A stretch of DNA of 64,000 nt from positions 744,001 to 808,000 of the forward strand of contig CANMWO010000001.1 of NCBI GenBank assembly GCA_947501695.1, written 5' to 3'. Of the stretch, positions 1 through 64,000 are shown piece by piece. The DNA comes from an uncultured Sphingomonadaceae bacterium (GTDB lineage: Bacteria > Pseudomonadota > Alphaproteobacteria > Sphingomonadales > Sphingomonadaceae). A program made the translations under genes and the position numbers. The number at the start of each line of letters is the position of its first letter. The stretch's first letter is position 1. Under the pieces are notes generated by a model that searched no databases, had not been told where the DNA came from, and saw nothing but the letters and a program-made list of their open reading frames with translations.

Positions 1-1217
1 GACGCTTACGCGGGTGCCGATGGTACGAAAGTCAGGAAAGCCTTTGAAGGCTGGCAGTCTGCAAAAGCCGCCTTGGAACAGGCCTTGGAGGATCAGGAAG
101 CAGCCGAATTGGACCGCGAATATCTCGAACATAGTGTAGCGGAACTCTCTAAATTCGCGCCGCAGCCGGGCGAAGAGCAAGAGCTTGCCCTCGAACGCGC
201 GACGATGATGAAGGGCGAGAAGCTGACTGGCGACCTAGAGGCGATCAGGGCGGCCTTTGATGGATCAAATGGCGGTCTTGCGTCCTTGCGAGCGGCGGCG
301 CGACGGCTTGACCGGATCGCCGAAGATCATCCTTTGCTGACGGAGGCGTTACAAGCGCTGGACCGCGCGGTGATCGAGGCTAGTGAGGCAGAAGAAAAGC
401 TGAATGACGCGGCGCATGCGCTGACTTTTGATCCACAGCGGCTCGACGATATGGAGACGCGTCTCTTTGATCTGCGCGCCTTGGCTCGCAAGCACAGGGT
501 TGAGGGCGATGCGCTGCCGCAATTGCTGATTGATCTCGAAACGCGCCTATTGGCGATTAGCGATGGTGGGAAATCCTTGGGAGCGTTGGAGGCGAATGTG
601 AAAGCCGCCCAGCAAACCTATGTGGACATCGCCGAAGCGTTGCGGCTCAAGCGGACCAAGGCGGCTAAGGCATTGGACAAGGCGGTGGCTGGGGAACTGG
701 TGCCACTGAAACTGGATGCCGCGCGTTTTGAGACTTTGCTGGAACCATTGGAGGAAGACCGCTGGGGCCCCAACGGCATGGACAGGATCGAATTTCTGAT
801 CTCGACCAACCCCGGCGCGCCTCTCGCACCGCTCGGCAAAATTGCTTCGGGCGGCGAATTGTCGCGCTTCATATTGGCGCTGAAAGTCGCCTTGGCGGAA
901 GAAGGCGGGGCAAAGACAATCATCTTTGACGAAGTCGATAGCGGTGTTGGCGGAGCAGTGGCTTCGGCCATTGGCGATCGCCTCTCGCGGCTGTCGGACA
1001 GCGCGCAATTGCTGGTGGTAACCCATAGCCCGCAAGTGGCATCCAAAGGCAATGCGCATATGCTGATCAACAAAAGTTCTAACGGCACTGTGTCACGGAC
1101 GGATGTGAATGCGTTGGATAGTGAAGGCCGGCGACAAGAGATTGCGCGGATGTTGTCTGGCGCCGATGTGACGGATGAGGCGAGGGCGCAGGCGGATCGA
1201 TTGTTGGAGGGGGTTTG

Positions 1218-1218
<1 letters not shown>
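1..1218 (+). CDS. recN: DNA repair protein RecN, 3' part (5' end outside window)
   Basis: The reading frame is open from base 1, so the gene starts upstream of the window; about 405 C-terminal codons are present. RecN is an SMC-like ATPase that acts in recombinational repair of double-strand breaks. The visible part holds the end of the coiled-coil region followed by the C-terminal ATPase lobe: ABC signature SGGELSR, Walker B TIIFDEVDSGVGG and the H-loop VTHSPQ. The Walker A lobe must lie upstream. The stop overlaps the start of the next small gene (TGATG), and ligA follows, so recN, the small gene and ligA look like one transcription unit. A TTG at 73 is an internal codon, not the true start. 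Confidence 0.96.
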
Positions 1219-3709
<2,491 letters not shown>

Positions 3710-3731
3710 GTCGAAGATAGCGGAGTTAGAC

Positions 3732-4886
3732 GTGGCAAAAAAGCAGGGAATATTGAAACAACTCGCCAAGGATTTGGAGGCACCGCCGGAGGTGCGCCGC
3801 TTTGGTAGTGGCTGGTTGGCTGGCTTTTTCGCAGTGCTTATGGCGATTACCGGTCTGGCTATGGTGATCGCATTGCGCTTCCCCGAGTGGTTCGCGACAC
3901 CGGAACTGCAAGCGGTCAAGGATTGGACCGGCTTTCGTGGTGTGGTCCATATGCTACTGCTGGGCTCCTATGCACTCGCTTTGCTGAGCTTGCTATTGCG
4001 CCCGCGCAAGGCCTTGGGTTTTGTCGCGCTCGCAATCGGAATTACTGCTGCATTTCTTGGCGGCGCCAATGTCCAACCCGAAGATACCCAAAGCTGGGGT
4101 ATATTTTTCGGTCTTGATTTCTTCGTCGTCAATTTGGTGGTCACCGGTCTGATGTTCGCGCCGTTGGAACGGATATTGCCGCATAAGCGCGCGCAACGCC
4201 TGTTCCGTATCGAATGGCGGGAGGATCTGTTTTACTATCTGGTAAGTTCGATGATGGTGCAGGCTTTGACCTTCCTCGCACTCGCGCCATCTAACGTGCT
4301 GGTTGAGAATACCAGCAGCTGGGATACGTTTCGCGCCGCCGTCGCATCAATCCCGTGGATTTTGCAGTTTGTGATCGTGCTGATCCTGACTGATCTGGTG
4401 CAATATTTCTTTCATCGTACTTTCCACCGTTGGCCTTTTTTGTGGGGCTTTCATGCGGTACACCATTCGGCCAAATCGATGGATTGGTTAGCTGGCGCAC
4501 GGATGCATTTTATCGAAATCATCTTGTTGCGGGGAATTACCGCGTTGCCGATGATGACATTAGGTTTCAGCCCATCCGTGCTTCAGGCCTATATCGCTTT
4601 CGTCTATATCTACTCCTCGCTGCTACACGCAAATATCAAGGGTGATTTTAATTGGCTCGGCCATTGGATTGCAACCCCGCGTTTCCATCATTGGCATCAC
4701 GGATTGGAACGGGAAGCGTTCGATGTGAATTTTGCTATCCATTTCCCATGGATCGACAAGCTATTCGGGACATTTTATCTGCCGCCGTCGAAATGGCCTG
4801 AAAATTACGGAATTCCAGAGGACGTACCGAAGGGGTATGTAAAGCAGTTCGCTTATCCGCTCACTCGCAAGAAGCCGGATTATTAA
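3732..4886 (+). CDS. sterol desaturase / fatty acid hydroxylase superfamily protein
   Basis: Integral-membrane di-iron oxygenase family protein of 384 residues, presumably oxidising a lipid. GTG 3732 is chosen because GGAG lies 6 bases upstream. Hydrophobic segments fill residues 30-220. The histidine clusters of the family are present: HRTFH, HAVHH and, near the C terminus, HHWHH. The substrate cannot be deduced. A second, distinct member of the same superfamily faces it on the opposite strand at 5084-5938, with two repeated hairpins between the two 3' ends. Confidence 0.88.
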   Translation: MAKKQGILKQLAKDLEAPPEVRRFGSGWLAGFFAVLMAITGLAMVIALRFPEWFATPELQAVKDWTGFRGVVHMLLLGSYALALLSLLLRPRKALGFVALAIGITAAFLGGANVQPEDTQSWGIFFGLDFFVVNLVVTGLMFAPLERILPHKRAQRLFRIEWREDLFYYLVSSMMVQALTFLALAPSNVLVENTSSWDTFRAAVASIPWILQFVIVLILTDLVQYFFHRTFHRWPFLWGFHAVHHSAKSMDWLAGARMHFIEIILLRGITALPMMTLGFSPSVLQAYIAFVYIYSSLLHANIKGDFNWLGHWIATPRFHHWHHGLEREAFDVNFAIHFPWIDKLFGTFYLPPSKWPENYGIPEDVPKGYVKQFAYPLTRKKPDY

Positions 4887-4934
4887 GTGCAATTTATAAC
4901 TGAGTTATCGGCAAAACAATTGGGTTGAATAGTT

Positions 4935-5061
4935 AGGGCGACTGACGTTTCCCCCGATCCGTCAGCCGCCCTGGGTCCCCACCCTAAACTCGTCAATAGT
5001 CATGTTGGTTAGGTAACAATCAAGGCAGCTGACGGAATTTCCCCCGACCGTCAGCCGCCCT
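4935..5061. repeat. two tandem copies of a hairpin element between convergent genes
   Basis: Two near-identical units start at 4935 and 5022 (period 87 bases). Each forms a hairpin of about 13-14 bp: an arm AGGGCGACTGACG or AAGGCAGCTGACGG, a C-rich loop containing TTTCCCCCGA, and the arm CCGTCAGCCGCCCT. After each hairpin the downstream sequence is also similar (a CCCCACCC-type tract then GAACTCT or AAACTCG). The first hairpin spans 4935-4972 and the second 5022-5061. They sit between the 3' ends of two convergent genes, so they may work as a bidirectional terminator, but the duplication of the flank suggests a duplicated repeat unit. Confidence 0.8.
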
Positions 5062-5083
5062 GATCCCCCACCCGAACTCTAAA

Positions 5084-5938
5084 TCATGTCCTCGCCTCAG
5101 CTTCTTTGGCCGCCAGCTCTTTCACGCCATAACCGCCTTGCTTGTTCTCGGCGAAAAGCGGCCAGGCGAGTTGCTGCCCCACGGTTGCTGGTGCAAGATT
5201 TTCGACACCATAGCTGTCTGGATAGCGGCGAGTAATTTTTGCTGTTCCGAACAGGATGTCCCAAAAAAATAAGAGGTTACCGTAGTTTCCTTTATAGTTG
5301 GTCGCCCCATCTTCCATGTGCCGTCCGTGATGGGCATGGTGGGTCGCGGGTGTCGAGATTATTCTCTCCACCAGCCACATCACGGGGGATAGCCATTTGA
5401 TTTTATAAAGCGGCTCGTCCCAGACAACATCGCTATGTGCAGCTATGATGACCGTCATTTTGACGATGATAAATCCGACATAGACCCAGCCAAGACCCAG
5501 ATAGATAAGGATTCCCGAGAACCAAATGCTGGGCATTAAGAAGTAATAGAAAATGTTATTCCGGTACACCAAGCGGATGCTCATATATTTGGCATCGTGA
5601 TGCGCGCGGTGGAGATTATAGAGGAACGGGATACGGTGTGAGAGGCGGTGCATCCAATATTGTGTCATATCATCAAAAATCAGAAACAAGGCGATCGCTG
5701 CCACTAACGGGATGCCAGCCAATGCGCCGGCCCATTGCGGGGCTGCTGTACCCATTATAAATTGAGCGGACAGGATGATGAAGGGTTGCGTAATCACCGT
5801 TAAAACTATCGAGCCTATAATTTCAACAATCGCATCTTTGCGAGTTTGATCAGGTTTGTTGAATAAATTTGTGCGAAATAGTTCCAGAAATCCAAAAAAC
5901 AGGAATGTTCCAAGAATAGCGTAGATTTCCGGTCGCAT
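5084..5938 (-). CDS. sterol desaturase family protein
   Basis: A 284-residue membrane protein of the sterol desaturase/fatty acid hydroxylase superfamily. ATG at 5938 is chosen because AAAGGA precedes it by six bases; an upstream ATG at 6004 would add 22 residues and run up to the divergent regulator. Hydrophobic helices alternate with histidine motifs HRLSH, HRAHH and HHAHHGRH, the expected metal ligands. Divergent to a Crp/Fnr gene that starts 67 bases away, which makes local regulation by that protein plausible. Substrate unknown; it is not a close copy of the protein at 3732-4886. Confidence 0.88.
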   Translation of the reverse strand: MRPEIYAILGTFLFFGFLELFRTNLFNKPDQTRKDAIVEIIGSIVLTVITQPFIILSAQFIMGTAAPQWAGALAGIPLVAAIALFLIFDDMTQYWMHRLSHRIPFLYNLHRAHHDAKYMSIRLVYRNNIFYYFLMPSIWFSGILIYLGLGWVYVGFIIVKMTVIIAAHSDVVWDEPLYKIKWLSPVMWLVERIISTPATHHAHHGRHMEDGATNYKGNYGNLLFFWDILFGTAKITRRYPDSYGVENLAPATVGQQLAWPLFAENKQGGYGVKELAAKEAEART

Positions 5939-6004
5939 TGCTATCCTTTCTATCCAAACATGACTTGCTCTGGAGCCATTTGTAACAGATAGCTGAGCTT
6001 TCAA

Positions 6005-6700
6005 ATGCTAAGAGGTTTGCAATTGGGTAAATCGCGCCAAAATTCTAAATCAACTTTCGCCGCGGCGGGGTTTGTCTCGGTGCTGCCGGACGATGTGCGC
6101 CGCCGCTTGTTGGACCAAGGAAGTGTCCGTCGATTTGCAAAAGGTGAACTCATTCTGCAACGCGGCGATACGGCCCGGGAATTTTGGTTTATCGAAAGCG
6201 GCGTCGTGCAAATTGGTCGGTACTCGGTCGACGGAAAGCTGACTTTGTTCGCTTTGTTGGGGCCAGGAGAGAGTTTTGGGGAGCAGGGTTTTTTAGGCGA
6301 GTTCCCGCGCATGGTGGATGCGATTGCTGGCAATGAAACGCGGTTGATTGAGATAGGTGAGGCGGAATTGCTGGCGGCTATTGAATCCGATGCCAGTGTT
6401 GCACGTATCATGCTGAAAGCCATGGCGAATATGGTCCAGCAAGCCTTTGACCTTATTGATGCGGGACGAAATTTGTCTACGGTCGAGCGTGTCGTGCAGG
6501 CATTGCTTCAACTGCGCAGCGAAGAAGACAGCGATGTTGCGATACCAGTAACCCAGCAGGAATTGTCTGAACTGGTCGGGGTTTCTCGTATTTCACTCGG
6601 TAAAGCTCTTGGGAGGTTGGAGACTGCTGATGTTATAGAGCGTCGCTATGGAGGGATTATCGTGCAGGACTGGGACGCGCTTATTGCGTCGTGCGACTAG
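6005..6700 (+). CDS. Crp/Fnr family transcriptional regulator
   Basis: A 231-residue regulator with an N-terminal cyclic-nucleotide-binding-type beta barrel (about residues 25-140, for example GDTAREFWFIESGVVQIG and GESFGEQGFLGEFPR) and a C-terminal winged helix-turn-helix (VTQQELSELVGVSRISLGKA, residues about 182-201). No Fnr-like cysteine cluster is visible, so an oxygen-sensing Fe-S cluster is unlikely. It is transcribed divergently from the sterol desaturase gene, a common arrangement for a local regulator. Its stop shares the palindrome CTAG with the stop of the convergent DUF2459 gene. Confidence 0.93.
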   Translation: MLRGLQLGKSRQNSKSTFAAAGFVSVLPDDVRRRLLDQGSVRRFAKGELILQRGDTAREFWFIESGVVQIGRYSVDGKLTLFALLGPGESFGEQGFLGEFPRMVDAIAGNETRLIEIGEAELLAAIESDASVARIMLKAMANMVQQAFDLIDAGRNLSTVERVVQALLQLRSEEDSDVAIPVTQQELSELVGVSRISLGKALGRLETADVIERRYGGIIVQDWDALIASCD

Positions 6701-7389
6701 TTCTCCGGCTTCGCTTCCAGAAACCAGCGCATCACCCCGCCTTGAAATGGTGTCCAGATTCCCGTCCTGATGCCAGCCTGACGCAGCACATCGCCGGTCC
6801 AGCTGTTGCAGGTGTAGAAGGCACTATAGTGACCGCGGGCTTGGTAAAACAGATCATATTTTCCGTAACCCGAAGAGGGGATCGGCTGGCTCGCCTCATC
6901 CAGAAAAAAGCGGCCTTTGATAGCATGCACAATCTTGCGGTATTCCTCTTCACTGACTTTAAAACTGCGGCGATAATGGGGGTAAGTCTGTGGATAGTTC
7001 AGGTGATAAACGTGCAGCAAGACATCATCGCTACCGAATATAGCACTAGCGGCGTCTTTAAATCGCAGATCTTGCCAATGTTCTGCGTTGCGATAAACGC
7101 CTTCATGGCCCCAACCGACCAGAATATGGCTGCCATATTGTGTTGGATCATCGAGATGATTGGGTTTGATGAGTTCGCTCCAGTCATGCACATCGCTACG
7201 GATCGGCATGATGATTCCGGTATGCAACCCATTGGTTTCAATGAATAGTTCTATGCCATCATCTGGGCTTTTCCAAAATTGATTGGCGGGCAAGATGCTA
7301 CCAAACAAGGCAGCGATCAGATACAGCATGATAACGGCCAAGAGGCTGGCTGTTATACGTTTGAGCCATTTCATCCGAAAAGTTGCCAT
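6697..7389 (-). CDS. TIGR02117/DUF2459 family protein, membrane-anchored
   Basis: A 230-residue protein of the alphaproteobacterial DUF2459 (TIGR02117) family, function unknown. An N-terminal transmembrane segment (residues about 11-33) is followed by a soluble domain with the family-typical stretches TNGLHTGIIMP, GWGHEGVYRNAE and YTCNSWTGDVLRQAG; the conserved histidine and the cysteine of the last motif are reminiscent of a papain-like or NlpC-like fold, but that is only inference. It is convergent with the Crp/Fnr gene and the two stop codons interlock. Confidence 0.82.
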   Translation of the reverse strand: MATFRMKWLKRITASLLAVIMLYLIAALFGSILPANQFWKSPDDGIELFIETNGLHTGIIMPIRSDVHDWSELIKPNHLDDPTQYGSHILVGWGHEGVYRNAEHWQDLRFKDAASAIFGSDDVLLHVYHLNYPQTYPHYRRSFKVSEEEYRKIVHAIKGRFFLDEASQPIPSSGYGKYDLFYQARGHYSAFYTCNSWTGDVLRQAGIRTGIWTPFQGGVMRWFLEAKPEN

Positions 7390-7418
7390 TGAAACCTTTT
7401 CTACTGTAGGATGGCTCT

Positions 7419-8315
7419 ATGTTAACAGCCCCCGATCCAGAGTCCCATGTCTATGACAAGCCGCCAGCGCACGCAAATGCGGACTGGACGATAGACCAGA
7501 ACTGGTCTGCTTATAGTGCAGAAGACCATGCCACTTGGGACACGCTTTTCGCGCGTCAGCGGGAGATGTTGCCGGGCCGGGCCGCGCAGGCTTTTCTCGA
7601 TGGAATTGATATCCTGCAACTGTCTAAGCCAGGCATTCCGGACTTCGAGGAACTCAACCGGATATTGATGGACGCGACCGGATGGCAGATCGTTGCCGTG
7701 CCGGGACTGGTGCCAGATGAAGTGTTTTTTGATCATCTCGCCAATCGCCGCTTTGTGTCGGGCAATTTTATCCGGCGACCCGATCAGCTTGATTATCTGC
7801 AAGAACCAGATATTTTCCATGATGTTTTCGGCCATGTACCAATGCTCGCGGATCAACGTTTTGCTGACTATATGGAAGCCTATGGACGAGGCGGCCTTCG
7901 GGCGCTGAAATTCGGCACCTTGAAACAACTGGCCCGGCTCTATTGGTATACGGTTGAATTCGGTCTCATTCAGGAGCCCGAAGGCTTGCGTATCTATGGC
8001 GCTGGTATTGTCTCCAGCTTTGGCGAAAGTGTTTTTGCGCTGGATGATGATAGTCCCAATCGCATCATGTTCGAACTGGAGCGCGTATTGCGCACTGAAT
8101 ATCGGATCGACGATTTCCAGCAGAACTACTTTGTCATTCCCAGTCTGGACGAGCTGTTACGCGTGACTGTCGAGACCAATTTCAAGCCGGTTTACGAGAA
8201 AATATCGGGCATGACTGATATAGCGATTGCTGATATTGTAGAGGGCGATGAAGTGCTGACGCGTGGAACGCAAGATCATCCCAGTGCGCAATCAGGCTCG
8301 GCGATCGTGATATAA
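7419..8315 (+). CDS. phhA: phenylalanine 4-monooxygenase
   Basis: Converts phenylalanine to tyrosine using tetrahydropterin, Fe(II) and O2. The 298-residue length fits the single-domain bacterial enzyme. The iron site is visible: HDVFGH supplies two histidines inside PDIFHDVFGHVPML and the glutamate follows in YWYTVEFGLIQE. No regulatory ACT domain is present. No pterin-carbinolamine dehydratase or aminotransferase gene lies beside it, so it stands alone here. It is convergent with prmA. Confidence 0.96.
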   Translation: MLTAPDPESHVYDKPPAHANADWTIDQNWSAYSAEDHATWDTLFARQREMLPGRAAQAFLDGIDILQLSKPGIPDFEELNRILMDATGWQIVAVPGLVPDEVFFDHLANRRFVSGNFIRRPDQLDYLQEPDIFHDVFGHVPMLADQRFADYMEAYGRGGLRALKFGTLKQLARLYWYTVEFGLIQEPEGLRIYGAGIVSSFGESVFALDDDSPNRIMFELERVLRTEYRIDDFQQNYFVIPSLDELLRVTVETNFKPVYEKISGMTDIAIADIVEGDEVLTRGTQDHPSAQSGSAIVI

Positions 8316-8320
8316 TATGT

Positions 8321-8344
8321 CTTCCCCCCCCCCTAGCAGGGAAG
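8321..8344. terminator. short hairpin with C10 loop between phhA and prmA
   Basis: CTTCCC and GGGAAG (8321-8326 and 8339-8344) can pair around a run of ten cytosines. The element lies exactly between the convergent phhA and prmA stops. There is no clear U-tract, so a terminator role is only suggested by position. The C10 homopolymer could be length-variable. Confidence 0.4.
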
Positions 8345-8349
8345 GGAAT

Positions 8350-9333
8350 CTAACATTCGCCAAAATAGTCGGATGCCAGTGGGGACCGGATAGTCTTATG
8401 GGCTTTCGCAGGGCCATATTCTTGGGCTTTTACAAAGGTAAGGCAGGGCCATTCATTTTCGACCCGGACATCGCGTAAGCGGAAACCAGCCCTGATATAG
8501 GCATGTACGACGTCGGACTGTTGTGCTTTTAACAGGCCCGCCAAGATCAAGACCGTGTTTGGCGCTGCGGCATTAGCGATTTGCGGAGCGAGGGCGATGA
8601 GTGGCCCTGCCAATATATTGGCGATGATCAGGTCATAGGGAGCTCGTCGGCCAATCGCCGCATGGTCAAGGCCATTGCTGGCGAGTAATTTTATTGCATT
8701 TGGCATTGTCCCGATAGCAATGCCATTCACCGCAGCATTTTCTTCGCTGACTTGTATCGCGACGGGGTCGATATCACTGGCAATAATCTGAGCGATTGGC
8801 CACAAATTGCGGGCTGCAAAGGCGAGCAAGCCGGTACCGGTGCCGACATCGATAATATTGCGATATTGTTGGCCATTGCGTTTCAGTCGATCAAGGCTTT
8901 CCAGGCATCCTAATGTCGTTTCATGATGACCAGTACCAAAGGCTTGGCTGGCATCAATGCAGATATTAGTGACTTTCGGATCATCAAGCGGTTGGCTGTC
9001 TGACGTATGCACATAAAATCGTCCTGCGCGCAGGGGTTCCAAATCCCGCTGGCTCATGGTCACCCAATCGTCATCGGCTAGCTTCTCTACCACGGGTTCA
9101 GTCTTTGCTGCTTTCGCGGAGGGCGAGAGTTCCATTATGTTCTGGAGCATTTCGGTGTCTGGAGCCGCATTGCAATAGATGTCGATCATCCATGCTTCTG
9201 GATTGCTTTCGTCGACCTCTTGGGTGACTATTGTCGGCACAGTGTCGCTGGAACTGATGAATAGATTATCTTCGGAAAGCGTTTCTGCTTCAGCCCGGGT
9301 GCAGGGCAGGCTGATTTTCCAGCTATCAGTCAA
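8350..9333 (-). CDS. prmA: ribosomal protein L11 methyltransferase
   Basis: SAM-dependent enzyme that trimethylates ribosomal protein L11. 327 residues; the C-terminal Rossmann domain has motif I IDVGTGTGLLAFAA and the PrmA-type NILAGPLIALAP. The N-terminal substrate-recognition half is more divergent. No ATG fits; a TTG at 9333 gives MTDSWKISLPCTRAEAE, which is where I expect this family to begin, although no strong Shine-Dalgarno sequence precedes it. It lies 27 bases downstream of the ABC-F gene on the same strand and is probably cotranscribed with it, both serving translation. Confidence 0.93.
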   Translation of the reverse strand: MTDSWKISLPCTRAEAETLSEDNLFISSSDTVPTIVTQEVDESNPEAWMIDIYCNAAPDTEMLQNIMELSPSAKAAKTEPVVEKLADDDWVTMSQRDLEPLRAGRFYVHTSDSQPLDDPKVTNICIDASQAFGTGHHETTLGCLESLDRLKRNGQQYRNIIDVGTGTGLLAFAARNLWPIAQIIASDIDPVAIQVSEENAAVNGIAIGTMPNAIKLLASNGLDHAAIGRRAPYDLIIANILAGPLIALAPQIANAAAPNTVLILAGLLKAQQSDVVHAYIRAGFRLRDVRVENEWPCLTFVKAQEYGPAKAHKTIRSPLASDYFGEC

Positions 9334-9360
9334 TGGATTAAGACCGGGTCAAAAATCCAC

Positions 9361-11235
9361 TTAAGCATTGGCCGTCTCCAACGCTTCGTTGGCTTTTAGC
9401 CAAGCGGCTTCACTTTGCTCGAGTTCGTCCTGAATTGTGGACCGCAACTTCATCAATTCGGTCATCGTCAAATCAGCAAACTCTTGTTCCGCCGTCGCCG
9501 GATCAAACATCGCCTGATCAATGCCGGATAATTTTTTGCCAAGTGTCTCGATTTTCTTTTCGGCAGTGCCGGCTGCCTTACGCAATTCTGATTGCTGTTT
9601 GCGGCGTTCGGCGGCCAGACGGCGCTCTTCCTTGCGGTTACCACCACCGCCACCAGCGGTTGGTTTGGCTGCCTGGTTTTTGCCCAGTACAAAATCGGTA
9701 TAATCGTTCAGTGTACCAGAAAACTCAGCTGCTTTGCCGCTATCGACCATGACCAGACGATCGGCGGTCAGTTCCAGCATGTGGCGATCATGGCTGACGA
9801 GAATGACGGCTCCGGTATATTCATTCAAAGCATGCACCAAGGCTTCGCGGGCATCGACATCAAGGTGGTTTGTCGGCTCATCTAAGATCAACAGATGCGG
9901 CGCATCTCGTGTGATCAAGGCCAAGGCCAGACGCGCGCGTTCGCCGCCAGACAGTTTGCCAACTTTCATTGTCGCTTTGTCACCGGAAAAACCGAACCGA
10001 CCCAGTTGCGCGCGGACGGCGCCCGGTTTTGCGTCCTTCATCAGGCGCGTCATATGTTCCAGCGGGGTATCGGTCGTATCCAGCTCTTCGACTTGATATT
10101 GGGTGAAATAGCCGACCGTAAGCTTGCCCGACTTATTCATCGCGCCGGCTTTCGGTTCCAGCTGGCTGGCTAGCAAACGGGCGAGGGTGGTTTTGCCGTT
10201 GCCGTTGCGGCCAAGCAGAGCGGTGCGATCATCGGGATCGAGGCGCAGGTTCAGATCCGACAATATGATATTGTCGCCATAACCGACAGCAGCATCGTCC
10301 AAAGTGATCAGCGGCGGTTTGAGCTCCGCCGGGCTAGGAAAATGAAAGCTGAGCGATGGGTCTTCAATCGCAGCTGCAATCGGTTCCATACGGGAGAGCG
10401 CTTTGACGCGGCTTTGGGCTTGTTTTGCACTATGGGCTTTGGCGCCCCAGCGATCGACATAGGCCTGCAGTTTTTCTCGCTGCGCCAATTGTTTTTCACG
10501 GGAAGAAGCCATTTGTGCCTGACGCTCTGCACGCTGTTTCTCAAATGCATCATAGCCGCCGGGATAGAGCGTGGTCTTTCCGCCTTGGAGATGGAGGATA
10601 TGATCGACGACATTGTTGAGCAAATCCCGCTCATGGCTGATCACCAAAATGGTGGCCTGATAGCTGGTCAGGAAATTTTCCAGCCACAAAGTCGCTTCAA
10701 GGTCAAGGTGATTGGAGGGCTCGTCGAGCAGCAGCAATTCGGGCTGCGAAAAGAGCAGCGCTGCGAGCGCGACACGCATACGCCAACCACCGGAAAAGCT
10801 ATCCATCGGTTGTTGCTGTGCTTTTTCATCGAAACCCAGACCGATCAAGATTTTTGCGGCGCGGGCAGGGGCGCTATGCGCTTCGATCATATTCAGGCGC
10901 TCGTGGATTTCGCCAATCCGGTCCGGTTCGTCAGCGGTTTCCGCTTCTAATAACAGCGCCGCGCGTTCTGTGTCAGCGGCCAAAACGGTGTCCAGCGGGG
11001 TTTCTGCTCCGGCGGGCGCTTCCTGCGCAATATAGCCCATGCGGGCCCCTTTGGGTATGCCGACATTGCCGTCATCCGGTTCCAGCAGTCCAGCGACCAC
11101 TTTCATCAAGGTGGATTTGCCGGCACCATTGCGGCCAATCATCCCCACACGCGCGCCAGGGGGCAGGGCGGCGGTTGCGCCGTCCAAAATGACCGTGCCG
11201 CCAAGGCGCACTGTAATATTGCTAAAATTGAGCAT
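9361..11235 (-). CDS. ABC-F family ATPase (YheS/Uup type)
   Basis: Cytoplasmic twin ATPase of the ABC-F group; such proteins act on the ribosome rather than in transport. In 624 residues: first domain with Walker A GRNGAGKST, signature SGGW and LLLLDEPSNHLDLEA; a charged linker of about 80 residues between the domains; second domain with GRNGNGKTT, LSGGERARLALAL and LLILDEPTNHLDVDA; then a glycine-rich spacer and a C-terminal coiled coil. There are no membrane segments. Several ABC-F subfamilies share this layout, so I leave the symbol empty. It is probably cotranscribed with prmA. Confidence 0.93.
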   Translation of the reverse strand: MLNFSNITVRLGGTVILDGATAALPPGARVGMIGRNGAGKSTLMKVVAGLLEPDDGNVGIPKGARMGYIAQEAPAGAETPLDTVLAADTERAALLLEAETADEPDRIGEIHERLNMIEAHSAPARAAKILIGLGFDEKAQQQPMDSFSGGWRMRVALAALLFSQPELLLLDEPSNHLDLEATLWLENFLTSYQATILVISHERDLLNNVVDHILHLQGGKTTLYPGGYDAFEKQRAERQAQMASSREKQLAQREKLQAYVDRWGAKAHSAKQAQSRVKALSRMEPIAAAIEDPSLSFHFPSPAELKPPLITLDDAAVGYGDNIILSDLNLRLDPDDRTALLGRNGNGKTTLARLLASQLEPKAGAMNKSGKLTVGYFTQYQVEELDTTDTPLEHMTRLMKDAKPGAVRAQLGRFGFSGDKATMKVGKLSGGERARLALALITRDAPHLLILDEPTNHLDVDAREALVHALNEYTGAVILVSHDRHMLELTADRLVMVDSGKAAEFSGTLNDYTDFVLGKNQAAKPTAGGGGGNRKEERRLAAERRKQQSELRKAAGTAEKKIETLGKKLSGIDQAMFDPATAEQEFADLTMTELMKLRSTIQDELEQSEAAWLKANEALETANA

Positions 11236-11314
11236 GGGCGCTCGTTAGCGGAGCTTTGAGGATTCGGCTAGTGAAAGGAAATAAGAGCCACGGAAGAGAT
11301 TTGACGGCTGCTTG

Positions 11315-11373
11315 TTTATCCTCAACAATATTATTTTTATTGAAGATAAATAATATCCATGATAAATATTATC
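11315..11373 (+). promoter_or_regulatory. GATAA-type operator array upstream of rrf2 gene
   Basis: Two 13-bp boxes, GATAAATAATATC (11345-11357) and GATAAATATTATC (11361-11373), lie in tandem with a 3-base spacer. The second is a perfect dyad GATAA-ATA-TTATC and the first has one mismatch. A further arm TTTATCCTCAA (11315-11325) pairs with TTGAAGATAAA (11340-11350), with one mismatch. The array ends 19 bases before the ATG of the Rrf2 regulator, so autoregulation is the simplest reading. Confidence 0.6.
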
Positions 11374-11392
11374 TACGAATCGGAGAAAAGTG

Positions 11393-11899
11393 ATGAAACT
11401 TGGAGACGGCGTCGAAGCGGCCATTCATTGCACTACTTTGTTGGCTGGTGTCGGTCCGTCCGCTGTCATGCCGGCCAAGGCTTTGGCCGAGTTTCATGGT
11501 GTGTCGCCTAGCTATCTGGTCAAGCATCTTAAATTGATGGTCGGCGCGGGTATCTTGGAATCGGTGCCGGGCCCGTCGGGCGGCTATCGTCTGGCCCGCG
11601 CAGTTGATGCCATTAGCTTGCTCGACATTGTTTTGGCGGTTGAAGGGCCGGCACCTGCTTTTCGTTGCCAGGAAATCCGTCAAAAAGGACCATGCCTGGT
11701 CGAGGCATCCGCCTATGCGCGGCCTTGCGGTATCAACACCGCGATGCTGAAGGCCGAACAGGCTTATCGTGATGTTCTGGCCAAAACGCGGATCAGTGAT
11801 CTCTTGCATGAATTTCTCGAAACCAGCGATCAGCGAATTGTTCAGCGTGGCCGTGATTTTGTGGAACAAAATATACGCGCTCAAAATTCTCAATCCTGA
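11393..11899 (+). CDS. Rrf2 family transcriptional regulator
   Basis: A 168-residue winged-helix repressor of the Rrf2 family. ATG 11393 is preferred over GTG 11390 because GGAG lies seven bases upstream. The N-terminal helix-turn-helix (MPAKALAEFHGVSPSYLVKH) is followed by the wing GPSGGYRLAR. Three cysteines (FRCQEI, GPCLVE, RPCGI; spacings C-x8-C-x10-C) sit where Fe-S-binding Rrf2 proteins carry their cluster or redox thiols, but the spacing differs from IscR. It is followed 20 bases later by an AhpD-like gene, which is probably its target and suggests a redox or electrophile signal. Confidence 0.92.
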   Translation: MKLGDGVEAAIHCTTLLAGVGPSAVMPAKALAEFHGVSPSYLVKHLKLMVGAGILESVPGPSGGYRLARAVDAISLLDIVLAVEGPAPAFRCQEIRQKGPCLVEASAYARPCGINTAMLKAEQAYRDVLAKTRISDLLHEFLETSDQRIVQRGRDFVEQNIRAQNSQS

Positions 11900-11919
11900 A
11901 CCATAGAAAGGACTAAACA

Positions 11920-12378
11920 ATGGAACCCCGCCTCAATTACTGGACGAAATCCCCCAATCTGATGGAGTCTTTTCTGACTTTGAACAATGCGATCGAAGCG
12001 AGTGGGTTGGAAAAAAACCTTATGCATCTGGTCAAATTACGGGCATCGCAAATTAACGGCTGTGCCTTTTGTATAGACATGCACACGCGTGAAGCGCGCC
12101 GGGATGGTGAAGCAGAGCAGCGACTATACCTAACATCAGCCTGGCATGAGAGTTTCCTGTTCACGCCCCGGGAAAAGGCTGCCCTGGCGTGGACAGAGGC
12201 GCTGACGAAGCTGGGTGACCATATCCCCAACGATGCTCTTTTTGATGCTACCCGGGCCGAGTTTTCGGAAGAAGAAACGGTGGTGTTAACCGCGCTGATC
12301 ACGATGATTAATAGCTGGAACCGACTGTCTATAGCATTTCGCGCAGTGCATGCTGAACCGGATGCTAAAGCAGCTTAG
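11920..12378 (+). CDS. carboxymuconolactone decarboxylase (AhpD-like) family protein
   Basis: A 152-residue all-helical protein of the CMD/AhpD family. The redox motif C-AF-C lies in INGCAFCIDMHTREA (about residues 46-60), followed by the family histidine. Proteins of this kind act as peroxide- or nitrosative-stress thiol reductases; a true ring-cleavage decarboxylase role is unlikely because of the CxxC motif and the lack of aromatic degradation genes nearby. It forms a two-gene unit with the Rrf2 regulator upstream. Confidence 0.9.
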   Translation: MEPRLNYWTKSPNLMESFLTLNNAIEASGLEKNLMHLVKLRASQINGCAFCIDMHTREARRDGEAEQRLYLTSAWHESFLFTPREKAALAWTEALTKLGDHIPNDALFDATRAEFSEEETVVLTALITMINSWNRLSIAFRAVHAEPDAKAA

Positions 12379-12386
12379 GTCGGTTC

Positions 12387-13079
12387 TCAGCGTCGCGTAG
12401 CTAACCAGATAACGTGTTTGGCCCCTTTGCCATTGCTTCGGGCGCTAACAGTCTTCGTTTCGACCGCAAATTCCGATTGCTGCAACCGGCGGGTGAATGC
12501 TGGGTCGGCGGCGCTGGACCAGATGGCGAGGATGCCGCCGCTCCGCAGCGCTGATTTGGCTGTACTCAGCCCGCTGAAACCATAAAGCTGTTCATTATCA
12601 TCTTGGGTCAGGCCATCGGGGCCATTGTCGACATCCAGTAAGATGGCATCATATTCATTGCTGGCATTGGCTATGATATCACTGACATCTCCAATAATCG
12701 TCTCCACACGCGGGTCGTCGAGGCAGTTGTCCGTCAGTTCCCGCATCGGTCCGCGTGCCCAGTCCAATATGGCCGGGATCAACTCGGCGACCACGATTGT
12801 GGCGTCGTCCGGCAGCTCGGCTTGTGCGGCTCGAAGGGTGAAGCCCATGCCATAACCACCGATTAAAATACGCGGATTTGGAGCGCGGAGCCGCTCGCAG
12901 CTCAGGGTCGCGAGCGCCTCTTCCGATCCGCTCAAGCGGCTGTTCATCAACTCAATGCGGCCCAGCATGATTGAAAATTCGTCGGCATGTTTTAGCGCGC
13001 GGCGGAAGAGACGCAGCTCACCGCCATGCTCATTACCACCGGGAATTTTGGCGGTGCCCAAAAGTTCCCGCGCGATCAT
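12387..13079 (-). CDS. spermidine synthase-like methyltransferase-fold protein
   Basis: A 230-residue Rossmann protein resembling the SpeE/polyamine-synthase superfamily. Seen: motif I RILIGGYGMGFTLRAA, an acidic strand VVVAELIPAILDWAR and DAILLDVDNGPDGLT, which replaces the usual polyamine-binding motif, so it may not make spermidine. ATG 13079 is chosen because it overlaps the stop of the upstream SDR gene as ATGA; the open frame extends further but into SDR coding sequence. No SAM decarboxylase gene is nearby. Confidence 0.82.
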   Translation of the reverse strand: MIARELLGTAKIPGGNEHGGELRLFRRALKHADEFSIMLGRIELMNSRLSGSEEALATLSCERLRAPNPRILIGGYGMGFTLRAAQAELPDDATIVVAELIPAILDWARGPMRELTDNCLDDPRVETIIGDVSDIIANASNEYDAILLDVDNGPDGLTQDDNEQLYGFSGLSTAKSALRSGGILAIWSSAADPAFTRRLQQSEFAVETKTVSARSNGKGAKHVIWLATRR

Positions 13080-13795
13080 CTGACAAAGCTCGCGCCATTG
13101 GCATCGAGCACGGCGCCGGTCATCGATGGCGGGGCATCGAGCGCGCAATATTTGGCTATCGAAGCAATTTCCGCTGGCTGAGCCACACGGCCGAGCGGAA
13201 TGTCGCGCAGCAATTTATCGCCGCCGCGACTTTCCAGATATTCTTCCGCCATCCCGGTCATGGTGAAGCCCGGACAAATCGCAAAGGCTAGAATTTCTTC
13301 GCTGGCATATGACCGCGCGATCGTTTTGGTCATTGCGACCATAGCGCCTTTGGAGGCTGCATAATGCCAATGGTCCGGGCTATCCCCGCGATAGGCAGCT
13401 CGGCTTGCGATGTTCACAATCCGCCCATGGGCTTGGTGCTCTTGAAAATGGAGCACCGCCAATCGGCACAGTTGCGCTGCTGCAGTGAGGTTGATCTGCA
13501 TCGTCCGCTCCCAGCTCTCCAGCCATTGCGGTTCAGCCTCGGTTATCGGGTTGGGGTCAAAAATGCCCGCATTGTTGATGAGAATATCAATGCGACCATC
13601 CAGTTGGTTTAAGCCATTCTGCCAAAGCCGAGACACGTTATCGGTGCTGTTAAAATCCGATTGTAACAGGTCATTGTCACCCGTCGTGCTTTGACCGACC
13701 GCTGCCACATTGGTCCCATCGAAGCTTTCTAATATCGCCTTGCCAATACCGCGGCCGGCGCCCGTCACTAATATATGCGTTTTTCTATCTGTCAT
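13076..13795 (-). CDS. short-chain dehydrogenase/reductase
   Basis: NAD(P)-dependent SDR of 239 residues. Cofactor motif GAGRGIGKA, NNAG (as INNAGIFDPNP), the catalytic serine region IASRAAYRGD and YAASKGA are all present, so it is a complete classical SDR. ATG 13795 gives the usual short lead-in MTDRKTHILVTGAG; a longer frame to 13909 has no support. Substrate unknown. Translationally coupled to the spermidine-synthase-like gene. Confidence 0.9.
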   Translation of the reverse strand: MTDRKTHILVTGAGRGIGKAILESFDGTNVAAVGQSTTGDNDLLQSDFNSTDNVSRLWQNGLNQLDGRIDILINNAGIFDPNPITEAEPQWLESWERTMQINLTAAAQLCRLAVLHFQEHQAHGRIVNIASRAAYRGDSPDHWHYAASKGAMVAMTKTIARSYASEEILAFAICPGFTMTGMAEEYLESRGGDKLLRDIPLGRVAQPAEIASIAKYCALDAPPSMTGAVLDANGASFVR

Positions 13796-13992
13796 GCGAC
13801 ATCGGAATAAGGCGCGGATCGACAAAGGTCCAACAAGAGATGCCGAATAGCTGATATTTTTAATAGCGCTTTTTGGATTTACACGCTTTCGGCGCGCCTT
13901 TGCATCCAAAAACCGGACATGTGGGGCAGAAAAACCCCGCTATCTTGTTTGCATGCGGCGACGTTTTCGCTAAAGCACTGGTTCGTTTACAA

Positions 13993-14016
13993 AGACTCCA
14001 GCGCGTTGCGGAGTCT
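13993..14016 (+). promoter_or_regulatory. leader hairpin upstream of sdhC containing two GANTC sites
   Basis: AGACTCC (13993-13999) and GGAGTCT (14010-14016) form a perfect 7-bp stem in the sdhC leader, ending 18 bases before the proposed TTG start. Each arm contains a GANTC site (13994-13998 and 14011-14015), the target of the CcrM methylase encoded at 49592. The 239-base gap 13796-14034 holds no other recognisable element; it must contain the divergent promoters of the SDR and sdh units. Confidence 0.4.
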
Positions 14017-14034
14017 CTGATCAGGGGACAAAAA

Positions 14035-14433
14035 TTGGTTAAGCCAACGAACCGGCCATTATCGCCGCATTTGGGAATTTATAAATGGGGGCCCGCTATG
14101 CTGGTCTCTATTCTTCACCGGGCCACGGGTGATGCACTCGCCTTGCTGGGCGCGCCGATATTAGTGTGGTGGTTATACAGCATCTCTGCTGGACCGGAAT
14201 CTTATGAATTCTTCGTCGGTATCATGACGACCATCCCCGGGTTCATTGTCATGATAGGTATGACTTTCGCCCTGTTCGAACATACATATTCCGGCCTGCG
14301 CCATTTTGTGCTTGATGCCGGGGCAGGTTATGAGCTCCAGACGAACAAGTTGTGGTCGGCTGCTGTGCCCGTATTGGCATTGCTTTCCACCGCTGCGCTC
14401 TGGTTTTTCATCTCTTCAAAGTTGATTGGATAA
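14035..14433 (+). CDS. sdhC: succinate dehydrogenase cytochrome b556 subunit
   Basis: Membrane anchor of complex II that binds heme b and quinone. TTG 14035 is chosen because AGGGGA lies about six bases upstream and it yields MVKPTNRPLSPHLGIYKW, matching where this family begins; the open frame upstream to 13873 lacks family character. The 132-residue product has three transmembrane helices, the SILHRATG quinone-site motif and the heme ligand region FEHTYSGLRHFVLDAG. First gene of sdhC-sdhD-sdhA. Confidence 0.94.
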   Translation: MVKPTNRPLSPHLGIYKWGPAMLVSILHRATGDALALLGAPILVWWLYSISAGPESYEFFVGIMTTIPGFIVMIGMTFALFEHTYSGLRHFVLDAGAGYELQTNKLWSAAVPVLALLSTAALWFFISSKLIG

Positions 14434-14437
14434 GACA

Positions 14438-14827
14438 ATGGGATCAGGAACAAATATCGGTAAGGTTCGCGGTCTTGGTTCTGCCAATCACGGCGCCCAT
14501 CACTGGCTCATTCAGCGGGTTACCGCTGTCGGTAATCTCGCTTTGATCGCATGGCTTCTCATCTCTTTGCTGAGACTGCCTAATTACGAACATGAACTGC
14601 TCATCGGCTGGCTGTCGTCGCCGCTCGTTGCGGTTCCGATGATGTTGATGCTGGTTAGCATCTTCTGGCATCTGCGGCTTGGTCTGCAGGTATTGATTGA
14701 GGATTATGTTCCCGATCATGGCCTGAAATTCGGCCTCATCATCTTGCTTAACTTTTTCGCCATTGGCGGAGCAGCGCTAGGAATTTTCGCTGTTGCCAAG
14801 GTCGCCTTTACCGGAGTGGTCGCTTAA
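14438..14827 (+). CDS. sdhD: succinate dehydrogenase membrane anchor subunit
   Basis: Second membrane anchor of complex II; 129 residues with three hydrophobic helices. N-terminal [20 protein letters not shown] and the helix [15 protein letters not shown] carry the histidine and the YVPDHG family signature near the heme side. ATG 14438 is chosen, four bases after the sdhC stop. Its stop overlaps the sdhA start (TAATG). Confidence 0.94.
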
Positions 14828-16659
14828 TGACTGACACAGATTCAAAGCCCGCATATAAGATTATTGATCACACGTTCGACACAGTCGTCGTAGGCGCCGG
14901 CGGGTCCGGTTTGCGCGCCACCATGGGTTCTGCCGAAGCCGGTTTGAAAACCGCTTGTATTACAAAGGTTTTTCCAACTCGTTCACATACGGTTGCGGCA
15001 CAGGGTGGCATTGCCGCTTCGCTGGGTAACAACACGCCGGATCACTGGACGTGGCATATGTATGACACGGTCAAAGGCTCTGACTGGCTTGGTGATCAGG
15101 ATGCGATTGAATATCTCGTCCGTGAAGCGCCTCAAGCGGTTTACGAACTGGAACATGCCGGTGTACCTTTCTCACGCAATGAAGATGGCACCATCTATCA
15201 ACGCCCCTTTGGCGGCCATATGCAGAATATGGGCGACGGCCCACCGGTACAGCGGACCTGTGCAGCCGCTGACCGTACTGGTCACGCCATGCTGCACGCG
15301 CTCTATCAACAGAGCCTGAAATATGACGCGGACTTCTTCATTGAATATTTCGCGATCGATCTGATCATGGAAGACGGCGAATGCCGCGGCGTAATCGCTA
15401 TCTGTCTGGAAGACGGTTCTATTCACCGTTTCCGCGCGCATGCGGTTGTGCTGGCCACTGGCGGCTCTGGCCGTTGTTATTACAGCGCAACATCGGCTCA
15501 TGCGTGCACCGGTGATGGTGGCGGCATGGCGCTGCGCGCTGGTCTGCCTTTGCAGGATATGGAATTTGTTCAGTTTCACCCGACCGGCATTTACGGCGCG
15601 GGCGTACTGATTACCGAAGGCGCACGCGGGGAGGGCGGTTATCTGACCAACTCCGAAGGCGAGCGTTTCATGGAACGCTATGCACCAAGCGCAAAAGATC
15701 TCGCGTCTCGCGACGTGGTGTCTCGCTGCATGGCAACCGAAATTCGCGAAGGCCGCGGCGTCGGGCCAGAGAAAGATCATATCTATCTCCATCTCGACCA
15801 TATCGCGCCTGATGTATTGGCGGAACGCCTGCCGGGCATTACCGAAACCGGTAAGATTTTCGCTGGTGTTGATCTCACGCGTCAGGCGCTGCCAGTGGTG
15901 CCGACGGTGCATTACAACATGGGCGGTATACCTTGTAACTATCATGGCGAAGTGGTGAACCCGACGAAGGATGATCCTGATGCTGTGGTGCCAGGACTCT
16001 ATTCCGTGGGTGAAGCGGCTTGTGTTTCCGTACATGGTGCAAACCGTTTGGGTTCCAACTCCCTGATCGATCTTGTCGTCTTTGGCCGCGCAACTGGCCT
16101 GCGCTTGAAAGAAAAACTGAAACCGGGTACGTCACATAGACCATTACCGAAAGATTCAGCCGATCTGTCGCTGTCTCGCTTGGACCATTTCCGTTACGCG
16201 AAAGGTGGGACAACAACCGCTGCTCTGCGCATGGAAATGCAGAAGACCATGCAGAAAAACTGTGCTGTGTTCCGCGATGATGAATTGCTTGCCGAGGGTG
16301 TTAAAGAAATGCGCGCGGTAAATGCAAAAATGGCCGATGTCAGCGTCACTGACCGCTCGCTCATTTGGAATACCGATCTAATCGAAACGCTGGAGCTTGA
16401 TAATCTCATGGCGCAGGCGGTCGTGACAATGGAAAGCGCTGCCAACCGCAAGGAAAGCCGCGGTGCCCATATGCAGGAAGATTATGAAGATCGTAATGAC
16501 AAGGAATGGATGAAGCATACGGTTGCGACATTTGACGGCTGGGGCGGCCCCGATAAGGCTCGTGGCACCGGCAAAGTCGATATCAACTATCGCCCGGTCC
16601 ATGACTTTACCCTGACAGACGAAGCGGAATATGTGAAGCCGAAGAAACGGGTTTACTAA
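14827..16659 (+). CDS. sdhA: succinate dehydrogenase flavoprotein subunit
   Basis: Catalytic FAD subunit of complex II; oxidises succinate to fumarate in the TCA cycle. In 610 residues: dinucleotide fold [16 protein letters not shown], the histidine for covalent FAD attachment in [13 protein letters not shown], the substrate-site stretch [19 protein letters not shown] and the C-terminal [19 protein letters not shown]. Start overlaps the sdhD stop. The iron-sulfur subunit gene sdhB, normally next, is not present: a methyltransferase gene follows after 72 bases. Confidence 0.98.
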
Positions 16660-16731
16660 ACAGCTTCCAAGATATGTTCTGGCTGACTGATTACCGCTTC
16701 CGTCAATTTTAACGGAGGTTGCTACCAACTT

Positions 16732-17550
16732 ATGTCCAATGAAGATCAGATTGAATATTGGAACGACAATGCCGGCCTGAAATGGGTGGAGCAACAAGAT
16801 GTTATGGACGCGACTTTAGCTCCGGTAACGGACTTGTTGATGGCAGCAGCGGCAATTGTTCGTGGCGAACGCGTTTTGGATATTGGTTGCGGAACGGGTG
16901 AGACCTCTTTGATTGCAACGGATGCAGGCGCTGATGTCACTGGCGTTGATGTGTCCAAACCCATGCTTGATCTGGCTAAATCACGTGCCGATGGCCGTGC
17001 AGAGCTCATGTTGGCGGATGCATCTGAATATCAGGCCGATGAAGCTTTTGATCTTATCATATCGCGCTTTGGTGTGATGTTTTTTGAAGATCCGATAGCG
17101 GCTTTCACAAACATAAAAGCCAATTTGAAACCCGGTGGCCGAATGGTTTTTGCTTGTTGGAACCATCCAAAACTAAATCAGTGGGTGATGGTGCCGATGC
17201 AGGCGATCAAACCGTTATTGCCTGATGCACCGGAAACAGACCCGCATGCACCGGGCCCTTTTGCATTTGCCGACGCAGATCGGTTGAAAGGCATATTGAG
17301 TGAAGCGGGCTTTGACGACGTTTCGATGACATCTCATGCTATTGATTTTTCGCTGGCGGAATCGGGCGGCGTCGATGGCGCTGTGTATTTTTCGTCACAA
17401 ATCGGACCGGCTTCCCGGGCGTTGGGAGAGGTTGATGACGAGCTGAAGGCCAAGATTTTAATCGCTTTGAAAGAAGCCCTTGCGCCTTATGATGATGGTG
17501 ACGGCCGGGTTGCTTTGCCGGGTGGTATCTGGATTGTGCGGGCTAGTTGA
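16732..17550 (+). CDS. class I SAM-dependent methyltransferase
   Basis: A 272-residue methyltransferase of the UbiE/Coq5-like superfamily. Motif I VLDIGCGTGETS, the acidic GVDVSKPMLDLAKSRA, a LMLADASEY strand and NLKPGGRMVFACW define the fold. GGAGG lies 13 bases before ATG 16732, a longer spacing than usual. The substrate is unknown. It occupies the place where sdhB would be expected, so it may be expressed from the sdh transcript or from its own promoter in the 72-base gap. Confidence 0.88.
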   Translation: MSNEDQIEYWNDNAGLKWVEQQDVMDATLAPVTDLLMAAAAIVRGERVLDIGCGTGETSLIATDAGADVTGVDVSKPMLDLAKSRADGRAELMLADASEYQADEAFDLIISRFGVMFFEDPIAAFTNIKANLKPGGRMVFACWNHPKLNQWVMVPMQAIKPLLPDAPETDPHAPGPFAFADADRLKGILSEAGFDDVSMTSHAIDFSLAESGGVDGAVYFSSQIGPASRALGEVDDELKAKILIALKEALAPYDDGDGRVALPGGIWIVRAS

Positions 17551-17599
17551 GTAACGTGATCGGAAAAGCGTTTCATGGCATTTTTCCAGCAACTTTGGT

Positions 17600-18112
17600 T
17601 TACGGACGGGCAGGGGCTCTGCAACCTCTTTCCAGACCAATGCCTTTCAGGAAACCACGCCGAACGACACCGGCATAGGCGGCGGCATTATATTTGCGTT
17701 CGTCCCCAGCTGCACCGGATACTTCACGTACAATGCCTCGGAAGGGTATCAGTCCGCCTAGAAATCCGCCACCGACACGGCCAGCGGTTTCTTCTCGTTT
17801 TTCGGCTTTGGATTTATCAACTTTCTCATTTACATCAGCGGCTAGGACCGCGTTGAGCTCCTCAACTTCCTTGATGATCGCAGCACAGCGGCGCAGGCCA
17901 TCGAGAGAGTAGGGATCATCCTGAATGGCGATAAGTTTGGCGGGGATTTTCGTTTTTTTCAGGCCGACATCTTTCACAGGTGTGGTTGCGGCGTCCTTTG
18001 CATGTTCCCCCGCCGTTTCGTCAGGGTCAGCTTTTTGCGCCTGTACCGGGGTGGCGAGAAAAAATGCCGTTGCGGTTGAGGTTATTGCTAATTTCACGAG
18101 GTTTCGCATCAT
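17600..18112 (-). CDS. exported hypothetical protein
   Basis: A 170-residue protein with a clear Sec signal peptide (MMRNLVKLAITSTATAFFLATPVQAQ, predicted cleavage after AQA). The mature part is charged, with two conserved-looking pieces: IPAKLIAIQDDPYSLDGLRRCAAIIKEVEELNAVLAAD and a glycine-rich GRVGGGFLGGLIPFRGIVREVSGA that could insert in or contact the membrane. I recognise no family and assign no function. Upstream neighbour on the same strand is the hydroxyacid oxidase, 17 bases away. Confidence 0.75.
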   Translation of the reverse strand: MMRNLVKLAITSTATAFFLATPVQAQKADPDETAGEHAKDAATTPVKDVGLKKTKIPAKLIAIQDDPYSLDGLRRCAAIIKEVEELNAVLAADVNEKVDKSKAEKREETAGRVGGGFLGGLIPFRGIVREVSGAAGDERKYNAAAYAGVVRRGFLKGIGLERGCRAPARP

Positions 18113-18129
18113 CTATTCCCTGTTCGTCT

Positions 18130-19293
18130 TCAAGACCGGTACCGCAAATTGTCACGGTTCAATTGATCAACGGATGTCACGCCCATGAGTTTCATGTCCC
18201 GTTCAATCTCAGCTTGCAGCAAGCCGAGGCTGCGTTCAACCCCGGCTTGACCTGCGGCGGCTAACGCATAGAGATAAAGTCGCCCGCCGGAGCAGGCCTT
18301 TGCGCCGACGCTCAACGCCTTCAGCACATGACTGCCGCGGGTTATGCCACCGTCGCAAATCACATCAATCTTGTCGCCGACCGCATCGCAGATCTCGGCG
18401 AGTTGATCAAAGGGGGCCCGTGAACCGTCAAGTTGCCGGCCGCCATGATTGGACACCATGATTGCCGTTGCGCCAATATCTGCGGCGTGTTTGGCATCTT
18501 CGACGGACATGATCCCTTTCAGGCAAAATTCACCGCCCCAGTCTTTGCGAATGTCTTCCGCCATGCTCCAATCGAGTGATTGATCGAGCATAGTTGAGAA
18601 ATATTCCGCCACCGACAGAGCGACATTTGTGCCCTCTGCGACATGATCTTTGAGATTCGACAGCTCAAAATTTTCTCGGAACATATAGTTGAGCGCCCAG
18701 GCTGGTTTGGTCGCATAGCTCAGGAAACTGGCAGGCGTAATCTTTGGTGGGCTGGTAAAGCCCGAACGCAGGCAGCGTTCGCGATTGCCGCCTACGATTG
18801 TGTCGACCGTCAGGGTGATGGCGTCGAACTTCGCCGCTTTGCAGCGCTCGACCATCGATGTGTTGAGGCCCTTGTCCTTGTGAACATAGAGCTGGAACAT
18901 TTTGGGCGTGCTGATGCTCTCGCCAATTTCCTCGATGCTGACAGTGGCAAGGGAGGAAATACCAAAGAACGTTCCGAACTTCTCGGCTGCTCTGGCGACG
19001 CCGCGTTCACCTTGCCAGTGGAACAGACGTTGGAGGGCGGTCGGGGACAGAAACAAGGGCATAGTCAGTTTCTGACCCATGACCGTTGTGCTCATGTCGA
19101 TATCCTCGACCCCGGCTAAGACATTGGGTATGAGGTCGCACGCTTCATAGGCTTCGGTATTGCGGCGGCGGGTGACTTCGTCGTCTGCGGCACCGTCAAT
19201 ATAGTCAAAGATTGGAAAAGGTAGGCGTTTTTTGGCCAAAGAACGGAAGTCGTTCACGTTATGGCAATCCGCAATTGTGGTAATTCGTCGCAC
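18130..19293 (-). CDS. FMN-dependent alpha-hydroxy acid dehydrogenase/oxidase (lactate dehydrogenase-like)
   Basis: A 387-residue TIM-barrel flavoprotein that oxidises 2-hydroxy acids to 2-oxo acids, most likely L-lactate. Seen: N-terminal FPIFDYIDGAADDE, FMN site LSPTALQRLFHWQGE, LYVHKDKG, TLTVDTIVGGNRERCLR, and the catalytic histidine in VSNHGGRQLDGSRA followed by CDGGITRGSHVLKAL. A small oddity is SGGRLYLYALAAAG where the family more often has GRPYLYGLAAGG. It lies just upstream of the exported hypothetical gene. Confidence 0.92.
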   Translation of the reverse strand: MRRITTIADCHNVNDFRSLAKKRLPFPIFDYIDGAADDEVTRRRNTEAYEACDLIPNVLAGVEDIDMSTTVMGQKLTMPLFLSPTALQRLFHWQGERGVARAAEKFGTFFGISSLATVSIEEIGESISTPKMFQLYVHKDKGLNTSMVERCKAAKFDAITLTVDTIVGGNRERCLRSGFTSPPKITPASFLSYATKPAWALNYMFRENFELSNLKDHVAEGTNVALSVAEYFSTMLDQSLDWSMAEDIRKDWGGEFCLKGIMSVEDAKHAADIGATAIMVSNHGGRQLDGSRAPFDQLAEICDAVGDKIDVICDGGITRGSHVLKALSVGAKACSGGRLYLYALAAAGQAGVERSLGLLQAEIERDMKLMGVTSVDQLNRDNLRYRS

Positions 19294-19409
19294 GTAAGCC
19301 TCGATTCGTCGCTCGGATGGAAGGGCATGGGGTTTATGATTAGAGCAATGGCTGCGGCTTGCAAGAGTAGCGACCAGACAAATACAGGGATTTAGAGGGA
19401 AAATTCACC

Positions 19410-20834
19410 ATGACTGAAACCGCCGAAGAAATTCAACCATCAGAGCAGCCGCAGCGACCCGAACGGTCACCGGGCGCCAAGTTCCTGTTGGTGTTGCTCA
19501 CTGGGTTCCTGCTTGCGATACCCTTATTCGCGAGCTGGCTGCTGATTTATGACCGCCAGAACCAGAGCCAGCAGGCCGAGCAATCCATTGTTACGGGTTG
19601 GGGCGGCAAGCAGGTATTTGCTGGGCCGAAAATCGTTCTGCCTTACAAAGCAAAAGTGCAGGAATCGGTGGAGCAGGACGGCAAGACCGTTACCCGCACC
19701 AATGTTGTTACGCGCGAACTTTATATCTCGCCCGAAGTCATGACCTTTGATAGCGATATTCAAACTGAGGTCAAAAGCCGCTCCATCTATGAAGTTGTGA
19801 TTTACAACACCAATGTGACAGGTTCTGCTTCCTTCAAATTGCCGGAGGATTTCAATCGTTCCGGTATCGATCCGGCAGATATTGATTTTGCCCGCGCTGA
19901 AATTCGTTTCGGCCTTTCTGATGCGAGAGGCTTGTCGGCCGACAACAAGCTGACCGTTGATGGTCAATCGCTGGTCCTGCAACCGGGTAAAGGTCTTGGC
20001 GAAACTGGCAATACCGGTTTCTTCTCATGGCTCGATGCCACTGCGCTGGCAGACGGCGAAATGGCAGTAAGTTTTGATGTGAAATTCCGCGGCACGGAAA
20101 GCCTGACAATGGTGCCGGATGCGGGTCAGACTAACTGGTCGGTGACATCAAAATGGCCACACCCGAGCTTTACCGGCGGTTTCCTACCTGACAATGAAGT
20201 CACGGAAACAGGATTTACCGCAAAATATGGTATCTCCAATCTGGCGCTCGGCAGCTCACTGACGTCTACACAGGCCGGACAGCAAGTCTATCCGCAAAAC
20301 ACCAACCGGTCTTTCGATTCGTACGGCGGCGGCGGGGGTGAGAATGCCTCCAGCGTGACCGTGAATCTAATCCAACCGGTTGATCTCTATGACCAGGTGA
20401 GTCGCGCAACCAAATATGGCTTCCTGTTTATTGGATTTACCTTTGTTGCATTCCTGTTGTTCGACCTGATCGGTGGCGTGCGAATATCGTCCGTCCAATA
20501 TATATTGGTTGGGGTTGCGCTGGTGCTGTTCTTCATCCTGCTGCTCGCCTTTGCGGAAATTATCGGCTTTGCTTTGGCCTATATCGCGGCATCGGTGGCG
20601 ACGATCGGATTGATCACGGCCTATGCCGCATCGGTCCTGTCCAGTTGGCGAAGGGCATCGATAATCGGAGGATTGCTCGCCGCGCTCTATGGCGTGATCT
20701 ATATCCTGCTGAGCCTTGAGGCTTACTCGCTGCTCATCGGATCATTGCTGATCTTTACCGCTCTGGCCGGGGTGATGTTTGTCACCCGTCGGCTAGACTG
20801 GTCGCGTTCGTTGCAGAAAGGTTCTGCAACTTAA
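19410..20834 (+). CDS. creD: CreD family inner-membrane protein
   Basis: A 474-residue cell-envelope protein of the CreD family. A first transmembrane helix (residues about 26-47) is followed by a large periplasmic beta-rich domain (to about 335) and then a bundle of about six helices from residue 340 to the end, the usual CreD plan. In Enterobacteria creD responds to CreBC; no creBC genes are nearby, so its control here is unknown. An in-frame glycine stretch (YGGGGGENASS, near residue 305) separates the domains. Confidence 0.9.
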   Translation: MTETAEEIQPSEQPQRPERSPGAKFLLVLLTGFLLAIPLFASWLLIYDRQNQSQQAEQSIVTGWGGKQVFAGPKIVLPYKAKVQESVEQDGKTVTRTNVVTRELYISPEVMTFDSDIQTEVKSRSIYEVVIYNTNVTGSASFKLPEDFNRSGIDPADIDFARAEIRFGLSDARGLSADNKLTVDGQSLVLQPGKGLGETGNTGFFSWLDATALADGEMAVSFDVKFRGTESLTMVPDAGQTNWSVTSKWPHPSFTGGFLPDNEVTETGFTAKYGISNLALGSSLTSTQAGQQVYPQNTNRSFDSYGGGGGENASSVTVNLIQPVDLYDQVSRATKYGFLFIGFTFVAFLLFDLIGGVRISSVQYILVGVALVLFFILLLAFAEIIGFALAYIAASVATIGLITAYAASVLSSWRRASIIGGLLAALYGVIYILLSLEAYSLLIGSLLIFTALAGVMFVTRRLDWSRSLQKGSAT

Positions 20835-20843
20835 GCAAACGAC

Positions 20844-21752
20844 CTAGCGAACCGCGCCGCGTGCGAATGTATCGCATGCGGCCGGATCGCCGGTTTGCAT
20901 ACCCTTTTTGAGCCACGCCATACGCTGCTCTGAACTACCATGGGTAAACATGCTTTCCACTGGACGCTGTCCGGCCCCGCGCATCAAAGTATCATCGCCA
21001 ATAGCGTGTGCCGCGGTCAGGCCTTCTTCGACATCACCCGGTTCCATACGATTGGCATTTTGCGCGGCCCAGACGCCGGCATAGCAATCTGCTTGTAACT
21101 CCATCCGCACTTGAAGAGCATTGCCTTGCGCCTTGCTGGCTCGTCCCTGTTGCTGGCGTACCTGTTTGGAAACACCGCTTAAGGTTTGGATATGATGGCC
21201 GACTTCATGGGCGATGACATAGGCTTTGGCAAAATCGCCGCGCGCCCCCATTTTTGTTTCGAGATCATTGAAGAAGGATGTGTCGAGATAAATACCCTGA
21301 TCGGCAGGGCAATAGAAAGGTCCTGCTGCGGAACTAGCGGAGCCACAGCCATTGGAGCTGACCCCGCCTTGATAGAAATTGATCGTGGTCGGCTGATATT
21401 GGGATCCGTTTGCCTGAAACAATTTTGACCATGTCTGCTCGGTCGAGGCCAACACTTGCCCAGCAAAAACTTCTTCCTGCGTGTCATAGGCAACCGCATC
21501 GCCAGAACCACCGGCTTGGGTTCCACCGCCGGTCAGCATGCTCGCTCCGCCGCCAAAATACATAAAGGCGAGCGCCGCACCACCAATTAGCAAGATTGTT
21601 CCGCAACCCATTTTGCGCCCCAACAACATCGGTAGGAAGCTCAGCAACAGGCCAAGACCGCCGCCTCCGCCTCCGCCACCAAATCCTCGGCGTCCGCCGC
21701 CACTGCCGTGGTCACGGACATTTTTGCTGGGATCCAGATCATCTAAACGCAT
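20844..21752 (-). CDS. neutral zinc metallopeptidase, membrane-anchored (YpfJ-like)
   Basis: A 302-residue protein of the YpfJ/KPN_02809 putative neutral zinc metallopeptidase family. Order: cytoplasmic N terminus with a glycine-rich tract (residues about 15-32), one transmembrane helix (GCGTILLIGGAALAFMYFG), then an extracytoplasmic domain with the zinc motif HEVGH (in VIAHEVGHHIQTLSG) and downstream EGLTAAHAIGDD. ATG 21752 has AGGAGA eight bases upstream, so the longer frame to 21815 is rejected. Convergent with creD, 9 bases apart. Confidence 0.91.
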   Translation of the reverse strand: MRLDDLDPSKNVRDHGSGGGRRGFGGGGGGGGLGLLLSFLPMLLGRKMGCGTILLIGGAALAFMYFGGGASMLTGGGTQAGGSGDAVAYDTQEEVFAGQVLASTEQTWSKLFQANGSQYQPTTINFYQGGVSSNGCGSASSAAGPFYCPADQGIYLDTSFFNDLETKMGARGDFAKAYVIAHEVGHHIQTLSGVSKQVRQQQGRASKAQGNALQVRMELQADCYAGVWAAQNANRMEPGDVEEGLTAAHAIGDDTLMRGAGQRPVESMFTHGSSEQRMAWLKKGMQTGDPAACDTFARGAVR

Positions 21753-21880
21753 GGGCTTCTTCTCCTGTTGCAGCTTAATTTGCCTGAATCGGCCAAAAGC
21801 GCAAGCATCGAACATTTCTTTTACAAAAAGCCGTTGCAGTCACACTCGACTCTTTTAAGGTCACCGAAAGGAGAAAATGG

Positions 21881-22666
21881 ATGTTTCTAAAAGGCAAAAC
21901 CGCGCTAATTACCGGGTCTACTTCTGGCATTGGCGGCGGATATGCAAAGGCGTTGGCCGCCGAGGGCGCAGCTGTAATGATCAACGGTTTCGGCGATCAA
22001 GGCGAAATTGAAACGCTGCGGCAAGAATTAGAAAACCTCAGTGGAACCAAGGCCGCTTACAGCAATGCCGATATGACTAAGCCTGAAGAAATCCGTCAGA
22101 TGGCTGCAGATTGCGCCGAGCAATTGGGCGCCGTCGATATTCTCGTCAACAATGCCGGTATCCAGCATGTCGCGCCCGTCGATGAATTTCCCGAAGACAA
22201 GTGGGACGCGATTATGGATATCATCTGCAACAGTGCTTTCCATACCACCAAGGCGGTTTTGCCCGGTATGAAAGAGCGGGGTTGGGGGCGGATCATCAAT
22301 ACCGGTTCCATGCACAGCAAGGTGGCTAGCCCTTATAAGTCAGCCTATAATGCGGCCAAACATGCGATTGCGGGTTTTAGCAAAACGGTAGCGTTGGAAG
22401 TGGCGCAACAAGGGATCACGGTGAACACAATTTCACCCGGATATACTTGGACGCCGCTCATTGAAGGGCAAATCCCGAACACGATGAAGGTAAGGGGGCT
22501 TTCCCGCGAAGAAGTGATCAATGATGTTTTGCTGGCTGGACAGCCAAGTAAGGAATTTGTCCAGATTGAGCAGATTGCGGCCTTGGCGGTTTTTCTGTGT
22601 AAGGACGAAGCCAGCGCAATGACGGGCGCGAATATTTCAATTGATGGCGGCTGGACAGCACAATGA
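21881..22666 (+). CDS. bdhA: 3-hydroxybutyrate dehydrogenase
   Basis: SDR enzyme interconverting 3-hydroxybutyrate and acetoacetate, as used in PHB turnover. 261 residues with GSTSGIGGGYAKALA, VNNAGIQHVAPVDEFPEDKWD, catalytic YNAAKHAIAGF and the family-typical SPGYTWTPLIEGQI, which separates it from generic SDRs. GGAG lies eight bases before ATG 21881. The stop overlaps the next gene as ATGA. No phaC or phaZ gene is in the window. Confidence 0.92.
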   Translation: MFLKGKTALITGSTSGIGGGYAKALAAEGAAVMINGFGDQGEIETLRQELENLSGTKAAYSNADMTKPEEIRQMAADCAEQLGAVDILVNNAGIQHVAPVDEFPEDKWDAIMDIICNSAFHTTKAVLPGMKERGWGRIINTGSMHSKVASPYKSAYNAAKHAIAGFSKTVALEVAQQGITVNTISPGYTWTPLIEGQIPNTMKVRGLSREEVINDVLLAGQPSKEFVQIEQIAALAVFLCKDEASAMTGANISIDGGWTAQ

Positions 22667-23289
22667 TCTTCACGCCTTTCAGAGCCACGCTTTTGCTGGC
22701 GTCGGCGGGATTAGCCTCGATTGCTATTGCGCAAGATAGCTCTCATCCGGAATCGCAGTGGCGGGAGTTGGCAACGACTGCGGATCAGACGCGACTGGAT
22801 GATTGGCAAAAAGCTTTGCAGGTGGGCCGCGAGGGCGCAGAGCAAGGGGGTGAGGGTAACAAGTTGACAGCCAGACGCCCCTTGTTCGAAGAGGCTGCGG
22901 CCTTACCGGACAGCAAAATTCCCGCTGGCCTTTATGCATGTTCGGTGACCAAACTTGATGGGAATGCGACGGGCGGACTGCCCTATATTGCCTATCCGGC
23001 TTTCCGGTGCCGCGTAACTGTCGATGGCGATCGGCGGCATTTTACCAAATTGACAGGCTCCCAGCGCACGGCCGGGTGGCTGTATGAAGTGGGTACGAGC
23101 CATTCAGTCTATTTGGGAACATCATTTTATGGTTACGAGGATAAAGCCATATCCTATGGAAAAACGAAAGAGCGCGACCAGGCCGCGGTGGTGCAACGTA
23201 TAGGCCCGGAACATTGGCGGATGGTCTTTCCCTATCCCTATTATGAGTCAAAGGTTGACGTGATGGAACTGACACCAATCACCGAATAA
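22663..23289 (+). CDS. exported DUF4893 family protein
   Basis: A 208-residue protein with a Sec signal peptide (residues 1-23, cleavage after IAIAQ). The mature domain fits DUF4893, common in sphingomonads and of unknown function: WRELATTADQTRLDDW near the N terminus and IPAGLYACSVTKLDG, YPAFRCRVTVDGD with two cysteines that could form a disulfide. Translationally coupled to the 3-hydroxybutyrate dehydrogenase gene. Confidence 0.85.
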   Translation: MIFTPFRATLLLASAGLASIAIAQDSSHPESQWRELATTADQTRLDDWQKALQVGREGAEQGGEGNKLTARRPLFEEAAALPDSKIPAGLYACSVTKLDGNATGGLPYIAYPAFRCRVTVDGDRRHFTKLTGSQRTAGWLYEVGTSHSVYLGTSFYGYEDKAISYGKTKERDQAAVVQRIGPEHWRMVFPYPYYESKVDVMELTPITE

Positions 23290-23358
23290 ATTTATGCCTT
23301 GCAAGCGTCGGTTTAGCGGTTAGGTTCCGGGCAATCACATAATAGATCGGGGATAGTG

Positions 23359-24687
23359 ATGCTTAAATTTTCTAAAGTCGCTTTGGCGGCTACCGCCTCT
23401 GTTTTGTTTTGTACACCGGCGCATGCAGATGCGCTAAAAGACGCAATCCAGGCCGATTTGCCATCGTTGATGGAAATTTATCGCGATCTGCATGCTAATC
23501 CCGAACTAAGCGGTGAAGAAGTTAAAACCGCCGCCAAGCTGGCTGTTGAAGCGCGGCGTCTAGGCTTTGATGTTACGGAAAGAGTGGGAGGCACCGGCGT
23601 TGTAGCGGTGATGAAGAACGGCGCTGGTCCAACGGTTATGATCCGCGCAGACATGGACGGTCTGCCGCTGGTCGAGAAGACCGGATTGCCATTTGCGTCT
23701 AAGGTTATGGCGAAAACTCGCCAAGGCGTCGACACCGGTGTGATGCATGCCTGTGGCCATGACACCCACATGACAGGCTGGGTCGGTACGGCGCGACAAC
23801 TTGTTGCGCGCAAGGCCGAATGGTCCGGCACATTGGTCATGATATTGCAACCCGCTGAAGAAACCGGCGAGGGTGCCAAGGCGATGTTGGAAGATGGTCT
23901 TTATACTCGTTTCCCGAAACCCGAATATGTACTGGCATTTCATGATGCAGCAGGCGCGCCAGCCGGTTTTATCGGCTATGCGCCCGGCTATGCATTAGCC
24001 AATGTCGATAGTGTCGACATTGAAGTCAAAGGTGTGGGCGGGCACGGAGCCTATCCGCACACGACCAAGGATCCTATTGTAGTTGCCTCACGTATCGTTG
24101 GTGCCCTGCAAACATTGGTGAGCCGCGAAATCGATCCGCAGGACCCTGCCGTTGTAACAGTGGGCAGCTTTCAGGCAGGCTTCAAACATAATATCATTCC
24201 CGACAAGGCGAACCTGTTGCTTACCGTGCGCAGCTATTCGGATGAAACGCGTGCGAAATTGCTCGATGGGATTAAACGGATTGCGAAAGGCGAGGCGGTG
24301 ACAGCCGGTCTTCCGGAAGACAGAATGCCGGTCATTCGCGTGCGCGATGACGAGTTTACGCCGTCCACTTATAACAGCCCGGAATTTACCAGAGAAATGG
24401 CAAAGTTGTTTGAAGCACGCTTTGGCAAGGAACGAGTTGTGCAATCTAAACCGGTCATGGGCGGCGAGGATTTTAGCCGTTTTCGTCGTGCTGATGAATC
24501 GATTAAGAGCATGATTTTCTGGGTCGGTGGGGTTCCGATGGATGAATATCTTGCATCCAAGAAGGAAGGCACGAAATTGCCGTCGCTGCACAGTCCGCTT
24601 TGGGCGCCCGATGCGGAAAAAGTTGTTGCAACCGGTGCAGAGGCATTGACGGCGGCTGCGCTGAACCTGATGAAAAAGGGCAGCTAA
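23359..24687 (+). CDS. exported M20-family amidohydrolase
   Basis: A 442-residue metal-dependent amidohydrolase of the M20D type (hippurate/IAA-amino-acid hydrolase-like). A signal peptide (to about residue 24, ...CTPAHA) puts it in the periplasm. Metal ligands are visible in MIRADMDGLP, HACGHDTHM and PAEETGEG, with the dimerisation-domain histidine in GVGGHGAYPHT and the last ligand near the end (SLHSPLWAPD). ATG 23359 is preferred to GTG 23356. Substrate is probably an N-acyl amino acid, not determinable here. A small secreted gene follows after four bases. Confidence 0.92.
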   Translation: MLKFSKVALAATASVLFCTPAHADALKDAIQADLPSLMEIYRDLHANPELSGEEVKTAAKLAVEARRLGFDVTERVGGTGVVAVMKNGAGPTVMIRADMDGLPLVEKTGLPFASKVMAKTRQGVDTGVMHACGHDTHMTGWVGTARQLVARKAEWSGTLVMILQPAEETGEGAKAMLEDGLYTRFPKPEYVLAFHDAAGAPAGFIGYAPGYALANVDSVDIEVKGVGGHGAYPHTTKDPIVVASRIVGALQTLVSREIDPQDPAVVTVGSFQAGFKHNIIPDKANLLLTVRSYSDETRAKLLDGIKRIAKGEAVTAGLPEDRMPVIRVRDDEFTPSTYNSPEFTREMAKLFEARFGKERVVQSKPVMGGEDFSRFRRADESIKSMIFWVGGVPMDEYLASKKEGTKLPSLHSPLWAPDAEKVVATGAEALTAAALNLMKKGS

Positions 24688-24691
24688 GCCT

Positions 24692-25069
24692 ATGCAGTCC
24701 GCAAAAGCCGTTAGTTTGGGTGTTTTTGCGGCTTTTGTGCTGATGGCCAATGTACAACCATCGGAAACCAATGACGCGATTGGCCCCTCTTATTTTGAAG
24801 GGCGTTGGGCCTTTGCAGAAGAAACTTGTGAACAGCCAAGCAACTGGACTCTGCTAGCTGGCGGCAACTTTATCTCGGAGGATTTGACTGGAACCTGGCA
24901 GTGGGGTGCGGGAGAGCTCACGCTTAGTTTGACTGATTTGGCGGTCGATGAGGAAACCGGAGAAGTAGGCGGGCGCTTCCAGATGGAGGGGCCTGTTTCG
25001 GTATCCGGGCCGGACCAATTTGTCTTCATGATTGAACCGGATCGCTACGTGATGAAACGTTGCGAATAG
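24692..25069 (+). CDS. small hypothetical protein, probably exported
   Basis: A 125-residue protein four bases downstream of the M20 amidohydrolase gene, so cotranscription is likely. The first 22 residues are hydrophobic and could act as a signal sequence (LGVFAAFVLMANVQP) though no lipobox is present. Two cysteines (EETCEQ and terminal RCE) could form a disulfide. The GRWAFAEETC...W...GGN pattern with later F-M-I-E-P-D-RYVMKRC resembles small periplasmic beta proteins, but I recognise no family. Confidence 0.7.
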   Translation: MQSAKAVSLGVFAAFVLMANVQPSETNDAIGPSYFEGRWAFAEETCEQPSNWTLLAGGNFISEDLTGTWQWGAGELTLSLTDLAVDEETGEVGGRFQMEGPVSVSGPDQFVFMIEPDRYVMKRCE

Positions 25070-25089
25070 AAAAATTGCTTTATCGCTAT

Positions 25090-25127
25090 TGCGAATAAAT
25101 CGCATAACTGTAATCGATTTTATCGAT
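25090..25127 (+). promoter_or_regulatory. two operator-like dyads upstream of rubrerythrin
   Basis: TGCGA-ATAAA-TCGCA (25090-25104) and ATCGA-TTTTA-TCGAT (25113-25127) are two perfect 5+5+5 dyads with centres 23 bases apart, 114 bases before the rubrerythrin ATG. The first resembles Fur/Mur-type boxes of alphaproteobacteria, which would link the cassette to metal or peroxide control; that identification is a guess from sequence resemblance. Confidence 0.45.
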
Positions 25128-25240
25128 GACGAATAATCAAAAAATTGAATAGAGAAGCTTGGCTTTTCAAACTACTCAGAGCCTTGGCCGATTCTTCTAT
25201 CGGTGTCATCTAATCACATAATATATTCAAGGAGAAGTCC

Positions 25241-25660
25241 ATGGGACTCGCAGGAAGCAAGACCGAACAGAATCTCAAAGATGCTTTTGCTGGCGAAAGC
25301 CAGGCCAATCGTCGCTATCTTTATTTCGCCCAGAAAGCGGATATTGAAGGCTATAACGATGTTGCAGCTGTATTCCGGTCAACCGCTGAAGGCGAAACCG
25401 GTCACGCCCATGGTCACCTCGAATTTCTTGAAGAAACTGGCGATCCAGCAACCGGCGAGCCTATTGGCAGCACGGAAGATAATCTGAAATCGGCTATCGC
25501 TGGCGAAACCCACGAATATACCGACATGTATCCCGGTATGGCCAAATCAGCCCGCGAAGAAGGCTTTGACGAAATTGCCGACTGGTTCGAAACGCTTGCC
25601 AAAGCGGAAAAAAGCCACGCTGGTAAATTCCAGAAGACTTTGGAATCAATGGACGCTTAA
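25241..25660 (+). CDS. rubrerythrin family protein lacking rubredoxin domain
   Basis: A 139-residue di-iron ferritin-like protein, usually an NAD(P)H-peroxidase component. The two halves of the four-helix bundle each supply ligands: [12 protein letters not shown] and [10 protein letters not shown] in the first, [11 protein letters not shown] and [11 protein letters not shown] in the second. There is no cysteine at all, so the C-terminal rubredoxin domain of classical rubrerythrin is missing and electrons must come from another protein. The Fe-S protein encoded downstream is the obvious candidate. Strong AAGGAG precedes ATG 25241. Confidence 0.94.
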
Positions 25661-25682
25661 GTCACTGTAAAATAACAATAAT

Positions 25683-25726
25683 AGTGCCGCGGCAGCGCCT
25701 TTCAATATAGGGTGTTCCGCGGCACT
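25683..25726 (+). terminator. long hairpin between rubrerythrin and Fe-S protein genes
   Basis: AGTGCCGCGG (25683-25692) and CCGCGGCACT (25717-25726) form a perfect 10-bp stem with a 24-base loop that can pair further through G-U pairs; TTTCGT follows. It lies between the first and second genes of the cassette, so it may terminate part of the transcripts or stabilise the rubrerythrin mRNA, giving more rubrerythrin than Fe-S protein. Confidence 0.6.
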
Positions 25727-25757
25727 TTCGTAACTTTCCGCAGGATTGGACCATGTC

Positions 25758-27089
25758 ATGAAAGAAGGCAGCCTAGGCGCACCAACGCGTCATCCCATAG
25801 CTTGGCAGGAAGAATCCTTTTACGATGAAGAAGCTTTAGACGGCGAACTCCGTCGCGTTTTCGATATCTGCCACGGCTGCCGCCGCTGCTTCAATCTCTG
25901 TGACAGCTTTCCACAACTCTTCGATATGATCGATGAAAGCCCGAATGAAGAAGTGGAAGATCTGAGCGCCGGTGACATGAAAAAGGTCGTCGACGCCTGT
26001 ACGCTTTGCGACATGTGCTTCATGGTCAAATGTCCCTATGTTCCGCCCCATGAGTTTGATCTCGACTTCCCTCACTTGATGCTACGTCATCGCGCGATCG
26101 AACACCGCAAGGGCGAGACCGGTTTCGTTGACAAGGAGTTGGCGAAGATTGATCGCAATGCGAAAGTTGCAGGCGTGGTCTCTGGCGCCGCCAATTGGGC
26201 GACAAAGAAAGACAATGATTTAACGCGCGGCTTTTTGCAATCGATGGCCGGAATCGACAAGCGTGCTCATCTGCCTGAGTTTGAAGATGTGCCATTAACT
26301 CATAAACATCCAGGTAATGGGCCAACACCAAATGCGGATGCTCCGAGCTTTGGTAAAAAAGCCGCAATTTATGCAACATGCTACGGTAACTTCAATGATC
26401 AAACCTCCGGCAAGGCAGCACTTGATGTGCTTTCCCATAATGGCGTTCAGGCCCGCGTCGAATATCCCGGTTGTTGCGGGATGCCTAAGTTTGAAAATGG
26501 AGATCTTCCCGCTGTAGCGTCATCGGCAGAGCAAGTGGCCGCCCATTTCAGTCCCTTGATTGACGAGGGTTTTGATATTGTAGCGCTAACTCCAAGCTGC
26601 GCGCTTATGATGAAGTTTGAATGGCCGTTGATGCTGCCCGACAATGAGGCGGTAAAAAAATTGGCGCAGGCGACCCGCGATCTCAGCGAATATGTCGTCG
26701 AATTGTCCAAGGATAAAGGCATGATGCCGATCAAGCCGATGGCAGCGCAGATCGGAATTCACTTCGCCTGTCATAGTCGCGCCCAGAATATGGGGCCCAA
26801 AGCAATGGAGATGCTAAAACTTATCCCCGATGCTAAGCCTACAATTGCCGAACGCTGTTCTGGCCATGGTGGAAAATGGGGAATTTTCAAAGAAAATTTC
26901 GATAAAGCGGTGAAGGTTGGTCGTCCTGCAGCTCGCGCTCTCGCCAAAAATGATCCTGATTACATGGTAAGTGAATGTCCGCTTGCCGGACCACATTTGA
27001 AGCAGGTGATGGAAATGGGTGGTCAAGCAAAAGTTCCAGAACGTATCGGCCACCCGATTGAGTTGCTCGCCAAAGCCTACGGATTTTAA
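25758..27089 (+). CDS. heterodisulfide reductase-related iron-sulfur protein (GlpC-like)
   Basis: A 443-residue electron-transfer protein. N-terminal ferredoxin-type module with two clusters: CHGCRRCFNLC (C-x2-C-x2-C-x3-C) and CTLCDMCFMVKCP. The C-terminal half carries two CCG-type domains of the HdrB/GlpC kind: EYPGCCGMPKFENG with TPSCALM, and HFACHSRAQNMG with ERCSGHGGKWG. No flavin or membrane segment is visible, so it should pass electrons between a donor and the rubrerythrin or the DUF3501 partner. ATG 25758 is chosen over TTG 25746. Eleven bases separate it from the DUF3501 gene. Confidence 0.9.
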   Translation: MKEGSLGAPTRHPIAWQEESFYDEEALDGELRRVFDICHGCRRCFNLCDSFPQLFDMIDESPNEEVEDLSAGDMKKVVDACTLCDMCFMVKCPYVPPHEFDLDFPHLMLRHRAIEHRKGETGFVDKELAKIDRNAKVAGVVSGAANWATKKDNDLTRGFLQSMAGIDKRAHLPEFEDVPLTHKHPGNGPTPNADAPSFGKKAAIYATCYGNFNDQTSGKAALDVLSHNGVQARVEYPGCCGMPKFENGDLPAVASSAEQVAAHFSPLIDEGFDIVALTPSCALMMKFEWPLMLPDNEAVKKLAQATRDLSEYVVELSKDKGMMPIKPMAAQIGIHFACHSRAQNMGPKAMEMLKLIPDAKPTIAERCSGHGGKWGIFKENFDKAVKVGRPAARALAKNDPDYMVSECPLAGPHLKQVMEMGGQAKVPERIGHPIELLAKAYGF

Positions 27090-27100
27090 GGACGTAAAAT

Positions 27101-27694
27101 ATGCCCCGTGACGAACATGTTATAAATAAAGATGATATTATTTCGCTCAGTGATTATGAACTAATTCGCAATGAAAAACGGCAAGAAAGTATCTTGCGCA
27201 AAAAATTCCGGCGACTAGCGATTGGGCCTTACGCAACCATTCAGTTCGAAAGTTGGGACAGTATGTGGTTGCAAATCCAGGAAATGTTGCGAATTGAAAA
27301 AGGCGGCGATGAGCAACTGGTTGATGAATTGCACGCTTATAATCCAATGATACCCAATGGATCAGAGTTTACTGGTACGTTGATGTTCGAGATAGATGAA
27401 GAGGAGCGGCGAACCGCATTTCTGAAAACTCTAGGCGGGGTAGATCAGCACATTCATTTGGTTATCGGTGATCACAAGATCACGGCTGAGCCAGAGCAGG
27501 ATATCGATCGTACGCGAGCCGATGGGAAAGCAAGTGCCGTACAATTCTTGCATTTCTCAATAACTGACGAGCAAGCAAAGATCTGGAAAAGTGGCGAAGG
27601 TCAGGTGATGATCCAAATAGATCATCCTAACTATGGCCATGCTGCTATCATCAGCGATGAATGTCGTCGGGATATGGCTAGGGATTTAGACTAA
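27101..27694 (+). CDS. DUF3501 family protein
   Basis: A 197-residue protein of family DUF3501, function unknown. Typical stretches: the basic N-terminal LIRNEKRQESILRKKFRRLAIGPYATIQFES, then WLQIQEMLRIEKG, LVDELHAYNPMIPNGSEFTGTLMFEI and a C-terminal VMIQIDHPNYGH. It is soluble, without cysteine clusters apart from one near the end. It is the last gene of the rubrerythrin, Fe-S protein, DUF3501 row, an association I know from other proteobacteria. Stop codon interlocks with that of the convergent hypothetical gene. Confidence 0.9.
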   Translation: MPRDEHVINKDDIISLSDYELIRNEKRQESILRKKFRRLAIGPYATIQFESWDSMWLQIQEMLRIEKGGDEQLVDELHAYNPMIPNGSEFTGTLMFEIDEEERRTAFLKTLGGVDQHIHLVIGDHKITAEPEQDIDRTRADGKASAVQFLHFSITDEQAKIWKSGEGQVMIQIDHPNYGHAAIISDECRRDMARDLD

Positions 27695-28089
27695 TTTTTC
27701 TGCCGTCCGCCGGGAGGGGATAGGTCGATTGGATTTTCTCTGCTGCCAGGTTGGCCAGGCTTTGGAGTTTCAGAGTAAATCGCCGGATTTACAAAATTTG
27801 GTTTTCTCGAAATTTTAGCGACTTGGGGCGCTGCAGAACTATATTCGTCATTCTTCTCAGGGATTGTTTCATCGGTGTCAGAGTAAACCAATGGTTCTCC
27901 AAAAACAAATTCTTCTTCCTCGGCATCGCTATCAGCGTCCCAAGGAGCGGGTAAATTCTGTTGATATTTGGGCTTTGGCTCAGAAGCTTCCTGAATCGTT
28001 GACGGCTTTTGATTGTCGCTGTCTGCCGGCGTTATAAAATACAATAGGAAGCCTGTCGACGCGACAAAAAGAACTGCTTGCTTGATCAT
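27691..28089 (-). CDS. hypothetical acidic membrane-anchored protein
   Basis: A 132-residue protein with one N-terminal hydrophobic segment (MIKQAVLFVASTGFLLYFITP) that may be a membrane anchor or uncleaved signal. The remainder is low-complexity: proline-, glutamate- and serine-rich, strongly acidic in the middle (DADSDAEEEEFVFGE) and ending in SPPGGRQKN. No family recognised. It lies convergent to the DUF3501 gene; the composition is AT-richer than the neighbours. Coding status is supported by the signal/anchor and lack of a competing frame. Confidence 0.6.
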   Translation of the reverse strand: MIKQAVLFVASTGFLLYFITPADSDNQKPSTIQEASEPKPKYQQNLPAPWDADSDAEEEEFVFGEPLVYSDTDETIPEKNDEYSSAAPQVAKISRKPNFVNPAIYSETPKPGQPGSRENPIDLSPPGGRQKN

Positions 28090-28176
28090 TTTAAATACCG
28101 AATTGCTATCAACTAGCCAGTATTCTTAGTGCCGTTGGATTAAAAATTGCTTACTTGTCATATTATGTGGTCGAAT

Positions 28177-28210
28177 AAAAAATCCGTCGGAGCGGCAAGG
28201 CTCCGACGGA
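28177..28210 (-). terminator. rho-independent terminator reading leftwards
   Basis: A perfect 11-bp GC-rich stem (TCCGTCGGAGC at 28183-28193, GCTCCGACGGA at 28200-28210) with a six-base loop. On the minus strand it is followed by six U residues (A-run at 28177-28182), the classical intrinsic terminator form. No minus-strand gene lies to its right, so it should end a short non-coding or antisense transcript starting between 28211 and the scfR-like gene. Confidence 0.7.
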
Positions 28211-28307
28211 TAGATTTTCCTCCCCAGGAAACTGTTTGTAAAGCGACCTATTCTCAGGCCCTATTTTTATCTTGGTACCGCATCTACCAACGTGAGAGCT
28301 ATGGAAA

Positions 28308-28376
28308 TTTACAAATATTTATGTAAATATGTAAGTTATTTCGATTTTTCGTTGTAAAATTGTAAATATCTTTACA
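28308..28376 (+). promoter_or_regulatory. TGTAAA/TTTACA dyads upstream of ScfR-type regulator
   Basis: TTTACA-N8-TGTAAA (28308-28327) and TGTAAA-TATC-TTTACA (28361-28376) frame an AT-rich stretch directly before the regulator gene; further TGTAAA-like half sites lie between. The second dyad ends 14 bases before ATG 28390. ScfR/PccR/RamB regulators bind TTTGCAAA-like sites, so these related dyads are probably autoregulatory. The rest of the 300-base gap 28090-28389 holds the minus-strand terminator described separately. Confidence 0.5.
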
Positions 28377-28389
28377 TAAAGTGCCGCTT

Positions 28390-29781
28390 ATGGCGGATAG
28401 AAAAATTTTTGCAGGAGCATCAATCAAGCGTTTGCGGCGTGGTGCAGGCATGACCCAAGTTGCATTGGCTGACGCGCTCGATATTTCGGCCAGCTATCTG
28501 AATCTGATCGAGCGCAACCAACGACCGCTTAGTGCGCGGTTGATGTTGCTGCTTGCGGATCGTTTTGATTTTGATCCGCGTCAATTGGTTACCGATGAAC
28601 CTGGCGGAGGGCTCGATGGAATCCGAAGGCGTCTTGCGGATTCCATGTTTGATGACCTGTCTATTGACCGGACTGAGCTGGACGACTGGTTAGCAATGGC
28701 ACCGGGTACGGTAGAAGCTTTCGTGAGGGCTTTTGACGATCGATTGAGGGAGCAAGGCGTAAGCGAACTGAAAACGCTGGATTCAATTCAACTCGTTCGG
28801 AGAGAAATTGAGCGGTGGCGGAACCATTTCGCCGATCTCGATGCCATGGCAGAAGCGTTGGCCGATGAACTACGCCTAGGCACCGCAGATCTATATGGGG
28901 CCATCACGGAGCGCCTTCGCATAAAACACCAACTCTCCGTAAGAATTTTGCCAGAAACAGTAATGCCAAATTTGTTGAGGCGCCTGGATTTGCATGCGCG
29001 GCAGTTGCAATTGTCAGAAATGCTCGACCCGGCTTCTCGTACCTTCCAAGCAGCGATTTTGCTCGCCGAAATCGAAGCGCAATCCGAAATTAACGCGTTA
29101 ATGGCGGGTGCTGACCTTCCCGATAAGGCAGCGAAACGCCTATATCATCGACACTTGTCGAGTTATTTCGCGGCGGCTTTGATAATGCCTTACGATCGGT
29201 TTCTAAGGGCATGCGAACAAACAGGTTATCAAATACAGTTGCTGCAACGGCGATTTGGTGCTGGTTTTGAGCAAGTTGCGCATCGTTTGACCACGTTACA
29301 GCGTGTGGGAGCCCGCGGTTTACCATTTTTTATGATAAAAATTGACCGATCGGGAATCGTCTCAAAGCGCTTTGCTGGAGCCAGCAATGCATCACTTGTT
29401 GAAAGCCTGCATCGTTGCCCATTGTGGAACATTCATAGAGCATTTGAACGACCGCTGGAGATACAATCTCAATTGGTGGCTTTGGAAGATGGATCAAACT
29501 GGTTTACTTTGTCTCGTGCGGTTCAGGGTGCTGGCTCTGGCGCCGGCGGTTTCGTGGCAGAATTTGCTATTAGTTTGGGGGTTTCAGCCGAGCTTGCCGC
29601 ACCTTTGTTCGATGCCCGAGGCCTCGATTTGTCATCAGAAAGGGCTGATTTAATCGGCCTTGGTTGCCCAGCCTGTGCGCGGCCCCAATGTTCGCAGCGA
29701 TCCGCTCCGCCTAAGAGCCGGGTACTACAGTTTGATGAGCGAGAAAGAGGGCTTTCCCCCTATGACTTTGTTGCGGACTAG
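28390..29781 (+). CDS. short-chain fatty acyl-CoA regulator family protein (ScfR/RamB-like)
   Basis: A 463-residue XRE-type regulator. N-terminal helix-turn-helix (about residues 8-62, MTQVALADALDISASYLNLI followed by ERNQRPLSA), a middle DUF2083/metallopeptidase-like region, and a C-terminal cysteine-rich GCPACARPQCSQRSAPP segment characteristic of the family. Relatives respond to propionyl- or acetyl-CoA and control glyoxylate, methylcitrate or related pathways. No such pathway gene is adjacent; the PEP-CTERM-associated locus follows, but a functional link is unproven. ATG 28390 is preferred to GTG 28381. Confidence 0.9.
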   Translation: MADRKIFAGASIKRLRRGAGMTQVALADALDISASYLNLIERNQRPLSARLMLLLADRFDFDPRQLVTDEPGGGLDGIRRRLADSMFDDLSIDRTELDDWLAMAPGTVEAFVRAFDDRLREQGVSELKTLDSIQLVRREIERWRNHFADLDAMAEALADELRLGTADLYGAITERLRIKHQLSVRILPETVMPNLLRRLDLHARQLQLSEMLDPASRTFQAAILLAEIEAQSEINALMAGADLPDKAAKRLYHRHLSSYFAAALIMPYDRFLRACEQTGYQIQLLQRRFGAGFEQVAHRLTTLQRVGARGLPFFMIKIDRSGIVSKRFAGASNASLVESLHRCPLWNIHRAFERPLEIQSQLVALEDGSNWFTLSRAVQGAGSGAGGFVAEFAISLGVSAELAAPLFDARGLDLSSERADLIGLGCPACARPQCSQRSAPPKSRVLQFDERERGLSPYDFVAD

Positions 29782-29790
29782 ACCCTATTC

Positions 29791-29861
29791 TGTCGGAAAA
29801 CTGTACAATTTTGATGTAATCGCAGCATTTTTCTTGAAATAGGGTGTAAAATTAACCGACA
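29791..29861 (+). promoter_or_regulatory. inverted pair of 17-bp boxes upstream of the sugar transferase/PrsK-PrsR operon
   Basis: TGTCGG-AAAACT-GTACA (29791-29807) and, in the opposite orientation, TGTAA-AATTAA-CCGACA (29845-29861) are the same 17-mer TGTCGG-N6-(G/T)TACA. A second inverted pair overlaps them: ACCCTATT (29782-29789) and AATAGGGT (29838-29845). They lie 54-125 bases upstream of the sugar transferase ATG. The sequence is of the type proposed as the PEP-box recognised by PrsR; I recall that only approximately. No sigma-54 -24/-12 element is evident before 29915. Confidence 0.5.
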
Positions 29862-29914
29862 GCTTACTAATTTTGTCTATCGCGAGCGAGCATAAACGAA
29901 AGTCTCCGCTCTAG

Positions 29915-31303
29915 ATGATTAGGTTGTTTAAACATTATATCCCATATCCACTCCTTTTTCTGGGGCTATTGGATCTTTTTTTGCTGGTCGCTGCTGCAGA
30001 ATTCAGCTGGATTTTTCGTGCAAACCAAATCGGAATGGCGGCGGGTTCGATTTTTGACCGCCCCACGCCAATCGTCAGCTTTGCGCTAGCCCTTGAAGTC
30101 GCACTAATTGCAGTTGGGGTTTACGGGACAGAAGCGCTTCAATCATTGAGATTTGCTGCAGCGCGCATATTGGTGGCTATTTCTCTAGGTGTCATTTTTT
30201 TATCGATCATGGCTTTTATATTACCTGGAATAACGCTTTGGCGTTCCAACTCTTTATACGCGATGGTCCTCTCGATTTTTCTTTTGATGATGGTTCGAAT
30301 AATTTTAGTTAGGGTATTGGGCAGTGACGTCTTCAGGCGACGACTGTTAATTCTTGGCGCCGGCCCGCGTGCGAAGCGTATTGCAGAGCTATCAAACAAA
30401 CCAGAAAGCGGATTCATTGTCGGTGGTTTTGTCGATATGAACGAAGGGCCCGCAGTAGTCAGTACTGCGGTCAAGCGGTGTGACATTTCAAACTTGCCAC
30501 AGCATGTGATTGACCTGGAAGTTAGCGAAGTTGTTTTGGCACTCGAAGAGCGGCGCAACTCATTGCCTGTTGCCGATCTGCTGATCATCAAAACAACTGG
30601 TGTTCACGTAAATGATATGTCCAGCTTTCTTGAACGCGAAACAGGGCGAGTAGATCTTGATACCGTGAATCCGAGCTGGTTCATTTTTTCCGATGGCTTC
30701 TCTTCTGGTCGCCGAATTTCAACTGCTTTCAAACGTAGTTTTGACATTTTTCTGAGTTTGTTACTACTGCTGTTCACCGGCCCGATCATCCTGATTTTCG
30801 CGACCTTGATAATGTTGGAAAGCAAGGGTGGAGCATTTTTCAAGCAGGAAAGGGTTGGGCTATATGGACAGAAGTTCAGCATCTTAAAGCTACGCTCCAT
30901 GCGTGCCGATGCTGAAATAGCTGGTCAAGCTGTTTGGGCGAGTGAAAATGATCCGCGCATAACAAATGTTGGGAATTTCATTCGTAAAGTGCGTATCGAC
31001 GAATTGCCTCAGGCATGGAGCGTTTTGAAAGGCGAAATGAGCTTTGTTGGGCCACGCCCAGAGCGCCCTCAATTCGTCGATGATTTGCAAACTAAAATGC
31101 CATATTATGCGGAACGTCATATGGTGAAGCCTGGTATTACGGGCTGGGCGCAGATCAACTACCCCTACGGTGCGTCTATTGAAGATAGTCGGCACAAGCT
31201 GGAATATGATCTCTATTACGCTAAAAATTATACACCATTTCTGGACATATTGATATTGTTGCAAACTATTCGGGTTGTCCTTTGGCCTGAGGGCGTCCGC
31301 TGA
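29915..31303 (+). CDS. PEP-CTERM-associated sugar transferase (TIGR03013 type)
   Basis: A 462-residue polyprenyl-phosphate sugar-1-phosphate transferase that should start assembly of an exopolysaccharide repeat unit on undecaprenyl phosphate. About four N-terminal transmembrane helices (residues 10-150), a Rossmann-like middle part (RRLLILGAGPRAKRIAEL) and the C-terminal bacterial sugar transferase domain: KRSFDIFLSLLLLLFTGP, KQERVGLYGQKFSILKLRSM, RIDELPQAWSVLKGEMSFVG and GITGWAQINYPYG. The arrangement with PrsK, PrsR and PrsT identifies the PEP-CTERM/exosortase-type locus. Confidence 0.92.
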   Translation: MIRLFKHYIPYPLLFLGLLDLFLLVAAAEFSWIFRANQIGMAAGSIFDRPTPIVSFALALEVALIAVGVYGTEALQSLRFAAARILVAISLGVIFLSIMAFILPGITLWRSNSLYAMVLSIFLLMMVRIILVRVLGSDVFRRRLLILGAGPRAKRIAELSNKPESGFIVGGFVDMNEGPAVVSTAVKRCDISNLPQHVIDLEVSEVVLALEERRNSLPVADLLIIKTTGVHVNDMSSFLERETGRVDLDTVNPSWFIFSDGFSSGRRISTAFKRSFDIFLSLLLLLFTGPIILIFATLIMLESKGGAFFKQERVGLYGQKFSILKLRSMRADAEIAGQAVWASENDPRITNVGNFIRKVRIDELPQAWSVLKGEMSFVGPRPERPQFVDDLQTKMPYYAERHMVKPGITGWAQINYPYGASIEDSRHKLEYDLYYAKNYTPFLDILILLQTIRVVLWPEGVR

Positions 31304-31304
31304 G

Positions 31305-33401
31305 ATGGTCTCGATATTGATACAGATTAGTACGTTTGGACACGGTCTGGCTGCAGCCTTGTTTGCCGCTCTGACCATCTGGCAATTCCAACGCAAGGCG
31401 GATCGCAGTAAGACCGAATTATCGCTTGTTATGGCCCTTGCCTTGACAAGTTTTTGGGCCTTAACAGTTTCCATTGAAGGCGCATTTTCAACGATTTCCA
31501 ACTTTAGTGAATCCTTAAGAAACATGGGTTGGCTGCTCTTCATGTTTGTCCTGTTAAGAACGGGAGAGGGGCGCGACGAACCGACCGCCGTGAGAATAAT
31601 CTATTTTTCTTTGGCATTAGTGTTGGTTGCACAAATAGTTGTGGACTCGCTGGTACCCGCTTTAGCTGGAAACCCGAGGCTCATGAGCATGGCAGCATAT
31701 ACTGCATTGCTTCTGCGTATGTTATTTGCTGTTGGCGCGCTTGTACTGGTGCACAATCTCTATTCTTTTGCAGCGCCTGAAACACGTTGGGGGATTAGGC
31801 TGCCCTTGGCATCCTTGGCTGCAATTTGGACTTACGATCTGAACCTTTTTACCATCACCTATTTGACGCAGCAATTCTCGGTGGAACTTACTGCAATGCG
31901 CGGGCCGGCAATGGTTTGTATCGCGCCGATTTTAGCTTTGGCCTCTATTCGTAATACTGAATGGTCTATCAGACTATCCCGAAGTGTTGCATTTAGCTCT
32001 TTGTCGCTGGTGGCCATTGGTGGATATCTTCTGATGATGATCATCATCGCTGCGGCGCTGCAAATCATTGGGGGTGATTATGCCCGATTGGCTCAAATCA
32101 GCTTCCTATTCGCTACATCAGTCGCAGCTTTGGTGCTTCTACCATCCGGGAAATTTCGTGCCTGGTTTAAAGTAAAAATGGCGAAAAATTTCTTTCAGCA
32201 TCGATATGACTATCGGGCTGAGTGGATAAGGTTCACTGATACAATTGGACGCCCCGGGAGTGACAGTGCACCATTTCATGAGCGAGTTGTAAAGGCGATC
32301 GCGGATATTACCGATTCTCCGGCAGGAATATTGTTGATGCCAGATGATTCAGGTCGCTTGACGCTGCAGTCGCGTTGGAATTGGCAAACCATTCAAGTTC
32401 CGGCGCGTGCTTGTACTTCGCGCACTATCCCCTTTTTTGAAGAGACCGGGCACATCATTGAATTTGATGCTCTGCGAGCAGACCAGGTCGAGGAAATAGA
32501 CCCGGGCGCAATTCCGGAATGGATGACCAACGACTCACACACATGGGCCGCCGTACCCTTGGTTCATTTCGATCGTTTAGCTGGGATCGTTTTGTTGGCC
32601 CGACCCCGGGTAAATAGAACGCTGGATTGGGAAGATCTGGACATGTTGCGTGTGGTTGGGCGGCAAGTGGCAAGTTATTTGTCAGAAGCACGGAGCCAAG
32701 AATCTCTTTCAGAAGCCCAGCGGTTTGATGAGTTTAACCGGCGAATGGCGTTCATTATGCACGATATAAAAAATCTTGTCAGTCAGTTGAGCTTACTTGC
32801 ACGCAATGCAAAGCGGCATGCCGACAATCCGGAATTCCAAACTGATATGATCTCTACGTTGCAAGATTCAGCAGACAAAATGAACGGTTTGCTAGAGCGT
32901 TTGTCTCAGCACAATAAGGCTAAGCCAGAAGATCCTAGACCCGTTAAAGTGGCAGCATTGTTGCAGTCTATCATTGAGAAGAAGCGACTCTTACACGCGA
33001 TTGAAAGCAATCAGATAGACGATCTGACCGCAATGGCCGATTCAACACGGGTCGATCAGATATTGGGTCATCTCATACAAAACGCGATTGATGCTAGCCC
33101 CGAAGGCCAGCCAATAATTCTGAATGCGCGCCGTCGCGATTTGAGTGTTGCAATTGAAGTGTTGGATAGCGGTAAAGGCATGTCGAGCGAATTTATCCGT
33201 AGCCAATTATTCAAACCCTTTGCGTCGAGTAAGGCCGGTGGGTTTGGCATTGGTGCGTTTGAAGCACGTTCATTGGCGATCGCGATGAACGGACGTTTAG
33301 AGGTTGAGAGCAAAGAGGGCGCAGGCAGTCGCTTTACATTGATATTGCCGCTTGCAAGCAAGTTGACCGACGATGAATCAGTAGATGAAAGGGCCGCGTA
33401 A
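31305..33401 (+). CDS. prsK: PEP-CTERM system histidine kinase PrsK
   Basis: A 698-residue membrane sensor kinase. ATG 31305, one base after the preceding stop, gives the typical hydrophobic start. Eight or so transmembrane helices (residues about 10-290) are followed by a GAF-like domain (about 325-475), the phosphoacceptor helix MAFIMHDIKNLVSQLSLLAR with histidine in HDIKN, and an HATPase domain (NAIDASPEG; later SSKAGGFGIGAFEARSLA). It pairs with the PrsR regulator immediately downstream, the coding regions nearly touching. Confidence 0.93.
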   Translation: MVSILIQISTFGHGLAAALFAALTIWQFQRKADRSKTELSLVMALALTSFWALTVSIEGAFSTISNFSESLRNMGWLLFMFVLLRTGEGRDEPTAVRIIYFSLALVLVAQIVVDSLVPALAGNPRLMSMAAYTALLLRMLFAVGALVLVHNLYSFAAPETRWGIRLPLASLAAIWTYDLNLFTITYLTQQFSVELTAMRGPAMVCIAPILALASIRNTEWSIRLSRSVAFSSLSLVAIGGYLLMMIIIAAALQIIGGDYARLAQISFLFATSVAALVLLPSGKFRAWFKVKMAKNFFQHRYDYRAEWIRFTDTIGRPGSDSAPFHERVVKAIADITDSPAGILLMPDDSGRLTLQSRWNWQTIQVPARACTSRTIPFFEETGHIIEFDALRADQVEEIDPGAIPEWMTNDSHTWAAVPLVHFDRLAGIVLLARPRVNRTLDWEDLDMLRVVGRQVASYLSEARSQESLSEAQRFDEFNRRMAFIMHDIKNLVSQLSLLARNAKRHADNPEFQTDMISTLQDSADKMNGLLERLSQHNKAKPEDPRPVKVAALLQSIIEKKRLLHAIESNQIDDLTAMADSTRVDQILGHLIQNAIDASPEGQPIILNARRRDLSVAIEVLDSGKGMSSEFIRSQLFKPFASSKAGGFGIGAFEARSLAIAMNGRLEVESKEGAGSRFTLILPLASKLTDDESVDERAA

Positions 33402-33402
33402 A

Positions 33403-34785
33403 ATGCCTGATAAAGGTGACAAACCGATGGAAAAACTTTTGATTGTGGAAGATGATCCAGGTCTGCAGAAACAGCTAAAGTGGGCCTATGAGGACTTTGA
33501 GGTCATAATCGCCGGTGATCGAGAAACCGCGATAAATATGCTTCGCGCTGAGGAACCGGATGTTGTGACGCTAGATCTGGGATTGCCGCCAGATCCCGAT
33601 GGCACCACCGAGGGTTTTGCGACCATGGATGCTATTTTAAGCCTCAAGCCGGACACGAAAATTATTGTAGCTTCCGGTCATGGAGAAAAGGACAGCGCGC
33701 TACGTGCGATAGCTAGCGGCGCCTGGGACTTTTACCAGAAGCCCGTTGATATTGATGAGTTGGGCTTGATTGTTCGCCGTGCCTTTCATGTCCGTAAGCT
33801 GGAGATGGAAAACTCCACGCTTTCTGCAAAGCAAGACGATAGTCACCAAGTGCTGGGGCAAATCATTACCGGTGCCCCCGAAATGCTCAAAGTGGCTCAG
33901 ATGATTGAACGCGTTTCCAATACCAATGCTTCTGTAATGCTGCTGGGTGCAAGCGGGACAGGTAAAGAGTTGTTGGCTAGAGGTTTGCATGATTCAAGCG
34001 ATCGGAGAGAGCAAGCCTTTGTCGCGATCAACTGTGCCGCTATTCCTGAAAATCTGCTTGAATCGGAATTGTTCGGTCATGAAAAAGGCGCTTTTACAGG
34101 AGCAATTAAAACCACTGAAGGTAAGATCGAGCAGGCCAATGGCGGGACTTTGTTCTTAGATGAGGTAGGCGATATTCCGCTGCCGCTTCAAGTCAAATTA
34201 CTCCGGTTTATTCAAGAGCGCGTTATTGAGCGCATCGGCGGTCGCAAGGCCATTGCGGTGGATACGCGGATAGTATGCGCTACGCATCAAAATCTCGATG
34301 AAATGATTGCCGACAACAGTTTCCGCGAAGACCTCTATTATAGGCTTGCAGAGATCGTTATAAAAATACCAGCATTGTCCGAGCGATCCGGTGATGCCAG
34401 TTTGTTAGCGCGTCATTTTCAAAAGAAATTTGCAGAAGAGATTAATCCTGCTGTCAAAGGTATCGCGCCTGATGCTCTGGCGGCCTTGGAAGCATGGAAT
34501 TGGCCTGGAAACGTAAGGGAACTGGAAAATCGCATCAAGCGTGCAGTGATTATGGCCGATGGCAAATTGATTGCAGCCAAGGATCTGGATTTGGAAGCTA
34601 GCGAAAATGATTCGGTTGACTTGTTAAATCTGAAAGCTGCCCGTGAGTTGGCAGATAGGGCAGCAATTATTCGCGCTATATCGCAAACCGACGGCAATAT
34701 TTCAAATGCAGCGAAGCTCTTAGGGATCAGCCGGCCAACACTTTATGATCTTTTAAAACAGTATAATTTGCAACAGGCCAGTTAG
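33403..34785 (+). CDS. prsR: PEP-CTERM-box sigma-54-dependent response regulator PrsR
   Basis: NtrC-type activator of about 460 residues. Receiver domain with phosphoacceptor Asp in VVTLDLGLPP; AAA+ sigma-54 domain with Walker A GASGTGKELLA, the sigma-54 contact loop GAFTGA and Walker B GGTLFLDEVGD; C-terminal Fis-type helix-turn-helix GNISNAAKLLGISRPTLYDL. ATG 33403 follows the prsK stop by one base; ATG 33427 with AAGGTG eight bases upstream is a real alternative and ATG 33385 overlaps prsK. It should activate RpoN promoters of exopolysaccharide and PEP-CTERM protein genes elsewhere in the genome. Confidence 0.93.
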   Translation: MPDKGDKPMEKLLIVEDDPGLQKQLKWAYEDFEVIIAGDRETAINMLRAEEPDVVTLDLGLPPDPDGTTEGFATMDAILSLKPDTKIIVASGHGEKDSALRAIASGAWDFYQKPVDIDELGLIVRRAFHVRKLEMENSTLSAKQDDSHQVLGQIITGAPEMLKVAQMIERVSNTNASVMLLGASGTGKELLARGLHDSSDRREQAFVAINCAAIPENLLESELFGHEKGAFTGAIKTTEGKIEQANGGTLFLDEVGDIPLPLQVKLLRFIQERVIERIGGRKAIAVDTRIVCATHQNLDEMIADNSFREDLYYRLAEIVIKIPALSERSGDASLLARHFQKKFAEEINPAVKGIAPDALAALEAWNWPGNVRELENRIKRAVIMADGKLIAAKDLDLEASENDSVDLLNLKAARELADRAAIIRAISQTDGNISNAAKLLGISRPTLYDLLKQYNLQQAS

Positions 34786-34789
34786 AATA

Positions 34790-36793
34790 ATGCGGTCGCG
34801 GTTTTGGAATGTGTATATGCACAAACTAAGGCTTTTGGCCTCTGCAATGTTGCTTGGCATTTCGCTGATCGGTCTATCGTCAGTGATTCAAGCTGCTAGC
34901 GGCGGTAACGAAACCGCTCGAGAGGCTTTTGCAAAGGCGCAGGCATATCAATTGGCCGGCGACATAAGGTCGGCTCGTATCGAATTGTTGAATGCGATTA
35001 AGGCTGACCCGCAATGGATTGATGCGCGGATATTGCAAGCAAAGATTCTGCTCGAATTATTTGACGGTATCGGTGCTCAGGCAGAATTAACGCGTGCAGT
35101 TGATCTAGGACTAAACCCCTCTGAAGTCCGGCATCTCTATGGACATGCCTTTCAGCTTCAGGGGGATTGGAGCAAAGCAAAAGATCAGCTTTTCGCAAGT
35201 GATATTCCGGTCCAATATCATGCCTATACGGCTCGGATAACAGGCCGTGTAGGCCTACAAACTGGCGATAATGCTTTGGCAACTCGGGCGTTCGACCGGG
35301 CAATTGCGTTGGATCCAAAGGATCCAGATCTTTGGGTCGATATCGCTCGCTTTCGGGCCAGCTCTGGGGATCAGGCTGGTGCTATTGCAGCGGTTGATGA
35401 AGCGGTGGCATTGGAACCCAACAACATCCGCGCGCTGCAATATCGTGGAGAGCTATTGCGGTTTCAGTTCGGTCTTGGCGCAGCATTGCCATGGTTTGAG
35501 CGAGGATTGCAAATCGACCCTAACGATGTGTCATTGCTGACTGAATATGCCGTGACCTTGGGCGATATGGGCCGAATGACGGATATGTTGACCGTCGCGC
35601 GGAAAATTATCTCACTAGATGGCCGCAACGCGCGTGCCTTTTTCATGCAGGCTGTTTTGGCAGCACGGGCAGGGAAATATGATCTGGCACGCATATTAAT
35701 GCAGAAAACTGGGGGTGAGCTTGATGACGTACCGGCGGTTTTGCTTGTGCAAGGGATAATCGAGCATGGCCAAGCCAATTACAACGCCGCGATCGACAAA
35801 TTTACCCGATTGGTTTCCATGCAACCCAACAACAGGCAAGCGCAAAATTTACTGGCGCAATCGTTGTATCGAGCGGGCAAAGCCAGTGATGCCGTTGAAG
35901 CATTGCATCAGCAGGTAAATAGTAGTGGTGCTGATCCTTACGCGCTTTGGTTGACGGCGCGCGCACTCGAAGCGCTGGATCAGCGGCAAAGTGCAATTGG
36001 TGTCCTTAACCGAGCTGCTCGCCACAATATTGGTTCGAAAACCGCATTTGCGCTAGACGCTCCAATGGAGATCTTGCTGGCTGAGGCGAACCGCGAACCG
36101 CGTAATGCCCGCGTCGTAATACCTTATATCCGAGCTCTTTATGACAGAGGGAGCTTTGGTCAGGCTTTTACAAGGGCCAAGCAACTGCAAGCGGGAAATC
36201 CTGGAGCTAGTGATGCACATATCTTGGTTGCTGATACTGCGATGGCCCTTGGCGATTATGATGAAGTTCTGATTGCGTTGGAAGAGGCTCGAAAAATCCA
36301 TTTTTCTGAATCGGTTATGCTCCGCATGATTGATGTTCTTCGAGCCAAGGGTGCGATGCAGCAATCGGGTGAAGTTTTGGCCCAATACCTAAATTATAAC
36401 CCTAACAACGTCGCTGGCTTGAGATGGATGGCCTATGAACATCTTGAAACTCAAAGCTGGAAGGTGGCGAGGCGTATATTGGAAAACTTACGTCAACGGA
36501 TTGGTAATAACGATGCTTTGATCATGGCTGGCCTCGCGCAGGCCTATACCGGGTTGGGGCAAACGGAAAAGGCTATCAATGCCGGGCGTATTGCATATCG
36601 CGTTCAGCCATCAAGTCCGGTAGTTTCTCATCTATACGGCCTTGCTATTTTGGCCGATGGAACACGTGGCAAAGATGCCATCGATTTGATTGAAAAAGCG
36701 GTGATCATCGCCCCGGAAAACGCTGCTTATCGCCGCAGCCTTGCCAAAGCAATTTCAGTTCATCAGCAAAACCGGAAGTCCGAAATACGCTGA
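34790..36793 (+). CDS. prsT: PEP-CTERM system TPR-repeat protein PrsT
   Basis: A 667-residue exported protein built of many tetratricopeptide repeats (for example residues about 35-135, 165-260, 325-385 and 440-640). An N-terminal signal sequence with core LLASAMLLGISLIGLSSVIQA precedes them; unlike many relatives annotated as lipoproteins it has no lipobox cysteine. A second ATG at 34817 would give a tidier signal peptide. It sits last in the sugar transferase-prsK-prsR-prsT unit and is presumably an export or assembly scaffold for the exopolysaccharide. Confidence 0.88.
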   Translation: MRSRFWNVYMHKLRLLASAMLLGISLIGLSSVIQAASGGNETAREAFAKAQAYQLAGDIRSARIELLNAIKADPQWIDARILQAKILLELFDGIGAQAELTRAVDLGLNPSEVRHLYGHAFQLQGDWSKAKDQLFASDIPVQYHAYTARITGRVGLQTGDNALATRAFDRAIALDPKDPDLWVDIARFRASSGDQAGAIAAVDEAVALEPNNIRALQYRGELLRFQFGLGAALPWFERGLQIDPNDVSLLTEYAVTLGDMGRMTDMLTVARKIISLDGRNARAFFMQAVLAARAGKYDLARILMQKTGGELDDVPAVLLVQGIIEHGQANYNAAIDKFTRLVSMQPNNRQAQNLLAQSLYRAGKASDAVEALHQQVNSSGADPYALWLTARALEALDQRQSAIGVLNRAARHNIGSKTAFALDAPMEILLAEANREPRNARVVIPYIRALYDRGSFGQAFTRAKQLQAGNPGASDAHILVADTAMALGDYDEVLIALEEARKIHFSESVMLRMIDVLRAKGAMQQSGEVLAQYLNYNPNNVAGLRWMAYEHLETQSWKVARRILENLRQRIGNNDALIMAGLAQAYTGLGQTEKAINAGRIAYRVQPSSPVVSHLYGLAILADGTRGKDAIDLIEKAVIIAPENAAYRRSLAKAISVHQQNRKSEIR

Positions 36794-36800
36794 AACCTAT

Positions 36801-37145
36801 TCAGGCTTCATTCTCGAGTAGCTCGTCTAGTTTGATGTTCAACCGTTTCATTTGGCGTTCTACTGGAGGCCAGACATTTTTGATGAAGTCAGCGCGCTGA
36901 GCATCCCGCAATTTTGCTTTCGCACCGCCCGCAACGAACATCCCAACGCCGCGTTTAACTGTGACCAGGCCATCTTCCTGAAAACCTTGGTAGGCTTTTG
37001 CGACCGTCAGCGGGTTCGCGCCTTGCTCGACTGCAAAAGCACGGACAGAGGGCAACATATCGCCCTCTCCATATTCGCCATCAAGGATTGATTCGGAGAT
37101 AATATCCCGCAATTTCAAATAGACAGGTTTGCTTGTGTTGTTCAT
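36801..37145 (-). CDS. GntR family regulator, YtrA subfamily
   Basis: A 114-residue protein made of a GntR winged helix-turn-helix (residues 1-75: VYLKLRDIISESILDGEY and LTVAKAYQGFQEDGLV) and only a short helical tail, the YtrA-type layout without ligand domain. Such regulators usually control an adjacent ABC transporter or membrane operon; none is adjacent here. A dyad overlaps its translation start region (37148-37175), consistent with autorepression. Convergent with prsT, 7 bases apart. Confidence 0.9.
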   Translation of the reverse strand: MNNTSKPVYLKLRDIISESILDGEYGEGDMLPSVRAFAVEQGANPLTVAKAYQGFQEDGLVTVKRGVGMFVAGGAKAKLRDAQRADFIKNVWPPVERQMKRLNIKLDELLENEA

Positions 37146-37147
37146 AC

Positions 37148-37175
37148 TGCATCACTGCCATAATACAGCGATGCA
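37148..37175 (-). promoter_or_regulatory. dyad operator immediately before the GntR gene
   Basis: TGCATC (37148-37153) and GATGCA (37170-37175) frame a 28-bp imperfect dyad (inner CTG/CAG also pair) lying directly 5' of the GntR start codon, where a Shine-Dalgarno sequence would be expected but is not evident. Binding there would block expression of the regulator. Confidence 0.45.
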
Positions 37176-37231
37176 GGCAAGGCATAAGTCTGATTTATCT
37201 GATATTTAGTATGGTTTGAAACCAGTTAGCA

Positions 37232-37825
37232 TTACTGTTCGATTTTCCATTTCGACAAAATGCTCGCAAGTTCAGGACGTGGACGTTCGGCAAGTTCACA
37301 ATCTGTCGTGCCCGCGAATATGAAACCGGCAATGCGTTCAGAGGCTTCTCCAAACAGATCCCGGACATCGTCATTATAAGAGGGCCAGCCTGTAATCCAG
37401 CCACCGACAAAGTCGCGAGCGTGGATTGCATGGATGATGTTCATGCAAAAGGCACCGCAACTAAGTTCCTGTTCCCAAATCGGTATCTTCGTCGATGTAA
37501 CGGGCGAGAAAAGTACGACCAATAGGGTAGGGGCTTGATGGGCCATTGCGTCTAAAGCTTCTAACTCGAGGCGTCCGGCATCTGGTTTTTCAGTTCTATA
37601 TGCTTTGACTAGTTCGGTTGCTAGCCGCCCTCGCTGGTCGCTATCGACGCGAACCACACGCCATGGAGCAAGCTTACCATGATCCGGCGTTCGCAGCGCT
37701 GTTGCGACAATATCTTCAATCTGTTTATCACTCGGCCCGGGAGCAATCATATTGCGAGGGCGCCCGGAACGCCGGGAAGGCAAATAGCTGCTTAGGCTGG
37801 AAAGATCATTGAACATAATAGTCAT
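37232..37825 (-). CDS. nitroreductase family protein (YdjA-like)
   Basis: FMN-dependent NAD(P)H nitroreductase-fold protein of 197 residues. The family's FMN-binding start RRSGRPRNMIAPGPSD, the TPDHGKLAPWRVVRV segment typical of the small YdjA type and the C-terminal GEASERIAGFIFAGT are present. ATG 37825 is used; ATG 37816 is equally possible and the frame to 37867 is unlikely. Physiological substrate unknown. Divergent to the peptide transporter gene. Confidence 0.88.
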   Translation of the reverse strand: MTIMFNDLSSLSSYLPSRRSGRPRNMIAPGPSDKQIEDIVATALRTPDHGKLAPWRVVRVDSDQRGRLATELVKAYRTEKPDAGRLELEALDAMAHQAPTLLVVLFSPVTSTKIPIWEQELSCGAFCMNIIHAIHARDFVGGWITGWPSYNDDVRDLFGEASERIAGFIFAGTTDCELAERPRPELASILSKWKIEQ

Positions 37826-37978
37826 CTCGTAATCGCGGTGGATGATTGCAAGCTGCTTTTTGGTCACAAACTGGTCACAAGCGCAACAATATGCTTCACA
37901 CGCGACATTTTTTGATTAGGGTGCGGTTCAACGGAGCTGAGATATACAGCTTTTATAATTGCAAGGGAGGCCGATGTA

Positions 37979-39565
37979 ATGGCTAGTAGTTATCAAGAAT
38001 CTGGAGATGCAAGAGGAACATTCCTCGGCCATCCCAAAGGTCTGTTTGTTCTGTTTTTTGCCGAGATGTGGGAGCGTTTTTCCTATTACGGCATGCGGGC
38101 TCTTCTCATTTTTTATCTTGTTCAACACTGGATGTTTTCTGACAGCGAAGCATCGGTAATCTATGGGGCCTATACTGCTCTTGTATATATTACTCCGGTT
38201 GTCGGTGGCTATCTTGCCGATCGCTATTTAGGGCAACGCAAGGCCGTAGCCTTTGGGGCTTTGCTGCTAACCTTTGGCCATTTTCTGATGGCTTTTGAAG
38301 GTAGTGGTGGTCAAGATGATGCCGCACTTAATATTTTTTGGCTGGCGTTGGCTTTTATCATTGTTGGTTCTGGTTTCCTGAAAGCCAATATTTCTGTGAT
38401 CGTCGGGCAGCTATATTCCCGGACTGATATTCGCCGGGACCCTGCTTATACAATTTTCTATATGGGCATTAATCTCGGTGCTGCACTAGGTGCGATCATT
38501 GCTGGTTGGTTGGGTCAAACCTATGGTTGGTCCTATGGTTTTGGTGCTGCAGGCATCGGCATGTTGCTCGGTTTGGTAGTATTTGTCTGGGGCAAGCCAT
38601 TGCTGGTTGGTCGCGGTGAAGCTTCTGATCCAGCTCGTCTGGAACGCAAAGTAGGCGGCATTAAGTTTGAATGGGTGCTCTATATCTTGAGTTTTGCGAC
38701 CGTTGGTCTGGTCTGGGTATTGATCCAGTATCAGGCTCTGGTTGGTTCCTTGCTGGGAATAGCAGGCGCTATATTGGTTCTTTATATCCTCTATACAGCG
38801 GTTGCTAAACTGGAGCCGGAAGACCGTGATCGCATTTTTGCTGCTATGTTCCTAATCTTTGGCTCGATCCTTTTCTGGGCGTTATTTGAGCAAGCGGGCT
38901 CTTCGCTGAACCTGTTTACCGACCGCAGTGTTGATCGGAACCTCTTTGGCATTGATGTTCCTGCATCGGTGTTTCAGTCGATTAATGCGATCTATATCGT
39001 GTTGCTGGCTCCGTTATTCGCCATTCTCTGGACGACTCTAGGACGGCGCGGACTAGAGCCATCGGCACCGGCGAAATTTGGATTGGGATTGATTCAACTG
39101 GGGGCAGGTTTCCTTGTTCTGGTCGCTGGTGCATTGGCGGCTGGTTCCGGCAATCTAACACCGGTCATTTTTATTTTCCTGATCTACCTGCTGCACACTA
39201 CTGGTGAGCTTTGCTTATCGCCAGTGGGTCTCAGTGCCATGAATCGCTTGGCACCGTCGCATATGGCTAGCCTGATCATGGGTACTTGGTTCTTTGCGTC
39301 GGCCACCGGCAATTTTGCGGCTGGATTGATCGCCTCCGCCGTCGGCGCAGAAGGCGCTGGGCCTGACCGGGTTCTTGAAGTCTATTCTTCAGTAGGTTGG
39401 CTGGCCGTTGGTGTCGGGGTGGGCGTCATCGTCATCTCACCGTTGATCAAGAAGTTGATGCATCTTGATACGCTTAAGGACGATGGTGAGGGCGGCCATC
39501 TCGAAGGCGAGAGTGAAATTGGCGAACCCGCTGCTGCAGGTATTCATCCCACGACGAAATCTTGA
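37979..39565 (+). CDS. POT/PTR family proton-dependent peptide transporter
   Basis: A 528-residue major-facilitator protein importing di- and tripeptides with protons. The POT signature FFAEMWERFSYYGMRALLIFYL (ExxER motif) opens the protein, followed by GGYLADRYLGQRKAV and FYMGINLGAALG; 12-14 transmembrane helices are apparent. GGGAGG sits eight bases before ATG 37979, and a TATAAT at 37954-37959 could be part of a promoter. Two amidohydrolase genes follow in the same direction, which may hydrolyse the imported peptides. Confidence 0.94.
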   Translation: MASSYQESGDARGTFLGHPKGLFVLFFAEMWERFSYYGMRALLIFYLVQHWMFSDSEASVIYGAYTALVYITPVVGGYLADRYLGQRKAVAFGALLLTFGHFLMAFEGSGGQDDAALNIFWLALAFIIVGSGFLKANISVIVGQLYSRTDIRRDPAYTIFYMGINLGAALGAIIAGWLGQTYGWSYGFGAAGIGMLLGLVVFVWGKPLLVGRGEASDPARLERKVGGIKFEWVLYILSFATVGLVWVLIQYQALVGSLLGIAGAILVLYILYTAVAKLEPEDRDRIFAAMFLIFGSILFWALFEQAGSSLNLFTDRSVDRNLFGIDVPASVFQSINAIYIVLLAPLFAILWTTLGRRGLEPSAPAKFGLGLIQLGAGFLVLVAGALAAGSGNLTPVIFIFLIYLLHTTGELCLSPVGLSAMNRLAPSHMASLIMGTWFFASATGNFAAGLIASAVGAEGAGPDRVLEVYSSVGWLAVGVGVGVIVISPLIKKLMHLDTLKDDGEGGHLEGESEIGEPAAAGIHPTTKS

Positions 39566-39594
39566 TTGGGTCAATTATAGCTTAGAGGTTGATT

Positions 39595-40995
39595 ATGGAA
39601 TTGAAGGATTTGCTGGCGGTTGTTGCTGCCGGAGCATTGGTCACGGGTTGCGCGGCCACTGCGGCTGAAACCGAAACAGCCAGTGCATCGACGAGCAGTT
39701 CGAACAAACGTTCAGCAAGTCCGGCCTTTCCTTCAACCTATAAAGCTTACGGCTCGGACAATATCGTCATTACTGGTGCGACGATATTTGATGGCGAAGG
39801 GCAGCGTTTCGACAATGGTGTGATCTTCATGTCGGCAGGTAAAATCGTGTCCGTTGGCGGTCCCGATACTGCGATACCAACAGACAGCACCATCATTGAT
39901 GGGACTGGTAAATATGTGACGCCCGGTATCATCGATGTACATAGCCATTTGGGTGATTATCCAACGCCTAGCGTCGCTGCGCATAGTGATGGGAATGAGG
40001 CGACATCGCCGGTTACGCCCGAAGTCTGGGCAGAGCATAGTGTCTGGCCGCAGGACCCCGGTTTTTCTCGGGCAATGGCCAATGGCGGCATCACTTCGCT
40101 GCAAATCCTCCCTGGCTCGGCGAACCTGTTTGGCGGGCGGGCTGTGACGCTTAAAAATGTTCCTGCACGAACGGTGCAGGCGATGAAGTTTCCCGGTGCA
40201 CCATATGGCATGAAAATGGCCTGTGGCGAGAATCCGAAGCGGGTCTATGGCGGCCGTAACCGTAAGCCTGCAACCCGTATGGGCAGTATCTCGCTGACCC
40301 GTCAGACCTGGATTAACGCGCAAGAATACCGGAAAAAAAGGAACGGCGCGAAGCCGCCCAAACGTGATCTTGCGATGGAAACCCTCGCTGGTGTTCTTGA
40401 CGGCGACATATTGGTCCACAACCATTGTTACCGTGCCGATGAGCTCAACCAGATTATCGATATGTCGAAGGAATTCGGGTATAAAGTGACTGCCTTCCAC
40501 CATGCTGTCGAAAGCTACAAAATCGCTGATATCCTTGCGAAAGAGGAGATTTGTTCGGCGATTTGGGCGGACTGGTGGGGCTTCAAGATGGAAGCTTATG
40601 ACGCCATTCCCGAAAATGCTGCGTTGCTGCAACAGGCCGGAGCTTGTGTCATCATTCATTCCGATGACGAGAATCAGATCCAGCGGCTCAATCAGGAAGC
40701 TTCCAAGGCATTGGCCGATGGGCGGGCCATGGGCATAGAGATAAGCGACGCACAAGCGATCCAGTGGATTACCTATAACCCTGCCAAGGCGATGGGAATT
40801 GCCGACCAGACCGGCAGCTTGAAACCCGGTAAAATGGCTGATGTTGTCCTGTGGAACGATAATCCGCTGAGCGTTTACGCCCGTCCTGACAAGGTCTGGA
40901 TTGATGGTGCGATGCTATTTGACGCCAGTGACGAACGCCGCAGGCCGGTTAGCGATTTTGAGCTTGGCCAGCCTGGTGAAGGAGACGTGAAATGA
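39595..40995 (+). CDS. amidohydrolase family lipoprotein
   Basis: A 466-residue amidohydrolase with a type II signal peptide: LAAVVAAGALVTGC-type lipobox (LVTGC near residue 20), so it should be anchored at the cell envelope. TIM-barrel metal site: TPGIIDVHSHLGD supplies HxH; LVHNHCYRADEL, FHHAVESYKIAD and IIHSDDENQIQ supply later ligands. C-terminal GSLKPGKMADVVLWNDNPL is the return to the small beta domain. ATG 39595 has GAGG seven bases upstream; TTG 39589 is less likely. The next gene overlaps by ATGA and encodes a paralogue. Confidence 0.9.
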   Translation: MELKDLLAVVAAGALVTGCAATAAETETASASTSSSNKRSASPAFPSTYKAYGSDNIVITGATIFDGEGQRFDNGVIFMSAGKIVSVGGPDTAIPTDSTIIDGTGKYVTPGIIDVHSHLGDYPTPSVAAHSDGNEATSPVTPEVWAEHSVWPQDPGFSRAMANGGITSLQILPGSANLFGGRAVTLKNVPARTVQAMKFPGAPYGMKMACGENPKRVYGGRNRKPATRMGSISLTRQTWINAQEYRKKRNGAKPPKRDLAMETLAGVLDGDILVHNHCYRADELNQIIDMSKEFGYKVTAFHHAVESYKIADILAKEEICSAIWADWWGFKMEAYDAIPENAALLQQAGACVIIHSDDENQIQRLNQEASKALADGRAMGIEISDAQAIQWITYNPAKAMGIADQTGSLKPGKMADVVLWNDNPLSVYARPDKVWIDGAMLFDASDERRRPVSDFELGQPGEGDVK

Positions 40996-42287
40996 AGCGC
41001 TCTGTAATAACGCTCGTCTCCACGCTCGCTCTCATGGCTGTTCCTGTCGCAGCGGAAACTGTCGCCATTACGGGCGGCAAGGTGGTCGTCGGAGATGGCA
41101 GCGCGCCGATGGATGGCGCAACTGTTGTCATCCGTGATGGCCGTGTGGTCGCTGCTGGCACCAACGTCACTATACCCGCTAATGCACGTCGTATTGATGC
41201 GGCTGGTAAATGGGTCACGCCCGGTATATTCGCCGGCTTTAGTCGCGTTGGGCTCGTCGAAGTGGGAGCGGTTCGCGCAACCAACGATACCAATGCAACT
41301 GACTCTGTTTTCTCGGCTGCGCTTGATGTCCAATATGCCGTTAATCCTTTCGCTGCTGCGGTTGCGGTAAACCGGGCGGCTGGTGTAACCCGTGCCGTTG
41401 TTTCTCCGAGCACAGCCAAGTCGATTTTCGGTGGCTTTGGCGCGATCGTCGATTTGGGCGAGGACAGTAATCCCATCACTAAAGCGCGGGCTTTTCAATT
41501 TGTCGAACTGGGCGAAACCGGACACCGCCGGGCAGGGGGTAGCCGTTCTGCGGCCCATATCCTGTTCCGCGCAATGTTGAACGAAGCACGGACCTATTCC
41601 CGCAGTCCATCGCTGTTCGATAGCGACTTGATGAAGGCTTCGGACGCCAAGGCTTTGTTGCCGGTGATCAATGGCTCGACGCGCCTGTTGGTCCATGTCG
41701 AGAGCGCCAATGACATTCTGAAAGTACTCGATCTGCGCAAAGACTTTCCATCATTGAAACTGGTTTTGGTCGGAGCCAATGAAGGGTGGCGCGTTGCCAG
41801 CGAAATTGCGGCGGCCAAAGTTCCGGTGCTGGCATCAGCGCTGAGTGATTTACCCTATAGTTTTGAAGACCTGTCGGCGACGCAATCCAATATTGGCCGG
41901 ATGAAACGGGCTGGCGTTAATGTCGCTATCGGTATGATCAATGACCGCGATGCGCATCAGCTCCGCTATTCGATGCAATATGCCGGCAATCTGGTTGCGC
42001 TGAACAAAGTGCCCCGCGCTACTGGTCTAAGCTGGGATGAAGCTTTCGCCGCAATTAGTTCCAAACCCGCCGAGATTATGGGCATGGGTGGTCAATTGGG
42101 TTCCTTGAAAGCGGGACGTAAGGGGGATGTGGTGATTTGGACTGGTGATCCGCTGGAGCTATCTACTCAGGTCGAGAGCGTCTTTATCGATGGTGTCGAG
42201 CAGTCGCTGTCCAATCGACAGGAACGGTTGCGGGAACGCTATCGGAATCCTGCACCTGGTGCCTTACCCAAGGCTTATGATCGTTAG
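40992..42287 (+). CDS. amidohydrolase-like exported protein with missing metal ligands
   Basis: A 431-residue paralogue of the preceding amidohydrolase, with a Sec signal peptide (MKRSVITLVSTLALMAVPVAA). The fold is intact, including TPGIFAGFSRVGLVE, LLVHVESAND and GSLKAGRKGDVVIWTGDPL, but the HxH metal motif is replaced by FAGFS and the histidine of the next strand by VGANEG. It is therefore probably a non-catalytic or altered partner of the lipoprotein, with which it is translationally coupled. Confidence 0.88.
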   Translation: MKRSVITLVSTLALMAVPVAAETVAITGGKVVVGDGSAPMDGATVVIRDGRVVAAGTNVTIPANARRIDAAGKWVTPGIFAGFSRVGLVEVGAVRATNDTNATDSVFSAALDVQYAVNPFAAAVAVNRAAGVTRAVVSPSTAKSIFGGFGAIVDLGEDSNPITKARAFQFVELGETGHRRAGGSRSAAHILFRAMLNEARTYSRSPSLFDSDLMKASDAKALLPVINGSTRLLVHVESANDILKVLDLRKDFPSLKLVLVGANEGWRVASEIAAAKVPVLASALSDLPYSFEDLSATQSNIGRMKRAGVNVAIGMINDRDAHQLRYSMQYAGNLVALNKVPRATGLSWDEAFAAISSKPAEIMGMGGQLGSLKAGRKGDVVIWTGDPLELSTQVESVFIDGVEQSLSNRQERLRERYRNPAPGALPKAYDR

Positions 42288-42307
42288 CAGGTCCTGTTTG
42301 CTTGGAT

Positions 42308-42442
42308 CAAAGTTCACACAAATCACAGGTTAGTTTGGCTTTTGGTTTGTGATTGAAACGCTATTGCTCAATCCCAAAGTTCACACATATCACACAGCTT
42401 GCTGTGCGTCGGAAGCATGGCGGCCTGCAACCAAAGTTCACA
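42308..42442 (+). repeat. three direct repeats CAAAGTTCACA
   Basis: CAAAGTTCACA occurs at 42308-42318, 42375-42385 and 42432-42442, each followed within a few bases by TCACA-like sequence (AATCACAG, TATCACAC, TTCTCACAC). The intervals are 67 and 57 bases. They fill the 293-base gap between the second amidohydrolase and the aldo/keto reductase 3' end. A separate 9-bp inverted repeat, CACTATGAT (42476-42484) and ATCATAGTG (42543-42551), lies to the right. No ORF in the gap looks genuine. Confidence 0.7.
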
Positions 42443-42580
42443 ACATTCTCACACTGTTTTACCTGATTGAGAAAACACTATGATGTCCGCACCGCCGCGC
42501 ATTGGGAAAATATTCAAAACTGAGAAAAAACAGCGACGTCTTATCATAGTGCGGGTCTTGTAGGAAAGCGCATAGGCGGC

Positions 42581-43573
42581 CTAGAGCCGAACCATCGACA
42601 TCATCGCTTCTCCATAGCGCGGACCAGAGGTGCCACCGACAGGTGCTGCTTTTTCGAGTTCATTGAGATCGACATCGGTTAGAGCGACATCAACAGAGGC
42701 CATGCTGTCCTCTAAGGTAGCGCGGCGTTTGGAACCGGGTATAGGAACGATGAAGTCTCCTTGCGCCAACAGCCAGGCGAGTGCGATCTGCGCCGGCGAG
42801 CAGCCATGGCGCTCGGCAACCTGTTTGACGACCTCGACCATTTTCAGGTTCTGTCCGAAATTTTCTTCCGAATAACGCGGATCCCTCAGGCGATAATCAT
42901 CTGCATCCAGATCATCGCGGCTAGTAATCTGTCCGGTCAGGAAGCCGCGCCCTAGTGGGCTGTATGGCACAAAGCCAATGTCGAGATCCTGACAGAGTGG
43001 CAGGATTTCTTCCTCAATACTGCGTTCCCACAGCGAATATTCTGATTGCAAGGCCGCAATGGGGTGAACTTTATGCGCGCGCTTGATCGTGTCTGCTCCG
43101 GCTTCCGATAGCCCCAGATAGCGAACCTTACCGGCTTGAACGAGTTCAGCCATCGCGCCAACCGTTTCCTCAATCGGCACATCGGGGTCAACACGGTGCT
43201 GGTAAAATAAATCGATCACCTCAACGCCCAAACGCTGCAAGGATGCGTCGCAAGCACGATGGACGTTTTTGGGCGAGGAGTCCGTGCCGATCTTTCCCGG
43301 ATTAGTAAGGTCAAAGCCAAATTTAGTGGCGATGATCAAACGGTCGCGGCGTCCTCTGATCGCTTGACCCAGAAGCTCTTCATTCTTGTAAGGGCCATAG
43401 ACTTCTGCGGTATCAAAAAAGGTCACACCCAATTCAATAGCGCGGTCGAGCGTCGCCAGACTTTCGGTCATATCCGCCTGGCCGTACATGCCGCTGCCAA
43501 TGCCGAACATCGGCATACAGCCTAGGCCTAAGGCCGATACTTCCAGCTCTTTACCGAGTTTGCGATATTTCAT
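42581..43573 (-). CDS. aldo/keto reductase
   Basis: NADPH-dependent oxidoreductase of 330 residues with a TIM-barrel fold. Catalytic residues visible: Asp and Tyr in [15 protein letters not shown], Lys in IIATKFGFD and His in DLFYQHRVD; cofactor site [16 protein letters not shown]. The start ATG lies inside the 3' end of the upstream symporter gene (23-base overlap), implying cotranscription. Substrate unknown. Confidence 0.93.
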
Positions 43574-44978
43574 TCTGCGTCTCCGACTCTTGGCTTTCCG
43601 CTTGGCGCTTCAGATACCCATATAGCTCTCGTTTGATCTCTGGTGCAAAGAGATAAAGGGCTATGACGTTGGGAATGGAGGCTAGAAAGAAGGCACTATC
43701 GACGAGATCAATGACCGTTGCTATTTCCAGCAACGCTCCAACGGGTAATATTCCGATATAGACGACTTTGTATATCATCGCCCGGATTGGTCCTTCGCCA
43801 AACAGATATTCATAAGCCTTTTGCCCGTAAAAGCCGACCGAGCATAAGGTACTATGCGCGAAGAGCAGCACCGCGATGGTCAACAGCCACGGGAACCAGT
43901 CTGAGATTTGTGCAAAAGCGGCGGCTGTTATCCGTATATCCTGATCGACACCTTGCCATGTGCCCGCAAGAACTATTGCAATAGCGCCGAGTGAACAGAT
44001 GATAACGGTGTCCAGCATGGGTTCCAGCAAGGCAACGAGGCCTTCCGAAGCAGGTTCTTTCGTCCGCGCTTGGGAATGGGCGATAGCAGCTGAGCCGACA
44101 CCTGCTTCTGAAGAATAAACGGCGCGTTGCATGCCGATAATGAAGGCGCCAATCAGACCTCCACCAGCGGCCTGTCCGGAAAAGGCATCGCTGACGATCA
44201 AAGCGATGGCGTCGGGAATTTGCGCGAAGTTGAATGCGATTATGGTCAAAACGCCGGACAAATAAACTATCGCCATCAGCGGAACCATTATGGATGTAAC
44301 ACGGCCCAGCCATTTGACACCGCCAATCACGACCAGCCCAACGAAAAAGGCCATAATGATACCGAATGTGAGGTTGTTATCGAAATTGGATCGGAACCCG
44401 GAAACTTCACTGACGGTGGCGAGGCTCTGGTTGACCTGTACCATGGGTATGGCAATGAACATGACTAGGACGGCGTAAATGCCACCAAGGACAAGTCCCA
44501 ATTTTGGCCATCCCTTTTGTTTGAATCCGTTTTTCAGATTGTACATCGGTCCACCCCGCACAGCACCCGATGGATCGACTTCACGAAACATCAACGACAA
44601 GGTGACTTCCACACATTTCAGCGTCATCGCGAAAAACCCGATAATGAACATCCAGAATGCCGCTCCCGGTCCGCCAGTAGCAATAGCTATCGCTACTCCG
44701 GCGATATTTCCCAGACCCACAGTCCCAGAAAGCGCCGTCGTCAGTGCAGAAAACTGAGAAATTGTCCCGGGCGCATCCGGGTCATCATATTTGCCGCGGA
44801 CAATCCGGATCGACAGCGGCAATGCGCGTATATTGATAAACCCCATCCATAGCGTAAAAAGCACCATTGGAATCGCAAGCCAAAGGACGATCCATGGGAT
44901 TTCAGCGCCGAAAAATGGTATTTTTGAGAAAACGAACATTGCGACATTACCGATCAAGTCGCTTAAATAATCTATCAT
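43551..44978 (-). CDS. alanine/glycine:cation symporter (AGCS family)
   Basis: A 475-residue inner-membrane Na+- or H+-coupled amino-acid transporter with about ten transmembrane helices. The AGCS signature [20 protein letters not shown] is near residues 88-108, and the family's GGPMYNL and [17 protein letters not shown] follow. ATG 44978 is used; GTG 44984, four bases after GGGGGA, is a good alternative that adds two residues. Overlaps the aldo/keto reductase gene. Confidence 0.93.
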
Positions 44979-45076
44979 GTGCACTTAATCCCCCTTGGAC
45001 TTCACTGTGCCTAGTGTAAGGTTCGATCCAAACCAAATTCTATTTATATGTGACCAGTTTTATTGATCGGTAGAGT

Positions 45077-46417
45077 ATGACAAAAAAATTCTTTGGGACA
45101 GACGGGATTCGCGGACTAACCAACCAGCGTCCGATGACCGCTGAAATTGCGATGAAAGTCGGGCAGGCCGCTGGCCGCCATTTCCTGCGCGGCGATCACC
45201 GCCATCGGGTAGTGATTGGTAAGGATACGCGGCTTTCCGGCTATATGATGGAAAATGCGCTGGTCGCCGGTTTTACCAGCGTGGGTATGGACGTCGTGCA
45301 AGTTGGTCCGATGCCAACGCCAGCCGTGGCGCTGCTGACCCGTTCGATGCGCGCAGATCTTGGTGTGATGATTTCGGCGAGCCACAATCCTTATTATGAC
45401 AATGGCATAAAGCTATTTGGTCCTGACGGTTTCAAACTGTCGGATGACGATGAGCTCAAAATCGAAGGTTATCTCTTGGAAGACGCCAAACTGGCTGCGG
45501 CAGAAGATATTGGCCGGGCGAAGCGCTTTGAAGATGCGCGCGGGCGTTATATCCATGCGATTAAAATGTCGCTGCCGGACCATATCCGCCTTGACGGACT
45601 GAAAATGGTGGTCGATTGCGCCAATGGTGCTGCTTATCAGGTAGCACCTTCGGCTTTCTGGGAATTGGGCGCAGAAGTGATTACGATTGGCGTCAATCCC
45701 GACGGCAAGAATATCAATCATAAATGCGGCTCGACCGATGTCGCGGCCTTGCAAGAAAGCGTTGTGGCTAGCGGCGCGCATGTCGGGATTGCGCTGGACG
45801 GCGATGCAGATCGCCTGATCGTGGTGGATGAGAAGGGCAAGATTGTCGACGGCGACCAGCTAATGGCGCTGATCGGGTCTAGCTGGAGCCGCAACGGCCT
45901 CTTGCGCGGTGACGGTATTGTCGCGACGGTCATGTCGAATCTGGGGCTAGAGCGCTTTTTGGCATCGCAAAAACTGGACCTTGTTCGCTCCAAAGTCGGT
46001 GATCGCTATGTGCTCGAAGAGATGAAAAAGGGCGGCTATAATGTCGGGGGAGAGCAATCGGGTCATATGATCATGCTCGATCATGGCACGACCGGTGATG
46101 GTACCATTGCCGGCTTGCAAGTTTTGCGGGAACTGGTGGAAAGCGGTAAGCCGGCTAGCGAGCTACTGCATTTGTTCGAACCGGTCCCACAATTGCTCAA
46201 AAATGTCCGTTATTCCAGCGGGGCACCCCTGGATGATGACAGCGTGAAGGCCGTCATTGCTGAGGCGGAGAAAGAGCTGAGTGGCACGGGACGGCTCGTC
46301 ATTCGGGCATCCGGTACAGAGCCGCTGATCCGCGTAATGGCGGAGGGCGACAATAGCGATCAGGTCAATGCTGTGGTCGATCGCATCTGCAATGTGGTGG
46401 AAGAGGTCGCTGCCTGA
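45077..46417 (+). CDS. glmM: phosphoglucosamine mutase
   Basis: Interconverts glucosamine-6-phosphate and glucosamine-1-phosphate for peptidoglycan and LPS precursors. 446 residues with FGTDGIRG at the start, the phosphoserine loop [15 protein letters not shown], metal loop [12 protein letters not shown], sugar loop GGEQSGHMI and phosphate loop [12 protein letters not shown]. All family elements are intact. First gene of a tightly overlapping unit with DUF1272, a small membrane protein, thiD and rnhB. Confidence 0.98.
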
Positions 46418-46647
46418 TGCTCGACATGCGCCCTGATTGCGAAAGCTGCGGCAGGGATCTACCTGCGGATCAGGGCGGCGCGCATATCTGTTCTTTCGAA
46501 TGCACCTTTTGTGAGGCTTGCAATGCAGCAGCCCATAAAGGCACTTGCCCTAATTGTGGGGGTGAATTGGTACGAAGGCCAACGCGATCCGTAGAATTGC
46601 TCAAAAAATACCCGGCATCCATCGAACGCAAATTTAAGGGATCATAA
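46417..46647 (+). CDS. DUF1272 domain protein (small zinc-ribbon)
   Basis: A 76-residue protein of family DUF1272, function unknown. Its cysteines are arranged in CxxC knuckles: CESCG, CSFECTFCEAC and CPNCGG, indicating one or two bound zinc ions. The tail RRPTRSVELLKKYPASIERKFKG is basic. Start overlaps the glmM stop (TGATG) and its stop overlaps the next start (TAATG), so it is translated from the glmM operon. Confidence 0.9.
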   Translation: MLDMRPDCESCGRDLPADQGGAHICSFECTFCEACNAAAHKGTCPNCGGELVRRPTRSVELLKKYPASIERKFKGS

Positions 46648-46829
46648 TGGGCGTGATTTTTCTAGCGATCATCATATTGGTGCTATTTATCCCAATCGCC
46701 ATCGGATTGGCTATTTTTATCATTGCACCGGACTGGTTTCGCGCAAACCGGAACGCTGTGATTATCGGCATCGGTATTGCTGACTTTCTTTTGCTTGCGG
46801 CTATGGCATTGCTGTTGTTAGGCATATGA
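46647..46829 (+). CDS. small two-helix membrane protein
   Basis: A 60-residue protein consisting almost entirely of two transmembrane helices (residues about 3-27 and 37-59) joined by APDWFRANRNA. No family recognised. It overlaps the DUF1272 stop by one base and the thiD start by ATGA, and that strict coupling on both sides is the main evidence that it is real. Confidence 0.75.
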   Translation: MGVIFLAIIILVLFIPIAIGLAIFIIAPDWFRANRNAVIIGIGIADFLLLAAMALLLLGI

Positions 46830-47578
46830 CAGCCGTTTGCCCACGCGTACTTTCCATTGCCGGTTCGGACAGTGGCGGCGGCGCTGGAATTCAGGCAGAT
46901 ATACGGACAATTTCCAACCTCGGCGGACATGCCATGACGGCTGTTACTGCCGTTACAGCCCAAAATAGTGCTGGTGTGACGGCTGTTGAGCTCATGACAC
47001 CAGATATGGTGGTTGCGCAAATCTGGGCGGTAATGGACGATTTCGGCGCTGATGCGATCAAGATCGGGATGCTAGGGTCGCCCGAAATTGCTTTGGCTGT
47101 TGCCGATTTCCTCAAATCCGTACGCAACAAGCCGATTATCTTTGATCCGGTCATGGTGGCAACCAGCGGCGCGACACTGGCAGATGATCGCACCATTGCA
47201 GCCTTTCAGAAGATTATTCCCCTGAGCAGCCTTATCACCCCCAATCTTGATGAAATGCAGCGCTTGGGTGGAGAGAATATTGCTTCAGAATATACTGTGC
47301 CGTTTCTGGTTAAGGGTGGTCATGGCGAGGACGAGACTTTGGTTGATCGTTTAATCGGCGCTGATGGCGAGCTGGAGCGTTGGGAAGGGAACCGGATCGC
47401 CACGCGGCATAGTCATGGGACAGGTTGCACCTTGTCTGCAGCAATTGCGACCTGTCTGGCAGGTGGGGACAGCTTGAGCGCCGCGATTGGCAAGGCGCGG
47501 GATTATGTCCGAGCAAGCCTAGCATCCGCGCCCGGCTTTGGATCTGGTCATGGTCCTATGGGCGTGCCCAAAGCATGA
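46826..47578 (+). CDS. thiD: hydroxymethylpyrimidine/phosphomethylpyrimidine kinase
   Basis: Phosphorylates HMP and HMP-phosphate in thiamine synthesis. A 250-residue ribokinase-fold enzyme: [15 protein letters not shown] at the substrate and phosphate site, [33 protein letters not shown] and the anion hole/base [12 protein letters not shown]. It overlaps both neighbours by ATGA and is cotranscribed with glmM and rnhB; no other thiamine gene or TPP riboswitch was seen nearby. Confidence 0.96.
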
Positions 47579-48144
47579 CGGCCCAAATGATCGCGGGGAT
47601 CGATGAAGCGGGTAGGGGGCCACTCGCGGGCCCTGTGGTTGCTGCGGCGGTGATATTGCCGGATGGGCATGGCATAACGGGGCTGGACGACAGCAAGAAA
47701 CTGACCGCGAAAAAACGCGCTATTCTGGAAGTAGAAATACAAGATAAAACGATATATTATATAGCATTATGTAATGAATCTGAGATTGATTCTATAAATA
47801 TTTTGCAGGCAACCATGCTCGCGATGACGCGGGCCGCAGAAGGGCTTCCGAACCAACCAGATCATATATTGGTTGACGGCAATCGCTTGCCAAAATGGGG
47901 CTATCAAGCCGAGGCTGTGATCGGCGGTGATGCTATCCATCCGTGCATTTCAGCCGCGTCCATCTTGGCCAAAGAATATCGGGATCGGATGATGATCGCG
48001 GCGGCCGAAAAATATCCCGAATATGGCTGGGAACGCAACAAAGGCTATGGCACGGCGGAGCATATGGCGGCGCTCAAGAAATATGGACCTACGCCCTTGC
48101 ATCGCAAGAGCTTTGCGCCAGTAGCTCAGTTTGAATTGCTTTAG
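47575..48144 (+). CDS. rnhB: ribonuclease HII
   Basis: Cleaves the RNA strand of RNA-DNA hybrids and single ribonucleotides in DNA. 189 residues: [20 protein letters not shown] with the first two acidic residues, [20 protein letters not shown] and [22 protein letters not shown] 47575 overlaps the thiD stop as ATGA, so the longer open frame beginning at 47425 inside thiD is rejected. Convergent with the desaturase gene, one base between stops. Confidence 0.97.
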
Positions 48145-48145
48145 C

Positions 48146-49225
48146 TTAAGCCGTTTGTTTCGCGACTTTCTTCGATTTTTCCTGCACCCATTCGCCTTTT
48201 TCATCCTTGATGTAGCGCGGCGCCCATTTGACATTCCACACTAGGCCCATTTTTTCCCATAATCGAATGATGCCAGCACATAGGTCAAATTCCCACCATA
48301 CTACACCGGAGGTAGCGGAACGGGGATGTTGGTGATGGTTATTGTGCCAACCGTCACCCATAGTCAGGATGTTGATAAGGAAGTTATTTTTGGCAGTGCC
48401 ATGGCCATGAAACCGTTGTGATCCAAACAGATGGCAGATGCTGTTCACGCTCTGCAACACCGTCAGCACTGCAAAAATCCGCAATAGTCCCGCAATCAAG
48501 ATCGTCCCGATAATTGCTTCCGGACCAGCAAAGGCCAAGGCCCATAGCGTCGGGAAGACAATCGCCGAGACAAAATACCAGAACCAGCGAGTGCGATGGG
48601 CGAACATAACGATTTCGTCATCGACCAATCCCTTGCCATAGATGCTGAGATCTGTCGTCGTTCGGTCAAACAACCATCCGACGTGGCTGTGATGGAATTT
48701 CATAAAGCCTTTTAGCGGCTTGCCATAACCGTCAAAATGGGGGCTATGCGCGTCGCCGACCTTGTCGGTCATGGCATGATGGCGGCGATGATTGGCTGCC
48801 CAATGCAATGCAGACCCTTGTGCTGCTGATTGGGTCAGAATCGCGATGAATATGCCCATTGGCTTGGATGTTTCGAAGGCACGGTGCGAGAAATAACGGT
48901 GATAGCCCACAATGCAGCCGACCATTGAGAGGAAGTAACCGACGAGAAAGGCGGACCATTCGACCCAGCCAGAACCATATGCAATGGCCCAATATATCGC
49001 GGCTATCGAACCGCCGATTTTGGTTGTCGAGAGTATGGCATGTTCGCGCAGCTTTGCACGGGCTGCTATGCCTCCTATTTTTGATCCAAAAACGGGGGTC
49101 TGTGGATCTATTTTATTGCCATAAAGGCTGCGCTCGTTGTCGCTCGATTTTGCGGTGAAAAGGCTCGCCTGATTATCAACCGCTTTGTTAGCTGCGATTT
49201 TCTTTTCATCGATATTGCTATTCAT
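48146..49225 (-). CDS. acyl-CoA (delta-9 type) fatty acid desaturase
   Basis: A 359-residue integral-membrane di-iron desaturase that introduces a double bond in acyl chains. The three histidine boxes are GYHRYFSHRAFE, ANHRRHHAMTD and GWHNNHHQHP, with four transmembrane helices between them. A charged N-terminal tail of about 75 residues precedes the core. ATG 49225 has a GGGG-type ribosome site seven bases upstream; the extension to 49285 lacks one. Involved in membrane fluidity. Confidence 0.92.
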   Translation of the reverse strand: MNSNIDEKKIAANKAVDNQASLFTAKSSDNERSLYGNKIDPQTPVFGSKIGGIAARAKLREHAILSTTKIGGSIAAIYWAIAYGSGWVEWSAFLVGYFLSMVGCIVGYHRYFSHRAFETSKPMGIFIAILTQSAAQGSALHWAANHRRHHAMTDKVGDAHSPHFDGYGKPLKGFMKFHHSHVGWLFDRTTTDLSIYGKGLVDDEIVMFAHRTRWFWYFVSAIVFPTLWALAFAGPEAIIGTILIAGLLRIFAVLTVLQSVNSICHLFGSQRFHGHGTAKNNFLINILTMGDGWHNNHHQHPRSATSGVVWWEFDLCAGIIRLWEKMGLVWNVKWAPRYIKDEKGEWVQEKSKKVAKQTA

Positions 49226-49391
49226 GGTGCGCCCCACATGATCGAACAAAAACAAACATATGTATTTGTGGAGCGATATAATCATATTTGGCGCTTTGCG
49301 GCAAACAAGTTAACCACTGCATGATCAATATTTTTGTTTAATCTCTGGGAAAGAAAGTAATTTTCTTTTTCTTTCAATTGATCGGCAGAGC

Positions 49392-50740
<1,349 letters not shown>

Positions 50741-50749
50741 GAGCGTTTC

Positions 50750-51868
50750 ATGGTGGATGCTGTCGGACCCAATGCGAAACTCTATCTGAAACCCGTTGGG
50801 TTTCTCGACAGTCCACAATATTTTGACGATCAAAATAATCGCTTAAACAATAGCTTACTTTGGTTTTCTCAAGTCGAATATTCGATATTTGAGGAAGGCA
50901 AACCGGCAATTAGAAACCTGGTTCCGGTGGAACTATGGGATAAGATTGCATCGCGATTGCCCGAATCCTTGCAAGAACGGGCTGTCGCGTTGTTTGCAAA
51001 TCTGACCAAAACCCACGCGCCACTGCTATGCGGAGAGCGGGTACTTCGCTTTGATCAACCCCATGTCATGGGTATCCTCAATATGACGCCGGATAGTTTT
51101 TCTGACGGTGGTAAACATGATGGTGACCCGCAAATCGCAGCGGATGTTGGCTTTGATATGGCGACGGCCGGTGCATCAATTCTCGACATCGGTGGAGAGT
51201 CCACACGGCCTGGTGCGGACACTGTCTGGGAGGGCGACGAGATTAAACGCGTCGTACCTGTACTTGAAAAGCTCACCCAATGTGGCGCTGTCCTATCCAT
51301 CGATACGCGCAAGGCGGCAGTAATGGAGGCAGCGATTGCAGCGGGCGCGCACCTTATCAATGACGTGTCGGCCTTGTTACATGACAACCGGTCTTTGGAA
51401 GTTGCTGGCGTCTCCGGCAGACCGGTCGTGCTTATGCATGCACCATCCAGCGGTAAAGACCCGCATAAGGGTGAAGGTTACGGCGATGTTGTGACCGATA
51501 CGTTCAATTGGCTGGAACAACGCATTGCCGATGTTGTGGAAGCTGGTTTTGAGCGTGAAAAAATAATCGTCGATCCCGGCTTGGGCTTCGGCAAGTCGCT
51601 TTCCGACAATTTGGCGCTAATGAATAATATTGCTCTATTCCATGCACTGGGCCAACCGTTGCTTATTGGCGCAAGCCGAAAACGGATGATTGGTGCGCTG
51701 TCGAAAGAAGCAACAGTCGACCAAAGGCTAGGCGGCTCAATAGCTTTCGCGCACCACGCGATCCAGCAAGGGGCACAGATAGTGCGGGTGCACGATGTAC
51801 CCGAAACCGTGCAAGCGGCGCAGGTGTGGCGCGGAATGAGGGATGCCGGGGTCACGGCGCGGGTTTAG
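50750..51868 (+). CDS. folP: dihydropteroate synthase with N-terminal extension
   Basis: Condenses p-aminobenzoate with hydroxymethyl-dihydropterin pyrophosphate in folate synthesis. 372 residues: the catalytic barrel begins near residue 103 with MGILNMTPDSFSDGG, then GASILDIGGESTRPGA, SIDTRKAAV, LINDVSAL, KIIVDPGLGFGKS and GASRKRMIG. The preceding about 100 residues are an extra domain not found in short DHPS enzymes, of unknown role. A GGAG-type site lies before ATG 50750 and the gene is close behind ccrM. Confidence 0.96.
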   Translation: MVDAVGPNAKLYLKPVGFLDSPQYFDDQNNRLNNSLLWFSQVEYSIFEEGKPAIRNLVPVELWDKIASRLPESLQERAVALFANLTKTHAPLLCGERVLRFDQPHVMGILNMTPDSFSDGGKHDGDPQIAADVGFDMATAGASILDIGGESTRPGADTVWEGDEIKRVVPVLEKLTQCGAVLSIDTRKAAVMEAAIAAGAHLINDVSALLHDNRSLEVAGVSGRPVVLMHAPSSGKDPHKGEGYGDVVTDTFNWLEQRIADVVEAGFEREKIIVDPGLGFGKSLSDNLALMNNIALFHALGQPLLIGASRKRMIGALSKEATVDQRLGGSIAFAHHAIQQGAQIVRVHDVPETVQAAQVWRGMRDAGVTARV

Positions 51869-51921
51869 CAATGATACTAGCAGCTAGCTTACGTCTGCTT
51901 CATCCCGAGCGGACGTTTGGA

Positions 51922-52419
51922 CTAATTGGTTGGAAGACTTCCTTCATAGACAGAAATATTATCAATTACTCTTACATCATAGTGATTTCGGTAAGCCGAG
52001 TGCCCCTGAAGGTAATTTGTCATAAGATTTGCTTTGAATGAGATTTTGAACGCTTGTGGCTCTTTAGTATAAGGATCGATGCCTAATTGCTCATAGATCA
52101 TAACTTCAGATAGTTCGGGAACGACCAATGGTCGTGAATGTTGTTTTGGGTTGATTACTGTCCAATTGGAATCGGTCAAATAGAACTCGTTTAACTCGAA
52201 ACCTCGACGCCATATGCCTTGGTATTCAAGCATGGGGCCCGTCCTCATACAATTCAGGCTGTCTGACGGCTTAATAAGCGGCAGACCCATTTCTCCATCC
52301 CATGTTAATCCCTCGCATTGAGAATGGTTCAAGAACCACGAGAGCAGTGCAAAACCAATTATTGCTCCCAATAGTAGCAGTGAAAAATATTTTGCTACTG
52401 ATTTAGCTACATTGAACAT
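51922..52419 (-). CDS. hypothetical membrane-anchored protein
   Basis: A 165-residue protein with one N-terminal transmembrane helix (YFSLLLLGAIIGFALLSWFL) and an extracytoplasmic domain containing two cysteines (SQCEGLTWDGEMGLPLIKPSD, SLNCMRTG) that could form a disulfide. The coding sequence is AT-richer than ccrM and folP next to it, suggesting a different origin. No family recognised and no functional clue from the neighbours. Confidence 0.65.
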   Translation of the reverse strand: MFNVAKSVAKYFSLLLLGAIIGFALLSWFLNHSQCEGLTWDGEMGLPLIKPSDSLNCMRTGPMLEYQGIWRRGFELNEFYLTDSNWTVINPKQHSRPLVVPELSEVMIYEQLGIDPYTKEPQAFKISFKANLMTNYLQGHSAYRNHYDVRVIDNISVYEGSLPTN

Positions 52420-52510
52420 CCGATTTTTCCTCTATTTGCGCCCAGCTTTTTATAGAATTCTAGAGCTACTAGATTTCTCCAACAAGCGCGATACTCACCG
52501 TTTGAGGGGT

Positions 52511-52576
52511 ATGTCCGCTTTTGCGCCCAAAGCGGACATTAGCGCGGTGTCCGTTTTATCCCGAAAGCGGACGTTA
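52511..52576. repeat. interspersed double-hairpin repeat, copy A
   Basis: First hairpin: ATGTCCGCTTT and AAAGCGGACAT (52511-52539) with loop TGCGCCC. Second hairpin: GTCCGTTT / AAAGCGGAC around TATCCCG, ending at 52573. The same two-hairpin unit recurs at 59562-59627 and, decayed, at 57817; partial pieces lie at 58754 and 58950. The right end of this copy supplies the TAA stop (52574-52576) of the glycerate kinase gene on the minus strand. Confidence 0.8.
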
Positions 52577-53890
52577 CGGCTGATCAACGAGAAGCACTCT
52601 TAAATCATTGACGTTGGTGCCCGAAGGTCCGGTCATCAGGAGAGCATCAGCCTCTTTGAAGGCGAGATAGCTATTGTCGTATTCGAGCAAATGGCGGGCC
52701 TGCTTGGCGCCGGCCATAAGATCCAAGATACCGGGCCATAAAAATGCTCCGGCATTGTCTTCCGATCCATCTATGCCATCGCTATCAGCAGCAAAGCCGC
52801 TGATCCCTGGTTCCCCTTCCAGCGCTAACGCGCAGGCAAGCAAATAAGCAGTACAACGACCGCCCCGTCCCCCCCGATTGCGAACCGTTACGGTGGCTTC
52901 ACCTCCGGAAATCAGAGCAACCTTGCGGCCTTCCGCCTTGAGTTTCAGCGCTTGCTCAGCATGGGCATGACCCAGCGCCAAAGCATCTCCTTCCAACGCA
53001 TCGCCGAGCAGAACCGGTTCATAGCCCAAAGCTTGAGACGCCTCTGCTGCAGCCGCACACATATCAGCCGGTCGCGCGCATAGCTCTGCGGTCGCGCGTT
53101 GCATTTTTGGATCACCAAATTTCGGCGTTTCCAGCGCGCCTGTCTCGAGCATTGATAGAATCGCTGGCGGCAGTGTGATTTGATATTTCTCGATAATCGC
53201 TAGCGATTCTGCGCAAGTTGAACTGTCGGCAACGGTCGGTCCGGAACCAATGAGTGCGATATCATCACCGGGAATATCGGAAATCGCGATCATATGGGTT
53301 GTAGCTGGCCACGCTCTAGCGGCCAATCGCCCTCCCTTTATCTCGGAGAGATGTTTGCGGACGATATTCATTTCACTTATCGGAGCACCGGAGTGGAGCA
53401 ATGATCGGGTAACGGCCTGTTTTTCCACAAGGGATATCCCGTCAGCAGGCGCCGGAAGAAGCGCGCTGGCACCTCCAGACATCAGAACAAACAAGAGATC
53501 GTCTTTTCCTAGCCCCTCAACCGCCGCCAATACCATTTGCGTTGCTTGCAACCCCGCGGCATCCGGCACGGGATGGGATGCCTCGACAATGTGCAAATTA
53601 TCTGGCGCGAACCCTGGCTGAGCATAGCCTTGTCGCGTGACGATCAGGCCTTCAGCGTCTTTTGGCAGGCGAGTATGAATCGCAGCGGCCATCTGTGTTG
53701 CTGCCTTGCCAACCGAAAGCAAATAGGTCCGCCCCGGAACCTCTGGCCATTCGACATTGCGCATAGCATTTTCTGGCAGAGCGGGTTGCAGTGCCTTCAG
53801 ATAAAGGTCTTTTAAAAAAGCTTTTATTGAATCGGGATTTGCTGTTTTATGCACGGCACAATAAAGGCCCGATTGTCCTATCGGCGTCAA
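52574..53890 (-). CDS. glycerate 2-kinase (DUF4147/MOFRL family)
   Basis: ATP-dependent kinase phosphorylating D-glycerate. 438 residues: the N-terminal glycerate kinase domain has MSGGASALLPAP, KHLSEIKGGRLAA, AISDIPGDDIALIGSGPT and the C-terminal MOFRL domain has SGGEATVTVRNRGGRGGR and AADSDGIDGSEDNAGAFL. The start is uncertain: TTG 53890 or GTG 53854 are the options, since no ATG precedes the conserved region. Divergent from the glucosylglycerate phosphorylase gene, whose product releases glycerate, so it likely recycles glycerate to phosphoglycerate. Confidence 0.92.
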   Translation of the reverse strand: MTPIGQSGLYCAVHKTANPDSIKAFLKDLYLKALQPALPENAMRNVEWPEVPGRTYLLSVGKAATQMAAAIHTRLPKDAEGLIVTRQGYAQPGFAPDNLHIVEASHPVPDAAGLQATQMVLAAVEGLGKDDLLFVLMSGGASALLPAPADGISLVEKQAVTRSLLHSGAPISEMNIVRKHLSEIKGGRLAARAWPATTHMIAISDIPGDDIALIGSGPTVADSSTCAESLAIIEKYQITLPPAILSMLETGALETPKFGDPKMQRATAELCARPADMCAAAAEASQALGYEPVLLGDALEGDALALGHAHAEQALKLKAEGRKVALISGGEATVTVRNRGGRGGRCTAYLLACALALEGEPGISGFAADSDGIDGSEDNAGAFLWPGILDLMAGAKQARHLLEYDNSYLAFKEADALLMTGPSGTNVNDLRVLLVDQP

Positions 53891-53918
53891 GCGGCTTTTC
53901 GGAGTGACGGACCACCAT

Positions 53919-55682
53919 ATGAATGATCGCGCTACTATCGACCATCTGTTGCACCGCCTGACTGCGCAACTGAAGCTGCTTTATCCCGAAAATGATTGCG
54001 ATACGCTGGCGCAGCGTATCATAGACCTGTTTTGGTCCGACCAGGACAAGATGATAAAGCGGCAGGATATCGCCGACAAACATCTTTGGGATGAGAGCGA
54101 TATTGCGCTTATCACCTATGGGAGTACGATCCAGTCAGAAGGGGAGCATAGCTTAAAAACGCTGCATCGCTTTTTGAAAAAGCATATCGGCCAAGCCATT
54201 GGCGCGGTGCATATTTTACCGTTTTTCCCTTATAGTTCAGACGATGGCTTTTCAGTGATCGACTATCTTCAGGTCGATGAAAATCTGGGTGATTGGTCGG
54301 ACATAGAGGCCATTGCCGGGGATTATCGGTTAATGGGTGACCTTGTGATCAATCACGGGTCGAGCAAATCCCAATGGTTCCAGCAATTTCTGTCCGACGA
54401 AGCACCGGGCAAGGATTATTATTATACAGCCGATCCGGCCGCCGATTTGGGGCAGGTTGTTCGTCCACGGTCTCACCCTTTGCTAACGGCCTTTCGCACG
54501 GCGGCGGGCGATCGCCATGTCTGGAGCACATTTAGTCCCGATCAGCTTGATTTCGATTTTACCAACCCGGATGTGTTGCTTGAATTTATTAAAATCATCG
54601 CCGCCTATATCGATCACGGCGTTCGGATTTTTCGACTGGATGCGGTGGCATTTCTCTGGAAAAAAGCCGGTACGGCGTCGATCAATCTTGATGAGACCCA
54701 TGAGATCATCCGGTTGCTAAGAACATTGATGGATCATCATGCCGAAACGCTGATCATCATTACCGAAACCAATATCCCCAATCATGAAAATTTGACCTAT
54801 TTCGGCAATCAAAATGAAGCGCATGTCATCTATAATTTTTCATTGCCGCCGCTCCTTGTCCACGCCTTGTTGACCGGTAATGCGCTCTATCTGAAACGCT
54901 TGACGCGCAGCAATCCGCCGGCGCTGACCGGTTGCACCTATCTAAATTTCACCGCCAGTCATGATGGCATCGGATTGCGTCCGACCGAGGGTGTGTTACC
55001 GCAAGGCGAAGTCGATCAGATGATGGCGACGATTCAAGGCTTTGGCGGAAGACTCTCCATGCGACGCGGACCGGGCGGTACGGAAAAGCCTTATGAGATG
55101 AATATCTCTTATTTCGAGGCCATGCAGGGCACGTTGGAAGGGCCGGACGCGCATCAAATCGATCGTTTCATGGCCGCAATGGCGATCATGCTTGCGCTGG
55201 AAGGTATTCCTGCGTTCTATATTCATAGCCTGCTCGCAACGCCGAATGGATATGAGGAGGTCAACCGCACTGGCCACAACCGATCAATCAACCGCCGTCA
55301 GCTGGATTACGATGAGATAAACGGGAAACTCGCTGATCCAGAAACGGTCGAGGCGCAGGTTTTTACGCGCCTTCTAAACCTCATCGACATTCGAAAAAAG
55401 CAGCCTGCTTTCCATCCTAATGCGGTGCAGTTTACGTTGGCATTACCCGAGGGGTTATTCGGTATCTGGCGACAAAGCCAGGATAGAAAGCAAAGTATCT
55501 TTGCCGTCACCAATGTAACCAAAGAAATAAAATCGCTATCGCTTGCAGATATAAATTTGATTGCAGGAGACCTGTGGTGGGATTTAATTTCAGGCCAATC
55601 CATCACTGATATAGAAGGGGGCTTTTCATTGTCACCCTATCAAACCGTTTGGATCAGCAATGTGAAACAGAATTCCGCCTAA
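53919..55682 (+). CDS. GH13_18 sugar phosphorylase, probable glucosylglycerate phosphorylase
   Basis: A 587-residue glycoside hydrolase family 13 subfamily 18 enzyme (sucrose phosphorylase relatives). Catalytic residues are visible: nucleophile Asp in FRLDAVAFLWK, acid/base Glu in IITETNIPNHE and the transition-state Asp in TASHDGIGLRPTEG. Sucrose phosphorylase is the default name, but the neighbouring gpgS, phosphatase and glycerate kinase make phosphorolysis of glucosylglycerate to glucose-1-phosphate and glycerate the better call. ATG 53919 is used; GTG 53904 is possible. The stop interlocks with that of gpgS. Confidence 0.85.
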   Translation: MNDRATIDHLLHRLTAQLKLLYPENDCDTLAQRIIDLFWSDQDKMIKRQDIADKHLWDESDIALITYGSTIQSEGEHSLKTLHRFLKKHIGQAIGAVHILPFFPYSSDDGFSVIDYLQVDENLGDWSDIEAIAGDYRLMGDLVINHGSSKSQWFQQFLSDEAPGKDYYYTADPAADLGQVVRPRSHPLLTAFRTAAGDRHVWSTFSPDQLDFDFTNPDVLLEFIKIIAAYIDHGVRIFRLDAVAFLWKKAGTASINLDETHEIIRLLRTLMDHHAETLIIITETNIPNHENLTYFGNQNEAHVIYNFSLPPLLVHALLTGNALYLKRLTRSNPPALTGCTYLNFTASHDGIGLRPTEGVLPQGEVDQMMATIQGFGGRLSMRRGPGGTEKPYEMNISYFEAMQGTLEGPDAHQIDRFMAAMAIMLALEGIPAFYIHSLLATPNGYEEVNRTGHNRSINRRQLDYDEINGKLADPETVEAQVFTRLLNLIDIRKKQPAFHPNAVQFTLALPEGLFGIWRQSQDRKQSIFAVTNVTKEIKSLSLADINLIAGDLWWDLISGQSITDIEGGFSLSPYQTVWISNVKQNSA

Positions 55683-56893
55683 TCCTGACTATCCAATCGC
55701 ACCGCTTCCTGAAACCGGTCGGTAAAATCCGGGATGGCGCTATTGATCCGGTTCCAGTTGGCCATAAAGGGCGTTTCATTGGGCGATTCCAGAAACACTT
55801 CACCCGCCGTCATTATATTTTGCGCGAACAGCTCCACCGTCGTTTCTTCTTCGTGCCGGTCCAGTGTGAGACCGTTCATTACGGCGTCATTATAGAAGGT
55901 CTCGATCCGGTCCAACGCGATCCGGAAATAGGTCGCCTTGAGCGTACGAAACGTACCAGCCGAAAAAACCTGCCCATCGGTCGCGAGTTTGCGGAAGAGG
56001 GATTTGGTAATGTCGATACTCATTTTCGACAGACCACCGTTGGGATTGTCATGCGAAACCGATTGATGCTTGTGATCATAATTGTCCGCAATCTCGACCT
56101 GACATATCGACTGGGTCGAATGGTTCCTCCAAACTTCTGACAAGACACCGACTTCCAGACCCCAGTCGGATGGGATGCGGATGTTTTTGACAACCTGCCG
56201 CCCCATCGCAAATTCACCAGCAAGCGCGTAACGGAAGCTGTTCAGGTAGGTAATATAGTCATTGGGCTCACAGACTTTTTTTAGCGCAGCCAGCAACGGC
56301 CCGATCAATAATCGCACGACGCGACCGTTAAATTTCTCTTCGGTTGTTCGCGCATAATAGCCTTTGGAAAAGACGTAGGGGAAGGTGGGATTGGCGACCG
56401 GATACATAAGCCTTGCCAGCATCGCTCGATCATAGGTCAGGATATCGCAATCATGGAGACCGACCATCTGTGCATCGGTCGCTGACAGAAAATAACCGAA
56501 ACAGAACCAGACGTTACGGCCTTTTCCCGGTTGCGCTGGTGACAGGCCGCGTTCTTTCAATTCTTCATCCAGCGCCGTCAATCGCGGACCACTATTCCAC
56601 AAGATATGATGGCGTTGTGGCAGGCGCGAAAAATAGTGCTTCGCATGTTCAAATTGCTCTTTGTCCGCGCGGTCCAGACCGATGATTATATCGTCCAGAT
56701 AAGGCACTTCACATAGTTCATCGACTATATTTTCCAGCGCGGGGCCCTCCAGCTCCGAAAACAAACTGGGCAGGACCAAAGCCATCGGATTGGCTTCTCG
56801 AAAGCCCATCAAATCGGCCTCCAGCGATTCGACCGAGCGATTGGACAAATTGTGAAGAGTGGAAATAGTACCGTTTTGATGAAAATCAGCCAT
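55679..56893 (-). CDS. gpgS: glucosyl-3-phosphoglycerate synthase
   Basis: GT81 glycosyltransferase that joins glucose from NDP-glucose to 3-phosphoglycerate, first step of glucosylglycerate synthesis. 404 residues; the metal-binding DxD motif is in VGLHDCDILTYDRAML, and GKGRNVWFCFGYFL and SDWGLEVGVLSEVWRN are further conserved stretches. ATG 56893 with AGGG five bases upstream is preferred to the frame start at 56920. The phosphatase gene lies just upstream on the same strand, 33 bases away. Confidence 0.92.
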   Translation of the reverse strand: MADFHQNGTISTLHNLSNRSVESLEADLMGFREANPMALVLPSLFSELEGPALENIVDELCEVPYLDDIIIGLDRADKEQFEHAKHYFSRLPQRHHILWNSGPRLTALDEELKERGLSPAQPGKGRNVWFCFGYFLSATDAQMVGLHDCDILTYDRAMLARLMYPVANPTFPYVFSKGYYARTTEEKFNGRVVRLLIGPLLAALKKVCEPNDYITYLNSFRYALAGEFAMGRQVVKNIRIPSDWGLEVGVLSEVWRNHSTQSICQVEIADNYDHKHQSVSHDNPNGGLSKMSIDITKSLFRKLATDGQVFSAGTFRTLKATYFRIALDRIETFYNDAVMNGLTLDRHEEETTVELFAQNIMTAGEVFLESPNETPFMANWNRINSAIPDFTDRFQEAVRLDSQD

Positions 56894-56926
56894 GATTGCC
56901 CTTGTTTTGCGGAGCAACAAGCCTAA

Positions 56927-57763
56927 TCAGCTTTCCGACAGGTTTAAACCCAATTCTGCCAAAATTTCTTGAATAGCGATGACCCAGCCCTCTGGACCGG
57001 GAACGGGGGCCGTGCGGACATGGGGCTTGGCCGTTTCAATTGTCACACCATCGGGATTGGGCATGATGACACCGAAATCCGCCGCCTCGATCATCGCAAG
57101 ATCATTCGGGCCGTCACCAAGAGCAATGGAGATGATTTGAAAACCCGGTTTTCTGTCAACAAAAGCGCTTATAATCTTGGCCATCGCATGCTCTTTGGTT
57201 GCCTGACCCGTAAGATGATAAAACCGTCCGCCGCGTTGAACCTGAATATTCTCTTCGATCAGTATCTCCTGCACAGCCGACAATTCTGCATCTGATCCCG
57301 ACCACAAGAAAGGTTCCGTCGCTTCACGGTCTTGAGCCCGCCGGGCATCGTCAACTACGAGGCCGGTTACGGCCATGACGTCTTCGACAGACATATCAGC
57401 AAAGCCGGTAATATGATGACGCAAAGACTGCGGGAGTTTCGCGACTTGCTCTAATATCGCACGGTATCTGATCCCTAACATGATACTGTGTGAGCGATCA
57501 TCGTCGAACAGAGGAGAGCTTCCACACGCATGGATCACAGACCCATTTTCCGTGACGCTTAAATTATTCTGGAGCGGTATCGATTTCCGCAACCACAGCA
57601 ATTCGGATTGCGTTTTGCTGGTTACCGGAATGATATCCGCCGTACCTTGGTCGTAGAGTCGTTTGATCAAACCGGCAGCAGGTTTGGCTGAATAGTTGTG
57701 ATGATCCAATAAAGTTCCATCGAGATCGGTAAAAATCAAAATGTGGTTGGATGGTTTTGCCAT
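56927..57763 (-). CDS. HAD-IIB phosphatase, probable glucosyl-3-phosphoglycerate phosphatase
   Basis: A 278-residue HAD hydrolase of the mannosyl/glucosyl-3-phosphoglycerate phosphatase type. Motif I is IFTDLDGTLLDHHNYS (nucleophile Asp and general-acid Asp), motif II VTSKTQSELL and motif IV LGDGPNDLAMIEAADFGVIM. It should dephosphorylate glucosyl-3-phosphoglycerate to glucosylglycerate. It is first in the two-gene unit with gpgS. ATG 57763 puts the catalytic motif where expected. Confidence 0.9.
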   Translation of the reverse strand: MAKPSNHILIFTDLDGTLLDHHNYSAKPAAGLIKRLYDQGTADIIPVTSKTQSELLWLRKSIPLQNNLSVTENGSVIHACGSSPLFDDDRSHSIMLGIRYRAILEQVAKLPQSLRHHITGFADMSVEDVMAVTGLVVDDARRAQDREATEPFLWSGSDAELSAVQEILIEENIQVQRGGRFYHLTGQATKEHAMAKIISAFVDRKPGFQIISIALGDGPNDLAMIEAADFGVIMPNPDGVTIETAKPHVRTAPVPGPEGWVIAIQEILAELGLNLSES

Positions 57764-57816
57764 AATCACGCGACAGCATAACATTGCAGCCGCAGCCCGA
57801 AAACGGTAATTCGACT

Positions 57817-57866
57817 AATGTCCGCTTTTGCGCCTATAACGAACTTTAGCATCATGTCCGAAAATT
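57817..57866. repeat. interspersed repeat, decayed copy B
   Basis: Begins AATGTCCGCTTTTGCGCC, identical to the start of the copies at 52511 and nearly so to 59562, but the following arm is altered (TATAACGAACTTTAGCAT) so the first hairpin no longer pairs; a second ATGTCCGAAAA follows. Lies between the phosphatase promoter and the 3' end of the alpha/beta hydrolase gene. Confidence 0.65.
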
Positions 57867-57884
57867 TGAGGCGTGCCGTTTGGC

Positions 57885-58700
57885 TCATGATAATTTAGCA
57901 AATGCCGAAGCCACGATTTCCGGATGAGTCATCATTCCCATTCGTCCAACCGGCACATCAATCCAGTCCCAGCCCGGTTGTTTGGCAGGCCCCCACATTT
58001 TAATTGAGGATGGCGCAAACTCCTGCTTCGTGCCGCGCAAATAGGTTCTGGGCAAATCTCTCCATCCGCCATTTTTCAAAACCAGTTCATCTGTCCATGC
58101 ATCGGCGGGATGAGGTGTTAAGAGCTTTCGCAGTTTAGCTCGCAGCTTGGGGTATTCATTACCGACAAGCATTTTTATTGGGTAATCGTCCCAAAATACC
58201 ATTTGATACCCATTTAAAAACCTAGAACGGCGCTCTCTGAACTTTTTGGTTTCCGATCCATCTGCATTCATTTCGACGGCAGTCATTCTTCCTTCATGCG
58301 GAATCAGCGCTTCAAAAAATCCTATATGCCTGATCTTTTCTTTTCGAACATCCGCGGCACCGGTAATAGCCATGCCAGAAAAGCTGTGCCCGATAAGGAT
58401 GACATCACTCAATTCTTCATAGTCAATCACGCCTACGATATCATTTATGTGCGTTCCCAGTCCAATATCCGGATTTGTAAGATGATGTCGTTCGCCAACA
58501 CCAGTCAATGTCGGGGTGAATACTCTATGACCCATTTTACGGAGTGCTTGGGCGACATCCTGCCATATCCAGCCACCGAGCCACGTGCCGTGAACAAGGA
58601 TAAAAGTTTTTGATTCTGAAGGCGCAACAACAGCGTTGACTAACGAACTGGCGGCAAAAGGCGTAACAGCAGCCAAGTTCAGAAAGTTGCGTCGCTCCAT
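57885..58700 (-). CDS. Tat-exported alpha/beta hydrolase
   Basis: A 271-residue alpha/beta-fold hydrolase. The N terminus MERRNFLNLAAVTPFAASS matches a twin-arginine signal (RRNFL followed by a hydrophobic core), so it is probably exported folded. Oxyanion motif HGTWLGGWIW, nucleophile serine in IGHSFSGMA and the C-terminal catalytic histidine probably in MMTHPEIVA. Resembles plant-type esterase/hydroxynitrile lyase relatives in bacteria; substrate unknown. Confidence 0.88.
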   Translation of the reverse strand: MERRNFLNLAAVTPFAASSLVNAVVAPSESKTFILVHGTWLGGWIWQDVAQALRKMGHRVFTPTLTGVGERHHLTNPDIGLGTHINDIVGVIDYEELSDVILIGHSFSGMAITGAADVRKEKIRHIGFFEALIPHEGRMTAVEMNADGSETKKFRERRSRFLNGYQMVFWDDYPIKMLVGNEYPKLRAKLRKLLTPHPADAWTDELVLKNGGWRDLPRTYLRGTKQEFAPSSIKMWGPAKQPGWDWIDVPVGRMGMMTHPEIVASAFAKLS

Positions 58701-58777
58701 ATCACATTACCTTTGTTTGCTATGACTAAGAGAGTGAGAAGAACCCTTTTTGACAAAGCGGACGTTACCACACAACC

Positions 58778-58813
58778 AAAAAAGCCCCGTCGACTTGAGG
58801 GGTCGGACGGGGC
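58778..58813 (-). terminator. rho-independent terminator, minus strand
   Basis: GCCCCGTC-GAC (58784-58794) pairs with GTC-GGACGGGGC (58802-58813, one bulge) around a short loop; on the minus strand six U residues follow (A-run 58778-58783). It ends leftward transcription from the broken gene at 58976-59491, or a short RNA from the 160-base gap between. In that gap GCTAT...ATAGC (about 58831-58850) can form another small hairpin. The rest of 58701-58975 holds only two fragments of the interspersed repeat. Confidence 0.75.
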
Positions 58814-58975
58814 GTTGGAACGGTGGGTCGCTATAACCATTCCAATAGCGCGGATAGCTTGACGCACTGAGTCTGCATTGTACGAAATGGACTCTTCGGT
58901 TTGGTTAGAACAAAAATTGCGACTTGGAATTGGATAGCCCTGTGGCAACTTTATCCCGAACGCGGATATAAGCTA

Positions 58976-59491
58976 CTAGTCGAAATCCAGCTCGATCAGC
59001 TTACTTATGAGATCGTCATTTAGGTTCATTACAGCCTCCGCGACCCGACGGTTCCCTTTCGACACTGCTAATGCAGATATCGCCGATAGAAGTGTTGGTT
59101 CATCCCATTCTTCGTGGCCGTGTAGCGCAACACATTCCGTCAGTCGCGAAACGGCATCTTCATAGGCATCCGCCATATCGGCTGAAATGTCAGGGCCATT
59201 CCCGTTCGCTCGTGCAATCTCAATCGCTACAGGTAGCTGAAAGAAACCAAAATCTATTGGTTCCTTCACGTTGCAGGCGATCTCGATGATGTGCGGAAGT
59301 GCTGCGTAAGATGCATCATTATCATCACCTTGATGACATAGGCTGGACCAAAGGGTAAACTATGGTTCGCTGTCATATCCAGTGCTTGGACCCGTATTGC
59401 GAGCAAGTTCTCGGAGCAGTTCTGGAATGTTGGCCGCGCTTCCGTAAGCATGTGACAGCTGGTGCCAACGAGGATCGTCGAGATTTAACAT
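58976..59491 (-). pseudogene. hypothetical protein gene interrupted by one in-frame amber codon
   Basis: From ATG 59491 the frame reads MLNLDDPRWHQLSHAYGSA and continues for 43 codons to a TAG at 59360-59362 (after SEP), then carries on in the same frame, FTLWSSLCHQGDDNDASYAA and onward, without further stop to 58976. A GTG at 59269 would give only the last 97 residues. The two halves read as one 171-residue protein of a soluble, probably helical-repeat family of unknown function; the stop most likely replaced a tryptophan (TGG to TAG). AGG nine bases before the ATG is a weak ribosome site. Confidence 0.75.
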
Positions 59492-59561
59492 AATTTATGC
59501 CTAAGTGGTATGACCTATGTCTGCAAGTAGAGGTTAGCTGTCGAACAATCCGGTATTTCCC

Positions 59562-59627
59562 AATGTCCCCTTTTGCGCCCAAAGCGGACACTGGCGTTGT
59601 GCCCGTTTCATCCCGAAACCGGGCATT
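59562..59627. repeat. interspersed double-hairpin repeat, copy C
   Basis: AATGTCCCCTTTTGCGCCCAAAGCGGACACT followed by GTGCCCGTTTCATCCCGAAACCGGGCATT: the same order and loops (TGCGCCC, CATCCCG) as copy A, with compensated or near-compensated stem changes such as CCCGTTT/AAACCGGG. It lies in the 286-base gap between the broken gene and the FadJ-like gene, which otherwise shows no gene. Confidence 0.8.
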
Positions 59628-59777
59628 GCGTAGCCACTTTCAGGTGATTGAGGCAAAAGCCTGATTTCCAATCGTTATTCTTTGTGATATTCGACAGGCT
59701 TGCCCGATATTCGAGCTTTGAATTCATGCCGTGCCGCGTCTATTCGTCACTGAAGCATGATCTTGTAGGAGGAAATA

Positions 59778-61814
59778 ATGTCTGTCGTAACCACCGAAAA
59801 ACATCAGAATATATTGGTCATCGTATCGAACAGTCCCCCCGTTAACGCGCTCGGCGCGGCGGTCCGGCAAGGATTGGTCGATGGCATCGAAGAGGCCTTG
59901 TCAGATGATGCAGTTGAGGCTGTGGTCATCCGGTGTGACGGGCGCACCTTCTTTGCTGGCGCGGATATTACGGAATTTGGCAAGCCGATGAAGGGACCCA
60001 ATTTGGGCGAGGCGATTGATCGGTTGGAAGCCAGTAGCAAGCCAGTCGTTGCGGCGATCCATGGCACGGCCTTAGGCGGTGGCTGTGAGGTTGCTCTGGC
60101 TTGTCACTATCGGGTTGCGGTTCCATCAGCGAAAATGGGTCTGCCAGAGGTTAAGCTGGGTTTGATCCCCGGTGCCGCCGGAACCCAGCGCTTGCCGCGC
60201 GTGGTTGGCGCAGAGGCGGCTTTGCCAATGGTGGTTATCGGCAATCCGATTTCTGCGAAGAAGGCGCATGCTATTGGCTTGGTCGACAAGGTGGTTGGTG
60301 AAGACAGTCTGGCAGCCGACGCGATAGCCTTTGCCCGTGAACAAATTGGCAAGGAACCACCTCGGTCTTCCGAAGGCATGGCCAATCAAGATGGCGTCAA
60401 AAATCCTGCTATATTTGATGAATTCCGGCAGAAAAACGGGCGAAAAATTCGCGGGTTCGAAGCGCCAGAAGCAGGCATTCAAGCGGTGAAGGCGGCGGGT
60501 GAACTTTCTTATGCCGATGGCGTCGATAAAGAACGGGAATTGTTTACGAAGCTGATGACCGGCACCCAGTCGGCCGCCATGCGTCATTATTTCTTTGCCG
60601 AACGTGCGGCCAATAAGATTGATGGAATTGATCCTAAAATCGATCTGATTCCGATCAAGAAAGTTGGTATATTGGGGGCCGGGACGATGGGCGGCGGCAT
60701 CGGCATGAACTTTCTGTCCGCTGGCATTCCCGTGACTATTGTCGAGTTGAAAGAAGAGGCGCTGGAACGCGGTGTTGGCGTGATCCGCAAAAATTATGAG
60801 AACACAGCGAAACGTGGTCGGATGACCGAAGAGCAGGTCGAGAGTGCGATGAGCATTTTGACGCCCAGCTTGTCCTATGACGATCTCGCCGATTGCGATC
60901 TGGTGATCGAAGCGGTGTTTGAGAATATGGACGTCAAAAAGGAAGTGTTCACCAAGCTGGACGGGATCGTGAAACAGGGCGCTATCCTCGCTAGTAACAC
61001 CAGCTACCTCAATATTGACGAGATTGCCGCAGTGACCAAACGGCCCGAATATGTGCTGGGCCTGCACTTTTTCTCACCGGCCAATGTGATGAAATTGCTC
61101 GAAATCGTGCGCGGCGAGAAGACCGCTGACGACGTGTTGATGACGGCGATGAAGCTATCAAAGAAAATCGGCAAGGTCGCCGCCGTCTCTGGTGTTTGTC
61201 CCGGATTTATCGGCAACCGGATGCTCAGCCCGCGTCAGGATCAGGCCAATCAGATGATCATGGAAGGCGCCAATTATTGGGACGTAGATGACGTCTTGCT
61301 CGAATTTGGTTTTCCGATGGGGCCGTTTCAAATGTCCGATCTGGCTGGCGTCGATATCGGCTGGCATCGTGATCCCGAACGCATCGAAACAATGCGTGAT
61401 GCTTTGTGTGCTGTTGGTCGTTGGGGACAGAAAGTCGGCAAAGGCTTTTATGACTATGATGCGGCGCGGCAACGCACGCCAGCTGATGAAGTCAAACAGA
61501 TTATCGCTGAATTCGCGGCCAAGGCAGGAAAGGAGCAACGCGAAATTTCGAAGGATGAAATTCGCGAGCGGCTCCTTTATCCGATGGTCAATGAAGGTGC
61601 CAAAATCCTCGAAGAAGGCATGGCACAGCGCGCGAGTGATATCGATGTTGTCTGGATCAACGGCTATGGTTGGCCACTTTATACCGGCGGCCCGATGTTC
61701 TGGGCCGATACGGTTGGGCTCGGCAATGTCGTTGCCGGTCTGAAAAAACATAATCTACCGGTCGCAGACCTGCTTCAGGAAAAGGCCGCTGCAGGAGGCA
61801 CGTTCAACGGATAG
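59778..61814 (+). CDS. bifunctional enoyl-CoA hydratase / 3-hydroxyacyl-CoA dehydrogenase (FadJ/FadB-like)
   Basis: Fatty-acid beta-oxidation enzyme of 678 residues. N-terminal crotonase domain (1-190) with oxyanion segment [25 protein letters not shown] and [20 protein letters not shown], both catalytic glutamates being present; NAD-binding domain from about residue 295 ([17 protein letters not shown]), catalytic [17 protein letters not shown] and C-terminal dehydrogenase helices to the end. A perfect AGGAGG five bases before ATG 59778 predicts strong translation. An acyl-CoA ligase gene follows in the same direction. Confidence 0.95.
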
Positions 61815-61844
61815 GTTCGCTTATATCAACTAGGAGAGAAAAAT

Positions 61845-63587
61845 TTGTCAGCTGAAGCAATAGATCCACTGGAAAAGTGGACACCGCCTGCTGGATGGCC
61901 CGTACGATCACGCAAAGATGTGGACGCATTATTATGCGCGCCGGGGCAGCCGTTTGAAATGGAAATGGTCGATATCGATGGCGTATCGACCCGCGTCTGG
62001 AAAAATGCAATTCCGACGCTCGCGGCGATGGCGGAACATGCACGCGGTCATGGCGATAGCGAATTTCTGATATTTGAGGGCGAACGCGTTACCTATGCCA
62101 ATTGGTATCGGGCCGTGGCTGCTCTGGCTATCGAGCTCCAGCAAATTGGCGTGTCAAAGGGCGATCGGGTTTCTTTGGCGATGCGCAATTTGCCCGAATG
62201 GCCGGTGATTTTCTTTGCCGCTGCCTCGATAGGTGCCATCGTGGTGCCGCTTAATGCATGGTGGACAGACCAAGAGCTGGTTTTCGGACTGGCAAATTCG
62301 GAGACCAGCGTTTTGCTATGCGATGCCGAACGATGGGACCGGATTTCGTCACATATGGCGGAGTTACCGGATTTGAAGCATGTCATTGTAGCGCGAAGCC
62401 AAAGCGCTTTGGAAAATCCGGCTCGCGCACTTGAAGAGATTATTGGCGTGCCGAATGACTATGCCGATCTTCCCGATCAGGACTTGCCAGCTGTCGACAT
62501 TGCGTCGGATGATCCGGCCACGATTTTTTATACGAGCGGTACAACCGGGCAACCCAAGGGCGCGCTTGGAACGCATCGCAATCTAACGACCAATGCGATT
62601 TCCGTTGGCTATTCAGGAGCCGCTGCGGCTTTGCGCAGGGGCAATGAGCTTCCAGAACCGACGGTTCGGGTTGGCCTGACGGTTGTACCAATGTTTCATT
62701 GCACCGCCTGTTCAGCGATTATGATGCCCACGGTTCAAGGGGGACATAAAATGGTCTTCTTGCACAAGTGGGATACCGTAAAGGCAATGGAGATTATCCA
62801 GCAGGAAAAGGTCAATGCAACCGGCGGTGTGCCGTTTATTGCGTGGCAGCTGATCGAACATCCTGACCGGGAGCAATATGATCTGAGTTCCATTGACGCA
62901 ATCAGCTATGGCGGCGCGCCGTCAGCGCCTGAATTGGCCCGGAAAATCTATGAAGTCTTTGGAGCGCTGCCCGGCAACGGTTGGGGCATGACCGAAACAA
63001 CGGCGACGGTAACATCGCATAGCGCGGAAGATTATCTTAATCGCCCGACCAGTTGTGGTCCGCCGGTGGCAGCAGCAGACCTGAAAGTCATGAGCGAGGA
63101 CGCCAGTCAGGAAATGCCGATTGGTGAAGTAGGCGAATTGTGGGCGCGGGGTCCGATGGTGGTGAAAGGCTATTGGAACCGTCCAGAAGCAACCGCCGAA
63201 ACGTTCGTTGATGGATGGGTTCGGACCGGCGATCTGGCGCGATTGGATGATGAAGGTTTTTGTCATATTGTCGATCGTGCCAAAGATATGATCATTCGCG
63301 GGGGTGAGAATATCTATTCCTCCGAGGTTGAGAACGTTCTTTATGATCATCCGGCCGTGATGGACGCGGCCTTGATTGGCATTGACCACAAAACATTGGG
63401 TGAAGAACCGGCGGCGGTAGTACATCTGGTTCAGGGACAGACTGCCACTGAAGCAGAATTGCAATCATGGGTGCGAGAACGTCTGGCGAATTTCAAGGTA
63501 CCGGTAAAAGTTCTGTTCAGTGCCGATAGCTTGCCGCGCAATGCCAATGGTAAGATATTGAAACGCGACCTGAAGTCTTTGTTTTAA
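61845..63587 (+). CDS. class I adenylate-forming acyl-CoA ligase
   Basis: Activates a carboxylic acid, probably a fatty acid, to its CoA ester through an acyl-AMP. 580 residues: P-loop FYTSGTTGQPKGALGTH, A5 motif GWGMTETTATVTS, VRTGDLARLDDEGF, hinge DRAKDMIIRGGENIYSSEVE and the catalytic lysine in NANGKILKRDL. TTG 61845 is the start: AGGAGA lies seven bases upstream and no ATG fits. Downstream of the FadJ-like gene by 30 bases, consistent with a fatty-acid degradation unit. Confidence 0.94.
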   Translation: MSAEAIDPLEKWTPPAGWPVRSRKDVDALLCAPGQPFEMEMVDIDGVSTRVWKNAIPTLAAMAEHARGHGDSEFLIFEGERVTYANWYRAVAALAIELQQIGVSKGDRVSLAMRNLPEWPVIFFAAASIGAIVVPLNAWWTDQELVFGLANSETSVLLCDAERWDRISSHMAELPDLKHVIVARSQSALENPARALEEIIGVPNDYADLPDQDLPAVDIASDDPATIFYTSGTTGQPKGALGTHRNLTTNAISVGYSGAAAALRRGNELPEPTVRVGLTVVPMFHCTACSAIMMPTVQGGHKMVFLHKWDTVKAMEIIQQEKVNATGGVPFIAWQLIEHPDREQYDLSSIDAISYGGAPSAPELARKIYEVFGALPGNGWGMTETTATVTSHSAEDYLNRPTSCGPPVAAADLKVMSEDASQEMPIGEVGELWARGPMVVKGYWNRPEATAETFVDGWVRTGDLARLDDEGFCHIVDRAKDMIIRGGENIYSSEVENVLYDHPAVMDAALIGIDHKTLGEEPAAVVHLVQGQTATEAELQSWVRERLANFKVPVKVLFSADSLPRNANGKILKRDLKSLF

Positions 63588-63596
63588 GACTTCAGG
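63569..63596. terminator. bidirectional hairpin spanning two convergent stop codons
   Basis: CCTGAAGTCTT (63569-63579) and AAGACTTCAGG (63586-63596) form a perfect 11-bp inverted repeat around TGTTTT. It covers the last codons of the acyl-CoA ligase and of the convergent thioesterase gene, so the terminator is encoded in coding sequence of both genes. Confidence 0.65.
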
Positions 63597-64000
63597 CGTC
63601 TTTCGGTGTCAGGCGGATAAGCCCTTCTTGCACCGCAGAAGCCACCAGCTTGCCATCTTGTGTGTAGAGGGACCCGCGATTGAGGCCGCGCGTATGGCCG
63701 GTCCAATCGCTGTCCATCACATAGCAGATCCATTGATCCATCCGGAAGTCATCGTGGAACCACATGGCGTGATCGAGGCTGGTCGAGAATAGTCCTGGTG
63801 TTGTCCAATGCAGCCCATGGGGTATCATCGACGTGGAGAGTAATCCCATGTCGGAGGCAAAGGCCAGAGTGGCGCGATGGATCAGCGGATCATCCGGCAA
63901 GGGCGCAACCGTCTTGAACCATTGATATTGGCGCGCGTCCGCGCTTTTGCCTTCGGGGCGAAAGCTGCGCACATCAAAGGGCCGCGGCATGCTCATCCGT
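63592..64000 (-). CDS. tesB: acyl-CoA thioesterase II, C-terminal part (5' end outside window)
   Basis: The frame runs off the right edge of the window, so only about 136 C-terminal residues are seen. They match the second hotdog domain of TesB: RQYQWFKTVAPLPDDPLIHRATLAFASDMG, then SLDHAMWFHDDFRMDQWICYV and GHTRGLNRGSLYTQDGKLVASAVQEGL. The family's catalytic aspartate, threonine/serine and glutamine positions lie in these stretches. Hydrolyses acyl-CoA to free acid; convergent with the acyl-CoA ligase that does the reverse. Internal ATG codons near 63996 are not the true start. Confidence 0.9.
   Translation of the reverse strand, partial: RMSMPRPFDVRSFRPEGKSADARQYQWFKTVAPLPDDPLIHRATLAFASDMGLLSTSMIPHGLHWTTPGLFSTSLDHAMWFHDDFRMDQWICYVMDSDWTGHTRGLNRGSLYTQDGKLVASAVQEGLIRLTPKDA

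Follow-up and report, generated by a model that had tools for sequence, protein, structure and literature searches.

What do four adjoining genes for sugar and glycerate metabolism accomplish together in a marine bacterium, and how did they come to lie where they do? In the window, the 64,000-nucleotide stretch of an uncultured Sphingomonadaceae genome analysed here, a 5.3-kb set of intact reading frames (52574-57763) probably serves to make and recycle glucosylglycerate (GGA). A predicted class II D-glycerate kinase gene (52574..53854, minus strand) diverges from ggaP, which encodes a predicted GH13_18 glucosylglycerate phosphorylase (GGaP; 53919..55682, plus strand). Converging with ggaP are gpgS, for a predicted GT81-type glucosyl-3-phosphoglycerate synthase (GpgS; 55679..56920, minus strand), and gpgP, for a HAD-IIB phosphatase (56927..57763, minus strand).

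A preliminary description of this DNA had placed these four families at these positions with the kinase divergent to the phosphorylase, and the intact frames, their strands and the domain and profile matches agree with it. What it had missed is that the genes form a compact, repeat-edged unit. Seventeen other named loci among the 80 keep the same gene order, L023 with only a kinase remnant, so the order is not a matter of chance. The cassette is an instance of a gene set of known kind. We hold it very likely that the four genes are a complete cassette for GGA synthesis and turnover, compact and repeat-edged, that probably passed recently between species.

Edges and chromosomal placement of the cassette

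Sequence comparison shows the cassette bordered on the left by two palindromic repeats, of the TGCGCCC-loop and ATCCCG-loop types (52511..52573), and on the right by a degenerate copy of the repeat (57818..57860; direct repeat D1, 79% identical to 52511-52553). The repeat consists of GTCCGCTTT, a loop of 6-7 bases and AAAGCGGAC, and the palindrome with exact arms is dispersed in 22 copies through the window genome. The right edge is also where homology begins (at 57815) to G243, a member of the genus without the cassette genes. Between the repeats lie only the four metabolic genes and no transposase or recombinase, and no target-site duplication was seen by eye at the cassette ends inspected.

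Transposase-free cassettes with short repeat borders include mobile insertion cassettes and REP- or MITE-edged units. The window cassette resembles these in lacking a recombinase of its own, in its edges of dispersed palindromic repeats and in its varied sites, but differs from them in that neither a transposase partner nor a target-site duplication was identified. In a survey of the ends of 17 cassettes (the window and 16 others, L023 and L026 not included), repeat half-sites were present at both ends in five, the window and four more. Because these five are all related, the repeats cannot explain the older spread of the cassette. We tentatively propose, while thinking it somewhat more likely wrong than right, that palindromic repeats mark the ends of exchangeable modules in Parasphingorhabdus-like bacteria, that the solute cycle travels in this way without its own recombinase, and that the hydrolase gene next to the cassette forms a second module, attached to it at a repeat.

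The cassette has sharp ends: among the five repeat-edged cassettes, the four with long flanks have nothing in common outside the cassette but the repeats, and no shared flanking match occurs between cassette loci over flanks of up to about 8 kb (here and around folP, only matches longer than 150 bases were listed). Judged from these comparisons, the cassette occupies different chromosomal places within the species group. To its left, 39-45 kb keep their order in five species, and blastn blocks in five genomes cover 6-51.87 kb of the window in order, with gaps. Crossed tblastx matches suggested an inverted cassette in L015 relative to L029; blastn did not confirm it, and we set it aside.

Four-fold-site identity in the cassette is 0.66-0.86 against G326, G329 and G153, compared with backbone means of 0.47 (28 genes), 0.43 (33 genes) and 0.41 (28 genes), respectively, in gene sets where further paralogues may remain. 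Because identity is raised over the backbone in these three species, the cassette was probably transferred recently between species. It is not raised for G325 and G306; among the 35 backbone values for G325, one is a paralogue match (the right-flank acyl-CoA ligase, 31% identity).

Vertical inheritance would instead treat the unshared flanks as local loss of gene order and the repeats as chance neighbours. Gene order does break at folP too, where homology to the window ends at the end of the gene (51850-51870) in 14 of 14 genomes and no half-site lies within 600 bases of the break in the window, and in 12 of the 17 surveyed cassettes the repeats are not present at both ends. The raised four-fold-site identity argues against this reading, as does the background rate of half-sites, which occur in about 3.3% of 130-base stretches, and we regard it as unlikely.

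Returning to recent transfer, we looked for the site as it would be without the cassette. No match longer than 150 bases links the 17-18 kb stretches around folP in the 14 genomes with the right flank of the window cassette, and the search thus yielded no clean empty site. L161 alone among these 14 loci has half-sites within 50 bases of the folP break, and the others have none within 800 bases beyond it. Since the break is mostly without half-sites, a general repeat rule is disfavoured.

Predicted phosphorylase, synthase and phosphatase

The ggaP product contains an Alpha-amylase domain (Pfam, E 7.1e-23). Its start may be ATG 53919, the alternative being GTG 53904, from which residues are numbered here. 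The published signatures of GGaPs are (T/S)ETN at the tip of strand 5, around the acid/base, and a loop-A glutamate in place of glutamine (PMC7178133). The window protein carries TETN at residues 287-290 and the glutamate at 398; Glu288, Asn290 and Glu398 are present in 80 of 80 loci, and Glu398 aligns to glutamine in the glucosylglycerol phosphorylase 7xdq. Going by the numbering, in which both are offset by 15 positions, Asn290 and Glu398 would match Asn275 and Glu383, residues mutated in the Meiothermus silvanus GGaP (PMC7178133). Loop A of the window protein reads GGTEKPYEMN, without the sucrose phosphorylase motif N(L/V)D(I/L/V)YQ.

These residues bear on a reading that we consider very improbable, namely that the GH13_18 enzyme is a sucrose, sucrose-6-phosphate or glucosylglycerol phosphorylase lying by chance beside GGA synthesis genes. 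Sucrose phosphorylase is indeed its best NCBIfam model, under the cut-off (194.2 of 334.4 bits), and sucrose and glucosylglycerol phosphorylases are among its nearest solved chains. However, TETN and the loop-A glutamate are the published discriminators of GGaPs, PYE stands where sucrose phosphorylases carry YQ, and 79 of the 80 ggaP loci also have a gpgS match. The protein is thus very probably not a sucrose phosphorylase. Among 298 genomes of the family, the same six carry both GGaP and GpgS (matches with E up to 1e-50 and 1e-30, respectively).

The gpgS product matches GpgS_Meth (NF040724) with E 1.7e-105 and 353 bits, under the curated cut-off of 700, and solved GpgS relatives from E 1.1e-6; at a threshold of 0.001 it has no Pfam match. 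Translation may start at ATG 56893, and alignments to five homologues begin at residue 10-12 in three, residue 6 in one and residue 1 in one. The gpgP product scores over the cut-off of HAD-SF-IIB-MPGP (TIGR01486; 201 versus 164.75 bits), with 1xvi and 3ztw as solved relatives. Both the phosphatase model and these relatives are named for mannosyl-3-phosphoglycerate phosphatases, which could make the solute mannosylglycerate or another glycoside, but this is hardly credible given the transferase's matches to GpgS models and to solved GpgS, and given the GGaP signatures, which indicate a glucoside.

The preferred solute thus stays GGA. The preliminary description of a GGA synthesis-plus-phosphorolysis locus is supported by the gene families and the published signatures, and the specificity that it drew from gene context is now backed by residues that are (nearly) invariant over 80 loci.

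The GGaP loci described from M. silvanus, Spirochaeta thermophila and E. coli (EC 2.4.1.352; PMC7178133) share these signature residues with the window, and GGaPs are described there as "frequently accompanied" by genes for glycerate kinase, GpgS or GpgP. In the window all four genes stand side by side, the kinase gene pointing away from ggaP and gpgS running towards it. An adjoining kinase had been called unusual in the preliminary description; in print it is a frequent companion of GGaP, and part of the basis on which GGaP specificity was derived (PMC7178133). In the marine alphaproteobacterium Rhodoalgimonas zhirmunskyi, a GH13_18 protein was predicted to be a GGaP from the same two marks, there a PYELN loop and TETN, and a GT81 gene is also present; the passages on them mention neither a kinase nor a cassette (PMC10608839).

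The predicted glycerate kinase and the divergent start region

The kinase domains score over the Pfam cut-offs (DUF4147, 1.6e-75, 254 bits; MOFRL, 2.5e-27, 95.6 bits) and the protein has 2b8n and 1x3l as solved relatives; its scores are under the NCBIfam equivalog cut-offs. The start is probably GTG 53854 rather than TTG 53890 of the listed frame, because L027 and L028 carry ATG at that position and the longer frame is interrupted in L030 by a stop at residue 6. DUF4147 and MOFRL are common to the class II glycerate kinases, and those characterised by 2007 all seem to yield 2-phosphoglycerate (PMC2063504).

In a tree of 26 kinases, including eight of the 18 divergent-type ones (the window and seven others), the cassette kinases form a clade of their own. 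Unlinked sphingomonad kinases are 37-47% identical to the cassette kinase, except for one 116-residue fragment at 50%. A single origin for all linked kinases was rejected when the 14 sampled cassette kinases were constrained to one clade (p-AU 0.00017); without L089, the constraint is not rejected (p 0.0854). Because the single-clade tree is rejected, these comparisons point to two or more recruitments, or else to one replacement.

At 22 of the 80 loci ggaP has an intact class II kinase gene beside it, with one further remnant; at the other 57 no linked one is seen in the flanking DNA examined, which is short for some. Two of eight genomes checked have neither a class I nor a class II kinase. 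These counts together mean that a linked kinase is not required. The kinase family occurs in 33 of the 298 family genomes, including all six with GGaP; since the other 27 are without GGaP, the kinase alone is weak evidence. Searched with the kinase protein, the window genome gave only the self match, and no class I glycerate kinase was found in it. A kinase gene adjoining ggaP in Gilvimarinus (L082, L085) was considered as a substitute glycerate kinase and rejected, as it matches GntK/IdnK-type gluconokinases over the cut-off; in L082 a GntR-type regulator also adjoins it.

A conserved 75-bp element (53815..53889), a candidate shared promoter/operator, extends over the start region from which kinase and ggaP diverge and into the first codons of the kinase gene. 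Codon identity is 0.93-0.98 in windows over the element versus a kinase gene mean of 0.47 (11 of 16 cassette kinases, leaving out three near-identical and two distant ones, with L015, L023 and L026 not entered). Column conservation is 0.93 over 53812-53889 versus 0.78 in kinase coding DNA (18 of 19 loci aligned, without L134 and its damaged kinase; 15 counted, without L118-L120). Of 32 genus genomes, 19 contain the element, each with a single match. We propose no RNA structure for this region: the inverted-repeat halves change one-sidedly in L127-L133, without a matching change, and there is no Rfam match up to E 1. A promoter scan of 52300-58000 returned 12 sites versus 6.1 expected, none of them within 53800-53930.

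The proposed cycle and its significance

From their families, GpgS would link NDP-glucose to 3-phosphoglycerate and GpgP would dephosphorylate the product, yielding the compatible solute GGA. When GGA is not needed, GGaP would use phosphate to split it into glucose-1-phosphate and D-glycerate, a step to which the signature residues strongly point. The kinase would most likely convert D-glycerate to 2-phosphoglycerate, which mutase and enolase would bring into central metabolism. The preliminary description had the four genes forming a closed loop; the synthesis and phosphorolysis part of this stands, but if the class II kinase makes 2-phosphoglycerate, the four genes alone leave the loop open, and it would close only through mutase. 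Closure also needs, besides phosphoglycerate mutase, a route from glucose-1-phosphate to NDP-glucose; GGA turnover would then be carbon-neutral, at a cost of ATP and NTP. As the gene anatomy suggests, gpgP-gpgS, the making arm, and the kinase gene plus ggaP on one short divergent start region, the salvage arm, are apparently separate transcription units, so the two may be separately switchable.

A 2020 review termed the role of GGaP in living cells experimentally unconfirmed (PMC7178133). A cultivable group with the making and salvage arms in one cassette offers a clean system for testing that role, and its value is increased by the single class I/II glycerate kinase found in the window genome and by a genus member, G243, without the genes. 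Among cultivable Parasphingorhabdus, the cassette is present in the records of P. flavimaris SW-151 (L018) and P. marina DSM 22363 (L028). Should the repeats truly delimit a travelling unit, a complete solute cycle would be exchanged as a single small block.

Phosphorylase specificity and the four families

We confirmed the four reading frames claimed in the preliminary description at their coordinates and strands: kinase (minus), ggaP (plus), gpgS (minus) and gpgP (minus), within 52574-57763. Pfam and NCBIfam place the kinase among class II glycerate kinases (DUF4147 plus MOFRL), the phosphorylase in GH13 and the phosphatase in the HAD-IIB, mannosyl-3-phosphoglycerate phosphatase family; the transferase is GpgS-like by an NCBIfam match only, with a score under the cut-off. 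Solved relatives of the four proteins are consistent with the Pfam and NCBIfam placements. The kinase more likely starts at GTG 53854 than at TTG 53890, and ATG 56893 is a possible alternative start for gpgS. The window covers 744001-808000 of contig C1 in a 3.6-Mb genome; Parasphingorhabdus, Sphingorhabdus and uncultured Sphingomonadaceae are the closest named relatives.

According to the available text of PMC7178133, glucosylglycerate phosphorylase (GGaP) can be told apart from sucrose phosphorylase by two marks, a (T/S)ETN motif surrounding the acid/base and a loop-A glutamate. The window enzyme has TETN at 287-290 and PYE in loop A, with Glu398. The nucleophile, acid/base, transition-state aspartate, Asn290 and Glu398 are each found in 80 of 80 related loci, which were collected by similarity to the window, so that invariance here reflects constraint and is not an independent test of specificity. 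At position 287, 74 of these loci have T, five have S and one has C; at position 289, 79 have T and one has N. Two residues reported as mutated in M. silvanus GGaP, Asn275 and Glu383 (PMC7178133, available text), differ from Asn290 and Glu398 by a constant offset of 15, which fits their equivalence. The GGaP of another marine alphaproteobacterium has been assigned by the same two marks (PMC10608839, in the portion available).

Pathway and kinase linkage

GpgS and GpgP would probably convert NDP-glucose and 3-phosphoglycerate to glucosylglycerate, and GGaP with the kinase would probably return glucosylglycerate to glucose-1-phosphate and phosphoglycerate. The synthesis and breakdown arms of the loop first proposed from the four genes are both supported, but the genes would not close it by themselves. 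For the class II glycerate kinases that had been characterised up to 2007, the product seems always to be 2-phosphoglycerate (PMC2063504, available text), and therefore a closed loop also requires a mutase and a nucleotidyltransferase encoded elsewhere in the genome. Used as a query against its own genome, the kinase matched only itself, and no class I glycerate kinase was found there.

Within the family, GGaP occurs in 6 of 298 genomes and GpgS in the same 6 (2 of 96 genera); the kinase family occurs in 33 of 298. A scan of named genomes kept 80 loci of 156 passing. The commonest order is gpgP-gpgS-ggaP in one direction (49/80), followed by the divergent kinase, ggaP and convergent gpgS-gpgP (17/80, including L023, whose kinase is only a 165-base remnant at L023 7758-7922). 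Other loci have ggaP with gpgS-gpgP on the opposite strand and no kinase (6/80), kinase and ggaP in the same direction (6/80), gpgS-gpgP adjoining a divergent ggaP (1/80) or a solitary ggaP (1/80). The L023 genome carries an unlinked class II kinase (L097), and L134 is another cassette with its kinase reduced to a remnant.

An intact linked class II kinase is present at 22 of the 80 loci. Among eight checked genomes that have none, six carry a class II kinase elsewhere, one of them with a class I kinase as well, and in the other two neither class was found. Kinase linkage has at least two origins, or one replacement. The adjacent kinase had been called unusual; this is not supported, because its association with GGaP is already in print (PMC7178133, available text), and the locus therefore belongs to a known kind. 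The kinase-free cassette L026, from a record labelled Kordiimonas, has a GntP-family permease upstream (L026 5346-6809), and its genome yielded no glycerate kinase of class I or class II. In Gilvimarinus, a gluconokinase-like gene lies immediately upstream of ggaP (L082 7294-7929 and L085 7282-7881).

Conserved DNA between kinase and ggaP

Nucleotide conservation is unusually high in the stretch 53815-53889, which takes in intergenic sequence and the opening codons of the kinase. Across 11 loci, same-residue codon identity is 0.93-0.98 in the top 15-codon windows, in codons 1-25 of the long kinase frame, whereas the gene as a whole averages 0.47 (sd 0.11). If the kinase starts at GTG 53854, the first 12 codons of the long frame are not translated. 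Across 15 loci, mean column conservation is 0.93 at 53812-53889; for comparison, the initial 120 aligned bases of the kinase coding sequence give 0.78 and early ggaP gives 0.83. The segment 53800-53930 has a single match per genome in 19 of 32 genus genomes, always between ggaP and the kinase or a kinase remnant. This conservation makes the stretch a candidate shared divergent promoter/operator. No regulator gene lies within the cassette.

Cassette edges and probable exchange between species

When the whole window was compared with 18 cassette loci by blastn, matches longer than 150 bases were confined to 52511-57858, with none in the flanks (up to about 8 kb per side, shorter for some). The L028 match is in two pieces, and those of L026 and L027 are limited to ggaP and gpgS. 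The near relatives L014 and L015 share a block 95.9% identical over 5282 bases and no further match; outside the block, what the remaining near pairs have in common is limited to stretches of roughly 30-60 bases that match the repeat. Gene order shared with all 14 genus genomes examined ends just past folP (51870), and none of the 14 stretches beyond folP continues as the window does.

Both edges of the window cassette carry a 43-base direct repeat with an internal palindrome, part of a dispersed family of palindromic repeats that clusters at 52.5-59.6 kb (52511-52573, 57818-57860, 58755 and 59563-59592). With exact arms, the palindrome has 22 copies in the window genome, against none for a reversed control pattern, and is present in 14 of 32 genus genomes. 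We counted half-sites with at most one mismatch within 130 bases of the ends of 17 cassettes. They occur near both ends in the window, L013, L014, L015 and L029, near the left end only in L019 and L020, and near neither end in the other 10; in four of these loci, 3.3% of 130-base stretches contain one as background. The five cassettes with half-sites at both ends are related and so count as about one event, and the lack of a half-site at the break after folP in the window counts against a general repeat rule.

Identity at four-fold degenerate sites in the cassette genes is 0.73-0.86 with G326, 0.68-0.73 with G329 and 0.66-0.73 with G153, against backbone means of 0.47 (maximum 0.77, 28 syntenic-region genes), 0.43 (maximum 0.61, 33 genes) and 0.41 (maximum 0.61, 28 genes). 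In G325 and G306, where only the kinase and a portion of ggaP contribute cassette values, these are 0.38-0.48 and not above backbone (0.55 over 35 genes, one a paralogue hit, and 0.46 over 30 genes, respectively). All backbone genes come from a single region, 6-51.87 kb, whose gene order is retained in these five genomes. A previous comparison, using four backbone genes and nine genomes, is consistent: identity was clearly raised in G326, G329 and G153. There, ggaP was slightly above backbone in G324 and G089, as was gpgS in G089, the other cassette genes were not, and G325, G306, G309 and G310 showed no rise, with kinase and ggaP alone measured in five of these last six genomes.

The adjoining alpha/beta hydrolase gene segment (57815-58966) matches G243, a genus member in which the cassette genes are absent, at 94.4% identity, and the match starts at the right-edge repeat. 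Two modules thus seem to meet at this repeat, and the hydrolase segment resembles a second exchanged module.

Neither cassette nor repeat is described in titles or abstracts among the matches listed, from a search with most subscription literature outside its scope. The enzymology of the locus is ordinary and of a kind already described, and the earlier observation of it is correct. What deserves another look is the conserved start region together with the compact, repeat-edged cassette, which, judged from these comparisons, has probably been exchanged between species.
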